This document shows, piece after piece, positions 1 through 64,000 of a DNA stretch of 64,000 nt (positions are counted from its first letter, which is position 1; each line of letters begins with the position of its first letter). This DNA is from Halorussus salinisoli (GTDB lineage: Archaea; Halobacteriota; Halobacteria; Halobacteriales; Haladaptataceae), in the NCBI GenBank assembly GCA_005239435.1, contig SZNP01000010.1, positions 124,001-188,000 on the forward strand, read 5' to 3'. The notes under the pieces were generated by a model. It was not told the origin of the DNA. It was given only the letters and a program-made list of their open reading frames with translations, and did not search any database. The position numbers and the translations under genes are program-made.

Positions 1-140
1 TCGATTCACTCGTGAGCCTCGCGTGAATAGCTTCGAGGTGAAAACAGGGGAGCGAAACGACGGGGAGGGGAGCGTCAGGGGGACGGACGAGGTTTACAGA
101 CGCTAGCGAGGGGAGACGAGTCGGCGGGTATCGGGACCAC
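1..140. other. Left-edge non-coding stretch
   Basis: No convincing gene is seen here in either direction. It lies 3' of the minus-strand DUF7344 gene and has the G/A-rich runs common in haloarchaeal spacers. A gene ending left of the window cannot be excluded. Confidence 0.4.
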
Positions 141-542
141 CTACTCGTCCGGGAACTCCTTGTAATGGGTGTGTTCGAGATACTCCTCGAGCGTCGGTTG
201 TCGCCAGTAGCGTACCACGTCGCTCCGAGCGTCGAACTCCACGATGTCGGCCTCGGCGAGCTTCGGGAGATGGGTCTCTCGGAGTTCGTCGGCGACTTCC
301 TGCCGAGCAGCGTCCGTAATCCTCTCGTCCTCGGTGCGGGCTTCCCACATCGCTACTTCGTCGGCCAACGCTTCCACGTCGGCCAGACCGTCCTGCGTTC
401 CGATGAGTGCGTAGAGTGCGTATCGGCGACGGCTCTCCGCCAGGAGGCCGAAGAGCGTGTCGAAGGAGGGCGTTCTGACTGCGCGACCGTTCTGGAAGGC
501 GTCGTTGCCCTCGATACCCGACCGAATTGAATCGTTATTCAT
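141..542 (-). CDS. DUF7344-type winged-helix regulator
   Basis: This 133-residue soluble protein has the layout of the haloarchaeal DUF7344 domain. A low-complexity N-terminus (about 1-22) is followed by the recognisable block FDTLFGLLAESRRRYALYAL (23-42), which resembles the first helices of an ArsR-like winged helix, then helix pairs around 50-105. It ends in a short acidic tail. By family it is expected to bind DNA, but no targets are known from the sequence. An AT-rich TATA-like element (plus-strand 562-570) sits about 25 nt before the ATG, so the mRNA is probably leaderless. A second DUF7344 protein with added membrane helices is encoded at 54492. The domain call is confident; the regulatory role is inferred. 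Confidence 0.82.
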   Translation of the reverse strand: MNNDSIRSGIEGNDAFQNGRAVRTPSFDTLFGLLAESRRRYALYALIGTQDGLADVEALADEVAMWEARTEDERITDAARQEVADELRETHLPKLAEADIVEFDARSDVVRYWRQPTLEEYLEHTHYKEFPDE

Positions 543-559
543 GGCGGCTGACCTCCACC

Positions 560-571
560 CAAGTATTTATC
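560..571 (-). promoter_or_regulatory. TATA-like box of the DUF7344 gene
   Basis: Read on the minus strand the sequence is GGATAAATACTT, an archaeal TATA-like element centred about 25 nt before the ATG at 542. That spacing is typical of a haloarchaeal leaderless promoter. The rest of the 543-712 spacer shows no ORF. Confidence 0.5.
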
Positions 572-712
572 CAGAGGGGACAACAAACCCATGCCTCAAC
601 AATAAGGTACGGAAGGTAGAGAGTGTCAAACGTCGAATATCAACCGTTTTAGAGGTAGAACGAACGTTCACTCAGCCAACTGTTCGCGGTCGAACGACCG
701 TGCGACTGACCG

Positions 713-2740
713 CTATTTGTCGAGGAAGGTACCGACGAGTTTGCGGTGGGCCGCCTGCAAGTGCTGGTGGAGCGTCGGTGACGAGACGCCCAGCGACTCG
801 GCCACTTCCTGGCCGGTACTCTCGCGGGGATACTCGTAGTAGCCGGCGAAGTAGGCGGCCTGAAGTGCAGTTCGCTGTTTGTCGGTCAGGTCTTCGCCGA
901 GCGTCTGTCGGAACTCGGGCGAGGTGTCGACCGGCCGGTCCGTCTCTTGCTTGCTCACGAGTTCGGCACTAGGGTAGGTCGTCCGGAAACTGTCCACGAC
1001 GCTCCGGACGTTCACGTTCGAGGACGCCTCGACGACGTACCGTACCACGCCGTCCTCGGCGACCGCCGACTTGACCACGGTTCCGGCTTTGACGAGTTGG
1101 TCGACGCCGGACCACGCGGGGTCGAGTTCGAGCAGACACTCCTCGTCGTCTTCGGTGACTACCCGAGCGGCATCGATGACGTCCATCTCGTCCAACGAGT
1201 CGATGACAGCGGACGCCGACGCGCCCTCGACGGCGACGTATTCGAGGAGTCGGTCCTCGGCGATAGGGACGACCCCTTCGAGCGTGAACCGACAGTCGAG
1301 TTCGGTCGAGAGTCGGCCGAAACTCGACCTCGGACTCTCGACCCGTAGCTCCAGTTCGATTGCGTTGTCCGACAAGAGTAGGTTCCGGTTCTTGACCGCG
1401 TTGATGGCGAAGGCGACCATCTCGCCGAGCGTTTCGAGCGCAGTGCGTTCCCGGTCGCTGTACGCACCAGTACACGCCCCGCTGATACCGAGGACGCCGT
1501 AGTTCGTGTTGGCGTACGTCAGCGGAACGAGGACCGCCGAAGACATCTCCAACTCGCGCATTATCTCGCTCTCGCGGTCGGAGAGTATCTCCGAGTCCGT
1601 CACGTCGGGGACGACGACGGACACGCCCTCGCCGATGACTCGCGCGAGGGAGTTCTCGTCGTCGGAGCGCGTGCTGGTCGCCTCGACGAGGCGTTCGATC
1701 TCGTCGCGCTCGACGCCGGCGACGACGCTCGGCCCTCTCCGCTCGTCTTTCACCCACGGTCCGCCGACCCACGCGAACTCGTAGAACTCCGAGTTGGCCA
1801 ACTCCTCGCAGACGATCTGCTCTACCTCCTCGCGTGTCGCCGACGCGACCAGCGACTGGACGATGCTGTGAATCAGGCCGTTGATGCGGTTGAGTCGGGT
1901 CAGCGCGTCGCGACTCTCGGCGAGTTGGTGTTCGTTCTCCCGACGGTCGGTCACGTCGCGGGCCACCCAGACCACCGCCTCGCGGCCGTCGATGGTGTCG
2001 CCCAGCGGGGCAGTCCGGCCCTCGTACCACCGGACGCCGCCGGCGGTCTCGACTCGGTACTCTATGGTCTCGACTCCGCCGGTTTCGAGGGTGGTCCGGA
2101 TGAGGTCGAGAAACCGGTCGGCCTGCGGTCCGGGGAACGCGTCGTGGAGCTGTCTCCCGACGAGTTTCTCCTGTTCGACCGTCCGGAGATCCTCCGTACC
2201 CGGCCCGGACATCACCTCCAGGTACCGACCGTTCTCGTCGATGATGAACGCCACGTCGGGGAAGGCGTTGGTCAACTCCCTGAGGCGGTCGCCCGAGAGA
2301 CCCGACTCGATTTCGACGCTGATCGCGGCGACGGCACGACCGACTCGCTCTCGGAGTCGTTCGCCGCCCGCGTCCTTGGGCAGGTAGTCGGTCACGCCCA
2401 TTCCGACGGCCTCGCTGGCGACTTCCTCGCTCCCGGACCCCGTGAAAATGACGAACGGCAGGTTCGGATGGTCGTGGCGGACGTGTTCGAGCAGGGCCAG
2501 TCCGTCGCTCTCGGGCAGGTCGTACTCGCTGACGACGCAATCGACGCTCCCGTCGGTGGCGAGTCGGTCGCGCGCGGCCGCGGCGGTCGAGACGGTCGAG
2601 AGCGACACGTCGTCGGCGTCCGAGAGCGAAGGCGGCGGGTCGGCGGTGTCCACGTAGAGGACCTCGACCGTCTTCATCGCGGGGTCGTAAGTCGCTCGGT
2701 CGGGCATCGCCCGTTCGAGAGTTGGTCGTTCGGAGGTCAC
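713..2740 (-). CDS. Receiver-PAS-GAF-bat HTH sensor/regulator
   Basis: This is a multidomain haloarchaeal signal transducer related to the bacterio-opsin activator Bat. A receiver domain (about 22-140) has the likely phosphoacceptor Asp in CVVSEYDLPESDG and the conserved Lys in DYLPKD. A PAS domain (about 150-265) starts at LRELTNAFPDVAFIIDENG. A GAF domain (about 285-445) follows, then the bat-associated region and a C-terminal HTH_10 domain (about 620-675, near LTDKQRTALQAAYFAGYY). There is no histidine kinase domain, so it probably receives phosphate or ligand input and binds DNA directly. The frame opens with GTG at 2740; ATG codons at 2707 and 2677 are alternatives, and 2677 starts exactly at the receiver fold. 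Its target genes are unknown. Confidence 0.85.
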   Translation of the reverse strand: MTSERPTLERAMPDRATYDPAMKTVEVLYVDTADPPPSLSDADDVSLSTVSTAAAARDRLATDGSVDCVVSEYDLPESDGLALLEHVRHDHPNLPFVIFTGSGSEEVASEAVGMGVTDYLPKDAGGERLRERVGRAVAAISVEIESGLSGDRLRELTNAFPDVAFIIDENGRYLEVMSGPGTEDLRTVEQEKLVGRQLHDAFPGPQADRFLDLIRTTLETGGVETIEYRVETAGGVRWYEGRTAPLGDTIDGREAVVWVARDVTDRRENEHQLAESRDALTRLNRINGLIHSIVQSLVASATREEVEQIVCEELANSEFYEFAWVGGPWVKDERRGPSVVAGVERDEIERLVEATSTRSDDENSLARVIGEGVSVVVPDVTDSEILSDRESEIMRELEMSSAVLVPLTYANTNYGVLGISGACTGAYSDRERTALETLGEMVAFAINAVKNRNLLLSDNAIELELRVESPRSSFGRLSTELDCRFTLEGVVPIAEDRLLEYVAVEGASASAVIDSLDEMDVIDAARVVTEDDEECLLELDPAWSGVDQLVKAGTVVKSAVAEDGVVRYVVEASSNVNVRSVVDSFRTTYPSAELVSKQETDRPVDTSPEFRQTLGEDLTDKQRTALQAAYFAGYYEYPRESTGQEVAESLGVSSPTLHQHLQAAHRKLVGTFLDK

Positions 2741-2853
2741 TACTGACCGTTGCTACGCCCCCGTGAACGTAAGGGTCTTGGTTAGCGTGCGAAGACGTCC
2801 GGGGTGAATCGAATCCGGACGAGTTTTCCCGAAGACGCTCCAACCGGTGGATA

Positions 2854-4578
2854 ATGAACGACGAACTCCGCGAGCAGATCGAGACGGAGGCAGAGAAACA
2901 CGCCCTCGTCAACGCGGTCAAGCACGAGAGCGAGGCCGACGTGGGCGCGGTCATGGGACCGCTGATGGGCGAGAATCCCGACTTCCGCCAGCACGGCGAC
3001 GAGATTCCCGGTGTCATCGCGCCGGTGGTCTCGCGGGTCAACGAATCGAGCGCCGAGGAGCGACGCGAGCGACTCGCCGAACTCGCGCCCGACTGGTTGG
3101 AGGAGATCGAGAGCGAGGACGAGGGCGAGGACACAATGCTGCCCGACCTCCCGAACGCCGACGAGTACGACGACGTTCGGATGCGCCTCGCGCCCAACCC
3201 CAACGGCCCGTGGCACGTCGGCCACGCTCGGATGCCCGCGGTCATCGGTACCTACGCCGAGGAGTACGACGGCGAGTTCATCGTCCGGTTCGACGACACC
3301 GACCCCGAGACCAAGCGACCGCTGCTGTGGGCCTACGACGAGATTCTGGAGGAAGTCGAGTATCTCGGCTTCGAACCCGCCGAGGTCTACCGGGCGAGCG
3401 ACCGCCTCGAAACCTACTACGACTACGCCCGTGACCTCATCGAGAAGGGCGGAGCCTACACCTGCTCGTGTTCCGGCGACGAGTTCTCGGACCTGAAGAA
3501 CTCCGCGGAGGCCTGCCCTCACCGCGACAAGGACGCCGAGACCACGATGGACGAGTTCGAGGCCATGGTCGCTGGCGAGTACGAGTCGGGCGAGATGGTC
3601 CTCCGGGTCAAGACCGACATCGAACACAAGAACCCGGCCCTGCGCGACTGGGTGGGCTTCCGCATCATCGACACGCCACACCCCCGCGAGGAGGCCGAAG
3701 AGTACCGATGCTGGCCGATGCTCGACTTCCAGTCTGGCGTGGACGACCATCTTACCGGCGTCACCCACATCATCCGGGGCATCGACCTACAGGACTCGGC
3801 CAAGCGCCAGCAGTTCGTCTACGACTACTTCGACTGGGAGTACCCCGAGGTCATCCACTGGGGCCACGTCCAGGTGGACGAGTACGACGTGAAGATGTCC
3901 ACCTCGACCATCCGGGAACTCATCGAGGACGGCGAACTCGACGGCTGGGACGACCCGCGCGCGCCCACCATCCCGAGCGTCCGCAGGCGGGGGATTCGCG
4001 GCGAGGCCATCGTGGACGCGATGGTCGGACTCGGAACCTCCACCAGCAACGTCGATCTGGCGATGAGTACGGTCTACTCGAACAACCGCGAACTCATCGA
4101 CGACGACGCCGACCGCTACTTCTTCGTGCGCGAGGACCACGTGGACTTCACGCTCGCGGGTGACTACCCGGACGCAGCACACCCGCCGGTCCACCCCGAA
4201 CACGACGACCGGGGCACCCGCGACATCGACGCCGGAACCCGCGTCCGCATCGAAAAGTCCGACGTGCCCGCCGACGGCGACCGAATCTGGCTCAAAGGGT
4301 TCGGCTGTTTCCGGCGCGACGACGACGAGTTCGAGTACGTCGGCGACGACATCTCGGCGGTCCGAGAGGAGGGCGTGGACGTGATTCACTGGGTCCCGGC
4401 CGACAGCGCGACCCTGACCCGGATGCGGACCGTCCGCGGCGACGTGATGGGCTACGCGGAACCGGGCTTCCGCGAGACCGACTCCGACGAGATGGTCCAG
4501 TTCGAGCGCGTCGGCTTCGTGCGGGTCGATAGACACGAGGCAGACGACGAGACGGTCGTGTACTTCGCCCACGAGTAG
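2854..4578 (+). CDS. gltX: Glutamyl-tRNA synthetase (archaeal type)
   Basis: Charges tRNA-Glu with glutamate in the cytoplasm; in archaea the non-discriminating enzyme also makes Glu-tRNA-Gln for GatDE. The class I signature appears as PNPNGPWHVGHARMPA near residues 112-127 (HIGH variant HVGH) and the KMSKS-like loop as DVKMSTSTIRE near 345. An archaeal N-terminal helical extension of about 100 residues precedes the Rossmann fold, and the C-terminal beta-barrel anticodon domain (about 400-574) is the archaeal/GlnRS-like form. At 574 aa it has the usual length. The ATG is preceded by a short spacer after the divergent bat-type gene. Confidence 0.97.
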   Translation: MNDELREQIETEAEKHALVNAVKHESEADVGAVMGPLMGENPDFRQHGDEIPGVIAPVVSRVNESSAEERRERLAELAPDWLEEIESEDEGEDTMLPDLPNADEYDDVRMRLAPNPNGPWHVGHARMPAVIGTYAEEYDGEFIVRFDDTDPETKRPLLWAYDEILEEVEYLGFEPAEVYRASDRLETYYDYARDLIEKGGAYTCSCSGDEFSDLKNSAEACPHRDKDAETTMDEFEAMVAGEYESGEMVLRVKTDIEHKNPALRDWVGFRIIDTPHPREEAEEYRCWPMLDFQSGVDDHLTGVTHIIRGIDLQDSAKRQQFVYDYFDWEYPEVIHWGHVQVDEYDVKMSTSTIRELIEDGELDGWDDPRAPTIPSVRRRGIRGEAIVDAMVGLGTSTSNVDLAMSTVYSNNRELIDDDADRYFFVREDHVDFTLAGDYPDAAHPPVHPEHDDRGTRDIDAGTRVRIEKSDVPADGDRIWLKGFGCFRRDDDEFEYVGDDISAVREEGVDVIHWVPADSATLTRMRTVRGDVMGYAEPGFRETDSDEMVQFERVGFVRVDRHEADDETVVYFAHE

Positions 4579-4630
4579 CCGTCTCCGAATCGAACACGAC
4601 TGCATCGGACGCGTAGTGCCATCGTGGGCT

Positions 4631-5340
4631 CTATTCGAACGGGACGACGAACGATTTCAGTAGACCTTTCTCGGCAGGTTCGGGTACTTCGGAGACCCGA
4701 GCGTAAGCCCCCGGGTTCAGGTCCACGTGGAAGCACGCATTTTCGCGTTCCACCCCATCGAGCAGTTCCGGACTGTTGATCGTCTGCATCCCGCCCACGA
4801 ACGTCCCCGGTTCGTTCCCGTCCGACACGAGTGGTTCGGGTCCGTCCAGTTCGTCCAGCCGTTCACGTCGGCGACGTCCGTGTCGTCGTCGAAGCGAATC
4901 AGGTGAACGTCGTGCCCGACGAGGTTGTCGTACATCTGTTGATTCTCGACCCGAACTGCCACCGTGTGCTGGCCGGGGCTGACGTTCTCCTCGGCGTCGA
5001 TTCCGTCGGTCGAGAGCGAGAGGTTCGGGGTCGCCTTCGGCTCCGCCGCGGACTGTCCGTCACGGTGAGTAGGTCTATCGTTCCGAGGTACGAGTGGAAC
5101 TCCCCTTCGTCGTTGTTCACGTATCGTTCCACGATGTACTTGCCCGACTCCAGATTCACGGTCGTCCTCGAAGTCGTGTGGCCCGAGGTCAAGCCGACAC
5201 CACCGCTGGACGACACGTCGCCGAACCAACTCGTAAGTCCTCGGGTGTAGCACTCGCCGTACCCGTTACGACACCCCGACGACTGTTGCGGTGATCGTTT
5301 TCAGTACTGGTCGCCGGTTCGTCGGTTTCAGTCCGTACAT
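4631..5340 (-). pseudogene. Frameshifted secreted-protein gene
   Basis: Four consecutive minus-strand frames each look like haloarchaeal coding sequence. From an ATG at 5340 comes MYGLKPTNRRPVLKTITATV, a twin-arginine-like signal, which hits a stop after about 24 residues. The next frame holds TVNLESGKYIVERYVNNDEG (about 5160-5100). The next holds VSPGQHTVAVRVENQQMYDN (about 4980-4920). The last gives TFVGGMQTINSPELLDG and AYARVSEVPEPAEKGLLKSF, ending at 4631. At least three frameshifts are needed to join them. Together they make an exported beta-rich protein of about 230 residues. It is either a decayed gene or a cluster of sequencing errors. I do not recognise a named family. Confidence 0.6.
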
Positions 5341-5583
5341 AGGTGTATGCTCCGGTCGGTTTGCCTCGGTCGACGGCCGTTCCGCTACTCGTCTCCACCG
5401 ACTCTCTCCATGTCGTCCAGCGCAGTGCTGGGTCGTAGTGGAGAGCACCGTTACTCACGTGAACCCACAGCCACGAAAGTGTTTTCTGAACGATGTTTTG
5501 GTCAGTCGAGTGTCTCAACGACTATCGAGTCGAGAAACCGACTATTCGGAGTTTCTACATGGAAAATAGGGGTGTACAAACAC

Positions 5584-5754
5584 ATGACGTACGAGGGCGA
5601 ACCCACGACGCTGGCACCCGACGAGGTCGTTCGCTCGACGGAGCCGTTCGGAGTCCAGTTCACGTTCAATATCGACGGCGATACCCTCACGCTGACCGTC
5701 GACGACGACCTGACCGTGGTTGACGTGGCGAAACGGCGGGCGGCCGAAATCTGA
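5584..5754 (+). CDS. Small acidic hypothetical protein
   Basis: A 56-residue frame starts at an ATG preceded by an A-rich stretch and ends with AKRRAAEI. The segment FGVQFTFNIDGDTLTLTVDD (about 22-41) has the alternating hydrophobic pattern of beta strands and the acidic bias of real haloarchaeal proteins. I do not recognise the family. It could be a genuine small protein or the tail of a decayed gene, since the neighbouring gene at 4631-5340 is frameshifted. The open frame also extends upstream of this ATG. Confidence 0.4.
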   Translation: MTYEGEPTTLAPDEVVRSTEPFGVQFTFNIDGDTLTLTVDDDLTVVDVAKRRAAEI

Positions 5755-6040
5755 TGAACACGCGCTGTCTCTCGCACGGACCGCCTCGATTCACTCGACG
5801 CCCTACGAGAAATATCTCCACTCCTTAAAGAAACGAATATGATTCCTAAGACAACGTTTTTGTTCTTATTTAGCGCCAGGCGGCCCCTCGCAGTCTTCGC
5901 GCTCCGTCCCGGTCCACTCGGTTCACCCTATCCAAAAATCATAGGTGTCGGCGAAGTCGGTACGGGTGGCATTCCACAACGAAGAGAGAAGAACTCGCCG
6001 GGTGACGCTGAACACCCATCGGGGGCGTAGCTACGGGAGA
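5755..6040. other. Intergenic region with AT-rich promoter island
   Basis: About 285 bp without a supportable gene. An AT-rich segment at about 5820-5875 (TTCTTATTTA near 5864) could carry the promoter of the downstream exported cyclase. The short open frames here have no coding character. Confidence 0.4.
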
Positions 6041-6055
6041 ATGCTGGGGGAATCC

Positions 6056-7270
6056 ATGAGCGAACGGAAATCAGAATCGACCTGCGACTGCACCAACAGC
6101 GACTTCGACCGACGGGAGTTCCTTCGGGAGTCGGGCGCGCTGCTGGCGTTCGCGGCCGCCGGGGTCGCCCCGTCCGAAGTCGCCGCACAGTCCGACCAAC
6201 CGGAGGGCGATCTCGAGGCCCTGCTCGAAGACGCGCCGCGGAACTGGGGGCGGTGGGGAGACGACGACGAACTCGGGGCGTTCAACTTCCTCGGAAGCGA
6301 GGAGGCGCTGGCCGGGATGGAGGCCGTCACCAGAGATGAGGCGACCGGGGCCGAGACGTTCACGCTCCAACTCTCGATGACCGGGGAGGTCGCAAACGAC
6401 CCCATCTTTCCGACGAGAACAGTCGCGCGACGTACCAATACTCAGGACGAGCAATCGTACGAGGAGGGCGAGGCCGAACCGTCGGCCGGGGGGCTGAAGT
6501 TCACCGACGACCGCTTCGTCAACCAACTCTACACGCAGGGGACGACACACGTGGATGCGCCGGGCCACGCGTGGTACGGCGACCAGATTTACAACGGGTT
6601 CGACGCCAGCACGACCGCGGCCACCAAGGAGTTCGACGAGCCGCTCGAAAGCTGTGGCGGCGACCCGGTAGACGAGACGCGAGGGATGGGTAGAGCGGAC
6701 ATCTCTCACGTCGCCGACCACGGCATCGTCGGCCGGGGCGTCCTGCTCGACGTGGGGCGGGCGATGGGCGGGGAGAACGACCGACTGGAGCCGAACGCCT
6801 GCATCTCGCTCTCGGACCTGCGACGGACCGCCTACCAGCAGGACGTTGTCCTCCGGAAGCGTGACGTGCCACTTGTTCGAACCGGGTCGGCCGCGCGCGT
6901 CCGCGACGACGACCCCGAACACGAGTGGGCGCCGCTCGAAGAACCGGGGCTGTGCTACAGCGAGGACCTCGTGGAGTGGGTCCACGAGATGGAGTTTCCC
7001 GTCGTCGGCGGTGACACCCTGAGCGTCGAGAAGAACGTCCAGACGATAGACGGCGAGGAGTATCTCGTACCGCTCCACGGCGCGTTCCACCGGAACCTCG
7101 GGGTTCCGTTCGCCGAAGTGTTGTGGCTCGAAGACCTCGCGGAGAGTTGCGCGAGCGACGGCGTCTACGACTTCCTGTTCGCCGGTGCGCCGCTCAACAT
7201 CGAGCGCGCGACCGGCGCACCCATCAATCCCGTCGTGGTGAAAGCGTCGATGGGCGAGGAGTCGAACTGA
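6056..7270 (+). CDS. Tat-exported cyclase/kynurenine-formamidase-like hydrolase
   Basis: This protein of about 404 residues has a Tat signal (DRREFLRESGALLAFAAAGV, about 17-36) and a likely cleavage region near SEVAAQS, so it should be exported folded. The core belongs to the cyclase family (PF04199, kynurenine formamidase fold). The metal-binding signature reads QGTTHVDAPGH near residue 160-170, with further conserved His/Glu positions near the C-terminus. Such enzymes hydrolyse amides or lactones at a metal centre; the substrate here is unknown. ATG codons at 6041 and 6056 are both possible, and 6056 is preferred because it gives a compact N-terminus before the Tat motif. No operon partner is evident. 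Confidence 0.85.
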   Translation: MSERKSESTCDCTNSDFDRREFLRESGALLAFAAAGVAPSEVAAQSDQPEGDLEALLEDAPRNWGRWGDDDELGAFNFLGSEEALAGMEAVTRDEATGAETFTLQLSMTGEVANDPIFPTRTVARRTNTQDEQSYEEGEAEPSAGGLKFTDDRFVNQLYTQGTTHVDAPGHAWYGDQIYNGFDASTTAATKEFDEPLESCGGDPVDETRGMGRADISHVADHGIVGRGVLLDVGRAMGGENDRLEPNACISLSDLRRTAYQQDVVLRKRDVPLVRTGSAARVRDDDPEHEWAPLEEPGLCYSEDLVEWVHEMEFPVVGGDTLSVEKNVQTIDGEEYLVPLHGAFHRNLGVPFAEVLWLEDLAESCASDGVYDFLFAGAPLNIERATGAPINPVVVKASMGEESN

Positions 7271-7274
7271 CCCG

Positions 7275-7433
7275 TCAGGACCACTCGTCGGCCTCTTCCA
7301 GCGGGTCCGCGACCACGCCGTCCTGTTGGGCCAGCGCGCGGGCGTGGCCCGCACAGACGATTCGGTTCTCGTCCCACGGGACGTGGAGTCTAACGGTTGC
7401 CGGTTCGGAACACCCCGACTCGGCACATTTCAT
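7275..7433 (-). CDS. 52-residue Cys-containing small protein
   Basis: A short convergent gene just 4 nt beyond the cyclase stop. Translation gives MKCAESGCSEPATVRLHVPW (1-20) followed by DENRIVCAGHARALAQQDG, ending with EEADEWS. The CX4C pair and the later Cys/His (C27, H30) could form a small zinc site. Its length and composition match small conserved haloarchaeal proteins of unknown function. The ATG lies at 7431-7433. The function is not known; the reality of the gene is supported by the acidic composition and the metal-ligand spacing. Confidence 0.7.
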   Translation of the reverse strand: MKCAESGCSEPATVRLHVPWDENRIVCAGHARALAQQDGVVADPLEEADEWS

Positions 7434-7534
7434 CGTCGGGGCGTTCGTCTTCTAACAACATCCCACTGTCGCCTTTAAAAGTATCCTTACCAATCAACCC
7501 GTCGATTCACCCAGCTACGGCCGATAGGAACTTT

Positions 7535-7819
7535 ATGTCCGACGACCCAGCGATATCCGACGACCCGACTCGGAAACGCCACGTCGGCGACGAGTCTCCG
7601 ACCGAAGCCGTCGTCAACGCCGTGGCCGCGGCCCGCGACTGCGAGCCGACCGACTTGCCGCCGTTGAACGACACGATAGACCCCGACGCGCTGGACGGTC
7701 TCTTCGCCGACACGATAACCGGGCCCGCCCGCGAAGGCGGACGCATCGTGTTCGAGTACGGTGGCTGTACGGTGACGCTGCTGGGAACCGGCGACGTGCG
7801 CGTGGACGTGAACGACTGA
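7535..7819 (+). CDS. HalOD1 output-domain protein
   Basis: A 94-residue stand-alone HalOD1 domain, a family typical of haloarchaeal signalling proteins. The signature is clear: AVVNAVAAARDCEPTDLPPL (about 29-48) followed by DTIDPDALDGLFAD, then a beta hairpin with IVFEYGGCTVTLLGTGDVRV. HalOD1 often occurs C-terminal to receiver or PAS domains; here it is free-standing. The biochemical role of the domain is not established. The ATG at 7535 gives a short acidic lead-in. It converges with tmcA on the other strand. Confidence 0.88.
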   Translation: MSDDPAISDDPTRKRHVGDESPTEAVVNAVAAARDCEPTDLPPLNDTIDPDALDGLFADTITGPAREGGRIVFEYGGCTVTLLGTGDVRVDVND

Positions 7820-7873
7820 GGTCGTCGGTCGAAGGACCTCTGTCGTCGGTTATCGCCCTACTCTCGTCGTCGC

Positions 7874-10288
7874 TCACTCGACGTATCGCCGTTTCTCTTC
7901 GCTCGCCGCCTCGTCGCCGTACCGGTCCACCAGCGGTTCGTAGGCGTCGCCGAGCGCGCGCATGCACTGGCCCGCAGAGTGGAATCCGAGTTCGTCGGCC
8001 ACGTCGAGCCACGGGCGGCCCTGGAGGACTTTCAGAACCAGCAGGCGCTCCTCGCGGGCCGAGAGCGCGTCGGACTCCGCCACTCCGCCTCCATCGTCGG
8101 AGTCCACGAAGTGCTTGAGCGCCACGCGGCGGAACGGTCGCGGCGCGGCGTCGTACAGTCCGGGTCCGTACGCGCTCGACGCGACGGTTCGCCAGTCCCA
8201 CTCCGAGAGGTCGAGGGTCACGGGGGCTTCGACCGACCGTAGAAGTTCACGCATTACGTCGGGGTCGGCGTCGCGCAGGGGGTCGGCCAGCATCGACGCG
8301 ACCCGGGAGGCGAACCACCGAGCGTGGCGGTCGTGGAGGTCCCGCCCCGCGGGGGAGAGGGGGTCGAGCATGAGCGCCGAGTACTCCCCGCTGGTGTCGT
8401 TGCGAGTGGTCGAAAGCTGAACCGCGCAGTAGCCGTTCTCGCGCCAGAACCGGAGGAGTTCCGGCGTCGCACCGTAACCGACCCCGAGCCAGTCGAGTTC
8501 GCTCTCGAACTCCGCGCGCACGTCGGCGAGCAGGCGCGACCCCAGTCCTCGCGAGCGCACGGCGTGGTGGGTGGCGATGCGCATCACCCGCATCCCCTCC
8601 GGAATCCCGGCGCGCTCGTCCCGGAGTTGGGAGGTCAGCACGTCCGGGAGCATGTTTCCCCGCACGCGCCCGCCCTCGTACATGTGTTCGCGCACGCCCG
8701 CGGAGAGATTCCCTTCGCGGGCCAGCAGCGCGACCCCGACGACGTGACCTTCGAAGCAGAGCGCCCTGACCGTCAGATTCGGCGCGTCCAGCAATCGAGC
8801 GAGGTCGTCGGGTTCGGTCCGGTAGTGGGCCAGCACGAGCAGGCCGAACACCTCCCGGAGCAGGGTCTCGTCGGCGAGCAGGTCGGCGGGCGAAAGCGCC
8901 CGATACTCGACCGACGAAGGGTCCGCGTCCCGAACCACCTCCTCGACGGGCGGCCTGGCGTCCAACAGGAGCGCGCGGAAGGCCCAGACCTCCACGGGGT
9001 CGCCCGCGGCGTACCGGATGGGTTCGTCCAGCCGGGTCTCCAGAACCTCGTGGTCGCTCTCGGCGAGTCGGTCGCGGAACCGGACCGAGAACCCCCGGCC
9101 CGCGCCCTCGTAGCCGTGAATCGTCGTGGTGAACGCGACTCTCTCGGCCGCCAGGAACCGTTCGAGCAGGCGAACCGAGAGCGCGGCCGCCTCGTCCACG
9201 AAGACCGCGTCCGGGTTCCCCGGCAAATCGGCGGCGTCGGTCGGCGTCTCGAATCGGACCCGGCCGCCGTCCTGCTCGCCCGCTCGTTCGTCCCCTCGCT
9301 TACCTTCTCGTTCGCCCGCGACCCGAATCTCGCGCGGCGGGTCGCGGTCGGTCTCGACTTCGTAGCCGAGCGTTTCCAGCAGGGCTTCGGCCCGGACGAA
9401 CACCTCGCGCGAACTCCGGTACTCCGGGGCCGTGACCAGCACGTCGTCGCCTTCGGCGGCGAGACTCCCGGCCGCGATGCCCGCCGCGCTGGACTTGCCC
9501 CTGCCGCGGTCGGCTTCCACGACCACCGCAGTTTCGCCCGGACCGTCGTCATCGCTTTCCGAGTCGTCGCCCGGTCGGAGGACTTCCAACTCCCGCACCA
9601 CCGTCATCTGGTCGCCCGTGAGACAGGCGTCGTAGGCCGCGTCGGGGAAGGTCCGGTCGGCGGGGCGTTCCGGAGGTTCGTCGGCGGTCGAAACCCGCGG
9701 CGCGGGATGGGTCAGGCCGTCGCGCTCGACGCGGACGCCGAGGTCGGCGTCCGCGTCGGACTGCTCGTCAGCGTTCACGTCGGATTCCTCGTCGGACTGG
9801 CCGCCGGAATCCACGTCGAGGATGGCGATTCCGGGATGGGCGCGCAGGGTCTCGGCGAACCGCCGCCGGAAGTGACCCGTCACGTCGTCGGCGTCGGCGG
9901 GCGGTACCGCCAAGGTCCGGTCGAAGTCGGTCCGTCGGTCGGGCCACTCGTCGAGCGGTGGGGTCAGGAGGACGAACAGACCGCCGCCGTCCACCGCGCC
10001 GACGACTCGTCCCATCGCGTTCGGCCGGAAGTCGGCGTGACAGTCCAGAACCACGCACTCGCGGGTCGTCCCGAGCAGTCGGTCGGCGCGCTTCGCCCCG
10101 ACGCGCTCGCACCCGAGGCTCCCGGTTCCGACGAGCGTGGTCGCCTCGCGGTCGACGTCGGCGGCGTCGAGCGTCCGGTCAGCCACCTCGTAGCAGGCGT
10201 CTCGCTCGCCAGCGACGACGAGCAGTCGGCGCTCGTTCGTGCGGCGGGCCTCGGCCCGCAGGCCAGTCACGACCCCGGATACGTCCAT
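7874..10288 (-). CDS. tmcA: tRNA(Met) cytidine acetyltransferase TmcA
   Basis: RNA N4-acetylcytidine transferase that acetylates C34 of elongator tRNA-Met in bacteria and many RNA sites in archaea. Domains in order: an N-terminal DUF1726-like region (1 to about 200); an RNA-helicase-like ATPase module with Walker A EADRGRGKSSAAG (near 260) and Walker B AVFVDEAAAL (near 360); a GNAT domain with the acetyl-CoA loop HHAVRSRGLGSRLL (near 570); and a C-terminal tRNA-binding region. The ATG at 10288 (MDVSGVV) is preferred over the longer frame, because the extra 43 residues lack family character and the start sits at the usual position. At about 804 aa it fits archaeal TmcA/Nat10 proteins. Confidence 0.93.
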   Translation of the reverse strand: MDVSGVVTGLRAEARRTNERRLLVVAGERDACYEVADRTLDAADVDREATTLVGTGSLGCERVGAKRADRLLGTTRECVVLDCHADFRPNAMGRVVGAVDGGGLFVLLTPPLDEWPDRRTDFDRTLAVPPADADDVTGHFRRRFAETLRAHPGIAILDVDSGGQSDEESDVNADEQSDADADLGVRVERDGLTHPAPRVSTADEPPERPADRTFPDAAYDACLTGDQMTVVRELEVLRPGDDSESDDDGPGETAVVVEADRGRGKSSAAGIAAGSLAAEGDDVLVTAPEYRSSREVFVRAEALLETLGYEVETDRDPPREIRVAGEREGKRGDERAGEQDGGRVRFETPTDAADLPGNPDAVFVDEAAALSVRLLERFLAAERVAFTTTIHGYEGAGRGFSVRFRDRLAESDHEVLETRLDEPIRYAAGDPVEVWAFRALLLDARPPVEEVVRDADPSSVEYRALSPADLLADETLLREVFGLLVLAHYRTEPDDLARLLDAPNLTVRALCFEGHVVGVALLAREGNLSAGVREHMYEGGRVRGNMLPDVLTSQLRDERAGIPEGMRVMRIATHHAVRSRGLGSRLLADVRAEFESELDWLGVGYGATPELLRFWRENGYCAVQLSTTRNDTSGEYSALMLDPLSPAGRDLHDRHARWFASRVASMLADPLRDADPDVMRELLRSVEAPVTLDLSEWDWRTVASSAYGPGLYDAAPRPFRRVALKHFVDSDDGGGVAESDALSAREERLLVLKVLQGRPWLDVADELGFHSAGQCMRALGDAYEPLVDRYGDEAASEEKRRYVE

Positions 10289-10476
10289 GCTCGCCGTTGG
10301 ACCGGGCGGGAGAAGGGCGTTTTCCTTCGGCGACGGGGAGAAGCTTCGAGGTTCGATTGCTTCGTTTGCCTCGCTGACGAAGGGTTCGAGATGCACGCTC
10401 GATTCGCTCGCAGTCACGAGGCAGCGACTATTTCAGATTCCGAAGGTATTTGCCGGCCTCCTCCGTCTGGCGACGT

Positions 10477-11016
10477 ATGCCCGGACCAGTCTACCTCTCC
10501 AGCGACCGAGTAGACCTCCGAATTACCGAGCGAGAAGACGTTGAGTTCCTCCAGCGCGCCCGGACCGACCCGGAACTGCGGACGCCGTTGACCTTCACCG
10601 AACCCCAGACCCGCGAGCAGGTCGAGGAGTTCTACGAGAACACGATTTCGTCCGACAACGGCGACGCGAACTTTCTACTCTGCGTCGACGGCCGCGAGGA
10701 CCCCCTCGGCGAGGTCGATCTCTTTCGAGTCGAGAGCGACCACGCCGAGATAGCTTACTGGCTCCTGCCCGAAGGTCGCGGAGAAGGGTACGCGACCGAA
10801 GCGGTCTCCCTGCTGCTGGACTACGCCTTCGAGACGCGAGGTCTCCGTCGCGTGTTCGCCCGCGTGGTCGATTTCAACGAGAGGTCCCGCGGCCTGCTGA
10901 AACGACTCGGCTTCACCGAAGAGGGTCGCCTGCGCGACCACGAGTACCTCGACGGCGAGTATCGGGACGTGCTGATTTACGGTCTCCTGCGCGAGGAGTG
11001 GAACGACGGTGAGTAG
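10477..11016 (+). CDS. RimJ/RimL-type GNAT N-acetyltransferase
   Basis: A 179-residue acetyltransferase of the RimJ/RimL subgroup. The N-terminal strand LSSDRVDLRITEREDVEFLQ (7-26) is typical, and the acetyl-CoA-binding segment appears at LLPEGRGEGYATEAVSLLLD (near 98-117). The region RVFARVVDFNERSRGLLKRL (near 128-147) is the standard motif B area. These proteins acetylate N-termini of ribosomal proteins or small molecules. It is divergent from tmcA and upstream of the ribosomal-protein operon, but its substrate cannot be told from the sequence. Confidence 0.88.
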   Translation: MPGPVYLSSDRVDLRITEREDVEFLQRARTDPELRTPLTFTEPQTREQVEEFYENTISSDNGDANFLLCVDGREDPLGEVDLFRVESDHAEIAYWLLPEGRGEGYATEAVSLLLDYAFETRGLRRVFARVVDFNERSRGLLKRLGFTEEGRLRDHEYLDGEYRDVLIYGLLREEWNDGE

Positions 11017-11080
11017 CGTCTGCTGGATGACCCCGCTTCCCGTGCGTTCGTTTCGCAAGCCGCCGTAGCATTTGAAAGCG

Positions 11081-11088
11081 CTTTTAAG
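11081..11088 (+). promoter_or_regulatory. Promoter of the rpl7ae operon
   Basis: The TATA-like element CTTTTAAG is preceded by a purine-rich BRE-like stretch (TTTGAAAGCG). Transcription would start near 11110-11114, giving a leader of about 90 nt. That is unusual in a genome where many genes look leaderless, and the leader holds the kink-turn candidate at 11121-11177. Confidence 0.55.
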
Positions 11089-11120
11089 GGGTGACGAACT
11101 ACGCAAGGGTACGACCTGCG

Positions 11121-11177
11121 CGCGGTTGATGATGCTCCTAGCCGCACAGGATACGCCCGGCAGGGGAGCCTGAGCCG
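11121..11177 (+). promoter_or_regulatory. Box C/D-type kink-turn in the rpl7ae leader
   Basis: Inside the 5' leader lies a box C-like TGATGA (11127-11132) and a box D CTGA (11170-11173). The flanks CGGT (11123-11126) and GCCG (11074+100, i.e. 11174-11177) can form a 4-bp stem. The boxes can form the standard G.A and A.G sheared pairs, a U.U pair and a closing G-C, which is the kink-turn recognised by L7Ae. Autoregulation of archaeal L7Ae through leader kink-turns is known. A box C/D guide sRNA is the alternative, but no convincing internal D'/C' boxes are seen. Confidence 0.5.
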
Positions 11178-11200
11178 ACGTGCAGGGAGGTGAACAACCT

Positions 11201-11563
11201 ATGCCAGTGTACGTAAACTTCGACGTCCCAGCCGACCTCCAGGACCGCGCCGTCGAGGCGCTCGAGGTCGCCCGAGACACAGGTACCGTAAAGAAAGGAA
11301 CCAACGAGACGACCAAGGCGGTCGAGCGCGGTAACGCCGACCTCGTCTACATCGCCGAAGACGTCCAGCCGGAAGAGATCGTGATGCATCTCCCGGAACT
11401 CGCCGACGAGAAGGGCATCTCCTTCATCTTCGTCGAGACTCAGGACGACATCGGTCACGCCGCCGGTCTGGAAGTCGGCAGTGCCGCCGCGGCCATCACC
11501 GACTCCGGTGAGGCGGAAGACGACGTAGAGGACATCGCCGACAAGGTCGAGGAACTTCGCTGA
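11201..11563 (+). CDS. rpl7ae: Ribosomal protein L7Ae
   Basis: A 120-residue kink-turn-binding protein of the large ribosomal subunit that also nucleates box C/D and H/ACA RNPs and joins RNase P. The family core is clear: [20 protein letters not shown] (about 28-47) is the RNA-contacting segment, and [20 protein letters not shown] (about 49-68) is the conserved strand/helix. The ATG at 11201 is preceded by GGGAGGTGA, a good ribosome-binding site, and matches the usual MPVYV N-terminus. First gene of the rpl7ae-rps28e-rpl24e-ndk operon. Confidence 0.98.
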
Positions 11564-11575
11564 GGTGGTTGAGTC

Positions 11576-11803
11576 ATGAGTGCAGAGGAAACTGAAGAAG
11601 AAAGCTCCACGCCCGCCGAAGTGATAGAGATCGTCGGCAAGACGGGGATGCACGGCGAGGCCATGCAGGTCAAGTGCCGCATCCGTGAGGGCGAGAATCA
11701 GGGCCGCATCATCACGCGGAACTGCCTCGGCCCCGTCCGAGAGGGCGACGTGCTGCAACTGCGCGAGACCGCCCGCGAAGCCGACTCCATCGGAGGTCAG
11801 TAA
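11576..11803 (+). CDS. rps28e: Ribosomal protein S28e
   Basis: A 75-residue OB-fold protein of the small subunit. [20 protein letters not shown] (about 13-32) and [20 protein letters not shown] (about 43-62) are the family signature; the acidic [11 protein letters not shown] start is a haloarchaeal extension. It follows rpl7ae by 12 nt with the stop region GAGGTGG acting as a probable Shine-Dalgarno. The operon order L7Ae-S28e-L24e-Ndk is conserved in archaea. Confidence 0.98.
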
Positions 11804-11806
11804 TCA

Positions 11807-11998
11807 ATGCCCAAATCCCGAGTTTGTGACTTCTGTGGCGATGACATCGAGCCCGGCACGGGCACGATGTTCGTCCGTACCGACGGAAGTACGGTCCACT
11901 TCTGCTCGGCGAAGTGCGAAAAGAACGCCGACCTCGGCCGCGAACCCCGCGACCTCGAATGGACCGAGGACGGCGGAGCCGAGGAGGGTGAACAGTGA
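11807..11998 (+). CDS. rpl24e: Ribosomal protein L24e
   Basis: A 63-residue zinc-finger protein of the large subunit. The four Cys ligands appear as [13 protein letters not shown] (C6 and C9) and [12 protein letters not shown] (near C32 and C36), the archaeal C2-C2 form. It starts 3 nt after the S28e stop and overlaps the ndk start by 4 nt, indicating coupled translation. Confidence 0.98.
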
Positions 11999-12459
11999 GC
12001 GAGACCGAGCGAACCTTCGTGATGGTCAAGCCCGACGGCGTCCAGCGCGGCCTCATCGGTGAGGTCGTCTCCCGATTCGAGGAGCGCGGTCTGAAGATGG
12101 TCGCCGGCAAGTTCATGCAGATAGACGAGGACCTCGCCCACGAACACTACGGCGAGCACGAAGGCAAGCCGTTCTTCGAGGGCCTCGTGGACTTCATCAC
12201 GTCCGGTCCCGTCTTCGCCATGGTCTGGGAGGGCCAGGACGCGACCCGACAGGTCCGCAAGATGATGGGTCAGACCGACCCCGCCGAGTCCGCGCCCGGT
12301 ACCATCCGCGGCGATTTCGGACTCGACCTCGGCCGCAACGTCATCCACGGGTCGGACCACGAAGACCCCGGCGCGAACGAGCGCGAGATCGACCTGTTCT
12401 TCGACGACGAGGAACTGGTCGATTACGAGCGCATCGACGAGACGTGGCTGTACGAGTAA
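11995..12459 (+). CDS. ndk: Nucleoside diphosphate kinase
   Basis: Transfers the gamma-phosphate of ATP to NDPs through a phospho-histidine. The catalytic segment is intact: [20 protein letters not shown] contains the active His and the family NxxHxSD pattern. The N-terminus [20 protein letters not shown] is canonical. At 154 aa it has the expected hexameric-NDK length. The GTG start at 11995 overlaps the L24e stop (GTGA), as usual in this ribosomal-protein operon. Confidence 0.98.
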
Positions 12460-12747
12460 GGTAACGTTCGGTTTTCGGTTCGTTTTCCGCATTTTCGGAC
12501 TCGACCACAGATTCTTTCGACGATGGGTAGCGACTCCCCGAGCGGAGCGGCAGTTCCGTCGGTTACTGCCGGAACGCCGACCCTCTGACTACAGTCACGC
12601 TTTTGATAACAGACTCGCTGACCGCGATCCCGAATCTCGCCACATCGTTACTGATTGGGAGTATATTAAGAAGAGTTAAGGAAATAATTGCCCGGATGGG
12701 CCCCGTGACCACCCCTCACGGAGTAGTCCACAGTTGGGAATGGGACA
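12460..12747. other. Intergenic region, promoter of the SBP gene
   Basis: About 290 bp without a gene. An AT-rich tract at 12655-12690 (GTATATTAAGAAG and GTTAAGGAAATAATT) is the best promoter candidate and implies a leader of roughly 60 nt for the selenium-binding protein gene. Confidence 0.4.
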
Positions 12748-14160
12748 ATGAGCGAGACAGAGTCAACCGACGATGCGGAAGCCAGCGCGCACGAACACCA
12801 CGAACACCACCACGGCGTCGAAGGTCCGGGCTACGCCACGCCGCAGGCCGCTATCGAGGAGTCGGAGCGCGAGGAGGTTGCCTACGTGGTGAGCCTCTAC
12901 GTCGGTACCGACGTGGACGCGCCCGATTTCCTGTCGGTCGTGGACGTGAATCCGGACTCGGACACCTACTGCGAGATAATCGACCGCGTCGAGATGCCGA
13001 ACAAGGGTGACGAACTCCACCACTTCGGCTGGAACGCCTGCTCGTCGTCGTGCCACGTCGAAGGGCTGGAGCGACGGCATCTCGTCGTTCCGGGGAATCG
13101 CTCCTCGCGACTCCACGTCGTAGACACGAAGAACCGCGAGAATCCGGAAATCGTAGACGTCATCGAACCCGAGGCGGTCCACGAGCAGGACCTCTCGGCC
13201 CCGCACACGGTCCACTGCATCCCGGACGGGGAAATCCTCGTCAGCATGCTCGGGGACGCCGACGGCGAACTCCCGGGCGGCTTCCTCGAACTCAACGACG
13301 ACTTCGAGATCGAGGGGCGGTGGGACCCGCCGGGGGAGATCGAGATGAACTACGACTTCTGGTACCAACCGCGCCAGAACGTGATGGTCTCTTCGGAGTG
13401 GGCGGCCCCGAACGTCTACCAACCGGGATTCGACATGGCCGACGTGGAGGCGGGCAACTACGGGCAGCGACTCCACTTCTGGGATTGGGAGAATCGCACG
13501 GTCGAACAGACCCTCGACCTCGGCGAGGAGGGGATGATTCCCCTGGAGGTCCGGTTCCTCCACACGCCCGAGTCCACCCACGGGTTCGTCAACGCCGCCC
13601 TCTCCTCGAACGTGTTCCACTTCTGGGAGGACCGCGAGACCGGTGAGTACCGCGCCGAAAAGGTCATCGACTTCGAGAGCCGGGACCACGACGACTGGGA
13701 CATGCCCGTCCCCGCGCTTCCGACCGACATCCTGATTTCGATGGACGACCGCTACCTCTTCGGCGGGAACTGGATTCACGGCGAGGTGTACATGTACGAC
13801 GTGAGCGACCCCAGGAACCCCCGGGAGGCCGACACGCTCTCGGTGGGTGGCCTGTTCGGCGAGGTTCGGCAGGTGCAGGGCAGGGACGTCGTCGGCGGAC
13901 CCCAGATGCTCCAACTCAGCCTCGACGGCGAGCGACTCTACTGGACCACGTCCCTTTACTCGACGTGGGACAACGAGTTCTTCCCGGAGGAGGCCGAGAA
14001 GGGGTCTGTCATGCTGAAGGCCGACGTGAACCCCCGGAGAGGGACCCTGACGCTCGACGAGGAATTCCTCGTGGACTTCGGACAGGTGCCGACGGGACCG
14101 GCCCGCGCCCACGAAATCCGCTGGCCCGACGGCGACTGCACCAGCGACGTGTGGCAGTGA
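12748..14160 (+). CDS. Selenium-binding protein SBP56 / methanethiol-oxidase-like
   Basis: A 470-residue seven-bladed beta-propeller of the SBP56 family. Human SELENBP1 and some bacterial members oxidise methanethiol to H2S, H2O2 and formaldehyde using copper. The family segment DELHHFGWNACSSSCHVEG (about 89-107) is present, with the usual CSSC motif appearing as CSSSC. Conserved propeller His positions follow (PHTVHCIPDG near 153). The N-terminus is His-rich (HEHHEHHHG, 14-22) and could bind metal. The 3' end overlaps a [2Fe-2S] ferredoxin gene by 4 nt, so the two are probably co-translated. Substrate here is inferred only. Confidence 0.9.
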   Translation: MSETESTDDAEASAHEHHEHHHGVEGPGYATPQAAIEESEREEVAYVVSLYVGTDVDAPDFLSVVDVNPDSDTYCEIIDRVEMPNKGDELHHFGWNACSSSCHVEGLERRHLVVPGNRSSRLHVVDTKNRENPEIVDVIEPEAVHEQDLSAPHTVHCIPDGEILVSMLGDADGELPGGFLELNDDFEIEGRWDPPGEIEMNYDFWYQPRQNVMVSSEWAAPNVYQPGFDMADVEAGNYGQRLHFWDWENRTVEQTLDLGEEGMIPLEVRFLHTPESTHGFVNAALSSNVFHFWEDRETGEYRAEKVIDFESRDHDDWDMPVPALPTDILISMDDRYLFGGNWIHGEVYMYDVSDPRNPREADTLSVGGLFGEVRQVQGRDVVGGPQMLQLSLDGERLYWTTSLYSTWDNEFFPEEAEKGSVMLKADVNPRRGTLTLDEEFLVDFGQVPTGPARAHEIRWPDGDCTSDVWQ

Positions 14161-14522
14161 CAGGCGACCCCGAACCGGCGACCGACGAGTCCGAGACCGA
14201 ACCGGGGGCCTACGAGGTCGCGCTCGTCTGGCGGGACGGAGACCGGGCGAGCATCCGTGTGTCCGCAGATGAGACCGTACTCTCGGCCGCCGAGCGGGCG
14301 AACCTGAGCCTCCCGTTCGGGTGCCGGACCGGCGCGTGCGCGACCTGTACCGGTCGCCTGCTCGCGGGCCGGGTCGAACATGCGCGGCCTCCGCGAGCCC
14401 TGAAGGACCGCCACCTCGACGCCGGATACGTGCTGCTGTGTATCGCCGAACCGCGCGCCGACTGCCGGGTCGAAGTGGGCGTGGACGTGCAGACGGAGCT
14501 CGTATCGAACCCGTGGAAGTGA
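14157..14522 (+). CDS. [2Fe-2S] plant-type ferredoxin
   Basis: A 121-residue electron carrier. The cluster ligands are plain: FGCRTGACATCTGRLLAGRV gives CX4CX2C, and the fourth Cys is in YVLLCIAEPRAD near residue 102. A chloroplast-type ferredoxin core (about 20-118) follows a short Asp/Glu-rich lead. The GTG at 14157 overlaps the stop of the SBP56 gene (GTGA), the usual haloarchaeal coupling, so it probably serves or is co-regulated with that enzyme. It lacks the roughly 20-residue acidic insertion of the main haloarchaeal ferredoxins, suggesting a specialised role. Confidence 0.88.
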   Translation: MTGDPEPATDESETEPGAYEVALVWRDGDRASIRVSADETVLSAAERANLSLPFGCRTGACATCTGRLLAGRVEHARPPRALKDRHLDAGYVLLCIAEPRADCRVEVGVDVQTELVSNPWK

Positions 14523-14544
14523 CCCCCTTGGACCGCCGCGAAGG

Positions 14545-14786
14545 GTGAACGCGACCGCGTCGAGAGGACTGCTCGCGCTGGCGGCCGCGTACGCCCTCGG
14601 AACCGCCGTCGGGGTGTTCGGCGCAGTCGTCCTCGCGCGTCCGCTCCGGGGCACTCGGAGTCGCCGCTGGCGTCCGACTCGCAGTGGGGCTCGGCGAGAG
14701 CGGGTGGCCGAGTGCGGTCGGTCCGTGGCGGGCGGTCGCTCGACTCCGTTCGGGCGCCGTCAGTCTCTTTCGATACCGCCCAGTAG
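14545..14786 (+). pseudogene. Probable frameshifted small membrane protein
   Basis: A GTG at 14545 begins a credible hydrophobic helix, SRGLLALAAAYALGTAVGVF (6-25). After about 14640 that frame turns into Arg/Ser-rich sequence typical of out-of-frame reading, while the next frame over reads SGALGVAAGVRLAVGLGESG and then SLFRYRPVVGS. Joining the two by one frameshift near 14640-14650 makes a two-helix membrane protein of about 80 residues. The second frame runs without stop into the glycerophosphodiesterase, so a membrane-anchored fusion is an alternative. It might also be a sequencing error. Confidence 0.45.
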
Positions 14787-14794
14787 TCGGTAGC

Positions 14795-15448
14795 GTGCAC
14801 GTCACCGCCCATCGAGGGTTCGGCGACGAGTACCCGGAGAACACTGTCTGTGCCGCCCGCGAGGCCGCGAAAGTCGCTGACGCGGTCGAAATCGACGTGC
14901 GGCGATGCGGGACCGGCGAACTCGTCGTCTCCCACTGGGAGAGCGTGGAGTGGGTCACCGACGGCGAAGGCGACGTGGCCGACCTCTCGGCCGGCGAACT
15001 CGCCGACCTCGGGGTCGACGGGTCGGACTACGGCATCCCGCTCCTGTCCGAGGTGCTGGAGGTGATTCCGCCGAGCGTGGGCATCAACGCCGAAATCAAG
15101 GAGACCGGCGTCGTCGCAGACCTGCTCGCCGCGCTGGAGGGCGTCGCAAACGACGTGGTCGTCTCGTCGCTCCACCCCGACCCGCTCTGGCGCACCCGGA
15201 TGCTCGACGAGACGGTGCCGCTGGCGTTCAACTTCGGCGTGCGTCCGGACGCCAACTTCCTCACCGCCGAAACCATCGGGTGCGAGTACGCCAATCCCCA
15301 CTGGTCGCTGTGCTTCGTCACCGGCCTCGTCGAGAGCGCCCACGACGCGGGGATGGAGGTCCACGCGTGGCCGGTCGGGTCGCGCCTGCTGGCGCGGGTT
15401 CTCGAGCGGCGCGGCGTGGACGGCGTGATTGCGACGCGACCGATCTGA
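14795..15448 (+). CDS. Glycerophosphodiester phosphodiesterase
   Basis: A 217-residue GDPD TIM-barrel that hydrolyses glycerophosphodiesters to glycerol phosphate and an alcohol. The catalytic region reads VTAHRGFGDEYPENTV (near 3-18) with the His, Arg and PENT motif, followed by AVEIDVR with metal-binding Glu and Asp, and the second catalytic His at LVVSHWE. The end GVDGVIATRPI is typical of the family. The GTG at 14795 is chosen because it sits directly before the first beta strand; the same frame is open further upstream. The product is probably soluble. Confidence 0.9.
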   Translation: MHVTAHRGFGDEYPENTVCAAREAAKVADAVEIDVRRCGTGELVVSHWESVEWVTDGEGDVADLSAGELADLGVDGSDYGIPLLSEVLEVIPPSVGINAEIKETGVVADLLAALEGVANDVVVSSLHPDPLWRTRMLDETVPLAFNFGVRPDANFLTAETIGCEYANPHWSLCFVTGLVESAHDAGMEVHAWPVGSRLLARVLERRGVDGVIATRPI

Positions 15449-15733
15449 CGGCGGTGCCCCCGCCCGCCACTAACGATTTGTGCCACGTCGTCGGTCGGAA
15501 GGGCGACCGCTTCGGCGGCGGCGAACACGTCCACCCCCGAGGGGTGCAAGCTCTGGGTCCCGCCCGAGGGCGAACCCGCCTTCTCGTGGCTGTTCGAGCA
15601 ACTCGACCCGACCGGTGCGGACCTCGTCCGCGGCGAGTACCATACGCATCCCCGAGAGGCGGCCGACCAGCAGACCATCGACGAGTCCATCGAAGGCAGC
15701 CAGTCCCGAGAAGATGAGTCGGAAGCCGACTGA
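15449..15733 (+). pseudogene. Coding-like frame without a start codon
   Basis: After the GDPD stop the same frame continues open and encodes a convincing acidic segment: EGCKLWVPPEGEPAFSWLFE, then LDPTGADLVRGEYHTHPRE and a Glu/Asp-rich tail ending in EDESEAD. No ATG, GTG or TTG occurs between the GDPD stop and this segment; the only start-like codon is a CTG. It may be a 5'-truncated gene, a gene with a frameshifted N-terminus, or one using an unusual start. The family is not recognised. Confidence 0.4.
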
Positions 15734-15786
15734 CCGTCGAGAAGACGGCCACGGCCTGCGGTAGTCGCCGAGTCCCGCGTCTCGTT

Positions 15787-16440
15787 CTATCCGTCCAGTG
15801 GCCGTTCGTCTCCGTTGACGCTGTCGATGATCACGTCTCCGTCCGGTCGCTCGGCCAGCCAGAACAACTTGTAGGCGTCGGCGACCCGGGCGAACTCCAC
15901 GTCGGGGACGTCGCCGAGTATCGACGTGCGGAGCGTCCACTTGAACACCGCGTCGCGGGCCTTCTCGTCGGCCTGCTCGGGCGCGAGTTCGCTGGGCAGG
16001 ACCAGCGCGTCCTCGATTGTCCGGGTCTCGAACTCCGGGACGGTGTCGGCCCGGAGCGCGAGTCGCCGCGAGCAGTCTACGCTGACGATTCGGCGGTCCC
16101 GGCGGGGTGACAGCAGCGGTCGGTCCACCTCGACTTCGGTCTCGTACACCCGGTAGGGGTAGGCCACCGCGCCGACCCGGCCCGTCGATTCCACGTCCTC
16201 GCGGGCGATCGCGGGCGGGAACACCGCGAGTTCGACCTCGTCGTGGTGTTGGCCGGCCATCGGGTGTTGGCTCGGGTCCGGTCGCTCGTCCGCGTCTGTG
16301 CGCCCACCCGTGTCTGTACGTCCACCCGTGCCTGTGCGCTCGCTCGCGTCCGGGCGCTCGCGTCCGGACGCTCGCTCGGCGTCGGATTCGGAGTCGGTGG
16401 CGTCCGACCCGAAGCCGGTGGCGTCGGCGACCTCACTCAT
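15787..16440 (-). CDS. Hypothetical protein coupled to the SSS transporter
   Basis: A 217-residue acidic soluble protein. The first 60 or so residues are low-complexity Asp/Glu/Arg/Thr, encoded by a short DNA repeat (GTGTCTGTACGTCCACCCGT-like units near 16310-16340). The folded part begins near MAGQHHDEVELAVFPPAIAR (about 61) and shows alternating strands such as AVAYPYRVYETEVEVDRPLL. Its ATG overlaps the stop of the transporter gene by 8 nt, so the two are translationally coupled and probably work together, perhaps as a cytoplasmic partner. I do not recognise the family. Confidence 0.75.
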   Translation of the reverse strand: MSEVADATGFGSDATDSESDAERASGRERPDASERTGTGGRTDTGGRTDADERPDPSQHPMAGQHHDEVELAVFPPAIAREDVESTGRVGAVAYPYRVYETEVEVDRPLLSPRRDRRIVSVDCSRRLALRADTVPEFETRTIEDALVLPSELAPEQADEKARDAVFKWTLRTSILGDVPDVEFARVADAYKLFWLAERPDGDVIIDSVNGDERPLDG

Positions 16441-18124
16441 CGTCGGACCAGTAGCCCGACGCGGCGACGTGGCCGCGGATGTTGTCGCCTTCGGTCACGA
16501 CCTTCGGCGAGGTGTCTGCGGCGCTTCCACCGTCGGTGGCGTAGTCGGGCACGCCGTCGCCCTCCGAGGAGGAGATGACCGCCGACAGCGGCTTGTCGAA
16601 CACGTCGAAGTGGTCGTCGACGTCGCCCGGCGGCGTGGTGAGCAGCGAGACGACGACCAGCGTGGTCGCCGACAATATGAACGCCGGGAACAGGCCGTAG
16701 ACGGTGACGAAACCGTACCAGAACGCGGCCGACTCCGCGGGCATCATGCCGACGGCTTCGAGGACGGTCGGGAGTTGGGTCCACAGAATCATCGTGGACG
16801 TGCCGACCACCATGCTGGCGGCCGACCCCTTCGCGGTCACGCGCTTCCACCAGAGCGTGGCGATGACCGTCGGGCCGATGGCCGCCCCGAGACCGCCCCA
16901 CGCGTAGTCGAGGACGAGCGTGTAGATGGGCGTGCTCTTGGCGAGGTACGCGAACGCGACGCTGGCGGCACCGAGGCCGAAGGTCACGTACCGCGAGTAC
17001 TTCACCAGTTCCTGCTCGGTGGCGTCTTCGTTGATGAAGCCGTGGTAGACGTCCTCCACGACCGCGCTCGTGGCGACGAGGAGTTGTGAGTCCGCGCTCG
17101 ACATCATCGCCGCGAGCGCCGCCGCGAGGACGATGCCGGCGACTGCGCCGGGCAGGAGGTCGAGCGTCAGGCGAGGCATCGCGTTGTCGGGGTTGGCGAG
17201 AGCGCCGTCACCGAACATGGCGATGGCGTACAGGCCGACCAGCGCCGCGCCGACGTACGCGACGAACATGAACAACTGGGCGACGAGCGCCGCGAGGCGG
17301 ACGTTCTTCACCCGGTCGATGCCCATGAACCGAACCATGATGTGGGGATTCCCCGGTACTCCGAGACCGATTGCGGCGTAACTGATGACGCCGAAGACGG
17401 CGGCCCAGCCAGCGGTTCCGGCCGTGATGCTGGTCATCGACGACCCCGCGGTGGACGCCACCTCCTCGAACGGGAGGCCCATGTTGGTGAACGCGATGAC
17501 GGGCAGGAGGATGAACGCTCCGAGGATGATGGCCCCCTGGAAGTAGTCGGACCACGCCACGGCGAAGTATCCACCGAGGAAGGTGTAGCCGATGACGATG
17601 ACGCCGCCGACCACGATGCCGACCCACGGTTCGATGCCGGTCAGAATCTGGAGCAGGGTCCCGGCCGCGACGATTTGGGCACCGACGTAGCCGCCCTCGA
17701 ACAGCATGAGGACGACGGCCGAGATACCCTTGACCGCGCCGGTGTCGTCGCCGAGTCGGGTGGCGAAGAACGTCGGGAGCGTCACCGACTGGACGAGTTC
17801 GGTGTACTTCCGGAGGCGCTTGGCGATACCCGCCCACGCGAACAGGTCGGCGGGAATCATCCCGAGACCGTTGAGGAACGCCATGATACCGGTGCCGTAG
17901 GCGTCGGCGGGCACCCCGAGGGTGAGCCACCCGCTCATCTCGGACGCGCGCTCGGAGAACCCGGTCACTACGGGTCCGATCTCCCGGCCTCCGATGACGT
18001 AGTCGCCCACAGAGTCCATGAACTGCGAGGAGTAGAGACCGATGCCGAGCAGGGCCAGCAGGTAGACGCCGAACGTGCCGAGAACCCAGATACCGGCGTC
18101 TCCCGCGATGCCGCTACTCTGCAT
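16433..18124 (-). CDS. Sodium:solute symporter (PutP/SSS family)
   Basis: A 563-residue polytopic membrane protein of the solute:sodium symporter family, with about 13 hydrophobic segments. The SSS core is visible in GEREIGPVVTGFSERASEMS-like sequence near residue 45-65 (GGREIGPVVTGFSERASEMS) and ADLFAWAGIAKRLRKYTELV (near 93-112). The SER-S/GW motif resembles PutP, so proline is a likely substrate, but other organic solutes are possible. The gene is the middle member of a three-gene operon: its start overlaps a 45-residue one-helix protein by 11 nt and its stop overlaps the following hypothetical gene. Uptake of compatible solutes fits a halophile. Confidence 0.9.
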   Translation of the reverse strand: MQSSGIAGDAGIWVLGTFGVYLLALLGIGLYSSQFMDSVGDYVIGGREIGPVVTGFSERASEMSGWLTLGVPADAYGTGIMAFLNGLGMIPADLFAWAGIAKRLRKYTELVQSVTLPTFFATRLGDDTGAVKGISAVVLMLFEGGYVGAQIVAAGTLLQILTGIEPWVGIVVGGVIVIGYTFLGGYFAVAWSDYFQGAIILGAFILLPVIAFTNMGLPFEEVASTAGSSMTSITAGTAGWAAVFGVISYAAIGLGVPGNPHIMVRFMGIDRVKNVRLAALVAQLFMFVAYVGAALVGLYAIAMFGDGALANPDNAMPRLTLDLLPGAVAGIVLAAALAAMMSSADSQLLVATSAVVEDVYHGFINEDATEQELVKYSRYVTFGLGAASVAFAYLAKSTPIYTLVLDYAWGGLGAAIGPTVIATLWWKRVTAKGSAASMVVGTSTMILWTQLPTVLEAVGMMPAESAAFWYGFVTVYGLFPAFILSATTLVVVSLLTTPPGDVDDHFDVFDKPLSAVISSSEGDGVPDYATDGGSAADTSPKVVTEGDNIRGHVAASGYWSDDE

Positions 18125-18251
18125 GGTCCACCTCGTCGTAGCGCTCGCGGAGGCGCTGTTCGCGCTTGCCCTCCCAGACGTAGTACACTATCAACAACAC
18201 GAAAAATACGACGTACGGTCCGGCTAATCCGATCCAGTCAATCGTACTCAT
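18114..18251 (-). CDS. One-helix small subunit of the SSS transporter
   Basis: A 45-residue protein beginning MSTIDWIGLAGPYVVFFVLL (1-20), continuing IVYYVWEGKREQ and a charged tail RLRERYDEVDHAE. It has one transmembrane helix and a cytoplasmic Arg/Glu tail. The stop overlaps the symporter start by 11 nt. Short one-helix proteins often accompany SSS transporters and are taken as accessory subunits. The longer frame upstream lacks coding character; ATG codons at 18251 and 18260 are both plausible. Confidence 0.75.
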   Translation of the reverse strand: MSTIDWIGLAGPYVVFFVLLIVYYVWEGKREQRLRERYDEVDHAE

Positions 18252-18454
18252 GGCAGGCATTGACGATGGAATCCTAATCAAACATCGTATTTTATCCTTT
18301 CGGAACTGCCCCCTGTTTTTGACGTCTAGAGTATACAAACGCAGTCTGTAGACGTTTTCGACCGTATTTTTACATGGAACGTCGTCCGGAACAACGCCGG
18401 ACAACTCACGACTCGTGGAACAGTCGTTTTACGTGAGCGACGTGACATCCGAAT

Positions 18455-20833
18455 ATGGACATCGACTCCGCGCGACGCGCTCTTGTCGCCGCCATCGTCG
18501 GCGGCGGAGCGGTCGGGGGTTCGCTCTCGCCGGTCCGGGGGTATCTGGACCGGTTCGCCCCCTTCTCGGGGTCGGCGTGGCGGGACGCGACCGACCGGAC
18601 GAATCGGAAGGTCGAGAGTCCTTACGGCCGAGCGGAGGTACGCTACGACGACTACGGGACCGCCCACGTCGAGAGCGAGGCGCGAGACGAGAAGGCGCTC
18701 TACTTCGCGGTGGGGTACGCGCAGGCCGCCGACCGACTCTTTCAGATGGACCTCCAGCGCCGGGTGATGCGCGGGCGACTCTCGGAGGTGGTCGGCGAGG
18801 CGGCCCTCGACTCCGACGAGTTCCACGTCCGGATGGACTTCGTTGGCGGCGCGGAGGCCAACCTCGATCTCCTCGGGGAGACGCCGACCGGAGAGGCGGT
18901 CGAGGCGTTCTGCGAGGGCGTCAACGCCTGCCGAGACCAGGAGGCCCTCCCGCTCGAATTCGGCCTGCTCGACTACGAACCCGACCCGTGGACCCCCGCC
19001 GACACGATGCTGATGGAGCAACAGATTTCGTGGGGGCTGACTGGGAGTTTCTGGACGCTCCGGCGCGAACTACTGGCTCGGACGTTCGGCGAAGGGACGG
19101 TCGAACGACTCTACCCCTCCCGGATGGACCACGACGCGCCGATAATCCGGGAGGAGAGTAGCGCTACGGACCGAACGCGAGTCACCCCTTCGGGGAACTT
19201 CGAGGACGCCGACCTGCTCGACTGGCTCGGCGAGTTCGAGCGTCCGCCCGGCGTCGGGTCGAACAGTTGGGTCGTCTCCGGCGACCAGACCGAGAGCGGG
19301 CACCCCATCGTGGCCAACGACCCGCACCTCTCGCTGATGGCTCCGCCCGTCTGGTACGAGACGAACCTCCGGACCGACGACGTGAGCGTTCGCGGCGTGA
19401 CCTTTCCGGGCGTCCCGTTCGTCGTCATCGGAGAGAACGATTCCGGCGCGTGGGGGTTCACCAACGCCGGGGCCGACGTTATCGACTTCTACAGCTACGA
19501 GACCGACGACTCGGGCGACCGGTATCGGTACGAGGGCGAGTGGCGAGAGTTCGACACCCAGGAGCGCACCATCGAGGTCAGCGACGGCGAGGACCGGACG
19601 GTTACGGTCCGGAAGACTGTCCACGGTCCGGTCCTCGAACGCGAGGGCCAGCAGGTCGGCGTCTCGTGGACCGGCCACACCGCGACCAGGACTTCGCGCG
19701 CCATCCACCTCTACAGTCAGTCCGAAGGGATGGACGACTTCCTTGACGCGACCCGGAAGATGGACCTGCCGACCCAGAACGTCGTCTACGCCGACCGGGA
19801 GGGCAACACCCTCTACTACGTGACGGGGAAGATTCCGATTCGCACGGTAGACGGCGAGGAGGTCCGGGGCACCCGTGTCTTCGACGGCTCTGCGGGCGAG
19901 GCCGAGTGGGAGGGCTTCGAACCCTTCGGCGTCTCGTCGTGGGAGGGGTTCGTTCCGTTCGAGGAGAAACCCCACGTCGTCGACCCGGACTACCTCGGCA
20001 CCGCGAACCAGCGCATCGAGGACGACCCCGAACACTACGTCGGCGAGCGATACGCCACGCCCTACCGGGGTCAGCGGCTCTACGAACTGCTCGACGAGCG
20101 CGCCGAGTCGGAGAAGCCGATGGACCCACAGTTCGTGCGACGAATCCAGCGCGACGCGAAGTCGGCCCGGGCCGAGCAGTCGCTCGAAGAACTGGTTTCG
20201 GCCGCGGAAGGCCGCGACGGACTCGGAGATGCCACCGAGACGCTCCGGAACTGGGACGCCCGGATGAGTCGGGACTCGCGGGCCGCGCTCCTGTTCGTCC
20301 GGTGGTTCGAGCAGTTCCGCCGGGAGACGTTCGCCGACGAGTTCGACGCGGAGGACCTCGGCGAGGAGTACTACCCCAACGACTGGGTGCTGGCGACGCT
20401 GCCCGAGGACAGTCGCTGGTTCGGCGACGAGGGCCGCGAGGCGGTGATGGCCCGGGCGCTCGAAAACGCCCTCGGCGAAATCGACGAGGGCGCGACCTAC
20501 GGCGACTACAACACTACCGAGACCGTCACGCACCCCTTCGACCAGTCGTTCCTGAACTACCCCGCGTATCCGACCGACGGGTCGGCCTACACCCTGAACA
20601 ACTACCGGAAGGAGTCTGCGGTCGGGAGCAGTTGGCGGATGGTCTGTCCGATGGCCGACCGCGAGCATTCGGTTTGCATCCTGCCGGGCGGCAACTCCGG
20701 GGAGTACTTCTCGGACCACTACGACGACCAACTCCGACTCTGGGCCGACGGGAAGTACAAGTCGATGAGCCGGGAAATTCGGGGAGAGACCGCCATCGAG
20801 TTCGAGACCACCGACGGGGAGGGCGACCGATGA
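18455..20833 (+). CDS. Penicillin acylase (Ntn-hydrolase) family protein
   Basis: A 792-residue autoprocessing amidase of the penicillin acylase family. It has a hydrophobic N-terminus (ARRALVAAIVGGGAVGG, 6-22) that may be a signal or anchor. The alpha chain includes GTAHVESEARDEKALYFAVG and YAQAADRLFQMDLQRR (near 70-110). The autocatalytic junction is GVGSNSWVVSGDQTESG (near 268-284); cleavage before the Ser of SNSW would expose the nucleophile of the beta chain. Downstream ANDPHLSLMAPPVWYE is the standard oxyanion/Asn region. Substrates could include N-acyl homoserine lactones or peptides, which cannot be decided here. The stop overlaps the next gene by 4 nt. Confidence 0.9.
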   Translation: MDIDSARRALVAAIVGGGAVGGSLSPVRGYLDRFAPFSGSAWRDATDRTNRKVESPYGRAEVRYDDYGTAHVESEARDEKALYFAVGYAQAADRLFQMDLQRRVMRGRLSEVVGEAALDSDEFHVRMDFVGGAEANLDLLGETPTGEAVEAFCEGVNACRDQEALPLEFGLLDYEPDPWTPADTMLMEQQISWGLTGSFWTLRRELLARTFGEGTVERLYPSRMDHDAPIIREESSATDRTRVTPSGNFEDADLLDWLGEFERPPGVGSNSWVVSGDQTESGHPIVANDPHLSLMAPPVWYETNLRTDDVSVRGVTFPGVPFVVIGENDSGAWGFTNAGADVIDFYSYETDDSGDRYRYEGEWREFDTQERTIEVSDGEDRTVTVRKTVHGPVLEREGQQVGVSWTGHTATRTSRAIHLYSQSEGMDDFLDATRKMDLPTQNVVYADREGNTLYYVTGKIPIRTVDGEEVRGTRVFDGSAGEAEWEGFEPFGVSSWEGFVPFEEKPHVVDPDYLGTANQRIEDDPEHYVGERYATPYRGQRLYELLDERAESEKPMDPQFVRRIQRDAKSARAEQSLEELVSAAEGRDGLGDATETLRNWDARMSRDSRAALLFVRWFEQFRRETFADEFDAEDLGEEYYPNDWVLATLPEDSRWFGDEGREAVMARALENALGEIDEGATYGDYNTTETVTHPFDQSFLNYPAYPTDGSAYTLNNYRKESAVGSSWRMVCPMADREHSVCILPGGNSGEYFSDHYDDQLRLWADGKYKSMSREIRGETAIEFETTDGEGDR

Positions 20834-21171
20834 GCGTCGCTCGCGCGTGGCTGACGGAGATTCGAGCGGACCACCGAGCGCGCTGGTTCGGACTGGCGGC
20901 CGGAGTCGCCGTCGGACTCGCCGCGGCGTGGGTCCACTGGTACGGGTTCCTCCTCGGAGGTCTGCTGGTCGGACTGGTCTCGAAGGACCTCGAGCGCGGC
21001 CTCGCGGCGGGAATCGGGTTCGGCCTGCTCGCGTGGGCCGTCTTCGCCGGACTGGTGGCCGCGAACGGCGGACTCGAAGAGTACGCCGCGACGGGGCGAC
21101 TGCTCTACTTGAGTGTCGGGATTCCGGTCGGCCTGTCGGCGCTCGGGTCGCTGATTCGGGGTGCGGTCTGA
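20830..21171 (+). CDS. Small membrane protein after the acylase
   Basis: A 113-residue protein with about four hydrophobic helices: RWFGLAAGVAVGLAAAWVHW (near 18-37), YGFLLGGLLVGLVS, GLAAGIGFGLLAWAVFAGLV and LYLSVGIPVGLSALGSLI. Its ATG overlaps the acylase stop (ATGA), indicating coupling. It has no recognised family. It may help anchor or export the acylase, but this is inference from position only. Confidence 0.75.
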   Translation: MSVARAWLTEIRADHRARWFGLAAGVAVGLAAAWVHWYGFLLGGLLVGLVSKDLERGLAAGIGFGLLAWAVFAGLVAANGGLEEYAATGRLLYLSVGIPVGLSALGSLIRGAV

Positions 21172-21337
21172 GATTCGGAAACATCTACGATTCTTTGACA
21201 CTGAATTTCGATTCTCGAAGGCAGGATTTCTCGTCTTTCTGGATGCATTCGGAGCCGACGGGCGAGACTTGGAGGACGAGTAATCGACCCTTCGCCGGAA
21301 GGAAACCGTTTTTCGCCCGCGCTCCGAACTCCTCCCC

Positions 21338-22612
21338 ATGAACGTGCGAAACGTGGCGGACCTCCGGCCCGACGACCGGCAGGCGCTCTTCCACCGCGAC
21401 GCTGGCATCGAGGCGGTACGCGACGACGTGCGCGACATCATCGCTCGCGTCCGCGAGGAGGGCGACGTGGCCGTCCGGGAGTTCTGCGAGGAGTTCGACG
21501 GGGTCTCGGTCGGTAACCTCGACGTGACCGACGAGGTCGAGCGCGCCTACGAGGAGATAGACGACGAGGTCCGCGAGGCCATCGAGACAGCGGCCGAGAA
21601 CGTCCGGGAGTTCCACGAGGCCCAACTCCCCGACGACTGGCGCCGGGAGTTCTCCGACGGCCGCGAGTTGGGTCGGCGCTTCCGACCGCTCGAACGCGTC
21701 GGCGTCTACGTCCCCGGCGGGGCCGCGGCCTACCCCTCCAGCGCGCTGATGGGCGTGATTCCGGCGAAGGTCGCGGGCGTCGAACAGGTCGCGGTGGCGA
21801 CCCCGCCCGCCGAGGAGATGAACCCGGTGACGCTGGCGGCCATCCACGTCGCGGGTGCGGACCGCGTGTTCAACGTCGGCGGTGCGCAGGCCGTCGCCGC
21901 GCTCTCGTACGGCACCGAGCAGATAGACCGGGTGCAGAAAATCGTCGGTCCCGGCAACAAGTGGGTCACGGCCGCCAAGGCCGAGGTGCAGGGCGACGTG
22001 GCCATCGACTTCCTCGCCGGGCCGAGCGAAGTGCTGGTGATAGCCGACGAGACGGCGAACCCGGAGTTCGCCGCGGCCGACCTCGTGGCGCAGGCCGAAC
22101 ACGACTCCGAGGCGTCGGTCGTGGCGGTGACCCACGACGAGGAGACCGCCGAGGCGATCGCAGACGAAGTGGAGTCGCAGGTCGCCGACCGCGAGCGCGC
22201 CGACGTCGCCCGGGAGGCGCTCGACGGCGACGACAGCGGGGTTTTCCTCGCCCGGTCGCCGAGCGAGGCCGTCCTGTTCGCCGAGGAGTACGCCGCCGAA
22301 CACCTCTCGATTCAGGCCGACGACGACGAAGAGATCCTGGACCGGATCGACAGCGCCGGAAGCGTCTTCCTCGGTCCGTACACACCGGTCGCGGCGGGCG
22401 ATTACGCCAGCGGGACCAACCACGTCCTGCCGACCACCGGACTGGCGAAACTCACCGGCGGCCTGTCGGTGGACACCTTCCTGCGGGAGACCACGGTCCA
22501 GCGACTCGACCGGGAGGCGCTGGGCGACCTCTCGGAGACGATTACGACCCTCGCCGAGGCCGAGGGACTGGAAGCCCACGCCGAGAGCGTCCGGAAGCGA
22601 TTCGAGGACTGA
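21338..22612 (+). CDS. hisD: Histidinol dehydrogenase
   Basis: Catalyses the last two steps of histidine biosynthesis, oxidising L-histidinol to histidine with two NAD and a zinc ion. Family motifs include VYVPGGAAAYPSSALMGVIP (near 123-142), KIVGPGNKWVTAAKAEVQGD (near 204-223) and SIQADDDEEILDRIDSAGSV near the C-terminus; conserved Glu and His of the catalytic base are in EYAAEHLSIQ. Length 424 aa is normal. It stands alone, as his genes are often scattered in haloarchaea. Confidence 0.97.
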   Translation: MNVRNVADLRPDDRQALFHRDAGIEAVRDDVRDIIARVREEGDVAVREFCEEFDGVSVGNLDVTDEVERAYEEIDDEVREAIETAAENVREFHEAQLPDDWRREFSDGRELGRRFRPLERVGVYVPGGAAAYPSSALMGVIPAKVAGVEQVAVATPPAEEMNPVTLAAIHVAGADRVFNVGGAQAVAALSYGTEQIDRVQKIVGPGNKWVTAAKAEVQGDVAIDFLAGPSEVLVIADETANPEFAAADLVAQAEHDSEASVVAVTHDEETAEAIADEVESQVADRERADVAREALDGDDSGVFLARSPSEAVLFAEEYAAEHLSIQADDDEEILDRIDSAGSVFLGPYTPVAAGDYASGTNHVLPTTGLAKLTGGLSVDTFLRETTVQRLDREALGDLSETITTLAEAEGLEAHAESVRKRFED

Positions 22613-22627
22613 GACCGCTTCGCTCGA

Positions 22628-24010
22628 CTACTCGTCTTCCGGCGGTTCCGCTCGGTGTCCTTCTTCCGTCGCCTCGCTGCTTTCTCCCCGCTCGTCTTTC
22701 TCTCGAACGACGACCGTGGAGATCCGAGCGCCGTCGACCTCTGCCACGTCGAGGCGATAGCCGTCGGTCTCGATACGGTCGCCGACCTCCGGCGCACGCC
22801 CGAGTCGTTCGAGCACCAGGCCGCCGATGGTGCCGAAGTCCTCTACCTCGAAGTCGGTGTCCAGCGCCTCGTTGACGTCCGAGACGGCGACGCCGCCGTC
22901 CACGGTGTACGTTCCGTCGCTTCGCCGGTCGATGGACGGTTCTCGCTGGTCCACGTCGAACTCGTCGCGGATGTCGCCGACAACTACCTCCACGAGGTCT
23001 TCGACCGTCACGATGCCCTCGAACGACCCCCACTCGTCGATGACCGCGGCCATCTGGCTCTGCTCGTCCTGAAACTCGGCGAGGAGGTCGTTGACCCGAC
23101 CGGTCTCCGGAACGACGGGCAGGTCGCGCGCGAGGTCCCCGGCGGTGGTGGACTCGCCCGCTTCGTCGCCGGATTCGCCCGCCCGAAGGACGTCCTTCGC
23201 GTCGACGAACCCGACGACTTGGTCGGCGTCGTCGGCCTCCACGACGGGGTAGCGCGTGTGTCCCTCGTCGATTATGAGTTTGCGGAGATCCGACAGCGAG
23301 AGGTCCGTGGGTGCGCTCACCACGTCCGGGCGCGGAACCATGACCTCGCGGACGGTGACGTCGTCGAGGTCGAACACGCGCTCTATCATGTCGACCTCGT
23401 CCTTGTCGATGTGACCCTGCCTACCCGAGCGCGTCAGCACCATGAGGAGTTCCTCCTCTTCGAGGCTCTCCTCGCTCTCGGTCACGGGCGGGACGCCGAT
23501 GAGTCGCGTGAAGGCGTTCGCGGTGCCGTTGAACACGACGATACCGGGGATGAACAGGTAGTAGAAGAACTTCATCGGCGGCGCAGCCAGCAACGAGACG
23601 CGCTCGGCCCTCGCGATGGCTATCGTCTTCGGCGCGAGTTCGCCGAAGACGACGTGGAGGAACGTGATGAAGCCGAATCCGACCGCGAAGGCGACGAGGT
23701 GGACGAGGTTCGACGGGAGCAGCGACCCCAGAACCGGTTCGATGAGCGCCGCCACCGCCGGTTCGCCGATCCACCCGAGGCCCAGCGAGGAGATAGTGAT
23801 GCCGAGCTGGGTCACCGCGAGGTAGTCGTCGAGGCTCTCCATCGCCGTCTGTAGCGTGTTCGCGCCCGGTTTCCCCTCCTCGACGAGCGTCTCGACGGTC
23901 GTCGATCTGATTCGCACGAAGGCGAACTCCGTGGCGACGAAGAAGCCGTTCAACACGACCAGCAGTAGCGCGAGCAGGACTCGTCCGACCGAGAACGCGA
24001 GGTCTACCAT
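22628..24010 (-). CDS. CNNM/DUF21-CBS-CorC_HlyC membrane protein
   Basis: A 460-residue protein of the CorC/HlyC (CNNM-like) family, linked to Mg2+ or Co2+ export. The DUF21 membrane domain spans about 1-190 (ALLLVVLNGFFVATEFAFVR; HVVFGELAPKTIAIARAERV). A CBS pair covers about 200-330 (VREVMVPRPDVVSAPTDLSL and VVEADDADQVVGFVDAKDVL), then TVEDLVEVVVGDIRDEFD links to a CorC_HlyC domain near 370-440. The ATG at 24010 (MVDLAF) is preferred because it begins just before the first helix; the frame extends 14 residues upstream. It converges with hisD. Confidence 0.9.
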   Translation of the reverse strand: MVDLAFSVGRVLLALLLVVLNGFFVATEFAFVRIRSTTVETLVEEGKPGANTLQTAMESLDDYLAVTQLGITISSLGLGWIGEPAVAALIEPVLGSLLPSNLVHLVAFAVGFGFITFLHVVFGELAPKTIAIARAERVSLLAAPPMKFFYYLFIPGIVVFNGTANAFTRLIGVPPVTESEESLEEEELLMVLTRSGRQGHIDKDEVDMIERVFDLDDVTVREVMVPRPDVVSAPTDLSLSDLRKLIIDEGHTRYPVVEADDADQVVGFVDAKDVLRAGESGDEAGESTTAGDLARDLPVVPETGRVNDLLAEFQDEQSQMAAVIDEWGSFEGIVTVEDLVEVVVGDIRDEFDVDQREPSIDRRSDGTYTVDGGVAVSDVNEALDTDFEVEDFGTIGGLVLERLGRAPEVGDRIETDGYRLDVAEVDGARISTVVVREKDERGESSEATEEGHRAEPPEDE

Positions 24011-24181
24011 CCGGCCCTCCGCGGCGGTCCGGTCGAACCTCGCTGTCCCCACTCGAACGAACCGTCGCGCGCCGTGCTATCCGCGACGGGCGCGACGGCT
24101 TCGTGACGTATCATACTCACACGTAGCGTTCTCGATGTGATAAGAATGACCCTCCCGACTCGGTCCCCCGACCGCGGCGGC

Positions 24182-24550
24182 CTACGTCCGGAAGCTCTCG
24201 CCGCACCCGCACTCGCTGACGACGTTCGGATTGTCGACGTGGAAGCCCGCGCCCTGCAAGCCGTCCTCGTAATCCACGACGCTCCCCTCGATGTAGTTCA
24301 TACTGGCGGGATCCACGAACACTCGGAGACCGTAGTGTTCGTACACCGTGTCGTCGTCTTCCGGTTCCTCGTCGAAGCGCATCCCGTAGGAGAGGCCCGC
24401 ACAACCGCCCTGCTGGACGAACAGCCGGAGACCCGCGATGTCGGTGTCCAACTCCTCGCCCTCGAGCAGAGCAAGGGCTTCGTCGGCGGCGTGTTCCGTC
24501 ACCTCGATTTCGGGCGTTGGGTCGGCGTCGGATGCGGCGTCGGTACTCAT
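24182..24550 (-). CDS. HesB/IscA-type iron-sulfur carrier
   Basis: A 122-residue A-type carrier that transfers Fe-S clusters to apoproteins. The three conserved Cys are in QQGGCAGLSYGMRF (near 48) and VVSECGCGESFRT (near 114 and 116). The N-terminal 16 residues are acidic. The stretch VYEHYGLRVFVDPASMNYIE is the typical family segment. A TATA-like sequence lies just upstream of the ATG on the minus strand. Confidence 0.93.
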   Translation of the reverse strand: MSTDAASDADPTPEIEVTEHAADEALALLEGEELDTDIAGLRLFVQQGGCAGLSYGMRFDEEPEDDDTVYEHYGLRVFVDPASMNYIEGSVVDYEDGLQGAGFHVDNPNVVSECGCGESFRT

Positions 24551-24607
24551 ATCTACATAGTTTCGCGTCCGAGGTGTTAATGCTGACGCTGATACGCGAA
24601 CGCCTTC

Positions 24608-24752
24608 GGGCGAGAGTTTATAAGCGAAGCCGGAACGAATCTCGCCCGGACGTCTCGTGCGGTCGCCCGGACCGACGTCGACAACGAGTCCGGGGACCGC
24701 CAGTCCGACTAACCCGAGAGGGCTGAGCCCCGACAGAATGCAGTGGCCAGCG
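24608..24752 (+). ncRNA. Possible small non-coding RNA
   Basis: The spacer between iscA and dodecin genes contains TTTATAAG at 24617-24624, an archaeal TATA-like box on the plus strand, with no ORF behind it. Downstream, GCGGTC (24660-24665) and GACCGC (24695-24700) can pair around a long loop, and GGGCT/AGCCC-like repeats follow. The plus-strand promoter points toward the 3' end of the dodecin gene, so a short RNA or antisense transcript is possible. Evidence is weak. Confidence 0.25.
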
Positions 24753-24962
24753 TTAGCTCTGCGGTTCTTCTAACTCGAAGGCCACCGTGACCTCTGCCTG
24801 ATACTCGCGGTCAGGAGCGTTCGCGACTTCTACGCCGAGTTCGTCTACCTCGACCCACTTGACGTTCTGGAGCGTCTGCTCGGCGCGTTCGATGGCGTCG
24901 TCCGCGGCGGCGTCGAAGCTCTCGCTACTCGTACCGATGAGGGTTATCTTCTTGAACACCAT
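24753..24962 (-). CDS. Dodecin family flavoprotein
   Basis: A 69-residue subunit of dodecin, a dodecameric flavin-storing protein known in Halobacterium. [20 protein letters not shown] (2-21) and [14 protein letters not shown] (near 33-46) are diagnostic; the Trp in NVKW stacks on flavin in known structures. The ATG at 24962 matches the canonical MVFKKITL start; the extra six residues of the longer frame are not needed. Confidence 0.93.
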
Positions 24963-25055
24963 GGCCCGTTTCGGTACCACGCAGAGACGCTTAAAGCCAC
25001 CCGGCCAACACTTGACTCGACGACATGCCCGCGTACCCTGTTCGACACCTGGCGG

Positions 25056-25709
25056 TCAGTCGGCCCCGCGCGTTCGCCCGTCGAGGCGGTCGGTGAGCGC
25101 GCCGACCACGTCCGAGAGGTAGGCCGTGCCCCAGACCGCGACGAGAACGCCGCCGACCGTGTCGAACATGAGGTCTTTCATCGTGTCGTCGAGTCCGAAC
25201 TGGGTGAGTATCTTGTCGCTCCCGAGTAGACTGGCGAGTCCGCCGACTCCGAACTCGATGACCTCCCAGACGACGCCGAACGCCACGACGAACAGGAGGA
25301 TGAAGACGAAGGTGAACCGCGGCGGGAAGTAGACGTCCTCTGTGTGTTCGTCGAGCGCGCGCGTCGTCGCGTAGCCGATGGCCGCGACCAACGACGACGA
25401 GAGCGCGTGGGTCACGTGGTCCCACCACCAGAGCGTCGGATTGCGGTACGGCCCGATAGTTCCGAGGGCGTGGAGGAACACCGCGGTCGTAATCCAGAGC
25501 GTGAGTCCGGCGTCCATCGGGATGTCGTAGTCGCGCTCCAGGATCGCCGGGAGGAACGTGATGGCGAGCGCGATGGCCGAGTTTACCACGACGCCGACGT
25601 TACCGTCGTAGAGACCGATGGCGAGGATGACGACGAGTCCCAACTCCATCGCCCGAGTCACCTGCTTCTGTCGTCGCCCGGAGATTCCGAGACGGTCGCG
25701 TACTCTCAC
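25056..25709 (-). CDS. DUF2238-like polytopic membrane protein
   Basis: A 217-residue integral membrane protein with about six helices, resembling the DUF2238/YjdF family. Family-like motifs are TLWWWDHVTHALSSSLVAA (near 92-110) and TMKDLMFDTVGGVLVAVWG (near 175-193), with conserved Asp/His near the membrane. The GTG start at 25709 overlaps the stop of the preceding gene (GTGA). Function unknown. Confidence 0.82.
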   Translation of the reverse strand: MRVRDRLGISGRRQKQVTRAMELGLVVILAIGLYDGNVGVVVNSAIALAITFLPAILERDYDIPMDAGLTLWITTAVFLHALGTIGPYRNPTLWWWDHVTHALSSSLVAAIGYATTRALDEHTEDVYFPPRFTFVFILLFVVAFGVVWEVIEFGVGGLASLLGSDKILTQFGLDDTMKDLMFDTVGGVLVAVWGTAYLSDVVGALTDRLDGRTRGAD

Positions 25710-26314
25710 AGGTTCTCACCGAGTTGGTCGGGGAGGCGGGTCTCGACGCGTGCGAACCGACGGAAGTACCACTCGAAGACGACGCCCGCCATGCCGCCGA
25801 TGACGGTGGCGGCCACGAAGTCCCACATGAGGCGTTCCTCGCTGTGGATGAACGCCGTGCCGAGATAGAGGTCCGAGAGCCACTGGACGACCGCCCAGAT
25901 GCCCGCTGTCGCTATCGTGGCGACGACGACGAACAGCACTGCGAACCAGTGATTCATCTCGACGGGCGTGAAGACGTGCAACTCTACGGCGACGACGAGC
26001 GCCAGCGCCGCCACCGAGAGGTAGGTCGTCACCCGAGAGGTGTACGTCAGTGTCGCCAGCGCCCGACCGAGTATCGGAAGCGCCGAGACGGCCAGCACTT
26101 CCCACGGGAGCATGACGGTCCAGTCGCGGTGGGAGATAGCCGGAACCAGCGCCAGCGCCGCGACGAACGTCGAGAACCCGGCCCACAGCAGATGACCGTC
26201 GAGTACCTCCTCGGCCGCCACGAGCGCGAGAAACGCGATCAACGCCCATCCGAGTCCGGCGTTCACGCGCTCGTCTTCCACGACCCGGTCGAGTTTGCCC
26301 GCGCGACTTGCCAT
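25706..26314 (-). CDS. Membrane protein paired with the DUF2238-like gene
   Basis: A 202-residue membrane protein with about six helices. AGLGWALIAFLALVAAEEVL (near 18-37), VTTYLSVAALALVVAVELHV (near 95-114) and WDFVAATVIGGMAGVVFEWY (near 168-187) are clear segments. It shares the overall layout of the following gene (DxxxxxxGGxxGxxxEWxxR near the end) and may be a distant relative. The ATG at 26314 is chosen over a longer frame that runs into the low-complexity repeat at 26395. Translationally coupled to the next gene. Confidence 0.78.
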   Translation of the reverse strand: MASRAGKLDRVVEDERVNAGLGWALIAFLALVAAEEVLDGHLLWAGFSTFVAALALVPAISHRDWTVMLPWEVLAVSALPILGRALATLTYTSRVTTYLSVAALALVVAVELHVFTPVEMNHWFAVLFVVVATIATAGIWAVVQWLSDLYLGTAFIHSEERLMWDFVAATVIGGMAGVVFEWYFRRFARVETRLPDQLGENL

Positions 26315-26394
26315 GACGTGGCGTAAACAACCGGGGATAAGAAAGGTTCGGGTAGTGAAACTACACCGATTACGGGACCCGATGGAGGTACGGG

Positions 26395-26566
26395 GGCGCA
26401 GTGCGGTAGGCGGTGGGGTTGCCGTGCGGTGGCGGTGTAGTGTTGTGTCGGTGCGATGGCGGTACAGTGCCATCGGTGCAGTTGCAGTGTAGCGTCGTGC
26501 GGTGCAGTACAGCGTCGTGCGGTGCGGCGCTGGAACTCGGCGGTTCGAGCAGTAGCTAGCCTCACG
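26395..26566 (+). repeat. Intergenic GC-rich repeat, copy 1
   Basis: G/T-rich low-complexity DNA made of variants of TGCGGTG and TGTAGCG. A direct repeat of about 15 nt (AGCGTCGTGCGGTGC) occurs twice near 26492 and 26512, and CGATGGCGGTACAGTGCCATCG (26453-26474) is an imperfect palindrome. The right end GAGCAGTAGCTAGCCTCACG (26547-26566) resembles the tails of the copies at 40.6 and 55.2 kb. It is a divergent member of the dispersed family. Confidence 0.55.
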
Positions 26567-26610
26567 TCGTCTGCTCCGTCACGGAATCGAAGTCTCCGTC
26601 ACAGAACGGT

Positions 26611-27573
26611 TCACGGGAACGGAGAGAGCACGTAGACCAGCGTGTAGGTCAGCGCGGCGATGCTGACGGCCGAGAGGCCAGTCATCACCCACGTCACGGC
26701 GTCGCCCCACTCCGCCGACAGCACCGACCGGGAGGGGAGCAGATTCGGCGCGACGCCGACCACCGCGACCGCCAGAATCGAGAACACGAAGTGATAGGAT
26801 ACCTCCATCGTCGGCGCGGGCATCGCCACCGCCGCGATGGCGTAGGCGACTCCGAACGCCGCGCGCGTGTCCACGTGCGAGAGAATCCGTCTGTCAGTGG
26901 CGTGGAGGTAGACGGACCCCGCGAGCCAAATCGTCGCTAGTTCGACGCCGAAGACCGCCAGCAGGTTGAGCGTCGGGTCCGACAGGAGGACGACGCGCTC
27001 GGTCAGAAGCTGGAAGTCCAACGGGTAGAGAAACTGTGGCGGTCCGCCCGTGAACACGTCGCCGAACGGATGGCTGAGAAGACCGACAAGCGCCGCGGCG
27101 AGCAGTTTGCGCGGTCCGAGGTCGGTCGAGCGCGAAGCGACGACTGCGACGCCGACGCCGGCTACGAGGAACGCGAGCATGACCATGCCGCCGAGTAGGC
27201 CGCTCTCGAAGAACGCGACGGCGGTGAGTCCGGCCACGAGCGAGGCGGCGACGAGCCACGACCACCTGCCGGTGGCGTGGTCGCGGTCGACGACGCTCGC
27301 GGCGAAGGCCACCGCCGCGATTACGCCGACGACGAGCGAGTGGGTCACGGCCCGGTGGACGACGTGGGAACTCTCCCAGAACGCGTCGGTCATGGTCCAG
27401 ACGCCAGCGAAGCCGACCTGCACCAGTCCGAACACCGCATAGAGCATGTCCACGTCGGGAACCGCGGCGAACGCGGCCGCAGCGATGCCGAACGTCAGCG
27501 CGCGCTCGCGGGACCACCACCGCGCCGTCACGGCGGTAGCGACGGCAAACGCCAACATCGCGTGCCCGACCAT
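26611..27573 (-). CDS. Membrane-bound metal-dependent hydrolase (YdjM/DUF457-like)
   Basis: A 320-residue membrane protein with about eight helices. The signature HVVHRAVTHSLVVGVIAAVA (near 70-89) with HR and THS residues and the later SHPFGDVFTGG (near 185-195) matches the YdjM family of predicted membrane metal-dependent hydrolases. The metal ligands would be the N-terminal GH (MVGHAML), these His and the Asp. The start is MVGHAML at 27573 or the adjacent ATG at 27576. No substrate is known. Confidence 0.85.
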   Translation of the reverse strand: MVGHAMLAFAVATAVTARWWSRERALTFGIAAAAFAAVPDVDMLYAVFGLVQVGFAGVWTMTDAFWESSHVVHRAVTHSLVVGVIAAVAFAASVVDRDHATGRWSWLVAASLVAGLTAVAFFESGLLGGMVMLAFLVAGVGVAVVASRSTDLGPRKLLAAALVGLLSHPFGDVFTGGPPQFLYPLDFQLLTERVVLLSDPTLNLLAVFGVELATIWLAGSVYLHATDRRILSHVDTRAAFGVAYAIAAVAMPAPTMEVSYHFVFSILAVAVVGVAPNLLPSRSVLSAEWGDAVTWVMTGLSAVSIAALTYTLVYVLSPFP

Positions 27574-27726
27574 CATGGATACGATCGTTGGCACTCGGGA
27601 GCTATAAGCTTCTTCCCCTGAGAACGGCTCTCAATAGCAGATACGGCGGGGACGGGATGTGAGACGACGTTGGCTCGTTCTGACTCGTCTACAACGTCGG
27701 AGTCGGTAAAATCCGAAACGTCGGTT

Positions 27727-27782
27727 TCGAAAGCCCCCGCCCGGTCGCGGGGACGCAGCCCCGCGACCGGACGACCCCTTTC
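27727..27782. repeat. Perfect 12-bp inverted repeat / cruciform
   Basis: CCGGTCGCGGGG (27740-27751) and CCCCGCGACCGG (27758-27769) form a perfect 12-bp stem with the 6-nt loop ACGCAG. CGAAAG (27727-27732) and CTTTCG (27777-27782) can add an outer stem. It lies upstream of the minus-strand hydrolase gene and is not at the 3' end of any gene on either strand, so an ordinary terminator role is unlikely. Confidence 0.75.
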
Positions 27783-27984
27783 GTTCCCCCTGTCGGCGAT
27801 TCGACGAGCGGTTCCGGTTGTACGTTGCGCCGAGCGCGTCCTGTAGAACGTCGAATCGAGTGGTACATCTGGAAATCTATATACTGGGGGGAGGTGTATT
27901 CATATATTGTAAAGGAATAAATTTGTATATTAGAAGTAGATATAGGATTCTATTGGGTCAATTTAGATGTCTTTCCGAAGCGGC

Positions 27985-28290
27985 GCTATCGTAGCCTGAG
28001 AACGATGCGGTCCGGCGGGGCGGAATCGCCGCCCGCCGGAACCGTCGCAAAAGACGGCTCGGGACGCCGCGCAAGCGGTAACGACCGGTGGATTGGCCCC
28101 CTCGTCTCTAGAGCGTTGCACTGTGCCCGTACGGGGCCGAACCAACCTCCCCCGTTTAGTTCGGCCCTCGTACGCGCACTCGCAGCCATCCGTCGGTCGC
28201 TCCCGCGGTAGTGGTCCCCGCGGGTCCGGTCGTGCCGTTTTCGAAATTCTCGCCCGTCGAACGCGCCCCCGTCGCGTCCGTCGGGGCGTT
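27985..28290 (+). ncRNA. Candidate structured RNA
   Basis: Successive predicted hairpins follow an AT-rich promoter-like island: ATCGT/ACGAT near 27988-28004, TCCGGCGGG/CCCGCCGGA (28010-28040), CCGTC-GCAAAA-GACGG (28042-28057), CCGC-GCAA-GCGG with a GNRA tetraloop (28066-28077), and a helix of 19 pairs with one mismatch and one bulge (28123-28142 with 28159-28179, 16-nt loop). GNRA loops and long helices are typical of functional RNA, but no known family signature is visible and the strand is assumed from the promoter-like island. Confidence 0.35.
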
Positions 28291-28456
28291 CTCTCGTTCG
28301 TCGGACAGTGGAATAAACCGGTGCGACCGTTTCGTCCGTTCAGGCCCTCCAACGGCGTGTTTCCCCGTCACCCAGAGTCTCTGAGTGGGTCAACGCCGCG
28401 TTACGACTGCGCCGGACGCCGACAACGCTCCAATAACGCGCGTCTTCGGGTGGAAC

Positions 28457-28464
28457 TTTTTAAG
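28457..28464 (+). promoter_or_regulatory. TATA box of the aminotransferase gene
   Basis: TTTTTAAG lies 26-33 nt before the ATG at 28490, preceded by the purine-rich TGGAAC. This spacing predicts a leaderless or nearly leaderless mRNA. Confidence 0.6.
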
Positions 28465-28489
28465 TCATCCCGGGTAGATACCACGTCAC

Positions 28490-29680
28490 ATGGTGGAGAA
28501 ACCGGACGTTGGCGAGTTGACACCGCCGGACAGAACGCTCATGGGTCCCGGACCGAGCGAGGTCCACCCGCGAGTGCTTCGTGCGATGAGTACGCCGCTG
28601 GTCGGCCACCTCGACCCCTCGTTCATCGAAATCATGAACGAGGTCCAGGATCTCCTGCGGTACACCTTCCGGACCGACAATCAGTGGACGATTCCGGTGT
28701 CCGGAACCGGTTCTGCCGCGATGGAGGCCGCCATCGGCAACGTCGTCGAACCGGGCGACACGATGCTTGTCCCGACCAACGGCTACTTCGGCGGCCGGAT
28801 GGAGGAGATGGCGACCCGCGCCGGTGGCGAAGTCGTCCACGTCGACGCCCCGTGGGGCGAACCGCTGGACCCCGCCGACGTGGCCGACGCGATGGACGAA
28901 CACCAACCCGACGTGTTCGGCTTCGTCCACGCCGAGACGAGTACCGGCGTCCTCCAGCCGCAGGTCCCGGAACTGACCGACGTGGCCCACGACCACGACG
29001 CCCTCGTCATTGCGGACACCGTGACTTCACTGGGCGGCGTCGAGTTGAAGGTGGACGACTGGGGCATCGACGTGGCCTACTCCGGCCCGCAGAAGTGCCT
29101 CTCGTGCCCGCCGGGCGCGGCCCCGCTCACGCTCAACGACCGCGCGATGGAGAAGGTCCTCTCCCGCGAGGAGGAGGCCCGGTCGTGGTACCTCGACCTC
29201 TCGCTGCTCGAAGGCTACTGGGGAGACGAACGGTCGTACCACCACACCGCACCCATCACGAACGTCTACGCGCTTCGGGAAGCCCTCCGTCTCGTCGCCG
29301 AGGAGAGCATCGAGGACCGCTGGGAGCGTCACCGCGAGATGGCGGGCGCGCTCAAGGCGGGCGTCGAGGCGATGGGACTCGAGATGAACGCGCCCGACGA
29401 CTACTGGCTCCCGAGTCTCAACGCCGTCCGGGTGCCCGCGGGCGTCACCGACTCGGACGTGACCGGCTACCTGATAGACCAGTACGACCTCGAAATCGCT
29501 ACCGGCCTGGGCGACCTGGAAGGCGACATCTTCCGCATCGGTTGCATGGGTTACTCGGCCCGCGCCGAGACGGTCTCGTACCTGATGGCTGCGCTCGGCG
29601 ACGCGCTCTCCGAGCAGGGCGCAGACGTGGACGTGGAAGCGGGTCTCGCCGCGAGTGCCCGGAAGTTAGGTGAGCAGTAA
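28490..29680 (+). CDS. Class V PLP aminotransferase (serine-pyruvate/alanine-glyoxylate)
   Basis: A 396-residue fold-type I PLP enzyme of the alanine-glyoxylate / serine-pyruvate aminotransferase group. LMGPGPSEVHPRVLRAMSTP (near 17-36) and SGTGSAAMEAAIGNVVEPGD are typical N-terminal motifs. The Schiff-base Lys is in VAYSGPQKCLSCPPGAAPLT (near 194-213), and IADTVTSLGGVEL holds the Asp that contacts the pyridine nitrogen. Length and motifs are complete. In archaea it may serve glycine-serine interconversion or phosphonate metabolism; the exact pair of substrates is not decided by the sequence. Confidence 0.93.
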   Translation: MVEKPDVGELTPPDRTLMGPGPSEVHPRVLRAMSTPLVGHLDPSFIEIMNEVQDLLRYTFRTDNQWTIPVSGTGSAAMEAAIGNVVEPGDTMLVPTNGYFGGRMEEMATRAGGEVVHVDAPWGEPLDPADVADAMDEHQPDVFGFVHAETSTGVLQPQVPELTDVAHDHDALVIADTVTSLGGVELKVDDWGIDVAYSGPQKCLSCPPGAAPLTLNDRAMEKVLSREEEARSWYLDLSLLEGYWGDERSYHHTAPITNVYALREALRLVAEESIEDRWERHREMAGALKAGVEAMGLEMNAPDDYWLPSLNAVRVPAGVTDSDVTGYLIDQYDLEIATGLGDLEGDIFRIGCMGYSARAETVSYLMAALGDALSEQGADVDVEAGLAASARKLGEQ

Positions 29681-29745
29681 CTCGCCATCGGTCGGCGGGC
29701 AGAAAGTCGAACGAAACGGTGCGCCGGACCGCCCGGCGCAGAAAC

Positions 29746-30066
29746 TCAAACTGCGGTCTGTACGCTCGGTGGCGCACGAAGGACTTCGTAGTCGCCGCCG
29801 TCTCGAACGCCGATTATCGCCCACTCGTACTCGGGGTCGGTCTGTCGAAGTTGGTTACGGAGTTCCGACGCGTACTCGTTCCACGTAACGAAACAGCGGA
29901 GGTCGCCGTCGTCCGGCGTCTCCTCCGAATCAGTTACCGCAGTGACGCGGACGACTCGCCACTTTCGTTCGGCCCGGAACTCTTCACCGTCGCCGGAGAC
30001 GGTGTAGCCCAAGTCGGCAAAAATCGTCTTGGCTTGATCGATGGGCGGTGTGCTAACAGTGGCCAT
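29746..30066 (-). CDS. Haloarchaeal conserved protein (DUF7116-like)
   Basis: A 106-residue acidic protein starting MATVSTPPIDQAKTIFADLG (1-20). Segments such as YTVSGDGEEFRAERKWRVVR and LRCFVTWNEYASELRNQLRQ suggest an alpha/beta fold; it ends in RAPPSVQTAV. It resembles the DUF7116 family of haloarchaea by memory, not by search. The longer frame to 30288 is Arg-rich and non-coding in character. Function unknown. Confidence 0.78.
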   Translation of the reverse strand: MATVSTPPIDQAKTIFADLGYTVSGDGEEFRAERKWRVVRVTAVTDSEETPDDGDLRCFVTWNEYASELRNQLRQTDPEYEWAIIGVRDGGDYEVLRAPPSVQTAV

Positions 30067-30110
30067 CCACGTGAGGCTACCACGGAACAGGTAATAAACT
30101 TTCTTGCGAA

Positions 30111-30644
30111 TTACGAGAGTCGGAGGGACGGGTTCCGATGCTGAGAGGCGAACTCCTCGACGTCGCCGTTTTGGCGCAACTCCTTGATTCGGTCGCGGGC
30201 GTCCTGTCGGTCGATGCCCGCGACGACTTCGCCGACGTGGAGCACCTTCTCTTCGGGGACGCCTCGCTCCTCGGTGACTGCTTGCCACGTGTCGCCCTCG
30301 GCTTCGGTGACTTCGCTCTGAATGAGTTCGATGACGTCACGGATGTCGTCGGTGCTGGCCATGGTCTCGTGCCAACTTGGCGGGTAGACGCTGAGTCGCC
30401 CCTCGCCGACCTCGTAGAACCGGCCGCCTTCTCGCCACTCGTCGCTGTCGGTCGTGCGCTCGTCTAACGCGTCGAGGTCCACGTCGTAGTACACCGCGTC
30501 GGCGTACGCCGCCAGTAGGTCGCGGTCGACGCCGCGTCCGGCTACGCCGTGATGGGTCTCGACGATTCTGACGAACTCCTGGAGCGTTATCGTCTCGCTG
30601 TGGCTGTCGAGTTCCTCGACCACCTCCTCGCGTATCTCGGTCAT
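30111..30644 (-). CDS. Conserved haloarchaeal hypothetical protein
   Basis: A 177-residue acidic soluble protein beginning MTEIREEVVEELDSHSETIT (1-20). It is mostly helical, with a repeat-like arrangement of short helices around EFVRIVETHHGVAGRGVDRD and DDIRDVIELIQSEVTEAEGD. The C-terminal part (near 130-170) looks like a small winged-helix-like domain with REQ-type spacing (RQDARDRIKELRQNGDVEEF). No named family is recognised. The ATG at 30644 removes a 9-residue extension. Confidence 0.75.
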   Translation of the reverse strand: MTEIREEVVEELDSHSETITLQEFVRIVETHHGVAGRGVDRDLLAAYADAVYYDVDLDALDERTTDSDEWREGGRFYEVGEGRLSVYPPSWHETMASTDDIRDVIELIQSEVTEAEGDTWQAVTEERGVPEEKVLHVGEVVAGIDRQDARDRIKELRQNGDVEEFASQHRNPSLRLS

Positions 30645-30687
30645 GGTGAGACGTTCGGGAATCCCGGGCAAAAGTAGCGTGGCCGTC

Positions 30688-30927
30688 TCACTCGTGGGCC
30701 GCGTCCCACTCGGTCGGTTTCCGGACGTTTCCGCAGACGTTGCACTCGATGCGACCCATCGTGTCCATCGCGTTGTCGACGCGCTCGCAGTTTCCGCAGA
30801 GGTAGCCGAATCGGTTCTCGTGGTCCTCGTCGCTGTAGACGACGAAGAAGGGGCCTTTCGAGCCTGTGTCTCCCTCCTCGCGGGAGACGTACACCGTCTG
30901 ACCCTCGGTCGTCGTGGTCGCGTCCAT
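30688..30927 (-). CDS. Zinc-ribbon protein (DUF5816-like)
   Basis: A 79-residue protein with two CxxC knuckles, YLCGNCERV (near 42-50) and IECNVCGNVRKP (near 60-71), forming a zinc ribbon. The N-terminal half is a beta-rich segment, VYVSREEGDTGSKGPFFVVY. It resembles the haloarchaeal DUF5816 family. Role unknown, perhaps nucleic acid or protein binding. Confidence 0.85.
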   Translation of the reverse strand: MDATTTTEGQTVYVSREEGDTGSKGPFFVVYSDEDHENRFGYLCGNCERVDNAMDTMGRIECNVCGNVRKPTEWDAAHE

Positions 30928-31011
30928 CGCCTCCGAGTAGTCTCCCGAGGGGTTTAGAATCCTCGGTCGGTCTCGAAGGAGTCAAATCCTCCGCCTCGAA
31001 ACCCCGAACAA

Positions 31012-32397
31012 ATGGCTCCCCGTCTCGTCCACTACTCCGACGTGGAGAACGTCTACGACTCCCCCGAGCGCGTCGGTCGCCTCGCGGGACTCCTCCGGAA
31101 ACTGCGCGACGAACGCGACGAAGAGGTGATTCTCGCGGGGTCGGGCGACAACACCTCGCCGGGTGTCCTCTCGCTGGTCGAGGACGGCGCGCAGGCCCTC
31201 GACTTCTTCGAGGCGGTCGAACCCGACGTGGAGACGTTCGGCAACCACGAGTTCGACCACGGGTTCGACTCGCTGCGCCGACTCGTCGCCGACTCGCCGC
31301 AGACATGGGTCAGCGCCAACGTCTGGAGCGACCGGGAACGCGGAGAGCGATTCGCCACGGACGCCGGAGTCGTCGCCACGACCGTCGTGGAGACCGACGG
31401 CGCGGACGTCGGGTTCGTCGGCGTCACGACAGAGCGAACCGCCTCGATAAACCCCGACGCCACGGCCCTCGAGTTCACCGACCCCGTCGCCGCGGCCCGC
31501 GACGCGCTCGCGGACCTCGATACGGACTACGCGGTCGTCCTCTCGCACCTCGGACGGGGCGACGAGCAACTCGCCCGGGAAGTCGAAGCCGACGCCATCC
31601 TCGGCGGCCACGTCCCGACCGAGCGCAGGGACCGAATCGACGGCACCCTGCTCACCCGACCCGGCGACGGTGGGTCGGTGGTCGTGGAGGTGGACCTCGC
31701 TGGCGACGTGACTCGCCACCGAGTCGCCGACGCGCCGGTCCACGAGGGAGTCGCCGAGGCCATGCGCGACCGACTCGCCGAGACAGGCCTGAACGACGTG
31801 GTCGCCACCGTCGAGGAACCCATCGACCGGGCCGAGTCCACGCTGTTCGGCGGCGAGTGTAGACTCGGCAACCTCGTGGCCGACGCCTACCGATGGGAGA
31901 CGGGCGCGGACGTTGGACTCCAGAACAGCGGTGGGGTCCGGACCGGCGACGCCGTGGCGGGTGAGGTCACGGCCGCCGACCTCGTGAGCGTCACGCCGTT
32001 CGAGGAACAGGTGGCCGTCGCGGAAGTCTCGGGCGCGGAACTTCGGGCCGCCTTCGAGTGGGCGGCCAGTCCGGACCTCGGGTTCGCGGAGTCGGGTTGG
32101 TGGCACGCGCACGTCAGCGGCGCGCGAGTCGCGTGGGACTCCGAGACGCACGCGGTCGAGTCGGTTCGGGTCGGCGGCGACCCCATCGACCCCGACCGGA
32201 CGTACTCGGTCGCGCTGTCGGACTACGTCCTCCACACCGACGACGAGTTCCCCTCGCTCCGGGAGGACCACCGGATCTCGGTGGCCGGAATCCAGTACGA
32301 GGTGCTGGTCGAATACGCTCGCGAGACGGGAGTCACCCCCGAAATCGAGAGACGGATAGTCGATATCCGAGCGCATGAGCAGACGACCGAGAGGTAA
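31012..32397 (+). CDS. 5'-nucleotidase family metallophosphatase (copy 1)
   Basis: A 461-residue protein with an N-terminal calcineurin-like metallophosphoesterase domain (about 1-230) and a C-terminal 5'-nucleotidase substrate domain (about 240-450). Metal-binding motifs include RLVHYSDVENVYD, GSGDNTSPGVLSL, TFGNHEFDHGFDSLRRL and DAILGGHVPTERRDR. The C-terminal domain has NSGGVRTGDAVAGEVTAADL. The first motif is YSD rather than the usual DxH. No signal peptide is evident, so it may be cytoplasmic. A paralogue lies at 41826. Confidence 0.92.
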   Translation: MAPRLVHYSDVENVYDSPERVGRLAGLLRKLRDERDEEVILAGSGDNTSPGVLSLVEDGAQALDFFEAVEPDVETFGNHEFDHGFDSLRRLVADSPQTWVSANVWSDRERGERFATDAGVVATTVVETDGADVGFVGVTTERTASINPDATALEFTDPVAAARDALADLDTDYAVVLSHLGRGDEQLAREVEADAILGGHVPTERRDRIDGTLLTRPGDGGSVVVEVDLAGDVTRHRVADAPVHEGVAEAMRDRLAETGLNDVVATVEEPIDRAESTLFGGECRLGNLVADAYRWETGADVGLQNSGGVRTGDAVAGEVTAADLVSVTPFEEQVAVAEVSGAELRAAFEWAASPDLGFAESGWWHAHVSGARVAWDSETHAVESVRVGGDPIDPDRTYSVALSDYVLHTDDEFPSLREDHRISVAGIQYEVLVEYARETGVTPEIERRIVDIRAHEQTTER

Positions 32398-32424
32398 AAG
32401 AGTCAGGACGACTTCGTCCGAGAC

Positions 32425-32829
32425 GTGACTCGCGTCGTCGTTCCGGTCCGCTACCCGCTGACCGACCACTCCAAACGAACGCTCGCAGAGGCGATTCGCG
32501 TCGCCGAGGAGCGCCGCGCGGCGCTGACCGTCCTGCACGTCAATCTCTATCAGCAGGGTCGGGAGGTGTCGCGCGCGGAACTCAAGCGCGCGGTCGAAGC
32601 CGAGTTCGGCCGGGTGAATCGCGCCCGGTACGTCGTCCGCGAAGGGTTCCTGGTCGAGGAGACCATCCTCGAAGAGGTCGCGGCCGAGGAGGCCGACGTG
32701 GCGGTCATCGGCCACAAGCAGGCCGGACGCTGGCGGCGCATGCTCCGAAAACTGACCTCCGACCCGGACATCGAGGGGTATCTTCGGGGAAAGCTCGACG
32801 CCGAAATAATCACGGTCGGAAACGAGTAG
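32425..32829 (+). CDS. Universal stress protein (UspA-type)
   Basis: A 134-residue UspA-fold protein. TRVVVPVRYPLTDHSKRTLA (2-21) is the first strand and helix; DVAVIGHKQAGRWRRMLRKL near 92-111 replaces the usual ATP-binding GxxGxxxxxxGS by a variant, so ATP binding is uncertain. The GTG start at 32425 follows the nucleotidase gene by 27 nt and suggests co-transcription. Confidence 0.88.
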   Translation: MTRVVVPVRYPLTDHSKRTLAEAIRVAEERRAALTVLHVNLYQQGREVSRAELKRAVEAEFGRVNRARYVVREGFLVEETILEEVAAEEADVAVIGHKQAGRWRRMLRKLTSDPDIEGYLRGKLDAEIITVGNE

Positions 32830-32854
32830 TTCGCTGGAGACGCGCTGCGGACGC

Positions 32855-33793
32855 TCAGTCCGGCGTGTCGAACTCCTCGGGGCGTGGCTGGCGTTCGGCG
32901 TCTTCGACTTCGACGCGGGCGGTGCCGCTGGTCTCGTCGAACACGTGATGCTGGTGGGGGTACGCGATTTCCACGTCGGCGTCGGCGAGTTCGCTCCAGA
33001 CCCGTTCCTGAATCTTCGACTGGACCCGGGGCATGTAGTAGGGGTCTTTGACCCAGTAACGGAGGTCCAGCAGGACGCCGTGGTCGGCGAAGTCCTTGAT
33101 GTACGAGACGGGAGCGGAGGGGTAGCGCGCGCTCCCGATTCGGATGTCGGGACCGCCCTCCACCACCTCCTGGGTCTCGCGGGCCGCCCGCTCCATGATG
33201 GCGCGGGCCTCGTCCACGTCGCCCTCGTAGGTCACGAGGAGTTCGAGCGAGAGCCGAGACCGGGTGTCTTCCGCCGAGTAGTTGATGACGTCCCGGTCGC
33301 GCATGTTGGAGTTGGGAATCACGAGGAAGGTGTTTTCGAGGGTGAAAATCTTGGTGTACCGGAGCGTGATGTCCTCGACGTAGCCTCGCTTGCCGCGGTC
33401 CACGAGTTCTATCATGTCGCCGATTTCGTACGGCTGGTCGGCCAGCAGGAACAGGCCGTTGATGACGCTCCCGATGATGGGCGCGAGGACCAGACCGAGG
33501 ACGGCGGAGAAGACGGTGACCGACAGCAGGATGTCCCCAGGCTTGAACCCGAGTTGGCTGGCGGCGACCGAGGCCGCGAGGACCATCACGATGGCTCGAA
33601 TCCCGCCGAGGACGGTCTTGGTCAGACTCGGCCGCTGGAACCGGCGCGCGACGGGGCGGCCGAGAAACCGGATGAGGAGTTGACTGCCGTACCACGCGAC
33701 CACGAGTATCAGCGTGGCCGTGATGAAATTAGCTCCCGGCAGGCTCCGGAAGGTTCGGACCGCTTCGTCGAGTACGTCCACGACACCGACCAT
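32855..33793 (-). CDS. MscS-type mechanosensitive channel
   Basis: A 312-residue small-conductance channel with three N-terminal helices and a cytoplasmic beta domain. FITATLILVVAWYGSQLLIR (near 22-41) is TM1; the pore helix region reads SVTVFSAVLGLVLAPIIGSV (near 93-112), followed by the family block LFLLADQPYEIGDMIELVDR (near 116-135). Such channels release solutes on hypo-osmotic shock, fitting a halophile. The ATG at 33793 is used; the longer frame is non-coding in character. It diverges from purM. Confidence 0.93.
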   Translation of the reverse strand: MVGVVDVLDEAVRTFRSLPGANFITATLILVVAWYGSQLLIRFLGRPVARRFQRPSLTKTVLGGIRAIVMVLAASVAASQLGFKPGDILLSVTVFSAVLGLVLAPIIGSVINGLFLLADQPYEIGDMIELVDRGKRGYVEDITLRYTKIFTLENTFLVIPNSNMRDRDVINYSAEDTRSRLSLELLVTYEGDVDEARAIMERAARETQEVVEGGPDIRIGSARYPSAPVSYIKDFADHGVLLDLRYWVKDPYYMPRVQSKIQERVWSELADADVEIAYPHQHHVFDETSGTARVEVEDAERQPRPEEFDTPD

Positions 33794-33905
33794 GAAAGCA
33801 ACCTTTCCCGCGGTTGGCAAAACGTTAGGGGTTCGTTCGGCGAATCCCTCTCGGAGTCCGAACGCAAACGGTGGAACTTTACTCGCGCGTCGCGCCGGTT
33901 CGACC

Positions 33906-34895
33906 ATGAGCGACGACGAGGAACTCACCTACGCGGACGCAGGGGTGGACATCGAGGCCAGCGAGGCTGCCACCTCGGCACTGGTCGGCGCAGTCGGCGA
34001 CATCGACGAGAGCGAGTACGCGGGCCTGCTCGACATCGGCGACCGCTACCTCGCGCTGGCGACCGACGGCGTGGGGACGAAACTGCTCGTGGCCGAGGCT
34101 CTCGGCGACTACTCCACCGTCGGCATCGACTGCATCGCCATGAACGCCAACGACCTCGTGGCGTCGGGCGTCGAACCCGTCGCCTTCGTCGACTACCTCG
34201 CAGTGGACGAACCCAGCGAGGAGTTCTCCGAGCAGGTCGGCGAGGGTCTCTCGCGCGGGGCGGAGGAGGCCGGTGTGGCGCTGGTCGGCGGCGAGACCGC
34301 GGTGATGCCCGAGGTCATCAAGGGGTTGGATCTCGCGGGCGCGTGCGTCGGACTCACGCCGAAGGACGCCGTCTTCCCCGGCGAGGCCGAGGTCGGCGAC
34401 GCGCTGGTCGGGTTCCGCTCCAGCGGCATCCACTCGAACGGTCTCACCCTCGCTCGGGAGGCCGCGACTCGCAATCACGACTACGTCGACCCCTTCCCGC
34501 TCGACGCCGACGGGACCGACGCAGAACGGTCGATCGGCGAGGTCCTGCTGGAACCCACGCGCATCTACACCTACCTACTCGACCACCTCCGCGAACGCGA
34601 GGTCCACGCCGCGGCCCACGTCACGGGCGGCGGATGGACCAATCTCTCGCGGATGGGCGACCACCGGTACGAGATTACCGACCCGTTCGACGCCCAACCG
34701 GTCTTCGAATTCGTGCAGAGCGAGGGCAGCGTCGGCGACGAGGAGATGCACCGGACGTTCAACATGGGCACCGGCTTCGTGGTCGCGCTCCCCGAGGACG
34801 ACGCCGGGTCGCTCGCGGCAGAGACGGACGGCCGCGTCATCGGCGAAGTGCGGGAGGGCGACGCGGTGGCGATTCGCGGACTGGAACTGAACTGA
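33906..34895 (+). CDS. purM: Phosphoribosylformylglycinamidine cyclo-ligase
   Basis: AIR synthetase, the fifth step of purine biosynthesis: ATP-dependent ring closure of FGAM. Motifs include LTYADAGVDIEASEAATSAL (near 7-26), LALATDGVGTKLLVAEALGD, TVGIDCIAMNANDLVASGVE and the glycine-rich GVALVGGETAVMPEVIKGLD. Its 329-residue length is typical. ATG at 33906 preceded by a CG-rich spacer shared with the divergent mscS gene. Confidence 0.97.
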   Translation: MSDDEELTYADAGVDIEASEAATSALVGAVGDIDESEYAGLLDIGDRYLALATDGVGTKLLVAEALGDYSTVGIDCIAMNANDLVASGVEPVAFVDYLAVDEPSEEFSEQVGEGLSRGAEEAGVALVGGETAVMPEVIKGLDLAGACVGLTPKDAVFPGEAEVGDALVGFRSSGIHSNGLTLAREAATRNHDYVDPFPLDADGTDAERSIGEVLLEPTRIYTYLLDHLREREVHAAAHVTGGGWTNLSRMGDHRYEITDPFDAQPVFEFVQSEGSVGDEEMHRTFNMGTGFVVALPEDDAGSLAAETDGRVIGEVREGDAVAIRGLELN

Positions 34896-35364
34896 GCGGT
34901 CGGTTCGGTCGGCACGCTATTGGTTGGTCCCGGTCTTGTTTATTAAGTCTCGGCCGGTGGCCGAGGTGGTTCCGGGTAGGTGATAATCTCGATTCTTTGC
35001 TCCTCTAGCAACCCATATAATTTGTATAATATTATAAATATATGTTTAACATATCTACGTATGTCTCTAAGCCCGACGAACCATCTGGCGCGTGGTGGCG
35101 CGCCACTACTAGCGCGGCGCTCAACCGCGCGGGGTCGTCGGGAACGGACGTGACCGCAGACTCGGAAGACGAGGGTTGTCTTCCGGTGGACGAGGACCGC
35201 AAGCCGACGGCCGAGGACCGCAAGTGGTCGGGGAGGTTCGAGGCTCTCGCGGTGCTGTGCGGTGACTCCTTTGCTCGAGCCCGAAGTTAGCTCCTACTCG
35301 TTTTCACTCCGAATAACTCGACAGACGCTCCAATCACTTGACTTCCCAGTCTCCAAAACCCGCC
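34896..35364. other. Intergenic region with AT island and repeat copy 2
   Basis: No supportable gene between the convergent purM and DUF2797 genes. An AT-rich segment (35010-35055) contains TATAATATTATAAATATATG, which would be a strong TATA box for a plus-strand transcript; the repeat element follows directly. The open frame starting ATG at 35042 covers repeat DNA and is not convincing as protein. Confidence 0.5.
35081..35305 (+). repeat. Intergenic GC-rich repeat, copy 2
   Basis: Shares with copy 3 the order GCGCGGCGCTCAACCGCGCG (near 35110-35135), a GGGGAGG block (35230), a GCGGTG block (35250) and a TTAGCTCC tail (35287). It contains an exact hairpin CGGAAGACGA-GGGT-TGTCTTCCG region (35163-35186) that is also found, inverted, in copy 5, and the direct repeat GAGGACCGCAAG at 35201 and 35213. 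Confidence 0.65.
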
Positions 35365-36165
35365 CTAGAACGCCGCCAGACTCGACTGCAACTCCCTATC
35401 CGATTGTTCCTCTCGAATTTCGTAGCCGACCAACTCCCGCAGGTCCACCGCATAGGTGGTCCCGCCGCGCTCCAGCACCAGCACCCGGCCCTGTACTCCC
35501 AGAATCTCGCCGGTCAGCACGGTTTCTGGGACCGGCGCGGCGTCCAGTTCGAGTCCGTAGTCGAAGTCGAAGGTCTCGATTGGGTCGAACTCTGCGAGGG
35601 TCGCGCGCCACCGCTCGACGTCCACGTCTCGATGGATACCCGAAATCTTCGCAGGCACGCGCACGCGGTCGGTGAACTCCTCGGCTATCTGAGCCTCGAT
35701 TTCGCGGGCGACGCGGCCGTTCTCGACCGTTCGGAGGTGGGCCGCCCGGTCCGCGCCTTGCTCGCGCAGGCGGGTCGGGAGTCGCCACTCGCGGGTCACG
35801 CCGACCTTGAACGTCGCGGGTGCGAACGCCGCGAGGTAGATGGCGTGGTCGTCGTAGCAGTCCATCTCGTCCTTGAGACAGGTGCCGGTACACCGGGCGC
35901 AGACCCACGTGCTGGTATGTTGGTCACAGTAGGGCGCACGCTCGTGTTGGCAGTCGTAGTGAATCGTCCCATCGAGCGTTCCGGCACACCGACGTTCGCC
36001 GAGCGAGTAGCCGAGGCTCCGGCCAGTTTCCAGCGGCTCTCGGTCCACTGTCCCCGCGTCGGCGACGAGTATCGCGGGGTGGCGCTCGTCGCTTTCGGTC
36101 TCGTACCCGACGATTTGCACGCTCGCGGCTACGGGTTCGGTTCCTAAAGGCGTGCCGTTCGTCAC
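35365..36165 (-). CDS. DUF2797 zinc-binding protein
   Basis: A protein of about 266 residues related to DUF2797. A Cys/His cluster (HYDCQHERAPYCDQHTSTWV then CARCTGTCLKDEMDCYDDH) could bind zinc. It is followed by AIYLAAFAPATFKVGVTREW and RLPTRLREQGADRAAHLR, which resembles a GIY-YIG-like KxGxTR core. The C-terminal half is beta-rich (TVLTGEILGVQGRVLVLERG). The GTG at 36165 gives a normal start; an ATG at 36216 adds 17 residues and reaches into the promoter of the next gene. The function is not established. Confidence 0.82.
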   Translation of the reverse strand: MTNGTPLGTEPVAASVQIVGYETESDERHPAILVADAGTVDREPLETGRSLGYSLGERRCAGTLDGTIHYDCQHERAPYCDQHTSTWVCARCTGTCLKDEMDCYDDHAIYLAAFAPATFKVGVTREWRLPTRLREQGADRAAHLRTVENGRVAREIEAQIAEEFTDRVRVPAKISGIHRDVDVERWRATLAEFDPIETFDFDYGLELDAAPVPETVLTGEILGVQGRVLVLERGGTTYAVDLRELVGYEIREEQSDRELQSSLAAF

Positions 36166-36299
36166 GTCGTCCCGAAACCAAATCGAAGGAAAGACGCGCG
36201 AACGCGAGTTTTCCACTCGACTTCCGCAAGCTAACTCCTTTTATTTCTCTATAATACTAGAAACATTTTATTGCTGTGGGGGTTTTATTCGTGTGATGT

Positions 36300-37493
36300 A
36301 TGCGAGACAGCAACGAAGGTGTGTCACGGCGTAACGTGCTCAAAGTAGCTGGCGCGTCTGTCGCGACCGCGGCGGGAAGCGGTCTGGCGGCGGCAAAGCC
36401 CAGCGATACGGTCGAAGTCAACGTCGGTTTCTCGTCCCAGCGCGGCCGGGACGCGGCGGTTGCCGAGGCGAGCGAGGTCGTTCGGGAGTTCGACTCTCTC
36501 GACATCGTGACCGCCAAGATGCCCAAGCAGGCAGCCACGAGTCTCGAACAGAATCCGAACGTCCGATACGTCGAGCAGAACGGGACGATGCAGGCACTCG
36601 CCCAGACCCTGCCGTGGGGTGTCGACCGCGTGGATGCGGAAGTCCTCCACGCGAACGGCGAGACCGGCAACGGCGCGGACGTCGCCATCATCGACACGGG
36701 CATTGACGACGACCACCCCGACCTCCAGAACAACCTCGGCGAGGGCAAGGCCTTCGTCTCCTGTGGTACCGGTGGCTGGACCGGTAGCTGTTCGTTCTCG
36801 GGCAACAGTAACTCGTGTAATTACGAGTGGTCCGACGACAACGACCACGGTACCCACTGCGCCGGTATCGCCGACGCCGTGAACAACAGCGAGGGTGTGG
36901 TAGGCGTCTCGACGGAAGCCACCCTCCACGCCGTCAAGGTGCTGGACTGTGGTGGCAGCGGTACCTACTCGGACATCGCGGCGGGCATCGAGTACGTCGC
37001 CGACCAGGGCTGGGACGTCGGGTCACTCTCGCTCGGCGGCGACTCGGGTTCCTCGGCGCTCAAGGACGCGGTCCAGTACGCCACTGACAACGGCGTGCTG
37101 CTCGTCGCCGCGGCGGGCAACGATGGTTCCTGTACCGACTGTGTGGGCTACCCCGCCGCCTACAGCGAAGTGATGGCGGTCAGTTCGACGGCGAGCGACG
37201 ACAGCCTCTCGGACTTCTCCTCGCAGGGTCCGGAAGTCGAGATCGCCGCGCCCGGTACCGACATCTACTCGACCGTGCCCGGCGGCTACGACACCTTCTC
37301 GGGCACCTCGATGGCCTGTCCGCACGTTTCGGGTGCGGGCGGTCAGCTGATGTCGAACGGCTACACCAACGGCGATGCCCGGAGCCAGCTGAAGTCCACG
37401 GCCGAGGACATCGGTCTTACCAGCAACGAGTCCGGCTCGGGTCTGCTCGACGCCGCCGCGGCGCTCGGCTACGACTCCAGCGATAGCACGTAA
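36300..37493 (+). CDS. Halolysin-like subtilisin protease 1
   Basis: A 397-residue secreted serine protease (peptidase S8). Tat signal near 8-28 (GVSRRNVLKVAGASVATAAG). A propeptide of the inhibitor I9 type covers about 35-105 (TVEVNVGFSSQRGRDAAVAE). The catalytic triad is complete: Asp in DVAIIDTGIDDDHPDLQ, His in DDNDHGTHCAGIADAV, and Ser in FSGTSMACPHVSGAGG; the oxyanion Asn is in VLLVAAAGNDGSC. It lacks the long C-terminal extension of classical halolysins. The gene is followed by a paralogue at 37760 with long near-identical tracts. AT-rich upstream DNA with TTTTATT elements is the likely promoter. Confidence 0.95.
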   Translation: MRDSNEGVSRRNVLKVAGASVATAAGSGLAAAKPSDTVEVNVGFSSQRGRDAAVAEASEVVREFDSLDIVTAKMPKQAATSLEQNPNVRYVEQNGTMQALAQTLPWGVDRVDAEVLHANGETGNGADVAIIDTGIDDDHPDLQNNLGEGKAFVSCGTGGWTGSCSFSGNSNSCNYEWSDDNDHGTHCAGIADAVNNSEGVVGVSTEATLHAVKVLDCGGSGTYSDIAAGIEYVADQGWDVGSLSLGGDSGSSALKDAVQYATDNGVLLVAAAGNDGSCTDCVGYPAAYSEVMAVSSTASDDSLSDFSSQGPEVEIAAPGTDIYSTVPGGYDTFSGTSMACPHVSGAGGQLMSNGYTNGDARSQLKSTAEDIGLTSNESGSGLLDAAAALGYDSSDST

Positions 37494-37759
37494 TCGCTAC
37501 ATCAGCAGTTGCACCCCGTTTTTCCAGTCGGTATCCTATTTTTCGGCGGGTTTCCAGTCTTCCGCTCGTCGCGGTTTCGGGTACCTGCTCACTCCGTGCA
37601 CCCCCTATTTAAATTCTACTTCAGGTGAAGAATTGAAGTCTATATTTCGATAGAGCAAATATTTATAACCAACATGCGGAGCAATCCCTTCATCTAGATT
37701 AATTTATTGACGTTATTGAGAAAAACTTATTATCTATCTACGCGCTATTTTCACATGCC
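37494..37759. promoter_or_regulatory. AT-rich spacer and promoter of protease 2
   Basis: The 266-bp spacer turns AT-rich after 37600. AAATATTTATAACC near 37657-37670 and TTAATTTATTG near 37700 are candidate promoter elements. The second protease therefore has its own promoter rather than relying on read-through. Confidence 0.45.
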
Positions 37760-38953
37760 ATGCTAGGTAACGACAATGGTACTTCGAGGCGAAACGTTCT
37801 CAAGATGGCCGGTGCATCCGTGGCGACCGCGGCTGCCAGCGGCCTCGCAGCAGCGAAGCCCGGTGACACGGTGGAGGTCAACGTCGGCTTCGAGTCCGAG
37901 CGTGGCCGCCAGAAGGCGCTAAGTGCGGCCGACGAAGTCGTCCGTGACTTCAACTCGCTGGACATCGTGACCATCCGTGCGGTGAAGAAGTCCGTCTCGG
38001 CGCTCGAAAGCAACCCGAACGTGCGCTACGTCGAGGAGAACGGGACGATGGAGGCGCTCGCCGAGACCCTGCCGTGGGGCCAGGACCGCGTCGACTCCGA
38101 CGTACTCCACGCCAACGGCGAACTCGGCTCCGGTGCCGACGTGGCCATCATCGACACGGGAATCGACGACGACCATCCCGACCTGACCGACCACCTCGGC
38201 AAGGGCAAGGCCTTCGTCTCCTGCGACACGTCCGGTGGCTGTCGCTTCGGTGCGAAGCCGGCGGACAACACGTGTAACTACGCGTGGACCGACGACAACA
38301 ATCACGGCACCCACTGCGCCGGTATCGCGGCCGGCGACGACAACAGCGAGGGCGTCATCGGCGTCGGACCGGACATCACGCTCCACGCCGTGAAAGTCCT
38401 CGACAAGTGTGGTAGCGGCTCGTACTCGGACATCGCGGCGGGCATCGAGTACGTCGCCGACCAGGGCTGGGACGTCGGTTCCATGTCGCTCGGTGGCGAT
38501 TCGGGATCCTCGGCGCTCAAGGACGCGGTCCAGTACGCCACCGACAACGGCGTGTTCCTGGTGGCGGCCGCTGGTAACGACGGACCGTGTACCGACTGTG
38601 TGGGCTACCCCGCCGCCTACAGCGAAGTGATGGCGGTCAGTTCGACGGCGAGCGACGACAGCCTCTCGGACTTCTCCTCGCAGGGTCCGGAAGTCGAGAT
38701 CGCCGCGCCCGGTACCGACATCTACTCGTCGGTCGCCAACGGCGGCTACGACACCTACTCGGGCACCTCGATGGCCTGTCCGCACGTTGCGGGCGCGGGC
38801 GGCCAGCTGATGGCCGACGGTTACACCAACAGCGATACTCGCAGCCAGCTGAAGTCCACGGCCGAGGACATCGGTCTGGCCAGCAACGAGTCCGGCTCGG
38901 GTCTGCTCGACGCCGCCGCGGCGCTCGGCTACGACTCCAGCGACGATACGTAA
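37760..38953 (+). CDS. Halolysin-like subtilisin protease 2
   Basis: A 397-residue paralogue of the preceding protease with the same parts: Tat motif TSRRNVLKMAGASVATAAAS (near 8-27), I9-type propeptide, Asp in DVAIIDTGIDDDHPDLTDHL, His in TDDNNHGTHCAGIAAGD, and Ser in YSGTSMACPHVAGAGGQLM. The two genes differ mostly in the loops after the catalytic Asp (CRFGAKPADNTC here). A 141-nt tract (38588-38728) is identical to 37131-37271, pointing to recent duplication or gene conversion. Confidence 0.95.
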   Translation: MLGNDNGTSRRNVLKMAGASVATAAASGLAAAKPGDTVEVNVGFESERGRQKALSAADEVVRDFNSLDIVTIRAVKKSVSALESNPNVRYVEENGTMEALAETLPWGQDRVDSDVLHANGELGSGADVAIIDTGIDDDHPDLTDHLGKGKAFVSCDTSGGCRFGAKPADNTCNYAWTDDNNHGTHCAGIAAGDDNSEGVIGVGPDITLHAVKVLDKCGSGSYSDIAAGIEYVADQGWDVGSMSLGGDSGSSALKDAVQYATDNGVFLVAAAGNDGPCTDCVGYPAAYSEVMAVSSTASDDSLSDFSSQGPEVEIAAPGTDIYSSVANGGYDTYSGTSMACPHVAGAGGQLMADGYTNSDTRSQLKSTAEDIGLASNESGSGLLDAAAALGYDSSDDT

Positions 38954-39000
38954 CTCGTCGACTCCCCCGAAGCGAACTCCTCCTTTCGACACTCGGATTC

Positions 39001-39132
39001 GAACTGGCACGTCGGGTCGCTTCGCTCGGTGGTAGCACGTCCAACGCGGTCAGGGACGCCGTCGAGTCTGCCGACAGCCGAGGCGTCACGCTCGTCGCGG
39101 CCGCAGAGACGGGGCCGGATTCGAGCGACGAC
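39001..39132 (+). pseudogene. Remnant of a third subtilisin gene
   Basis: The translated segment RRVASLGGSTSNAVRDAVES followed by ADSRGVTLVAAAETGPDSSD aligns with the SLGGDSGSSALKDAVQYATDNGVLLVAAAGNDG block of the neighbouring proteases. No start, catalytic Asp/His or Ser region is present, and the oxyanion Asn position reads Glu. It is in frame with and directly upstream of the BsuPI-like gene, so it looks like a decayed third protease copy. Confidence 0.7.
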
Positions 39133-39177
39133 TGGACTCACGAAAAGTTTTCAGCGCTCGGTCTCGCAGTAGAAATT

Positions 39178-39510
39178 ATGACGCTACGGAGTTCTGTCAC
39201 CGCCACGGTCGAAGCCGACCGCGTCGTGTTCGAGTACGTCGTCGAGAACGTCGGCAACGACCCCGCCGAACTGACGTTCCGAAGCGCCCAGACCGCCGAC
39301 TTCGCCGTCCTCGAAGACGGCGAGGAGGTCTGGCGGGCCAGCGAGGGCCAGATGTTCGCCCAGATGATCCAGAACGAGACCATCGACGCGGGCGACGGCG
39401 AGACCTTCCCCGGCGAGTGGGACGACCCCTCGCCCGGCGACTACACGGTCGTCGCTACCCTGAACACGACCGACGACGACGCGGAGGCCCGGGCCGACTT
39501 CTCGGTGTAG
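39178..39510 (+). CDS. BsuPI-like protease inhibitor domain protein
   Basis: A 110-residue all-beta protein resembling the intracellular proteinase inhibitor BsuPI (PF12690). The pattern ADRVVFEYVVENVGNDPAEL, then LTFRSAQTADFAVLEDGEEV and WRASEGQMFAQM, then GETFPGEWDDPSPGDYTVVA matches the domain's strands and its conserved W and YTV. There is no signal peptide, so it would stay in the cytoplasm and could protect the cell from misfolded or premature proteases, as BsuPI does for ISP1 in Bacillus. The position next to two subtilisins supports this, but inhibition is inferred. Confidence 0.78.
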   Translation: MTLRSSVTATVEADRVVFEYVVENVGNDPAELTFRSAQTADFAVLEDGEEVWRASEGQMFAQMIQNETIDAGDGETFPGEWDDPSPGDYTVVATLNTTDDDAEARADFSV

Positions 39511-39603
39511 ATTCCCCGGGCGAACCTGTCTGAAATTCTACCAAACCGAGTTTCAGCGAGTTTTGAAGTCGTCCCTTCCCGAACGACTACCGGAGAGACG
39601 ACG

Positions 39604-40410
39604 ATGGCCGCTACCGACCCCGAAGCCTACCTCGCGCGCATCGGTCTGGACCCGTCGGCAGTCGAACCGCCGGGCCTCGAAACGCTCGAATCGCTCCAGC
39701 GCGCCCACGTCACCGCGGTACCGTTCGAGACGCTCGCCGTGACGGGCGACCCCTTCGGCTCTCGGGACGGCGAGGGCGTGACCCTGACCCTGCCTCACCT
39801 CTACGAGAAGGTCGTCGAGCGCGAGCGAGGGGGTTTCTGCTTCGAGTTGAACGGGCTCTTCGGGTGGTTGTTGGCGGAACTCGGCTTCGACGCCGACCGC
39901 ATCGCCGCGCAGATGTTGAGCGACGACGGCGACCCCCGGCCGCCCGCGAACCACCACGCCCACCTCGTGTCGCTCGACCGGCCGTACGTCGTTGACGTCG
40001 GCTGTGGGATTCCGACGATGCGACGACCGCTCCCGCTCGATGGGAGCGTCCGGGCCGACACTGCGGGCGTCGAGTGGCGCGTGGTCGAGAGCGACCGACC
40101 GGACGCGGCCTATCTGACCCAGTGTCGGAGTCCCGGCGACGACGAGTGGGCCGACCGCTACGTCTTCGACGCCACGCCGCGGAAGCTCAGTTACTTCGAG
40201 GCGACCTGCGACCACCTCGCTACCGCCCCCGAGTCGTCGTTCACGGGCGACCCGACCGTCTCGATTGCGTCCGAGCGCGGGCACCTGAAGCTCTCGCCCG
40301 AGACGTTCAGTCGCTCGGAGCGCGGCGACCGACACGAGCGCGAAGTCGATGTGGAGGAGTGGTACGACCTGCTCGAATCGGAGTTCGGCGTCGAGTACGG
40401 CCCGGCGTGA
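39604..40410 (+). CDS. Arylamine N-acetyltransferase
   Basis: A 268-residue NAT-family enzyme that transfers acetyl from acetyl-CoA to arylamines. The Cys-His-Asp triad is intact: RERGGFCFELNGLFGWLLAE (Cys), PANHHAHLVSLDRPY (His) and YVVDVGCGIPTMRRP (Asp). Start ATG 39604 gives the usual YLARIGLDPSAVEPPGLETL N-terminus. A detoxification role is common for the family; the natural acceptor here is unknown. Confidence 0.94.
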   Translation: MAATDPEAYLARIGLDPSAVEPPGLETLESLQRAHVTAVPFETLAVTGDPFGSRDGEGVTLTLPHLYEKVVERERGGFCFELNGLFGWLLAELGFDADRIAAQMLSDDGDPRPPANHHAHLVSLDRPYVVDVGCGIPTMRRPLPLDGSVRADTAGVEWRVVESDRPDAAYLTQCRSPGDDEWADRYVFDATPRKLSYFEATCDHLATAPESSFTGDPTVSIASERGHLKLSPETFSRSERGDRHEREVDVEEWYDLLESEFGVEYGPA

Positions 40411-40769
40411 TTCTCCCCTCTCCTCGGCGCTGAGAGACGTATTCTCTCTCAGCTCTGGCAGACGACTCTCGGCGCGCGCTGGCGCGGCGCTCACGAGCGC
40501 CGCGCCAACCGCGCGAGGGACGGCGGCCGCGGATGCGGCCGCCGAGGTTGGGGAGGCGTGTGGCCCGCGGTCGCGGGGCGGAGCGGTGCGGTTGCGGAAA
40601 CTCCTTGGCTCAAGGAGCAGCTAGCTCCGACGATTTGCTCAAACCGACAGACTAAGACGAGATTTCGTGGCTCACGGAGTAGCTAGCTACACGAAACCCA
40701 CTCGTGGACTCGGCGCGTCGTCTGCCTCGTTCCGAAACCCCCTAACCCGCCGACCACCGACATTCTGCC
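40411..40769. other. Intergenic region holding repeat copy 3
   Basis: No gene is seen. The whole spacer from about 40480 to 40690 is the GC-rich repeat described in the next entry; the last 75 bp before trm56 hold its ribosome-binding and promoter region. Confidence 0.5.
40481..40690 (+). repeat. Intergenic GC-rich repeat, copy 3
   Basis: Best-defined member. Elements in order: CGCGCCAACCGCGCG with self-complementary arms; GGCGGCCGCGGATGCGGCCGCC hairpin (40521-40542); GGTTGGGGAGGCGTGTGG (40546-40563); GCGGTGCGGTTGCGG; TGGCTCAAGGAGCAGCTAGCTCC; and a second tail at 40667-40688 that is identical over 22 nt, in inverse orientation, to 55231-55252. The AGCTAGCT core is a palindrome. Confidence 0.75.
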
Positions 40770-41318
40770 ATGCAAGGCGAACCCGAGGTGGCGGTCCTCC
40801 GATTGGGCCATCGGCCGGGCCGCGACGAGCGAATGACGACCCACGTCGGCCTGACCGCGCGGGCGCTGGGCGCCGACCGCGCGATTCTGGGCGGCGACGC
40901 GAGCAAGTCACAGGGTACGGTCGAGGACATCACCGACCGCTTCGGCGGTCCCTTCGAGGTGGAACTGACCGAGAGTCCGAAGGCCGTCATTCGGAACTGG
41001 GACGGTCGAATCGTCCACCTGACGATGTACGGCGAGCGCGTGCAGGACGTGGAGGACGAGATTCGGGAGTCCCACGCGGAAGCCGGGAACCCCATCCTCG
41101 CCGTCGTCGGGTCCCAGAAGGTCTCGTTCGACGTGTACGAGGCCGCCGACTGGAACGTCGGCGTGACGAACCAACCCCACTCGGAGGTCGCGGGACTGGC
41201 GGTGTTCCTCGACCGACTGTTCGAAGGGCGCGAACTGGACCGCGAGTGGGAGGACGCCGACCAGACCGTCGTGCCGAAAGCGACCGGGAAGAAGGTCGTT
41301 CCCGCCGACGAGGAGTAG
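40770..41318 (+). CDS. trm56: tRNA 2'-O-ribose methyltransferase aTrm56
   Basis: A 182-residue SPOUT-class methyltransferase that methylates the 2'-O of C56 in the T-loop of archaeal tRNAs. Motifs fit: VAVLRLGHRPGRDERMTTHV (near 7-26), NWDGRIVHLTMYGERVQDVE (near 74-93) and the trefoil-knot region LAVVGSQKVSFDVYEAADWN followed by VGVTNQPHSEVAGLAVFLDR. Length matches archaeal Trm56. In this group guide RNA is not required. Confidence 0.95.
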   Translation: MQGEPEVAVLRLGHRPGRDERMTTHVGLTARALGADRAILGGDASKSQGTVEDITDRFGGPFEVELTESPKAVIRNWDGRIVHLTMYGERVQDVEDEIRESHAEAGNPILAVVGSQKVSFDVYEAADWNVGVTNQPHSEVAGLAVFLDRLFEGRELDREWEDADQTVVPKATGKKVVPADEE

Positions 41319-41825
41319 CGACCGGGGCGACGTAGAGTAACGACTGCGACGCTCGGGGGGAGACGGAACTCCGCCTTTCATCCTCGAAAGCCCTGCGCTC
41401 ACTACGAGATGGAGTTTGTAGTAGAATCACCACCGAGAACAGATAGTAGGGGCCGCCTCGGCAGTTAGTTGGTCGAGCGCATCCCCGTATAGTGCGTCGC
41501 CGAGCGAAAGCCTCGGACCTCCTCAACTTCCTCCACCTCCTTCGCTCTCTCCGGTCGCTCAGTCGTCCACCAGAGGACGACCCGCGTCCTCCGAACAGTC
41601 GGTCGCACCGGAAGACGAACCGCGTCTTCCGAGCCTCGCTTCGCTCAGCGAGACTTCGCACTAGACGACCTCACACGGTTAGCGCAGTCTCGCGGTTCGA
41701 GACCCAGCGTGCGCCGAGTTCGGGTGGTTCGCCGAGTGCTATCGGTACGTAAAGATATATCTTTGAATTACTAAGAGAAATATAAATACGTCTTAAACGT
41801 AGGTGTTCGTTTCTCCAAGCGACCG
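41319..41825. other. Intergenic region with repeat copy 5 and AT island
   Basis: No supportable gene between convergent trm56 and the second nucleotidase. It contains a divergent repeat copy (about 41440-41700, minus orientation), and an AT-rich tract (41745-41810, AGATATATCTT palindrome and TATAAATACG) that could be a promoter reading toward the repeat. Confidence 0.5.
41440..41700 (-). repeat. Intergenic GC-rich repeat, copy 5
   Basis: Read on the minus strand, it contains CTCGGAAGACGCGGTTCGTC followed by TTCCGGTG, closely matching copy 2 (CTCGGAAGACGAGGGTTGTC then TTCCGGTG). A second hairpin of the same design is GGAGGACGCGGGTCGTCCTC. GAGGTCCGAGGCTTTCGC matches GAGGTTCGAGGCTCTCGC of copy 2. 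The copy is degenerate and lacks an AGCTAGCT tail. Confidence 0.55.
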
Positions 41826-43166
41826 CTATGCGCTCCGAATCCGACCGTCGAGGCGCACGTCGAGTCCCTCCTCGCGGGCGTAATCCACGATGGCGTCGTA
41901 CTGAACGCCGAACGACTCGGTCACGTCCGTCGGCGAAATCGGTTCGGAGCCGAACTCGACGACGTAGGCGTTCGTGGCGACCGAGTACTCCGTCTCGGGG
42001 TCAACGGGGTCGCCGTCGAACCGGACCTCGCGGACGCACCCCTCGTCGGGGTCGTAGTCGATTTCGAGGCCGGAGAAGTGACCCCACCAGATTCGGCCCT
42101 CCTCGTCGTCGGGCAGGAAGACGGCCTCGACCAGTTCCCGGAGTTGCTCGCCAGAGACGACGGCGGTCTGGAGTCGCCCGCCGAACGGGGAGACGCCGAC
42201 GAGGTCGGCCACCGTCACCTCGCCCGCCAGCGGGTCGCCGTCGCGGAGGCCGCCCGTCTGGGTGTATCCCACGTCCGCGCCGGTCGCCCACCGGTAAGCG
42301 TCGGTGACGAGGTTGGCGACGCGGCACTCCCCGCCGTAGCGCCGGTCGCGCTCGCGGGGCATCGGTTCCGTGACGGTGCCGACTACTTCGGTCAGTCCCG
42401 TGGCGTCCATCCGGTCCCGGAGCGCCTCGGCGACCGCCTCGTCGCGCCGACCGTCAGCGACTTCGTGGCGGGTCGCAGTCGCTCTGTCGCCCAGTTCGAC
42501 CTCCCAGACGACCCGGCCGTTCGCACCCGGCCGCAGGAGCAGGGTTCCGTCGGACCGGTCGCGGCGCTCGCTGTGGACGTGGCCGCCGAGGATGGCGTCC
42601 ACCCCGTCGAACTCGGCGATGGCGCGTTCGGTCTCGTCCCGGAGGTGAGCGAGGACGACGACGTGGTCCGCTCGATCCCGGAGCGGCGGAAGTACCTGCC
42701 GTACCTCCGCTACCGGGTCGGTCGCGGTGAGTTCGGTCGCGCCGGCCGCGATGTCGGGCGTCCGTGGGTCGGTCACGCCGACGAAACCCACGCGCTCGCC
42801 ACCCCGCTCGACGACCCCCGTGGGAGAGGCGTCGGAGAACTGGTCGGTGCCGTCCTCGTCGTAGACGTTCGCGCTGAGCCAGCGTTGTGGAGATTCTCGA
42901 ACGATCTCTCGGAGCGACTCCGTCCCGAAGTCGAAGTCGTGGTTGCCGAACGTCTCGAAGTCGGGGTCCACCGCGCGGAAGAAGTCCAGCGCCTGCCGGC
43001 CGTCGGTCCTGAGCGCGAGGACGCCCGGCGCGGTGTCGTCGCCCGTCCCGACGACGACGGTACGGTCGTCCCGAAGCGCCTCGATGGTTCCGGCGAGGCG
43101 ACCCACGCGTTCGGGGTCGTCGTACGCGTTCTCGATGTCCGAGTAGTGGAGGACGCGGAGCGTCAT
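41826..43166 (-). CDS. 5'-nucleotidase family metallophosphatase (copy 2)
   Basis: A 446-residue paralogue of the enzyme at 31012. Metallophosphoesterase motifs: RVLHYSDIENAYDDPERVGR (near 3-22), TGDDTAPGVLALRTDGRQAL, FETFGNHDFDFGTESLREIV and DAILGGHVHSERRDRSDGTL, the latter with the intact GGHVHS that copy 1 has as GGHVPT. The C-terminal domain contains TQTGGLRDGDPLAGEVTVAD. No signal peptide. Start region agrees with the family. Confidence 0.92.
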   Translation of the reverse strand: MTLRVLHYSDIENAYDDPERVGRLAGTIEALRDDRTVVVGTGDDTAPGVLALRTDGRQALDFFRAVDPDFETFGNHDFDFGTESLREIVRESPQRWLSANVYDEDGTDQFSDASPTGVVERGGERVGFVGVTDPRTPDIAAGATELTATDPVAEVRQVLPPLRDRADHVVVLAHLRDETERAIAEFDGVDAILGGHVHSERRDRSDGTLLLRPGANGRVVWEVELGDRATATRHEVADGRRDEAVAEALRDRMDATGLTEVVGTVTEPMPRERDRRYGGECRVANLVTDAYRWATGADVGYTQTGGLRDGDPLAGEVTVADLVGVSPFGGRLQTAVVSGEQLRELVEAVFLPDDEEGRIWWGHFSGLEIDYDPDEGCVREVRFDGDPVDPETEYSVATNAYVVEFGSEPISPTDVTESFGVQYDAIVDYAREEGLDVRLDGRIRSA

Positions 43167-43273
43167 CTATCCGAACTGTCGCGGGTCGGGCAAGTAATAG
43201 TGACGTTCGGAGTTTTCTCACTGCTCGCCCGATTCGAAATCTGTGTCCCCGAAACGGAGGGGCCTCTCCGATG

Positions 43274-43281
43274 GTTTTAAA
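43274..43281 (+). promoter_or_regulatory. TATA box of the tfe operon
   Basis: TTTTAAAC-type element inside GATGGTTTTAAACGC, 26-33 nt before the tfe ATG at 43307. The spacing suggests a leaderless mRNA. Confidence 0.55.
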
Positions 43282-43306
43282 CGCTCCAACGCCCCAGTAC
43301 ACGATA

Positions 43307-43843
43307 ATGGCTTTTGAGGACTTACTGGAGGACCCAGTAATTCAGAAATATCTTCACGAACTGGTCGGTCCGAAGGGAATGCCGGTCGCCGCGGCCCCGC
43401 CAGACGGGGAAGTGACCGACGAGGAACTCGCCGAGGAGTTGGACCTCGAACTCAACGACGTTCGGCGCGCACTGTTCATCCTCTACGAGAACGACCTCGC
43501 TACGTACCGCCGCCTGCGCGACGAGGACTCGGGATGGCTGACGTACCTCTGGACGTTCCAGTACGAGAACATACCGGACAACCTCGAAGAAGAGATGTAC
43601 CGCCTGCTCGACGCACTCGAACAGCGTCAGGAGTACGAGTACCAGCACGAGTTCTATTTGTGTGAAGTCTGCTCGATTCGATTCGAGTTCGGCGAGGCGA
43701 TGGACTTCGGCTTCGAGTGCCCCGAGTGCGGGTCGCCGCTCGAATCCATGGAGAACAGTCGGCTCATCGACGCGATGGAACAGCGAATCGAGGACCTCCG
43801 CGGCGAACTCAACGTCGAGCAACTCGAAGAGGCCGAGGCATAG
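43307..43843 (+). CDS. tfe: Transcription initiation factor E, alpha subunit
   Basis: A 178-residue basal transcription factor that stabilises promoter opening by archaeal RNA polymerase. The extended winged-helix domain covers about 1-105 (LLEDPVIQKYLHELVGPKGM; VTDEELAEELDLELNDVRRA). The zinc ribbon is at YLCEVCSIRFEFGEA and FGFECPECGSPLESM, with CX2C pairs. A Glu-rich tail follows. The ATG at 43307 matches the MAFEDLLEDP start. It is the first gene of an operon with DUF2110. Confidence 0.97.
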   Translation: MAFEDLLEDPVIQKYLHELVGPKGMPVAAAPPDGEVTDEELAEELDLELNDVRRALFILYENDLATYRRLRDEDSGWLTYLWTFQYENIPDNLEEEMYRLLDALEQRQEYEYQHEFYLCEVCSIRFEFGEAMDFGFECPECGSPLESMENSRLIDAMEQRIEDLRGELNVEQLEEAEA

Positions 43844-44518
43844 ATGGTCGTACTCGCAACGAAGGTGTACGTGCAGGGCGACGCCCGCGAACGCTCGCTC
43901 GACGCGCTCCGGTCGCTCGTCGGCAACGAAATCGAAGATTTGGACGTGGAGTACACCGTGGGCGTACGCCGCGACGAGTTCGCAGTCGTCACCATCGAAG
44001 GAGACGACGAGGTCGTCGCGCGCAACATCCTGCGCGAGGAGTTCGGCGAAATCACCCCCGACTTCGAGGCAGGCGAGACCTACGTCGGCACGCTCGAAGC
44101 GTGGGACGAGGACGGCTTCGTCCTCGACGCGGGCGAGGAGGTTCGCGTCCCCGCGAGCGAACTCGGTCTCGGACAGGGGACGCCGGTCCAAATCGTCGAG
44201 CGGTTCGGACTCGTCCAGCACATGCCGCTCCGGTTCGTCTTCGCCGAAGACGGCGAGAGCCACCGTCTCGCCGACGCCGAGCGCGACCGTCTCTACGACT
44301 GGACTCGCGGCGCGGGCCGCGTCAACGTCAACAGCGCGACCCGCGGCGAGGTGCGCGCGACGGTCAACCGCGCGGGCCACGCCCGCGACATCGTGACGGT
44401 AGAGCGTCTCGGTCTCCTAGAGCAGAGCATCGTCTGCAAGGACGAAACCGACCCGCCGGGCCTGCTCGCGGCTATCGGCGACTACCTGCCAGCGGAAATT
44501 CGGTGCGTAATTCCGTAA
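43844..44518 (+). CDS. DUF2110 family protein
   Basis: A 224-residue soluble protein of the archaeal DUF2110 family. It begins MVVLATKVYVQGDARERSLD (1-20) immediately after the tfe stop, so translation is coupled. Conserved blocks include FGEITPDFEAGETYVGTLEA and RLYDWTRGAGRVNVNSATRG. The persistent association with tfe in archaea suggests a role in transcription or RNA metabolism; its middle part (YVGTLEAWDEDGFVLDAG) resembles an S1/OB-like barrel. Confidence 0.9.
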   Translation: MVVLATKVYVQGDARERSLDALRSLVGNEIEDLDVEYTVGVRRDEFAVVTIEGDDEVVARNILREEFGEITPDFEAGETYVGTLEAWDEDGFVLDAGEEVRVPASELGLGQGTPVQIVERFGLVQHMPLRFVFAEDGESHRLADAERDRLYDWTRGAGRVNVNSATRGEVRATVNRAGHARDIVTVERLGLLEQSIVCKDETDPPGLLAAIGDYLPAEIRCVIP

Positions 44519-44525
44519 CCACAGC

Positions 44526-45296
44526 ATGAATCGGCGACTCCTACTCGCGTTCGCGTCGGTCGCGCTCCTCGCCCTCAGCGCCGGATGCGCGGGTATCTTC
44601 GGCGGCGACCAGATAAGCGAGAAGCGTCTCGAAGGCGACGGCAACGCGACCTACGAGTGGAACAACTCCGCCGCGGTGACGCTCAACATCACCGGCGGCG
44701 AGTATCAGGCGGTGTACGACTTCGAGAACCGGTCTGAACTCAGCATCTTCGAGCGCGAGTCGCTCGGCGAGAAGACCCCCGTCGAAGTCGGCACGGTCAG
44801 GTTCCAGTACCCGAACGGGACGGTCGTCACCCTCGGACAGGAGCGCGTTCAGAAGAAAGACTCCCGGACGGTCTTCCTGCTCCCCGCCGAGGACGGGAAA
44901 CTCGCCTACACCGCACCGCACCGCGGCAAGTCGTTCAGCACGCCGACGTACGTCGAAGGCTCGTACGAGGTCATCCTCCCGGCGGGGATGCGGGTCGGGA
45001 CACCGATTCTGAGTCAGGTCCGGCCGAACGCCGACGACAGGTCACAAATCGACGGTCGGGTCCACCTCAGTTGGGCCGAGGTGACGGCGGACAACGTCGT
45101 CGTACGCTACTACCTCGCGCGCGACCTCACCATCTTCACGGGAATCATCGCCGCCGGTATTCTGCTCGCGCTGCTCGGGTTAGCCTACTTCCGCCTCCAG
45201 ATTCGGCAACTCGAACGCGAGCGCGAGGAGATGGGCCTGAACGTCGACACCAGCGACGACGAGTTCGACCAAGGCCCGCCGCCGGGGATGGGGTAG
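44526..45296 (+). CDS. DUF5803-like membrane lipoprotein
   Basis: A 256-residue exported protein. A lipobox-like signal LLAFASVALLALSAGCAGIF (5-24) would place a lipid-modified Cys at position 21 on the outside. The ectodomain (about 30-200) is beta-rich with many Asn-Xaa-Ser/Thr sites (NNSAAVTLNITGGEYQAVYD). A C-terminal helix IFTGIIAAGILLALLGLAYF (near 203-222) anchors it, followed by an acidic cytoplasmic tail. It resembles the haloarchaeal DUF5803 family. It follows DUF2110 by 7 nt. Confidence 0.85.
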   Translation: MNRRLLLAFASVALLALSAGCAGIFGGDQISEKRLEGDGNATYEWNNSAAVTLNITGGEYQAVYDFENRSELSIFERESLGEKTPVEVGTVRFQYPNGTVVTLGQERVQKKDSRTVFLLPAEDGKLAYTAPHRGKSFSTPTYVEGSYEVILPAGMRVGTPILSQVRPNADDRSQIDGRVHLSWAEVTADNVVVRYYLARDLTIFTGIIAAGILLALLGLAYFRLQIRQLEREREEMGLNVDTSDDEFDQGPPPGMG

Positions 45297-45333
45297 CGTC
45301 CTCTTTTTATCTGCGGAACCCCTACCGGATTCC

Positions 45334-46023
45334 ATGCAGGTAGCCCTCGTCACCGTCGGCGACGAACTGCTGGCGGGCGACACCGTGAACACCAACGCCG
45401 CGTGGCTGGGCGAACGCCTCGCCGACCGCGGCGCGAGCGTCGAACGCGTCGTGGTCGTCCCCGACCGAGTGGCCGACATCGCCCGCGTCATCAACGAGTT
45501 GCGGGCCGAGTACGACGCCGTCCTCGTCACCGGCGGTCTCGGGCCGACCCACGACGACCTGACGATGGAGGCGGTCGCGGCCGCGGTCGGCGTCCCGGTC
45601 GAAGAACACGACGAGGCCGTGGCGTGGATTACCGACCACACCGACTACGAACACGCCGACCTCGTGGACGGGACGACCCACCTCCCGAAGGGGTCGCGGA
45701 TGCTCCCGAATCCAGCGGGCGTGGCTCCGGGGTGCGTCATCGAGGGCATCTACGTCCTGCCGGGCGTCCCCGACGAGATGGAAGCGATGTTCGAGTCGGT
45801 CGCCGACGAGTTCTCGGGCGAGTACCGCCACGTCCGGACCGTCGAGGCCGACGAACCCGAGAGCGCGCTCGTCGAACGAATGGCAGAGCTACGCGACCGA
45901 TTCGACGTGACCATCGGAAGCTACCCCGGCGACCACGTCCGAATCAAGTTACAGAGTACAGACGAGGACGAACTCGAACGCGCGGCGGCGTGGCTCCGCG
46001 AGCGCGTCGAACCGAACGAGTGA
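45334..46023 (+). CDS. CinA/MoaB-type molybdopterin-binding-domain protein
   Basis: A 229-residue protein of the CinA N-terminal (COG1058) family. The MoCF-type core reads VALVTVGDELLAGDTVNTNA (3-22) and DAVLVTGGLGPTHDDLTMEA (near 65-84); FDVTIGSYPGDHVRIKLQST is the C-terminal sheet. Related proteins hydrolyse ADP-ribose or NMN precursors; archaeal ones lack the C-terminal deamidase domain, as here. Last gene of the tfe group. Confidence 0.9.
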   Translation: MQVALVTVGDELLAGDTVNTNAAWLGERLADRGASVERVVVVPDRVADIARVINELRAEYDAVLVTGGLGPTHDDLTMEAVAAAVGVPVEEHDEAVAWITDHTDYEHADLVDGTTHLPKGSRMLPNPAGVAPGCVIEGIYVLPGVPDEMEAMFESVADEFSGEYRHVRTVEADEPESALVERMAELRDRFDVTIGSYPGDHVRIKLQSTDEDELERAAAWLRERVEPNE

Positions 46024-46103
46024 CTGATCTGTAACGCGGCCGAGGTCCGGAGACCGTACGCGCGACGTCGTCGCTCCGGTTTTTCGACCCGGGGTGACTG
46101 GAG

Positions 46104-46214
46104 CTATCGGTAGAGGTACGCCAGCCACGCGGCCGTGATCAGGATTCCAAGAACGCCAGTGACGATACCTGCGGCGTTAGCCGGAACGGTCGCCGATTCT
46201 GCGAGTACGAACAT
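46104..46214 (-). CDS. 36-residue membrane peptide
   Basis: A very short gene on the minus strand: MFVLAESATVPANAAGIVTG (1-20) then VLGILITAAWLAYLYR. It forms one transmembrane helix ending in Tyr/Arg. Composition and length match small haloarchaeal membrane proteins, and its end AAWLAYLYR parallels AAVHLYW of the 61-residue protein at 51746. The ATG is at 46212-46214. Function unknown. Confidence 0.6.
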   Translation of the reverse strand: MFVLAESATVPANAAGIVTGVLGILITAAWLAYLYR

Positions 46215-46515
46215 GACCGACGATTCCGGGTGAGTTCCCTTAACGCTTGTCAACCCCGTCGGGGAGTCCCGATTTCGTCGGGGGAAACCCGTCGTTGACG
46301 CGGCGAACGGTTCGGAAACCTCGGCGTAACTTGACGTTTCTTTCTCCGCAAAAACCGGTTTTTTCGACGCCGAAAGTCCGGAAATACACCGTTGTCCGGT
46401 TAAACAATCAGTAACGGTCGGACCGGTTTATCTGTATTTCCGTCGAATCCTCGCTTGCCCACGAGGGGCGTCATCCTCGAACTGGAGAACGACGCCCACG
46501 TGGGGGTGAGAAATA
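46215..46515. promoter_or_regulatory. Regulatory spacer of the Gln-rich protein gene
   Basis: The 300-bp spacer holds a perfect 14-nt palindrome AAAAACCGGTTTTT (46350-46363), further half sites (TCCGGTTAAAC near 46396 and GGACCGGTTTATC near 46418-46430), and a TATA-like TTTATC that overlaps the last one. The repeated CCGGTT blocks around the promoter suggest an operator. The leader ends in GGGGGTGAG, a good ribosome-binding site. Confidence 0.5.
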
Positions 46516-47214
46516 ATGTCAGAACAGTATCAACAGCCGACGGGGAGTATGGGACAGCAGACGTACGGTCAGACGGGCCAGCAACAGATGGGCCAGCAGC
46601 CGATGCAAACGGGTCAGACAGGCCAGCAGATGGGTGGCCAGCAGATGGGTGGTCAACAGGCCGGTCAGAGCCACCGGATGACCCACGAGCGCGTCGGCCA
46701 GCAGTTCGAGGCGGAGATGACCAACGAACTCAACGAGGCGCTCGAATCCTTCGACCGCGTGGTCGAAATCGCAGAGTGGTGCGCCGACAAGTGCATCGAG
46801 AGCGGTCCGCAGATGGCCGAGTGCGCTCGACTCTGTGAGGACCTCTCCGACCTCGCGTCGCTGAACGAGAAACTCATCGCACGCGACTCTATCAACGGAC
46901 CGGAGGTCGCCGAAGCGTTCCTGAAGGTGGCCCAGCAGGGACTGCCGATTCTACAGCAGTACCAACAGCCACACGTCCAGGAGACGTACCAGGCGGTCCA
47001 GCAGGCCCTCGACTCGACGAACAGGTTGCTCGACTCCATCAGCGGCGGCCAGCAGAGTCCGACGATGGGCATCCGCGAGCAGGTTCAGGGCGCGCAGGGC
47101 CAGCAGCCGATGGGTCAACAGTCGATGGGCCAGCAACCGCAGGGCCAGCAACCGCAGGGCCAGTCGTTCCAACAGCCACAAGGCGGACAGTTTCAGGGCA
47201 CGCAGTCCTACTGA
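46516..47214 (+). CDS. Gln-rich protein with four-helix Cys core (DUF326-like)
   Basis: A 232-residue protein in three parts. Residues 1-52 and about 180-232 are Gln/Gly/Met low-complexity tracts (QMGQQPMQTGQTGQQMGGQQ). Between them lies a helical core, about 55-175, with EWCADKCIESGPQMAECARL then CEDLSDLASLN, a CX3CX9CX3C pattern that resembles DUF326 four-helix-bundle copper-binding proteins. The rest of the core is amphipathic (QQGLPILQQYQQPHVQETYQ). The Met/Gln tails are unusual for a haloarchaeon, whose proteins are normally rich in Asp and Glu. It might store copper or form assemblies; both are inference. Confidence 0.85.
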   Translation: MSEQYQQPTGSMGQQTYGQTGQQQMGQQPMQTGQTGQQMGGQQMGGQQAGQSHRMTHERVGQQFEAEMTNELNEALESFDRVVEIAEWCADKCIESGPQMAECARLCEDLSDLASLNEKLIARDSINGPEVAEAFLKVAQQGLPILQQYQQPHVQETYQAVQQALDSTNRLLDSISGGQQSPTMGIREQVQGAQGQQPMGQQSMGQQPQGQQPQGQSFQQPQGGQFQGTQSY

Positions 47215-47307
47215 ATAGCCCCTGCCACTGCGTCGGCAGCACTCTTTTTCGTCCCGGCGGAGCGTCGCATCGGACCGTTTTTGCGCCCGACTCACGTAGC
47301 CACGTCC

Positions 47308-48432
47308 ATGCGAACCATCGGCGTCGTCGTCAATCCCATCGCCGGAATGGGTGGCCGAGTAGGCCTGAAAGGCACCGACGGGAAGGTCGAGGAGGCACGC
47401 GAGCGCGGCGCGGAGGCGCGCGCGCCCGACCGAGCAGTGGCGGCCCTGCGCGCGCTGGCGGAGCGCAACCCGGACGCCGAGATTCTGACCTACGGCGGCG
47501 AGATGGGCGAGCGCGAGGCCCGGGAGGCGGGGTTCGACCCGAACGTGGTCGGCGGTCCTGCGAGCGACGAAGCCACGGCCGACGAAGCCACGACTGCCGA
47601 GACGAACGCAGTGGCCGTCCGAACGACCGCCGAGGACACCCGCGAGGCGGTCCGGCGGTTCGCCGCCGAAGGGGTAGACCTCGTCCTGTTCGTCGGCGGC
47701 GACGGGACCGCGGTGGACGTGGCCGAGACGCTGGACGAACGAGGGGCCGAGATTCCAATCCTGGGCGTTCCCGCGGGGGTGAAGGTGTATTCGGCGGTGT
47801 TCGCCGTCACGCCCGAGGCCGCGGGCCGAGTCGCCGCGGCATTCGACCGGACCGAGACCCGCGAAGTCAACGACATCGACGAGGAGGCCTACCGGGAGGG
47901 CGAGGTCCGGGCCGAACTGAAGGCACTCGCCGAGGTGCCGGTCGCCGATGACCTCCAGTCGAGCAAGCAGGTCGGCGGAGGAACCGTCGAGAGTCTGGCG
48001 GCCGGAGTGGCCGACGAAATCCGGTCGAGCGAGGCCACGACCTACGTTCTCGGTCCGGGAAGCACCGTCGGCGCGATTCAGTCGGAACTCGGCCACGAGG
48101 GGTCGCCGCTCGGGGTCGACCTCTGGCGGGACGGCGAAGTGCTGGTCGAGGACGTCACCGCCGACGAGATTCTGGCGAATCTCGGCGACAAAAACGTCGT
48201 CGTGGTGTCTCCCATCGGCGGACAGGGGTTCGTCTTCGGCCGTGGCAACGACCAGATTTCCCCCGACGTGATTCGCAGGTCCGAGGTCGAAGTGGTCGCG
48301 TCGAAGCCGAAACTCGACGGAATCGGCGTCCTCCGGGTCGATACCGGCGACGACGAGGTGGACGACTCCCTGCGCGGGTGGCGGAAGGTCCGAGTCGGCC
48401 GGTTCGAGCGTCGGATGATGAAGGTCGTTTAA
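47308..48432 (+). CDS. ATP-NAD/AcoX kinase family protein
   Basis: A 374-residue protein of the ATP-NAD kinase superfamily (COG3199 type). Key motifs are IGVVVNPIAGMGGRVGLKGT (near 4-23), DLVLFVGGDGTAVDVAETLD (near 129-148) with the GGDGT diphosphate-binding loop, and PILGVPAGVKVYSAVFAVTP. The C-terminal half contains SPIGGQGFVFGRGNDQISPD. It may phosphorylate NAD or another diol substrate; the NAD kinase activity is not proven by motif alone. The ATG at 47308 is the natural start. Confidence 0.9.
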   Translation: MRTIGVVVNPIAGMGGRVGLKGTDGKVEEARERGAEARAPDRAVAALRALAERNPDAEILTYGGEMGEREAREAGFDPNVVGGPASDEATADEATTAETNAVAVRTTAEDTREAVRRFAAEGVDLVLFVGGDGTAVDVAETLDERGAEIPILGVPAGVKVYSAVFAVTPEAAGRVAAAFDRTETREVNDIDEEAYREGEVRAELKALAEVPVADDLQSSKQVGGGTVESLAAGVADEIRSSEATTYVLGPGSTVGAIQSELGHEGSPLGVDLWRDGEVLVEDVTADEILANLGDKNVVVVSPIGGQGFVFGRGNDQISPDVIRRSEVEVVASKPKLDGIGVLRVDTGDDEVDDSLRGWRKVRVGRFERRMMKVV

Positions 48433-48489
48433 GGAACAATAATTGTCTACTAGTGAAGTTTAAGGTCTTAGGGTGCCGAGGGTCTCCAC

Positions 48490-49518
48490 ATGGAAACGCG
48501 AAAGGTTCAGCGGTTGGGACCCTCGACGCTGGCGATGACCCTGCCAGCGGAGTGGGCGTCGGAGAACAACGTCGAGAAGGGTGACGAGGTGTCGCTTCGG
48601 ATGGGCGGCAAGGGAACGCTGACGGTGCTGCCGGAGTCGGCACACACCGAGGAGTCGGAGGCGGTCATCCACGCCGAGAATCTGGACGCCGATGCCGTCG
48701 AACGAGCCATCGTCGCCCAGTACGTCCTCGGGCGACGGGTCATCCACGTCGAGAGCGAGGAAACCCTGGAGAGCGCCCACATCAACGCGGTGTACAAGGC
48801 CGAGACCCAACTGATGGGACTCGGCGTGGTCGAGGAGACGCCCAACAGCATCGCCATCCGGTGTTCGGTGGACCCCGAGGACTTCAACCTCGACAACTTG
48901 CTCGAACGACTCGAGAACACCGGGTCGACCATGCGCGGCGAGGCGGTCAAGGCACTCGCGCACGGCAACCCGGACCTCGCTCAGCGCGCGCTGAATCGGG
49001 AGCGACAGGCCAACAAGATATTCGTTCTGCTCCTGCGCCTCATCTTCACGGCCTATCAGAACCCGACGCTCGCGCGTGCGGTGGACCTCGACAGCGGGTT
49101 CCCGCTCATCGGCTACCGGTCCATCGCCAAGAACCTCGAACTCACCGCGGACAACGCCGAGGACATCGCGGAAATCGCGCTCGACGCCGAGGGCCACACC
49201 CTCGACGTGGACAGTCAGACTATGCGCCGAATTCGGGAGTTCACCGACCAAGTGGACGAAATCACCGCGAAGGCGGTCCAATCCGCGGTCGAGCGCGACT
49301 ACGACAAGACCCTCGAAGTCCGGGCGCTGTTCCATGAGATCGGCGACCGCGAGAGCGAGATTCTGTCGGACCTGCCCGAGATGGACAACGACTCGCTACT
49401 GGCGGTCCGCGAGGTGCTGGTCAGCCTCCAGCAGACCGCCCAGTACGCCATGCGAAACGCCGAAATCGCGGCGAACCTCGCGTTGAACGAGGAGAGCGAA
49501 CACACGACCATCAACTGA
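48490..49518 (+). CDS. AbrB-PhoU phosphate-uptake-type regulator
   Basis: A 342-residue archaeal regulator with an N-terminal SpoVT/AbrB DNA-binding fold (METRKVQRLGPSTLAMTLPA, 1-20; WASENNVEKGDEVSLRMGGK) and two PhoU-like helical repeats (about 100-215 and 225-330). PhoU proteins couple phosphate transport to signalling; the AbrB fusion suggests direct promoter binding. There are no pst genes beside it in this window. A TTAAGG-type AT stretch at 48430-48470 is the probable promoter. Confidence 0.93.
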   Translation: METRKVQRLGPSTLAMTLPAEWASENNVEKGDEVSLRMGGKGTLTVLPESAHTEESEAVIHAENLDADAVERAIVAQYVLGRRVIHVESEETLESAHINAVYKAETQLMGLGVVEETPNSIAIRCSVDPEDFNLDNLLERLENTGSTMRGEAVKALAHGNPDLAQRALNRERQANKIFVLLLRLIFTAYQNPTLARAVDLDSGFPLIGYRSIAKNLELTADNAEDIAEIALDAEGHTLDVDSQTMRRIREFTDQVDEITAKAVQSAVERDYDKTLEVRALFHEIGDRESEILSDLPEMDNDSLLAVREVLVSLQQTAQYAMRNAEIAANLALNEESEHTTIN

Positions 49519-49734
49519 ATCGCCCTCCCGAGACGCCGCATCTCGGGAGTCGGCCCGCCACGGTCGAGCAGTGTTCCGGAATTCTACAGTACTCTCCTCT
49601 GTTAGAGGTTGTTCTCTAATCTCTTGAGAAACAATATTATTTCTTAAACAACCCTATATCCGTTCGAAGAAACTGTACAGAATTGGCTCAGCCGCGCGAC
49701 GCGACGAGAGCGTCGAGGTTCGGAACGCGAACGC

Positions 49735-50190
49735 TCAGTCCGCGCTGGCCACCTCGCTCTCGTCGCCAGCGACGGGTTCTTCGCAGGACTGTTCCTCGTT
49801 CGTCTTCTCGGCGGTCAGGGGGTTCCGGCGCGTGATTCCGCAGTCGAAGGCAGGATGCTCGGCGAAGTGGCGCACCAGCATGTGGCGGCGCGACCCCGTG
49901 ATACCCGTCCGGCCGACGTCGTCGGCCGTGAACTCCCCGGGCAGACGGTCGAACATCCGGCGCAGGACTTCGAAGCTCTCGAACACCTTCGAGTTGCCCG
50001 ACGAGTCCGCACCTCGGCGGGCGACCTCGTAGGTGCCGTCCTCGCGGTGGACGCCCGCGGTCCGGAAGAACTCCCGGCGTTGGGTCAGGGCGTCGCCGAC
50101 CGCCTCCTGCAGGTCGGTGGCTTCGTCTCTGCTCAGTTCGTAGTCGCGGCCGTCGACCGCCAGAACTATCGATTCCCCGTCTCTCTGCAC
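49735..50190 (-). CDS. DUF7528-like haloarchaeal protein
   Basis: A 151-residue acidic soluble protein. ESIVLAVDGRDYELSRDEAT (6-25) and LQEAVGDALTQRREFFRTAG form the N-terminal sheet and helix. The central block VFESFEVLRRMFDRLPGEFT then DDVGRTGITGSRRHMLVRHF resembles a winged-helix-like domain with conserved Arg/His. The C-terminal 25 residues are low-complexity acidic. Resembles DUF7528 from memory. A TATA-like TTTATACT lies on the minus strand at about 50272-50283. Confidence 0.75.
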   Translation of the reverse strand: MQRDGESIVLAVDGRDYELSRDEATDLQEAVGDALTQRREFFRTAGVHREDGTYEVARRGADSSGNSKVFESFEVLRRMFDRLPGEFTADDVGRTGITGSRRHMLVRHFAEHPAFDCGITRRNPLTAEKTNEEQSCEEPVAGDESEVASAD

Positions 50191-50455
50191 CGAAACGGCT
50201 GTCTCATCGCCCGAGAAGAACTCGATCAGGAGCGTCTACACTCCGTGTCATGTGTTTCTATCTCCCGGCGCTGAGTATAAAGTTCTACCGACGACTACGA
50301 ATTTCTGCACCTTTCTTCGAGAAGTGGCATCCTTAGTTCACGTATTTTCGTTCGAGTTACTCTACGCACCGAAGGAGTCGGGAGCGCAGTGATGACCTCG
50401 TTCGCCCACGGTGGACCGGTCGGCTAGCGCGCTTCCGAAGGATTCAGTCACCGCG

Positions 50456-51655
50456 TCACCGAATTTCGGAGTCCGAGAGTTCGAGGAGACCGTCGTCGGT
50501 GGTCGTCGTCTCGCCGCCGGAGGACGAGGTCTCGCTCTCGTCGGAGTCGGTCGTCGTCTCGTTCGGCGTGGTCGCAGTGTCGTCGCCGGAGGTCTGGGTG
50601 TCGCTCCCGCCGGAAGTGGTCGCGGTGTCGCTTCCGGAGGTCGTCGCCGAGTCGTCGCCGGAAGTCGTCCCGTCGGCGTCGCCTGCGTCGTCGGACTCGC
50701 CTTTCGTCCCGAAGATGTCGGTCTCGATGGTTCTCGTGTAGGTCATCTCGTCAAGCGGGACCCGGAACGTCTCGCCGCCGAGTTCCATCTTGGCGTAGAA
50801 GTCGATGCGGAGTCGCGTCACTTGGTCGTTTTCGAGGTGTGAGACCCACCACTCGTCGAGTTTCTCGTTCCGGATGGCAGTCTTCGTCTCGATGGTCTCG
50901 GAGGTGTGACCCTCGATGACGTGGGAGTCCTCGCTCGTACCGTTCCCGACCGTGTGGTCGTTCATCGTGATGGTGTAACCGATTTCCGTGACGGCCATCG
51001 GGAGCGTCTTGGCGTTGTACACCTCGAAGCGCATGTCGATGGGCGTCTCGGACTTCGTCACCTCGCCCCACTGCGCGCTGGTCTCGTTGACGTACGCGAC
51101 GGGGTCCGAGACGAACGGCTGATCGGCGTCGATGGGGCGACTCTCGGAGGAGTTGAACTGCGAGATGACGTCGGTCGAAATCTGGCGCTTCACCGGTGGG
51201 GCTTCGACGGTCCGACCGAGCGTTCCCGAGCGAACCGAGGCGTCTACCCGGAGCTCGGTCTGCTCGCCGTTTCGGACGTGGCTGGACCACCACGCCGGAA
51301 TTCGGTCGTTGTCCATCTGGGTGCTGAACCCGACCGTGCTGTTTCCGGTGCCGACGGAGACGCCGTCTTTGGTTCCGTTGGCCATCGCCACGTCGTTCAT
51401 CGTCACGTCGTAGGACACCGCCACGCCGCCGAGACTGACGCCGACGGGGTTCGGGTTCCGGACCACGAGGTCGGTCCGAACCTCGGTCGTCTCCTCGGAG
51501 ACGTTGCCGAAACTGTTCTGGACGCCGGCGACGCTCGGCGCGCCGAGGACGCCCAGCGAGAGTCCGCCCGCGACGACGACGCCCAGCGTAAGTATCAGCG
51601 TGAACGATACTCGGAGCTTACTCCCCAGTAACACCGTCTTTAGCGTCCCGCTCAT
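50456..51655 (-). CDS. Secreted protein with two WHy/LEA_2-like domains
   Basis: A 399-residue membrane-anchored exported protein. A hydrophobic N-terminal helix, VSFTLILTLGVVVAGGLSLG (near 17-36), is followed by two related beta-sandwich domains resembling LEA type 2 (WHy): about 58-170 (RTDLVVRNPNPVGVSLGGVA) and about 205-320 (DMRFEVYNAKTLPMAVTEIG). Each domain has the same closing WW-SHxxN pattern (AWWSSHVRNGEQTELRVDAS; EWWVSHLENDQVTRLRIDFY), so they arose by duplication. A Thr/Ser/Gly/Asp-rich tail (about 330-390) may be O-glycosylated. Family members elsewhere protect against desiccation; role here is inferred. Confidence 0.85.
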   Translation of the reverse strand: MSGTLKTVLLGSKLRVSFTLILTLGVVVAGGLSLGVLGAPSVAGVQNSFGNVSEETTEVRTDLVVRNPNPVGVSLGGVAVSYDVTMNDVAMANGTKDGVSVGTGNSTVGFSTQMDNDRIPAWWSSHVRNGEQTELRVDASVRSGTLGRTVEAPPVKRQISTDVISQFNSSESRPIDADQPFVSDPVAYVNETSAQWGEVTKSETPIDMRFEVYNAKTLPMAVTEIGYTITMNDHTVGNGTSEDSHVIEGHTSETIETKTAIRNEKLDEWWVSHLENDQVTRLRIDFYAKMELGGETFRVPLDEMTYTRTIETDIFGTKGESDDAGDADGTTSGDDSATTSGSDTATTSGGSDTQTSGDDTATTPNETTTDSDESETSSSGGETTTTDDGLLELSDSEIR

Positions 51656-51745
51656 ACTCCGTGGGCCACACTCCACCCCGTAAAACCCACCGACACCGAC
51701 CGACGAGTAGAATGAACTAAGGCCCGGCCGACAGAACCGCTACTC

Positions 51746-51931
51746 ATGGCCGAACACGAGACTGTCGCGAGCGACAAGGGTATCGGACTCACTACGCTGT
51801 TCACGCTGCTTGCGGCCGGAGCGACGGTGGCGATGTTCGTCGCGCCGGGCACCGAACTCGCGGCGTGGGGCTTCGCCGCCGCCGTGACCGCTGGCGTACT
51901 CGCCGTCGCCGCCGTTCACCTCTACTGGTAG
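51746..51931 (+). CDS. 61-residue two-helix membrane protein (DUF7525-like)
   Basis: A small protein with a short polar N-terminus and two helices, LTTLFTLLAAGATVAMFVAP (near 15-34) and AAWGFAAAVTAGVLAVAAVH (near 39-58), ending HLYW. It resembles DUF7525 of haloarchaea and has a shorter analogue at 46104. It diverges from the WHy-domain gene. Function unknown. Confidence 0.78.
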   Translation: MAEHETVASDKGIGLTTLFTLLAAGATVAMFVAPGTELAAWGFAAAVTAGVLAVAAVHLYW

Positions 51932-52036
51932 TCCCCCGAACCGTCCGGGTCGTCACCGACCCGAGACAGGTCTGCGAAGTGAGCGATTTCTCGCGGGAAA
52001 TCGTTAAGGGTCACAACGCCCTAACAACTGTTGAGG

Positions 52037-52261
52037 ATGACTGATTACACCGACGAGGAACGGCGCATCCTCGCATATCTCCGCGAGAGCGTCTCTAAGG
52101 GTGAGCGTTACTTCCGCTCGAAGAACATCGCCGAGCAACTCGGCCTCTCTTCGAAGCAGGTCGGTGTCAGACTTCCGGAACTCGCGGAAAAGAGTGAGGA
52201 AGTGGACATCGAGAAGTGGGGGCGTGCGCGTTCCACGACGTGGAAGGTCACGCCGGGATAA
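52037..52261 (+). CDS. Winged-helix protein (DUF7123-like)
   Basis: A 74-residue single-domain winged helix. EERRILAYLRESVSKGERYF (7-26) and SKNIAEQLGLSSKQVGVRLP (28-47) form helices 1-3 with a clear helix-turn-helix; VDIEKWGRARSTTWKVTPG is the wing. It is a haloarchaeal DNA-binding family without known targets. The ATG at 52037 is preferred over the TTG at 52031. It is followed by a SRPBCC gene on the same strand. Confidence 0.85.
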   Translation: MTDYTDEERRILAYLRESVSKGERYFRSKNIAEQLGLSSKQVGVRLPELAEKSEEVDIEKWGRARSTTWKVTPG

Positions 52262-52349
52262 CTCGACGGGCAGGGGGACGGGCGAACGACCACTGTGTAA
52301 CCGGCGGGAGGTCCGGCGGGTTTTTGACATCCCGGCCCGAAACGCCGGT

Positions 52350-52772
52350 ATGACTGTCCGGGTGGAGCGAACCTTCGATCTCGCGGTCCCGCCGGAGAAC
52401 GTGTGGAATTTCATCGCGGACCCGGAGAAGCGGGCGAGCGTCATCAGCGTCGTCGCCGACTACGAGCAGACGGGCGAGAACACCTCTATCTGGCACATCA
52501 CGCTTCCGATTCCGTTTCTCGACACGACGGTTCCCGTCGAGACCGAGGACGTAGAGCGTGACCCGCCTCGATACGTGAAGTTCGTCGGTCGGTCGTCCGC
52601 GCTCCGGGTGACGGGCGAACACGAGGTTCAGGAAACCGAAGACGGGTCTCGGCTCGTCAATCGGTTCACCGTCGAGGGGCGGGTTCCGGGCGTCGAACGC
52701 TACTTCAAGAAGAATCTCGACCAGGAACTCGACAACCTCGAAACCGCGCTCAGAGAGGAGGCCACGGCGTGA
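52350..52772 (+). CDS. SRPBCC/CoxG-like lipid-binding-fold protein
   Basis: A 140-residue START/Bet v1-like protein. VRVERTFDLAVPPENVWNFI (3-22) and ADPEKRASVISVVADYEQTG are the family entry strand and helix; the end YFKKNLDQELDNLETALREE is the long C-terminal helix. It binds hydrophobic ligands in related proteins. The stop overlaps the next gene by 4 nt (GTGA), implying a functional link with the nitrilase-family enzyme. Confidence 0.87.
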   Translation: MTVRVERTFDLAVPPENVWNFIADPEKRASVISVVADYEQTGENTSIWHITLPIPFLDTTVPVETEDVERDPPRYVKFVGRSSALRVTGEHEVQETEDGSRLVNRFTVEGRVPGVERYFKKNLDQELDNLETALREEATA

Positions 52773-53572
52773 GACTAGCACTCGCCCAACTCGACGTCGA
52801 AGCCAGTGCGGTCGAGACCAACCGAGAGCGCGCCGAGGCGGCCATCGCCGAGGCCGCCGACCGCGGCGCGGACCTCGTGGCGCTCCCGGAGATTTTCAAC
52901 GTCGGCTACTTCGCGTTCGACAGCTATCAGCGCGAGGCCGAACCCGTCGAAGGCCCCACGCTCACCCGCATCGCGGACGCCGCGCGCGAGCACGACGTGG
53001 GCGTACTCGCGGGGAGCATCGTCGAGGACCTCGCCGAGACCGAGAGCGTCGAGACTCCGGCGGACGAGGGACTCGCCAACACCTCCGTCTTGTTCGACCG
53101 CGACGGGAACCGGCTCGCGGTCTACAGAAAGCACCACCTCTTCGGCTACGAGTCGGCGGAAGCCCAGATGCTCGTCCCCGGCGAGACGCTCGGAATCGCC
53201 GAGTTCGAGGGCGCAACCGTCGGGATGACGACCTGCTACGACCTCCGATTTCCGGAACTCTACCGCGGAATCGCGGCCGAGGGCGCGGACCTGATTTTGG
53301 TCCCGAGCGCGTGGCCGTACCCCCGCGTCGAACACTGGAAACTCCTGCCGCGCGCTCGCGCGGTCGAGAACCAGTTGTTCGTCGCCACCATAAACGGGTC
53401 GGGAGCGTACGACGACGCCGAACTCCTCGGTCGCTCGACGGTGTACGACCCGTGGGGGACGACGCTGGCGAGTACGGGCGACGACCCGGCCCTCGTCGTG
53501 ACCGACGTGGATCTGAACCGAGTCGAGGCGGTCCGCGAGGAGTTCCCGGCGTGGTACGACCGGCGGACGTAG
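52769..53572 (+). CDS. Carbon-nitrogen hydrolase (nitrilase superfamily)
   Basis: A 267-residue amidase. The Glu-Lys-Cys triad is visible: LVALPEIFNVGYFAF (Glu), LAVYRKHHLFGYESA (Lys) and VGMTTCYDLRFPELYRGIAA (Cys). The remaining core, LILVPSAWPYPRVEHWKLLP, is typical of omega-amidase-like members, which act on small C-N substrates; the exact substrate is unknown. The GTG start overlaps the SRPBCC stop. Confidence 0.93.
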   Translation: MRLALAQLDVEASAVETNRERAEAAIAEAADRGADLVALPEIFNVGYFAFDSYQREAEPVEGPTLTRIADAAREHDVGVLAGSIVEDLAETESVETPADEGLANTSVLFDRDGNRLAVYRKHHLFGYESAEAQMLVPGETLGIAEFEGATVGMTTCYDLRFPELYRGIAAEGADLILVPSAWPYPRVEHWKLLPRARAVENQLFVATINGSGAYDDAELLGRSTVYDPWGTTLASTGDDPALVVTDVDLNRVEAVREEFPAWYDRRT

Positions 53573-53671
53573 CGTCTCGCCGAACCGCTTCGTGTGGATT
53601 CCGGTCCCTTCGTTCTGCCGACGAAAATCGTTTTTCGCGTGGGTCGGCTATCCCGAGACGGAGGGGAGAGA

Positions 53672-54265
53672 ATGACGAGACGAGAACACTTCGAGAGCGA
53701 CGATTCGACGGACCGCCGGACGTTCATCAAGCGAAGCGCCGTCGCGTCCGCGGGGGTCGGATTCGGCGTCGGCGTTCGAGGGGCGTCCGGAGTCCGAGCG
53801 CAAGAGGAATCCGGCGTGCAGTACTACGACTTCGTCGTTCCGGACCGCGGGATTATCGGGTCGGACTTCGTGAATACGTTCCTCTTCGTGACGGAGTTCA
53901 GGGGACAGGCCGACGAGAACCGGTTCAACGGGTGCTTCGACACGGCCGAAGCGCAGGTGGAAGACCAGTTCGGACGGGGGACGAACGCGTACGACGGGGT
54001 GTTGGTCGACGCGACCGAGGCGTTCCAGTTGTTCGGCGACGACGAGGCTATCGAGCGCCTCCGCGACGTCCTCGGCGGCGAGGTGGACCTTCCGGACACC
54101 CTCCGCGGCAACGTCGGTGCGATAGTTGCGACGCGAATCTTCGCGCCCGCCTCGGCAGGTCGGCTACCGACCGACGAAGGGTATCGGTCGACGGGAGGGG
54201 AGAACTGCGTCGACGAGTACGTCCGACTCCGCGTCCACGAACTCCCGAACGAGGTCTCCGGGTGA
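53672..54265 (+). CDS. Tat-exported hypothetical protein
   Basis: A 197-residue exported protein. Twin-arginine signal DRRTFIKRSAVASAGVGFGV (near 13-32), cleavage likely near VRAQEES. The mature part includes YYDFVVPDRGIIGSDFVNTF and VTEFRGQADENRFNGCFDTA, with two Cys (near 90 and 183) that could bridge. I do not recognise the family. ATG 53672 is preceded by GGAGGGGAG, a good ribosome-binding site; the longer frame lacks coding character. Confidence 0.78.
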   Translation: MTRREHFESDDSTDRRTFIKRSAVASAGVGFGVGVRGASGVRAQEESGVQYYDFVVPDRGIIGSDFVNTFLFVTEFRGQADENRFNGCFDTAEAQVEDQFGRGTNAYDGVLVDATEAFQLFGDDEAIERLRDVLGGEVDLPDTLRGNVGAIVATRIFAPASAGRLPTDEGYRSTGGENCVDEYVRLRVHELPNEVSG

Positions 54266-54491
54266 GTCGCCGTTCCGCAGTCGTCCGGTGACCTCTTTCG
54301 GTCGTTCCGTGACTGCTGTCGGTTACTCGGTGCTCGGTGATAGTTTCCAATCGCTCGACAGCAGATCGGTGGTCGAAATGACGGAAGTCTGTACGATCCG
54401 ATTCTCCCCGTCTGACTCGCGTCAGACGGCCACAAGAGTAAAAACCCCAATATTAATTACGTATCGGAATAGTGTATACATTAACAAACAA

Positions 54492-55064
54492 ATGGCTGAA
54501 GCGACGACTGGCTCTCCCGCTCCGAACGCGGGTGGGGAGACCGACCCCTCGAGGGAGGTGATGTTCGACCTACTCGGCAACTCGCGCCGTCGCCGAGTCC
54601 TCCGTCACCTCCTGGAGGAGCGCGAGATCACTCTGACCGACCTGAGCGCACGCATCGCGGCGTGGGAGAACGACGTCGCCGTTACCGACCTCTCCTCGCG
54701 CCAACGAAAGCAAGTCTACTCCTCGCTCTACCAGACTCACATCCCACGTCTGAGCGAACACGACATCGTGGCGTACGACGCCGACGACCGTCGAGTCCGA
54801 TTGACCGGCGACACGGAGCGACTCCACCGGTTCCTCGACGTGGAGGAATCACACAGCGGTTCCTCCTACCAGTGGAGTCGCTACTTCCTCTGGACCGCCG
54901 TCGTCGGAAGCGCCGCCATCGCGGGCAACTGGCTCGGCACGGCCCCTGCGACCCACCTCGGGACGAGGGACCTCTACGGCCTGCTTACGGTGGTGTTCAT
55001 GATGCTCAGCGTCTCGTTCGTGATGGCCGTCGAGGGGCCGAAGCTGTTGCGCCTCGGGAACTAA
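54492..55064 (+). CDS. DUF7344 winged-helix protein with membrane tail
   Basis: A 190-residue protein. The N-terminal DUF7344 domain (about 22-115) includes MFDLLGNSRRRRVLRHLLEE (24-43) and LSSRQRKQVYSSLYQTHIPR (near 68-87), homologous to the gene at 141. It is followed by two C-terminal helices, WTAVVGSAAIAGNWLGTAPA (near 137-156) and LYGLLTVVFMMLSVSFVMAV, so the DNA-binding part may be tethered to the membrane. Upstream AT-rich sequence TATTAATTACGTATCG near 54450 is the likely promoter. Confidence 0.85.
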   Translation: MAEATTGSPAPNAGGETDPSREVMFDLLGNSRRRRVLRHLLEEREITLTDLSARIAAWENDVAVTDLSSRQRKQVYSSLYQTHIPRLSEHDIVAYDADDRRVRLTGDTERLHRFLDVEESHSGSSYQWSRYFLWTAVVGSAAIAGNWLGTAPATHLGTRDLYGLLTVVFMMLSVSFVMAVEGPKLLRLGN

Positions 55065-55527
55065 GTTCACCCTTATCTCTCACTCTTTTCTGCTCTCCTT
55101 TACCAGGTATCCGTTTTCCTTAGCAATATTTGTATTTCCGAAATAGGCACGGCGAGCTGGTTGTCAGCACTCCGTATCTGTGTCGAGAACGTCGCGGTGT
55201 CCGCTGATTCACCGTCGAAAGCGTCGAGAGAGCTAGCTACTCCGTGAGCCACGGCGTACCGCATCCGTACAGAACCGCACCGCGTCCACGGGGTTCACAC
55301 CTCTCCAACCGCCTGCAGTCCTCGGCCCTCACACGGAGTAGGCGCGCCTTCGTCGTTCGAAGTCGCGCCAGCACGCGCCGGGGTGAAAAAGTGAAATTCG
55401 CGCGGTTCGGTCGTCGCTCTACGAATCCGAGACCAATGTCCTCGACTCCACGTGGGAGTCCCGGAGTTCAGTCGTCGGATTCTACGAGAGTGAGACCGAG
55501 TGTGTTCGGCCACGAGGGCCTCACAGC
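55065..55527. other. Intergenic region holding repeat copy 4
   Basis: No gene is supported between the convergent DUF7344 and aldehyde dehydrogenase genes. The repeat occupies about 55225-55345; the remainder (55345-55527) shows only low-quality frames with Arg/Ser-rich translations. Confidence 0.5.
55225..55345 (-). repeat. Intergenic GC-rich repeat, copy 4
   Basis: On the minus strand it reads GGCGGTTGGAGAGGTGTGAA (from 55311), then GCGGTGCGGTTCTG, then GTGGCTCACGGAGTAGCTAG CT at 55252-55231. The last 22 nt are identical to 40667-40688 of copy 3, and GGTTGG-GAGG-GTGTG plus GCGGTGCGGTT match the same copy in order. Confidence 0.72.
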
Positions 55528-57066
55528 TCAGTCGTCACTCTCGGTCTTGATGTCGGCGCTAAGGCCCTGCGCCATCTCGATGTCCTTCGAGTTGTTCATC
55601 GTCCACGCCGTGCGCTCGGTGACGGCCTCGATGGCCTCGCGGGCGCTCGGGTAGCCGTTGCCCGACTTCTTGACGCCGCCGAACGGCAGTTGGACCTCCG
55701 CGCCGATGCACGGGAGGTTGGCGTAGGCGAGTCCGAGTTCCGCCTCGTCGCGGAACTGGTTGATCTGGCGGTAGTCCTCGGAGATGACCGCCCCGGCGAG
55801 TCCGTATGGCGTGTCGTTGTGAATCTCCATCGCGCGGTCCATGTCGCCCGAGTACTCGATGAGCGCGACGTGGGGACCGAAGACCTCCTCCTTGATGCAC
55901 CGGAGGTCCTCGTCGTAATCGACTTCGTAGACGAACGGGCCGACCCAGTAGCCGTCCTCGTGGCCCTCGGGAATCTCCTCGTCGTCGAGTTCCTCGCGGT
56001 CCACGAGGACGTTCGCCCCCTCCTTGCGGGCGAGGTCGTTGTACTTGCCGAACTTCTCGACCTGCTCCTCGTTGACCATCGGACCCATGAAGGTGTCCTC
56101 GTCGAGGGGGTCGCCGACCGAGACGTTCTCGGCGAGTTCGACGTAGCGCTCCTTGAACTCGTCGTACACGTCCTCGTGGACGATGAGGCGCTCGCTGGAG
56201 ACGCAGCGCTGGCCCGTCGTCTTGAACGAGGACATGATGGCCGAGTGGACCGCGATGTCGAGGTCGGCCTCTTCCGTGATGACGATGCCGTTCTTGCCGC
56301 CCATCTCGCAGGCCGCGAGTTTACCGGGTTCGCCGCCGACCTTGCCCGCGATTTTGTGACCGACTTCGCTGCTACCGGTGAACAGCACGGTGTCCACGCG
56401 GTCGTCCTCTACGATAGCGTTCCCGGCGTCGCCGAAGCCCTGCACCATGTTGAAGACGCCCTCGGGGACGCCCGCGTCTTCGAGCATCTCGGCGATGATC
56501 TGGCCGCACCACGGCGTCTGCTCGGCGGGCTTCCAGACGACGGTGTTGCCCTCGACCAGCGCGAGCGCCATGTGCCAGAACGGGATGGCGACCGGGAAGT
56601 TCCACGGCGTGATACAGCCGACGACCCCGCGGGGCTTGCGCCGCATGTAGGCGTCCTTGCTCCCGATTTCGCTCGGAACCACGTCGCCGTGCGGGTGGCG
56701 GGCGTTGCCCGCGGCCCACTCGACCATGTGCGCGGCCTCGACCACGTCGGCCTTCCCCTCCGAAATCTCCTTGCCGCACTCCTTGGTCACGATTTCGCCG
56801 AGTTCGTCGGTGCGCTCGCGGAGTTCGTGGTAGACGTCCCAGAGGTACTCCGCGCGGTCGATGTACGAGAGGCTGGCCCACTCGTCCTCTGCCTCCTTCG
56901 CTGCCGCGAGTGCGGCGTGTACGTCCTCTTCGGTCCCGCGGTGGAACTCCCCGAGGACCTCCTGGTTCGACGGGTCGACGCTCTCGAACGTCTCGTCGCC
57001 GTGCCCTTCCGTCCACTCACCGCCGATGTAGTGCTCGTAGGTCTGCTCGCTGGCTTGCTGGCTCAT
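55528..57066 (-). CDS. NAD(P)-dependent aldehyde dehydrogenase
   Basis: A 512-residue enzyme oxidising aldehydes to acids. The N-terminal YEHYIGGEWTEGHGDETFES is typical; NAD binding uses VDTVLFTGSSEVGHKIAGKV; the general base Glu is in LAACEMGGKNGIVITEEADL and the nucleophile Cys in SFKTTGQRCVSSERLIVHED. EQTPWCGQIIAEMLEDAGVP is standard. Substrate range is not decided. ATG 57066 (MSQQASEQ) is chosen over longer starts. Confidence 0.94.
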   Translation of the reverse strand: MSQQASEQTYEHYIGGEWTEGHGDETFESVDPSNQEVLGEFHRGTEEDVHAALAAAKEAEDEWASLSYIDRAEYLWDVYHELRERTDELGEIVTKECGKEISEGKADVVEAAHMVEWAAGNARHPHGDVVPSEIGSKDAYMRRKPRGVVGCITPWNFPVAIPFWHMALALVEGNTVVWKPAEQTPWCGQIIAEMLEDAGVPEGVFNMVQGFGDAGNAIVEDDRVDTVLFTGSSEVGHKIAGKVGGEPGKLAACEMGGKNGIVITEEADLDIAVHSAIMSSFKTTGQRCVSSERLIVHEDVYDEFKERYVELAENVSVGDPLDEDTFMGPMVNEEQVEKFGKYNDLARKEGANVLVDREELDDEEIPEGHEDGYWVGPFVYEVDYDEDLRCIKEEVFGPHVALIEYSGDMDRAMEIHNDTPYGLAGAVISEDYRQINQFRDEAELGLAYANLPCIGAEVQLPFGGVKKSGNGYPSAREAIEAVTERTAWTMNNSKDIEMAQGLSADIKTESDD

Positions 57067-57195
57067 ACTCTGGCAAAAATTGGAACGGGCACGGATAAAA
57101 AGTCTCCCAATTCGGGTCACTCGCCCGAAACCTCGGGCGCCCGTCACGCCCGAACGCGCCGGGAATCCAGCGACCAACGACGCGTCTGCGCGGCG

Positions 57196-58005
57196 TCACT
57201 CTCCGTTCGAGTCGGCCAGTTTCTCGATTTCGCCCTTGACGCTCACGGCGTCGAAGTCGTGGTCGGGCCGGATGTTCACGAAGTCCAGAAACTCGCGGGC
57301 ACCCAGCAGTTGATCGGTCGAGTAGTGTTCGGCCGCGGCCGTGACCGCGGTTCTCGCGCCGATGCGCGGTTCGAGCGCCGCGAGCGCGCACGCGAGGTCG
57401 TACGACCGGGCCTCCTCGATGGCGTCTTCCCGGACGCTGGTCGCGTCGATGAAGAACACCTCGTCGTCCTGTACCAGGACGTTCTCGCCTCTGAGGTCAC
57501 CGTGGGCGAGTTGGTTGTCGTGCATCACCGACAGCGCCGCGAACACGTCGGGAGCGAAGCGTTCGACTTCGTCGGCGGTCAGGTCGTCCAGAATCCGGAA
57601 CTCCGGCAGGTACTCCATCACGAGGACGCCCATGCCGTCCACCTCGAACGCCTCGACCGGAGCGGGGACGTTCAGGCCGATTTCGCGCATCCGGCGGGTC
57701 GCCTCCAGTTCGTGTTCGCACATCTCCATCGGGTCGGCGAAGTGTTCGAAAAACCCCTCGGTGCCCGACGAGAAGGCTCCGAGGTTGCGCGCTCCGGTGA
57801 AGAGGGCGTGAACCAGCGAGTTCTGGCCGGTCACGATTTTGACGAACCACTGGTCGTTCACGACGGCGGGCGTCGAGAGCCAGTTGTCCGCGTCCAGAAA
57901 TTCGACTCGGAGTTCCGACTGGTCGTAGCGTCGAGCCATCTGCTCGAACACCGCTTCGAGTCGCTCCCACTCGATAGTGCCACGTACCAGCCGACGGATG
58001 CTCAT
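57196..58005 (-). CDS. RIO/Bud32-like atypical protein kinase
   Basis: A 269-residue kinase-like protein. An N-terminal region (1-50) precedes WFVKIVTGQNSLVHALFTGA with the ATP-binding Lys. The catalytic loop is LAHGDLRGENVLVQDDEVFF (near 176-195), carrying HGDLRxxN, and the metal Asp follows in FIDATSVR. It lacks a glycine-rich loop of the usual kind, as in RIO or Kae1-associated kinases. It resembles haloarchaeal RIO1/serine-threonine kinase-type proteins; target unknown. It diverges from the acyl-CoA dehydrogenase gene. Confidence 0.85.
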   Translation of the reverse strand: MSIRRLVRGTIEWERLEAVFEQMARRYDQSELRVEFLDADNWLSTPAVVNDQWFVKIVTGQNSLVHALFTGARNLGAFSSGTEGFFEHFADPMEMCEHELEATRRMREIGLNVPAPVEAFEVDGMGVLVMEYLPEFRILDDLTADEVERFAPDVFAALSVMHDNQLAHGDLRGENVLVQDDEVFFIDATSVREDAIEEARSYDLACALAALEPRIGARTAVTAAAEHYSTDQLLGAREFLDFVNIRPDHDFDAVSVKGEIEKLADSNGE

Positions 58006-58144
58006 CAGCGCCGACTAAGCGTCCGGCACTCAAAAAGCCACTTGCCCGGTCGGGTCGTGCGGCGATTCGCGCTTCGGGACGACAACCGATTTCGTTGACC
58101 GCGTTTCGACGGCCGACGGACCGGTCGAATCCGGTTGCGGAGAC

Positions 58145-58152
58145 TTTATACT
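58145..58152 (+). promoter_or_regulatory. TATA box of the acyl-CoA dehydrogenase gene
   Basis: TTTATACT lies about 25-30 nt before the ATG at 58175, consistent with a leaderless mRNA. Confidence 0.55.
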
Positions 58153-58174
58153 ACCACTCGCGCAAAATTTGCGT

Positions 58175-59317
58175 ATGGATTTCAGCCTTCCCGACGAGCA
58201 TCGGATGATTCGGGACACCGTCCGAGAGTTCTGCGACGAGGAGATCGAGCCCATCGCTCAGGACATCGAGGACGAGCACCGATTCCCGGAGGAAATCTTC
58301 GACCAGCTCGCCGACCTCGACATGATGGGCGTGCCCGTCGGCGAAGAGTACGGCGGACTCGGCGGCGACCAGTTGATGTACGCGCTGGTTACCGAGGAAC
58401 TCGGCCGGGTCTCTGGCTCTATCGGTCTCTCCTACGCGGCTCACGTCTCGCTGGCCTCCAAGCCCATCGAACTGTTCGGCACCGACGAGCAGAAGGAACG
58501 CTGGCTTCGGCCCCTCGCGGAGGGCGAGTACCTCGGGTCGTGGGCGCTGACCGAACCCGGTAGCGGGTCGGACGCCAGCGACATGGACACGATGGCGGAA
58601 AAAGAGGGCGACGAGTGGGTCCTGAACGGAACTAAGCAGTTCATCACCAACGCCAACGTCGCCGGGTCGGTCCTCGTCAAGGCCGTCACTGACCCCGGCG
58701 CGGGCTACGACGGCATCTCGACGTTCATCGTGGACCCCGAGGAGGACGACGGCTTCGAGGTCACGACCGTCTGGGACAAGATGGGCCTGAACGCCTCGCC
58801 GACCTGCGAAATCAAGCTCACGGACGTGCGCCTCCCCGAGGACCGCCTGCTCGGCGAGGAGGGCGACGGCTGGGACCAGACCAAGAAGACGCTCGACGGC
58901 GGCCGCATCTCCATCGCGGCGCTCTCGACCGGTCTCGCACAGGGCGCGTACGAGGCCGCCAAGGAGTACAGCAAAGAGCGCGAGCAGTTCGGCCAACCCA
59001 TCTCGAAGTTCGACGCCATCCGGAACAAGGTGGTTGCGATGGACCGGAAGATAGAGCGCGCCCGCCTGCTGACCCACAAGGCGGCCTGGAAGTACGACCA
59101 GGGCGAGTCGGTGAGCCACGAGAGCGCCCTCGCCAAACTCGACGCCAGCGAGGCCGCCCGCGAGGTCTCCGAGGAGGCCGTACAGACCCTCGGCGGCTAC
59201 GGGTACACCGAGGACTTCGCACCCCAGCGGTTCTTCCGCGACGCGAAACTGATGGAAATCGGCGAGGGAACCAGCGAGATTCAGCATCTCGTCATCGGGC
59301 GCGAACTCGGACTTTGA
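58175..59317 (+). CDS. Acyl-CoA dehydrogenase
   Basis: A 380-residue FAD enzyme for alpha,beta-dehydrogenation of acyl-CoA in beta-oxidation or branched-chain amino acid breakdown. LGSWALTEPGSGSDASDMDT (near 124-143) and WVLNGTKQFITNANVAGSVL are the FAD/substrate motifs; QTLGGYGYTEDFAPQRFFRD (near 335-354) and KLMEIGEGTSEIQHLVIGRE end the protein. The catalytic Glu may be that in the GEGTSEIQ region or its alternative site. Length is normal. Confidence 0.95.
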   Translation: MDFSLPDEHRMIRDTVREFCDEEIEPIAQDIEDEHRFPEEIFDQLADLDMMGVPVGEEYGGLGGDQLMYALVTEELGRVSGSIGLSYAAHVSLASKPIELFGTDEQKERWLRPLAEGEYLGSWALTEPGSGSDASDMDTMAEKEGDEWVLNGTKQFITNANVAGSVLVKAVTDPGAGYDGISTFIVDPEEDDGFEVTTVWDKMGLNASPTCEIKLTDVRLPEDRLLGEEGDGWDQTKKTLDGGRISIAALSTGLAQGAYEAAKEYSKEREQFGQPISKFDAIRNKVVAMDRKIERARLLTHKAAWKYDQGESVSHESALAKLDASEAAREVSEEAVQTLGGYGYTEDFAPQRFFRDAKLMEIGEGTSEIQHLVIGRELGL

Positions 59318-59479
59318 TTCCCGGGTAGACACGAAGAGCCCTCGGCGACGAACTAGTTCGCTCTTCGAGCAACCTTCTCGATTCCCAAAGAAACGTAGAA
59401 GCGTTTCGAGCGTCGTCCCACGCCGCCGGTCGGACAGACGTAAAGCGGGAGAACAAAACGTCGGGAGAGACGTCGCGGC

Positions 59480-60067
59480 CTACAACTGGACGGCGTCCTG
59501 ATTGGTCAGCGTCTGCGGGACGCTGTGGTGATAGGTCACTGCGCCCGCCGACGTGACGATTTTGATGGTGAACTCCTCGCTCTCCTTGAGACCGTGAGAG
59601 TTCTCCGTCAGGGCCTTGGCGTCGATCGTGAACCGGAACCGGTCGCCCTGATGTACGAGGACCGGCGACGTATCGTCGACGTCCTTGATGGGTGACACGC
59701 TGTAGTTGGTAGCGTTCGCCTCGTGCCCCTTCGTCAGAATCGCGGCACCGTCGGGACCGAGCCACTCGACCGTCGCAGTCGAGAGGTTCACGTCTCCGGA
59801 ACCCGAACTCTTCATCACGGTCAGGTTCACGTCGTGAATCGAGTCGTCGTTACCGACTGTTCCGACCGTACTGACGACGTGTACGCGGTTCGTTACTTGC
59901 GCGGTCGACTCCTCTCCGGTCTGCTCGGACTTGGTCTGGAGGAAGCCCGCGGTGTTGATCAGGACGCCCGCCGTGATGGCGGCGACCAGCACCATCGCGA
60001 TGAACACGATGAGGGTGCCGATGCCGACCTGTGCCCGGTCGACCCGCCCGTCTTCGATGTCGAACAT
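59480..60067 (-). CDS. Archaellin (flagellin), orphan
   Basis: A 195-residue filament protein of the archaellum. The class III signal is [20 protein letters not shown] (1-20); the PibD-type cleavage should fall just before QVGIG, and the helix [20 protein letters not shown] mediates filament packing. The globular beta domain includes Asn-linked glycosylation sites (NLT, NLS, NYS). The upstream extended frame to 60103 is not needed. No arl/fla operon genes lie nearby, so it is an isolated archaellin copy. Confidence 0.92.
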
Positions 60068-60268
60068 GATTCTCTTCTGGAGAACCGTTCTCGGACGTAG
60101 CACATAAATCCCCGATTACATTATCACGAATAAAAATGGAACGGAACGCCGGATAAGATGCTTCAGGGCCGCCCTCACGCCTTTTCTCCGAACGACTATA
60201 AAATATCCGTAAAGTGCGTTACCTCGGAAGAAAACGGGTCCGGACGTGCCCACGGCCCGGACGTCGCG
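60068..60268. other. Spacer between archaellin and glutamate dehydrogenase genes
   Basis: Contains AT-rich DNA (60105-60140, CCCGATTACATTATCACGAAT) upstream of the archaellin start on the minus strand and CTATAAAATATCC near 60197-60210, a TATA-like element on the plus strand with no gene behind it. No ORF is supported. Confidence 0.35.
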
Positions 60269-61525
60269 TCAGGGCCAGTTGCCGCTCTCTTGGTAGGCGT
60301 CCACGACTCGCTGGATAGCGACCACGTAGGCGGCCGTGCGCATGTTCGGCGCGTCCGTCTCCTCGTAGGTCTCGACCAGATTGTCGAAGGCGTCGGTGAT
60401 GATGCGTTCGAGTTCCTCGTTGACCTTCTCCTCGGTCCAGTGGAACCGCTGGCGGTTCTGGACCCACTCGAAGTACGAGACGGTGACCCCGCCCGCGTTG
60501 GCGAGGATGTCCGGGAAGACGTAGGTGTCCGCGTCACGCAGTACGTCGTCGGCGTCCGGCGTGAGCGGTCCGTTCGCGGCCTCCACGATGACGTCGGCCT
60601 GCACCTCTTTGGCGAGGTCGCCGTCGATGGCGTTTTCGAGCGCCGCGGGTACGAGCAAGTCCACGTCGAGCGTGAGCAGGTCGTCGTTGGAGAACTCCTC
60701 GTCCGCGCCGTGGTAGCCCGCGACGCTTCCGGTCTCGTTCTTGTGGCTCTTCACGTCCACGGGGTCGAAACCTGCTTCGTTGTGGATAGCACCGCTGGAG
60801 TCCGAGACGGCGACCACGTTCGCGCCGAGTTCGTCGATGAGTTTGGCCGCGATCCAACCGGCGTTGCCGTAGCCCTGTACGGCGACGCTCGCACCCTCGA
60901 TGTCCCGGTCTAGGTAGTCGAACGCCTCGCGGGCGGTGAGCATGGTCGAGCGACCGGTCGCCTCGACGCGGCCCGCGCTCCCGCCGCTGTCGGGAGACTT
61001 GCCGGTGATGACGCCGGGTTCGGTCGTGTTCTCCAGCGTCTCGTAAGTGTCCTTGATCCAGTTCATCTCGCGCTGGCCGGTGTTCACGTCCGGGGCGGGG
61101 ATGTCCTTGTCCACGCCGATGAACGGGCGCAGTTCCTTGGCGAACGACCGGGTGATGCGTTCGAGTTCGCTCTCGCTGTACTCGTCCGGGTCGATGATGA
61201 TGCCACCCTTGCCGCCGCCGTAGGGGATGTCCACGACCGCGCACTTGTAGACCATCCATCCGGAGAGCGCCTTCACCTCGTCGCGGGAGACGCCCGGGTG
61301 GTAGCGGATACCGCCCTTGTACGGGCCTCGGTCACCGTTGAACTCCGACCGGAACGCCTTGAACACCTCGACGTCGCCGTCGTCCATCTCGACCGAGAGG
61401 TTCGTCTCCAGTACGCGCTCGGGGTGTTTGAGTCGCTCGACCACGTCACCGGAGACGCTCATGTACTCCGTGGCGTCGTCTATCTGTTCCTGTAGGCTCT
61501 CGAAGGGATTTGCTTGCTCGGACAT
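60269..61525 (-). CDS. Glutamate dehydrogenase 1
   Basis: A 418-residue enzyme of the GluDH family that interconverts glutamate and 2-oxoglutarate plus ammonium. Catalytic Lys residues are in [15 protein letters not shown] and [20 protein letters not shown]; the dinucleotide fold is [20 protein letters not shown] with GYGNAG. The second conserved region is [21 protein letters not shown] minus-strand TATA-like element (GTTATAAG in 61548-61555) is 24-30 nt before the ATG at 61525. A divergent paralogue follows. Confidence 0.95.
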
Positions 61526-61829
61526 GGGTGGTAAATTCTGGCGTCGCGTTATAAGTTCACGATAGCCATTCATACAGTTTCCGGAACTGGAACAGGCGTT
61601 CGGGGCATCGTCCGGACGCGGGAGGGCGATTGAACTAACCACTTCCCAATCCCAGTGACGGTGTAAGTGTGTATATAAGGTCCTAAGACAACACCATAGC
61701 ATTAATATTTTATTCGCCTACGGGAATCTACGCCTACGATGCGTCGTCTCGACGACTCGCCTCAGACTGGGAGGACTCGACCGGTCCAACAGGACGTGCG
61801 AGTCGAACAGACGACGTGACGACCACACC
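61526..61829. promoter_or_regulatory. Divergent promoter region of the two gdh genes
   Basis: The 304-bp spacer carries a TATA-like element for each gene: TTATAAG at 61549-61555 for the minus-strand gene and an AT-rich block at 61672-61714 (TGTATATAAGG and TTAATATTTTATTCG) for the plus-strand gene. The plus-strand gene would have a leader of about 100 nt, which holds a 26-codon frame (61739-61819) of doubtful meaning. Confidence 0.5.
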
Positions 61830-63131
61830 ATGCCTTCAGGAACTGTCGAAACTACGGAACAGCCGGGTAACGACGAAGAGATCGAAGAACCGGAGTCCGC
61901 GCTCGAAACGGCCCGGCGACAACTCGAACACGCCGCGGCCCATCTCGACGTGGACGACGGCGTCATCGAGCGCCTCAAGCACCCGACGACGGTACATCGC
62001 GTCGCGGTGCCACTCGAACGCGACGACGGGTCGGTCGAGGTGTTCACGGGGTATCGGTCTCAGCACGACGACGTGCGCGGCCCCTACAAGGGCGGTCTGC
62101 GCTTTCATCCCCACGTGAGCGAACAGGAGTGCGTCGGTCTCTCGATGTGGATGACGTGGAAGTGCGCGGTCATGGACCTCCCGTTCGGCGGCGGGAAAGG
62201 CGGCATCGTCGTGGACCCGAAAGACCTGAGCGAAGACGAGAAAGAGCGCCTGACCCGACGATTCGCCGAGGAACTCCGGAAGTTCGTCGGGCCGAAGAAG
62301 GACATCCCCGCGCCGGACATGGGGACCGACGCCCAGACGATGGCGTGGTTCATGGACGCCTACTCGATGCAGGAGGGCGAGACCATCCCCGGCGTCGTCA
62401 CCGGCAAGCCCCCTGTCGTCGGTGGAAGCGAGGGTCGCCAGGAAGCGCCGGGTCGCTCGGTCGCCATCGTCGCCCGCGAAGCCGCCGACTACTACGACTA
62501 CGACCTCGAAGACACCACGGTCGCCGTCCAGGGGTTCGGGAGCGTCGGCGCGAACGCCGCCCGACTGCTCGACGACTGGGGCGCGAACGTGGTCGCCGTC
62601 AGCGACGTGAACGGGGCCATCTACGACCCCGACGGACTCGACACCCACGCGGTCCCCTCCCACGAGGAGCAACCCGAGGCCGTCATGAACCACGACGCCC
62701 CCGAGAAACTCTCGAACGAGAAGATTCTCGAACTCGACGTAGACGTGTTGGTTCCGGCCGCCATCGGGAACGTCATCACCGCGGACAACGCCAACGACGT
62801 GCAGGCCGACGTCGTGGTCGAGGGCGCGAACGGCCCGACCACCTTCGCCGCCGACGCCATCCTCGAAGAGCGAGGCGTCGAGGTCATCCCGGACATCCTC
62901 GCCAACGCGGGCGGGGTCACCGTGTCGTACTTCGAGTGGTTGCAGGACATCAACCGCCGCCAGTGGTCGCTCGAACGCGTCAACGACGAACTCGAAAAGC
63001 ACATGCTCTCGGCGTGGAACGACGTGCGAACCGAAGTCGAAGCGCGGGACGTGAGTTGGCGCGACGCCGCCTACGTCGTCGCCCTCTCGCGCATCGCCGA
63101 GGCCAAGACGACCCGCGGTCTCTGGCCCTGA
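61830..63131 (+). CDS. Glutamate dehydrogenase 2
   Basis: A 433-residue paralogue. It has an extra acidic N-terminal 35 residues, then [20 protein letters not shown]. Catalytic sites: [20 protein letters not shown] and [20 protein letters not shown]. The dinucleotide motif is [20 protein letters not shown] with GFGSVG instead of GYGNAG of copy 1, so cofactor use may differ. The shared tail is [24 protein letters not shown]. It converges with the CitE-like gene. Confidence 0.95.
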
Positions 63132-63154
63132 GGTCCTGAATCGCGCGTTTTCGT

Positions 63155-64000
63155 CTACTTCTCGTCGGCCGCCTCGGCGTACGCCACCACGCGCTCGGCC
63201 TGTGCAATCAGGGGTGCGTCTATCATCTCGCCGTCCACGCGGAAGACGCCGCGACCCTCGGCGTCGGCCTCCTCCTTCGCTTCCAGCACGCGCTCGGCCC
63301 ACTCGACGCGCTCGGGGGCGGGCGTGAACGACTCGTTGATCGGGGCGACCTGCGCGGGGTGAATCGCCATCTTGCCGTCGTAGCCCAACTGGACGGCGAA
63401 CTCGGTCTCCTCGGCCAGACCCTCGACGTCCTCGATATCGGTGTACACCGTGTCGATGGCGTCGACGTCGGCGGCGGTGGCCGCGAGGACGACCTGCTCG
63501 CGCGCGTGGAGGACTTCGGTTCCCTCGTCGGTCCGGGTCGCACCGAGGTCGGCCGCGAGGTCTTCCGCGCCGAAGACGAGGGCGTCCACTTCGGGAACCG
63601 TCGCAATCTCCTCGGCGGTCAGAATCCCGGCGGCCGTCTCGACCAGCGCGAGAATCGGCACGTCGGCGTCTCGCTCGGCGAGCAAATCGGCCAGCGTCTC
63701 TGCGTCGTCTGGGTCTTCGGTCTTCGGGGCCATCACGGCGTCGAGGGTCGCTACTGCGTCGCCGCTGTCGCCGAGGACGCCTCGGAGGTCGTCGTCAGCG
63801 GCGATGCCCGTGGGGTTCACCCGGACGCAGACCTCGCAGTCCGGCGAGAAGTCGGGGTCGGCGAGGACCGCCCGGACCGCCTCGCGCGCCTCCTCCTTGC
63901 GCCGGGGAGCGACCGCGTCCTCCAGGTCGAAGACGATTACGTCGGCCCCGGCAGTCGGCGCTTTGCGCATCATCTCCGGGCGGTCGCCCGGCGTGAACAG
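63155..64000 (-). CDS. HpcH/HpaI aldolase family (CitE-like), partial
   Basis: The 5' end is cut by the right window edge: the frame continues from 64000 with LFTPGDRPEMMRKAPTAGAD, which is the canonical N-terminal region of CitE/beta-methylmalyl-CoA lyase-like proteins. Visible motifs are ADVIVFDLEDAVAPRRKEEA, CEVCVRVNPTGIAADDDLRG, and VDALVFGAEDLAADLGATRT. The metal-binding Glu and Asp are in VFDLEDAV and the later VFGAEDLAAD. These enzymes cleave or form malyl/citramalyl-type CoA esters. The stop is at 63155; about 10 residues are missing at the N-terminus. Confidence 0.9.
   Translation of the reverse strand: MFTPGDRPEMMRKAPTAGADVIVFDLEDAVAPRRKEEAREAVRAVLADPDFSPDCEVCVRVNPTGIAADDDLRGVLGDSGDAVATLDAVMAPKTEDPDDAETLADLLAERDADVPILALVETAAGILTAEEIATVPEVDALVFGAEDLAADLGATRTDEGTEVLHAREQVVLAATAADVDAIDTVYTDIEDVEGLAEETEFAVQLGYDGKMAIHPAQVAPINESFTPAPERVEWAERVLEAKEEADAEGRGVFRVDGEMIDAPLIAQAERVVAYAEAADEK

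Follow-up and report, generated by a model that had tools for sequence, protein, structure and literature searches.

A BsuPI-family protein encoded beside Tat-type subtilases of haloarchaea as a probable intracellular guard

Introduction

What could a gene resembling a cytoplasmic protease inhibitor of Bacillus do directly downstream of genes for exported proteases? The question is raised by a locus in a 64,000-nucleotide stretch of DNA (the window) from a genome that is Halorussus-like. The original prediction placed there two tandem halolysins, a decayed third copy, and a BsuPI-like gene, and proposed that the product of the last guards the cell against the proteases before their export. A self-activating protease exported by the Tat pathway is dangerous inside the cell, because this pathway exports already folded proteins. 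The Tat halolysin SptA is described as self-activating inside the cell and toxic (PMC6085418), and an SptA Tat-signal mutant is reported to be lethal to Haloferax volcanii (PMC6085418, citing Du 2015). Haloarchaea rely heavily on Tat, and the locus names a specific candidate guard against many such proteases.

Results

The two proteases of the window, Prot1 (36300..37493, forward strand) and Prot2 (37760..38953, forward strand), match the S8 profile PF00082 with E values of 1.3e-52 and 2.2e-56, respectively, and by their tree position represent types A and B of the array. Their open reading frames, lengths (397 aa each), and coordinates agree with those predicted, and the triad motifs DTGID, HGTHC, and GTSMA are intact in both. 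The Tat export claimed for them is supported by the Tat signal model TIGR01409 (NCBIfam), the cut-off of which (16.7 bits) is just exceeded by Prot1 (16.9 bits) and Prot2 (18.0 bits), and by an SRRNVLK motif at residue 9; the score of Prot1 against PF10518 (16.3 bits) is under the cut-off of 22.7, and Prot2 is not among the matches listed. The fervidolysin-type propeptide profile PF22148 (cut-off 21) gives 24.7 bits with Prot2 and 19.4 bits, slightly under the cut-off, with Prot1. As the last residue covered by the S8 match is 371 (of 397) in Prot1 as well as in Prot2, both were filed as extension-less subtilases: judging by the boundaries of the PF00082 match, the C-terminal extension of classical halolysins is absent. 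The designation of halolysin is thus adequate with respect to the S8 triad, Tat signal, and propeptide, but not with respect to the extension. A divergent gene encoding a DUF2797 protein (35365..36216, reverse strand; PF10977, E 3.9e-24) flanks the protease array on the side away from BsuPI, in the window and in the relatives examined.

The fragment between Prot2 and the BsuPI-like gene is of genuine S8 origin, its peptide matching S8 proteins with E of 5e-9 in a small set composed of the S8 frames of the fetched loci. Its first half (39004..39104, forward strand) is 82-85% identical in nucleotide sequence to one paralogue, namely the type C copy of four relatives (G097, G114, G181, and G118), while its second half (39096..39175, forward strand) is 80-81% identical to the 3' end of the BsuPI-proximal, type D copy and the adjoining BsuPI promoter in G181 and G118. 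The match to two paralogues rules out a single decayed third copy; judging from its sequence, the fragment is a deletion scar that fuses remnants of two paralogues still present in relatives.

The gene that closely follows the scar (39178..39510, forward strand) encodes, as had been proposed, a true BsuPI/IPI protein (MEROPS I22), of 110 aa and with a pI of about 4.05. Residues 5-98 match the PF12690 profile with 90.4 bits (cut-off 22.9; E 8.1e-26), which is the sole PF12690 match of the window genome, and the sequence matches that of the Bacillus protein in PDB entry 3ISY with E of 2.3e-7; a search of NCBIfam with this protein gave no useful match. The best PDB match of its AlphaFold2 model (mean pLDDT 94.7) is also 3ISY (TM 0.91 and 0.86, rmsd 1.4), and the predicted fold is the IPI variant of the Ig-like fold. 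In the case of Bacillus IPI, segment 62-68 (numbering worked out by us from the sequence alignment) was docked as the inhibitory segment (PMC3901451). The loop aligned to its KMFTQAF sequence is QMFAQMI in the window protein (codons 58-64; 39349..39369, forward strand), which makes it a candidate inhibitory segment. Conservation of this loop is similar in the 48 loci with a linked subtilase gene and in the 101 loci without an S8 match within 1 kb, where it is still kept, as regards F60 (96% vs. 97%) and Q62 (92% in both; 84% among the 25 linked loci outside Haladaptataceae), while M59 is present in 94% of the former and 60% of the latter.

The start codon of BsuPI is close to the domain, and a promoter is predicted between -34 and -25 in 145 of the 149 loci, the aligned upstream regions of which peak in A+T content at -34/-33 and again from -28 to -25, with an A at -10. 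In the window, the predicted core promoter GAAAAGTTTTC (39142..39152, forward strand) precedes the start codon at 39178 by about 26-36 nt. BsuPI seems to be transcribed from its own conserved leaderless promoter, so co-expression with the subtilases is not implied, and a shared operon as a necessary link between them is unsupported. A fused or N-terminally extended BsuPI is ruled out, since the upstream in-frame stretch is the scar and the conserved promoter stands before 39178. No signal sequence was apparent by eye among the rows listed, which speaks against an exported BsuPI; together with the start codon and the promoter, this supports the predicted cytoplasmic location. The arylamine N-acetyltransferase-like gene further downstream (39604..40410, forward strand; PF00797, E 6.1e-49) is present in only 6 of the 149 fetched loci and is probably not part of the protease-BsuPI module.

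The neighbours of BsuPI were surveyed in 149 loci of 148 other haloarchaeal genomes; the 12 of 161 BsuPI-positive genomes that gave weak matches with no listed coordinates lie outside these fetched loci. An S8 subtilase match was found within 1 kb of BsuPI in 48 of the 149 loci, which are spread over 20 of 51 genera and 9 families, and in the remaining 101 loci there was none within this distance. At a generously estimated chance rate of about 0.9% per locus, and with linkage recurring in 9 families, chance adjacency is ruled out. The subtilase gene is upstream and on the same strand in 47 of the 48 linked loci, notwithstanding the separate promoter predicted for BsuPI; the gene order is reversed in G281. 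The median gap in linked loci is 81.5 nt, measured between profile matches, and part of the loci have a broken copy as the nearest match; each of the 48 linked stretches contains at least one full-length S8 copy, and the arrays comprise 1-5 full copies in the stretches fetched. A loose RR pattern is present in all 110 full-length linked enzymes, and the C-terminal extension is absent from 106 of them; long tails occur in the linked enzymes of G261, G267, and G023, and in one enzyme beside a short copy in G186. Three Halorussus genomes (G017, G058, and G161) carry no BsuPI-linked S8 gene but encode S8 elsewhere. A single-sequence scan of genome contigs found one relative.

The co-occurrence of the two families was analysed in 161 BsuPI-positive and 132 BsuPI-negative genomes, with an S8 threshold of E ≤ 1e-30. 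Fifty linked genomes were entered as S8-positive from separate results, and the linked class included here the window genome and G127, in which S8 lies at 1.4 kb. Halolysin-like S8 proteins are encoded by 142 of 161 BsuPI-positive genomes vs. 33 of 132 BsuPI-negative ones, and the association, an absence of which would have spoken against the predicted pairing, is present within families (family-stratified p 1e-11) as well as within genera (p 3e-5), with two mixed genera, g51 and g36, running against the trend. Short, extension-less S8 proteins were counted in about 73 of the 161 BsuPI-positive genomes, a number that includes 26 unlinked genomes read by eye (open frame ≤464 aa, E ≤ 1e-60). In eight S8-carrying, BsuPI-negative genomes, a renewed search by means of an archaeal BsuPI profile returned nothing credible (best E 0.037), and PF00082 found no S8 protein in five BsuPI-positive genomes (G043, G088, G110, G216, and G243).

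In all nine Haladaptatus genomes, the array contains a gene for a stand-alone propeptide, at the end opposite to BsuPI; its product is likely to be a second inhibitor, structurally unrelated to BsuPI. It is not a general feature, as among the matches listed from 293 genomes (at most 19 candidates scored per genome) it occurs in just these nine; the other short propeptide frames among them are truncated, on small contigs in G089 and G096 and in a broken copy in G102.

Discussion

The recurrence of the protease-inhibitor arrangement in many related archaea suggests an inbuilt safeguard for enzymes whose folding precedes export. In our opinion, the locus is rather likely to be a protease-and-guard one, in which BsuPI restrains subtilases whose folding and self-activation take place ahead of Tat export. 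Since Tat exports folded proteins, the subtilases would fold in the cytoplasm, and, having folded there, they could remove their own propeptides and turn active before their time. BsuPI (12 kDa), expressed in the cytoplasm under a separate leaderless promoter, would bind such prematurely active enzymes, with the wedge loop 58-64 (QMFAQMI) most likely entering the active-site cleft, Gln62 being the P1 candidate, and would block them reversibly. With no export signal, BsuPI would remain inside the cell, and the exported enzyme would therefore be free. A single BsuPI probably serves several paralogues as well as unlinked halolysins. The guard interpretation draws on the identity of BsuPI, its linkage to and co-occurrence with subtilases, its cytoplasmic location, and the published self-activation of SptA, the source strain of which, Natrinema J7-2, encodes BsuPI (P0132); the binding and inhibition of subtilases by BsuPI, and the physiological need for it, are what we infer. 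A strict one-target reading is weakened by the five positive genomes in which no S8 was found, by the S8-carrying BsuPI-negative genomes (33 of 132), and by the separate promoter of BsuPI. Because of those five genomes, BsuPI may have a further role, and the capping of subtilases is perhaps not its sole one.

Such a role could also be the only one, BsuPI being a binding protein of the Ig-like type whose cytoplasmic function is a different one, perhaps exerted together with the DUF2797 protein, and the array merely lying between the two genes. The divergent DUF2797 gene, which precedes BsuPI within 1 kb in 63 of the 101 loci with no nearby S8, and the persistence of BsuPI in the five genomes where S8 was not found, fit this explanation, as do the doubts of Rigden et al. 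2013, by whom inhibition is presented as unproven even for Bacillus IPI and is doubted as its main role (PMC3901451). We consider it unlikely all the same, as synteny alone does not predict the within-genus co-occurrence with halolysins, the linkage recurs in nine families, including in reversed order in G281, and the proposed inhibitory loop is conserved. Less probable still is that BsuPI acts as a Tat-cargo holding factor, which binds the folded pro-enzyme and delays its autoprocessing or aids its targeting, and does not inhibit the mature form. The cytoplasmic location of BsuPI and the loose RR pattern of all 110 linked Tat-type enzymes are compatible with this, but in the pro-form of subtilases the active-site cleft should already be blocked by the propeptide. 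Moreover, the conserved wedge looks like an active-site ligand, as in the docking of Bacillus IPI (PMC3901451). Immunity against proteases from neighbours or lysing kin is highly improbable: halolysins do act in haloarchaeal antagonism, by activating precursors (PMC12893001), but BsuPI, having no apparent export signal, should not meet the extracellular enzyme.

The protease-and-guard arrangement resembles the Bacillus subtilis pair of IPI (3ISY) and Isp1 in Pfam family, fold, and loop, and in a subtilase as the proposed target, but its protease partners are Tat-exported and not intracellular. It also differs in the adjacency of the protease and inhibitor genes, which, according to Rigden et al. 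2013, was found for IPI and subtilisin genes in no completely sequenced genome (PMC3901451). For the IPI family, an association with subtilase genes that recurs across genomes is thereby added; the only earlier survey that we found reported none. The view that such a module had not been described agrees with that survey, and we found no description of BsuPI-subtilase linkage in the literature searched, outside which most subscription papers fall.

Genes for exported proteases are likewise linked to those of small inhibitors in the staphopain-staphostatin, SpeB-Spi, and Bacteroides C10 loci, the inhibitors of which are thought to neutralise protease activated too early in the cytoplasm, although those of Bacteroides are perhaps periplasmic (PMC3462683, PMC2873492). 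Spi is a propeptide analogue, and these pairs are reported to be co-transcribed (PMC3462683, PMC2873492). The product of the Haladaptatus stand-alone gene is similar to Spi in this respect, and BsuPI has its own predicted promoter. The proteases there are cysteine proteases with unrelated inhibitors; here they are S8 serine peptidases of archaea, exported by Tat and encoded in arrays of 1-5 full copies. As Tat-type subtilases with a propeptide, the linked enzymes are similar to the halolysins SptA, HlyR4, and Nep, from the classical form of which all but a few differ in the missing C-terminal extension, and to a halolysin that lacks the extension (Hou et al. 2022, reference in PMC12893001).

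The locus further provides a possible gene for NSI, an archaeal inhibitor known from biochemical work, whose apparent mass is reportedly above 12.8 kDa, a point of difference. This intracellular subtilisin inhibitor was purified from the haloarchaeon Natrialba magadii (Gimenez 2003, as cited in PMC3403918), and the 2012 paper did not assign its gene (PMC3403918). BsuPI is similarly haloarchaeal and predicted to be intracellular, subtilisin inhibition being the feature of NSI (PMC3403918). A composite picture, in which a guard system with expanding and contracting arrays is joined by the Haladaptatus propeptide as a second cytoplasmic inhibitor and the I22 gene is that of NSI, is put forward tentatively, as a somewhat less than even prospect. 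The genome of N. magadii does encode BsuPI, and this protein is a candidate for NSI.

Organization of the protease and BsuPI locus

In the Halorussus salinisoli window, which lies on contig 9 of an assembly (G000) flagged with 9% contamination, a minus-strand DUF2797 gene (35365-36216) is divergent from the remainder of the locus. The latter is encoded on the plus strand and comprises the subtilase genes Prot1 (36300-37493) and Prot2 (37760-38953), a scar of paralogue remnants (39004-39175), the BsuPI gene (39178-39510) and, downstream of it, an N-acetyltransferase gene (39604-40410). As originally predicted, both tandem subtilases have a complete triad, together with an S8 match, a Tat motif and a propeptide; their C-terminal ends lie 26 residues past the S8 match. 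A 141-nt identical block (37131-37271 in Prot1, 38588-38728 in Prot2) inside their more similar 3' half is the pattern expected of gene conversion and suggests such an event. The BsuPI product (110 aa, pI 4.05, without cysteine) scores far above the cut-off of the PF12690 profile (MEROPS I22), as the predicted BsuPI-like identity of its gene implied. Its best-scoring named relatives are those of Halorussus, and the first PDB match of its AlphaFold2 model (pLDDT 94.7) is the Bacillus subtilis intracellular proteinase inhibitor, IPI (3ISY, TM 0.91).

Recurrence of the linkage in haloarchaea

Of 293 genomes belonging to the order, 161 have a PF12690 match, representing 53/87 genera. We fetched 149 BsuPI neighbourhoods from 148 of the 161 positive genomes, counting the window apart and leaving out 12 genomes with weak PF12690 matches, the coordinates of which were unlisted. 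A Prot1-type S8 profile match is located within 1 kb of BsuPI in 48 of these 149 loci, always on the same strand and in 20/51 genera and 9 families. On the generous assumption of 8 S8 genes per 3 Mb, about 0.9% of loci would show such a match by chance. The median gap, measured between profile matches, is 81.5 nt; in some linked loci the S8 match closest to BsuPI belongs to a broken copy, but each of the 48 linked stretches contains at least one full-length copy. The linkage concerns 14/17 loci in Halorussus and 9/9 in Haladaptatus, with one to five full copies per fetched stretch. A loose RR pattern is common to all 110 full-length S8 proteins of linked loci. The tail does not exceed 40 residues in 106 of them, and the full set of three strict triad patterns was recognised in 85. 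The protease array with its inhibitor gene is a real, recurrent locus. It was thought undescribed as a module and, consistently, the combination of these known protein families is unseen in the one survey found (Rigden et al., PMC3901451).

The S8 match is upstream of BsuPI in 47 loci and downstream in one. The latter, in genome G281 (L064, 6926-11298), has the reversed order, with BsuPI ahead of three subtilases in the same orientation; therefore, the linkage may have had more than one origin.

Since DUF2797 is divergent from and within 1 kb of BsuPI in 63 of the 101 loci without a nearby S8 gene, and is located past the BsuPI-distal end of the array in the Haladaptataceae loci examined, it seems that these two genes stay in place and that the array between them is acquired or lost. 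DUF2797 was found in 35/48 linked stretches.

History of the array

The scar was predicted to be a decayed third protease copy. It is indeed a remnant, as 39004-39104 shows 82-85% nucleotide identity to a paralogue (type C) of G097, G114, G181 and G118, but not of one copy: 39096-39175 matches the end of the BsuPI-adjoining copy (type D) of G181 and G118. In a tree built from 80 full-length subtilases of Haladaptataceae, Prot1 clusters with the copies that lie farthest from BsuPI in six relatives (support 0.99), and Prot2 clusters with the next-farthest ones (support 1.0). Genome G142 retains the A-B-C-D order of paralogues towards BsuPI, as does G118 if its farthest copy is of type A, a placement with a support of only 0.46. 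We infer from these similarities that the window lineage formerly possessed types C and D, and that a deletion would have produced the scar.

The array subtilases are a fast birth-and-death family; 26 partial S8 matches occur within linked loci. Arrays also differ between congeners, with up to five full copies in addition to broken ones (L036 of G074, L037 of G082 and L040 of G114, among others).

Start, probable promoter and putative inhibitory loop of BsuPI

In 145/149 loci, a start codon (139 ATG, 6 GTG) precedes the profile match by no more than 12 codons and has 60 nt of sequence available ahead of it. Aligned on this start, the loci have three features in common, whether linked or unlinked: an A at position -34/-33, a peak of A/T from -28 to -25, and an A at -10. 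This is the layout of leaderless haloarchaeal promoters. Because start and promoter pattern are conserved and no signal sequence is apparent by eye among the BsuPI rows listed, BsuPI most likely is cytoplasmic and is transcribed from a promoter of its own. BRE, TATA and WW elements have been described in the promoter of sptA, encoding a halolysin (PMC6085418).

IPI was docked onto a subtilisin model via residues 62-68 by Rigden et al., who did not consider its inhibitory action beyond doubt (PMC3901451). This segment, which we read as KMFTQAF, aligns with QMFAQMI (residues 58-64) of the window BsuPI. Conservation of F60 and of Q62, the P1 candidate, reaches at least 92% across the 48 linked and 101 unlinked loci; when only the 25 linked loci from families other than Haladaptataceae are considered, the value for Q62 is 84%. 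Linked loci have M59 in 94% of cases, compared with 60% for unlinked loci.

Co-occurrence of BsuPI and subtilases

With Prot2 as a query (E<=1e-30), S8 relatives were detected in 49/56 and 43/55 unlinked BsuPI-positive genomes and in 18/66 and 15/66 BsuPI-negative ones; 50 linked genomes were entered as S8-positive from locus data, outside this search. The expected co-occurrence in other haloarchaea is evident from the totals (142/161 vs. 33/132), by genus majority (42/48 vs. 10/39), upon stratification by family (p 1e-11) and within the 13 genera varying in BsuPI (p 3e-5). Short, extension-less S8 proteins are encoded by about 73/161 BsuPI-positive vs. 2/132 BsuPI-negative genomes.

A strict rule is argued against by 19 BsuPI-positive genomes without a Prot2-type S8 at this threshold, in five of which PF00082 found no S8 protein. 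Two genera go against the trend, with S8 in 5/6 (g51) and 2/2 (g36) BsuPI-negatives, and an archaeal BsuPI profile gave no credible match in eight S8-bearing negatives (best E 0.037). Retention of BsuPI without halolysin-like S8 in 5/5 sampled positives of g29, the genus of G148 (probably Natronomonas pharaonis), and in 9/11 positives of g7 hints at another target; among the rows seen, g7 BsuPI has an insertion before the conserved Trp-Arg.

Possible inhibitory functions

SptA is exported by Tat and activates itself inside the cell, and its Tat-signal mutant causes death of H. volcanii (PMC6085418, citing Du 2015). A cytoplasmic inhibitor would remove the danger from a subtilase self-activated before export, and we infer that archaeal BsuPI binds and inhibits subtilases. 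Staphostatins and Spi, the latter a propeptide analogue, are thought to neutralise cysteine proteases inside the cell (PMC3462683, PMC2873492). The present locus may be a variant of this known way of working, an exported protease with a cytoplasmic guard, although its proteins are unrelated and the known pairs act on cysteine proteases.

Natrialba magadii is the source of a purified intracellular subtilisin inhibitor, NSI (Gimenez 2003, cited in PMC3403918), to which the latter paper assigns no gene. Since the 3,751,858-bp chromosome taken to be that of this species (G071) encodes a 115-aa BsuPI of pI 4.05 (L079, 5997-6341), the latter is a candidate, no more, for NSI. The apparent mass of purified NSI is reportedly larger than that of BsuPI.

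In 9/9 sampled Haladaptatus genomes, the first protease is preceded by a gene (L049, L050, L051, L053-L058) whose product, 74-78 residues long, is homologous to the propeptide alone and lacks a Tat signal. No such gene is among the matches listed for the other 284 genomes. DUF2797 is on its other side in 8/9 fetched stretches, and the L051 stretch ends there. A GTG start and an upstream A/T box are present in all eight copies that were compared (median pN/pS 0.38). The AlphaFold2 model (pLDDT 79.7, from 13 sequences) retrieves subtilisin propeptides first from PDB, with a modest best Foldseek E of 0.007 and a probability of 1.00; Pfam lends little support, with PF22148 scoring no higher than its cut-off. 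The product is probably a second cytoplasmic inhibitor. Its gene is publicly annotated as encoding a hypothetical protein or subtilisin.
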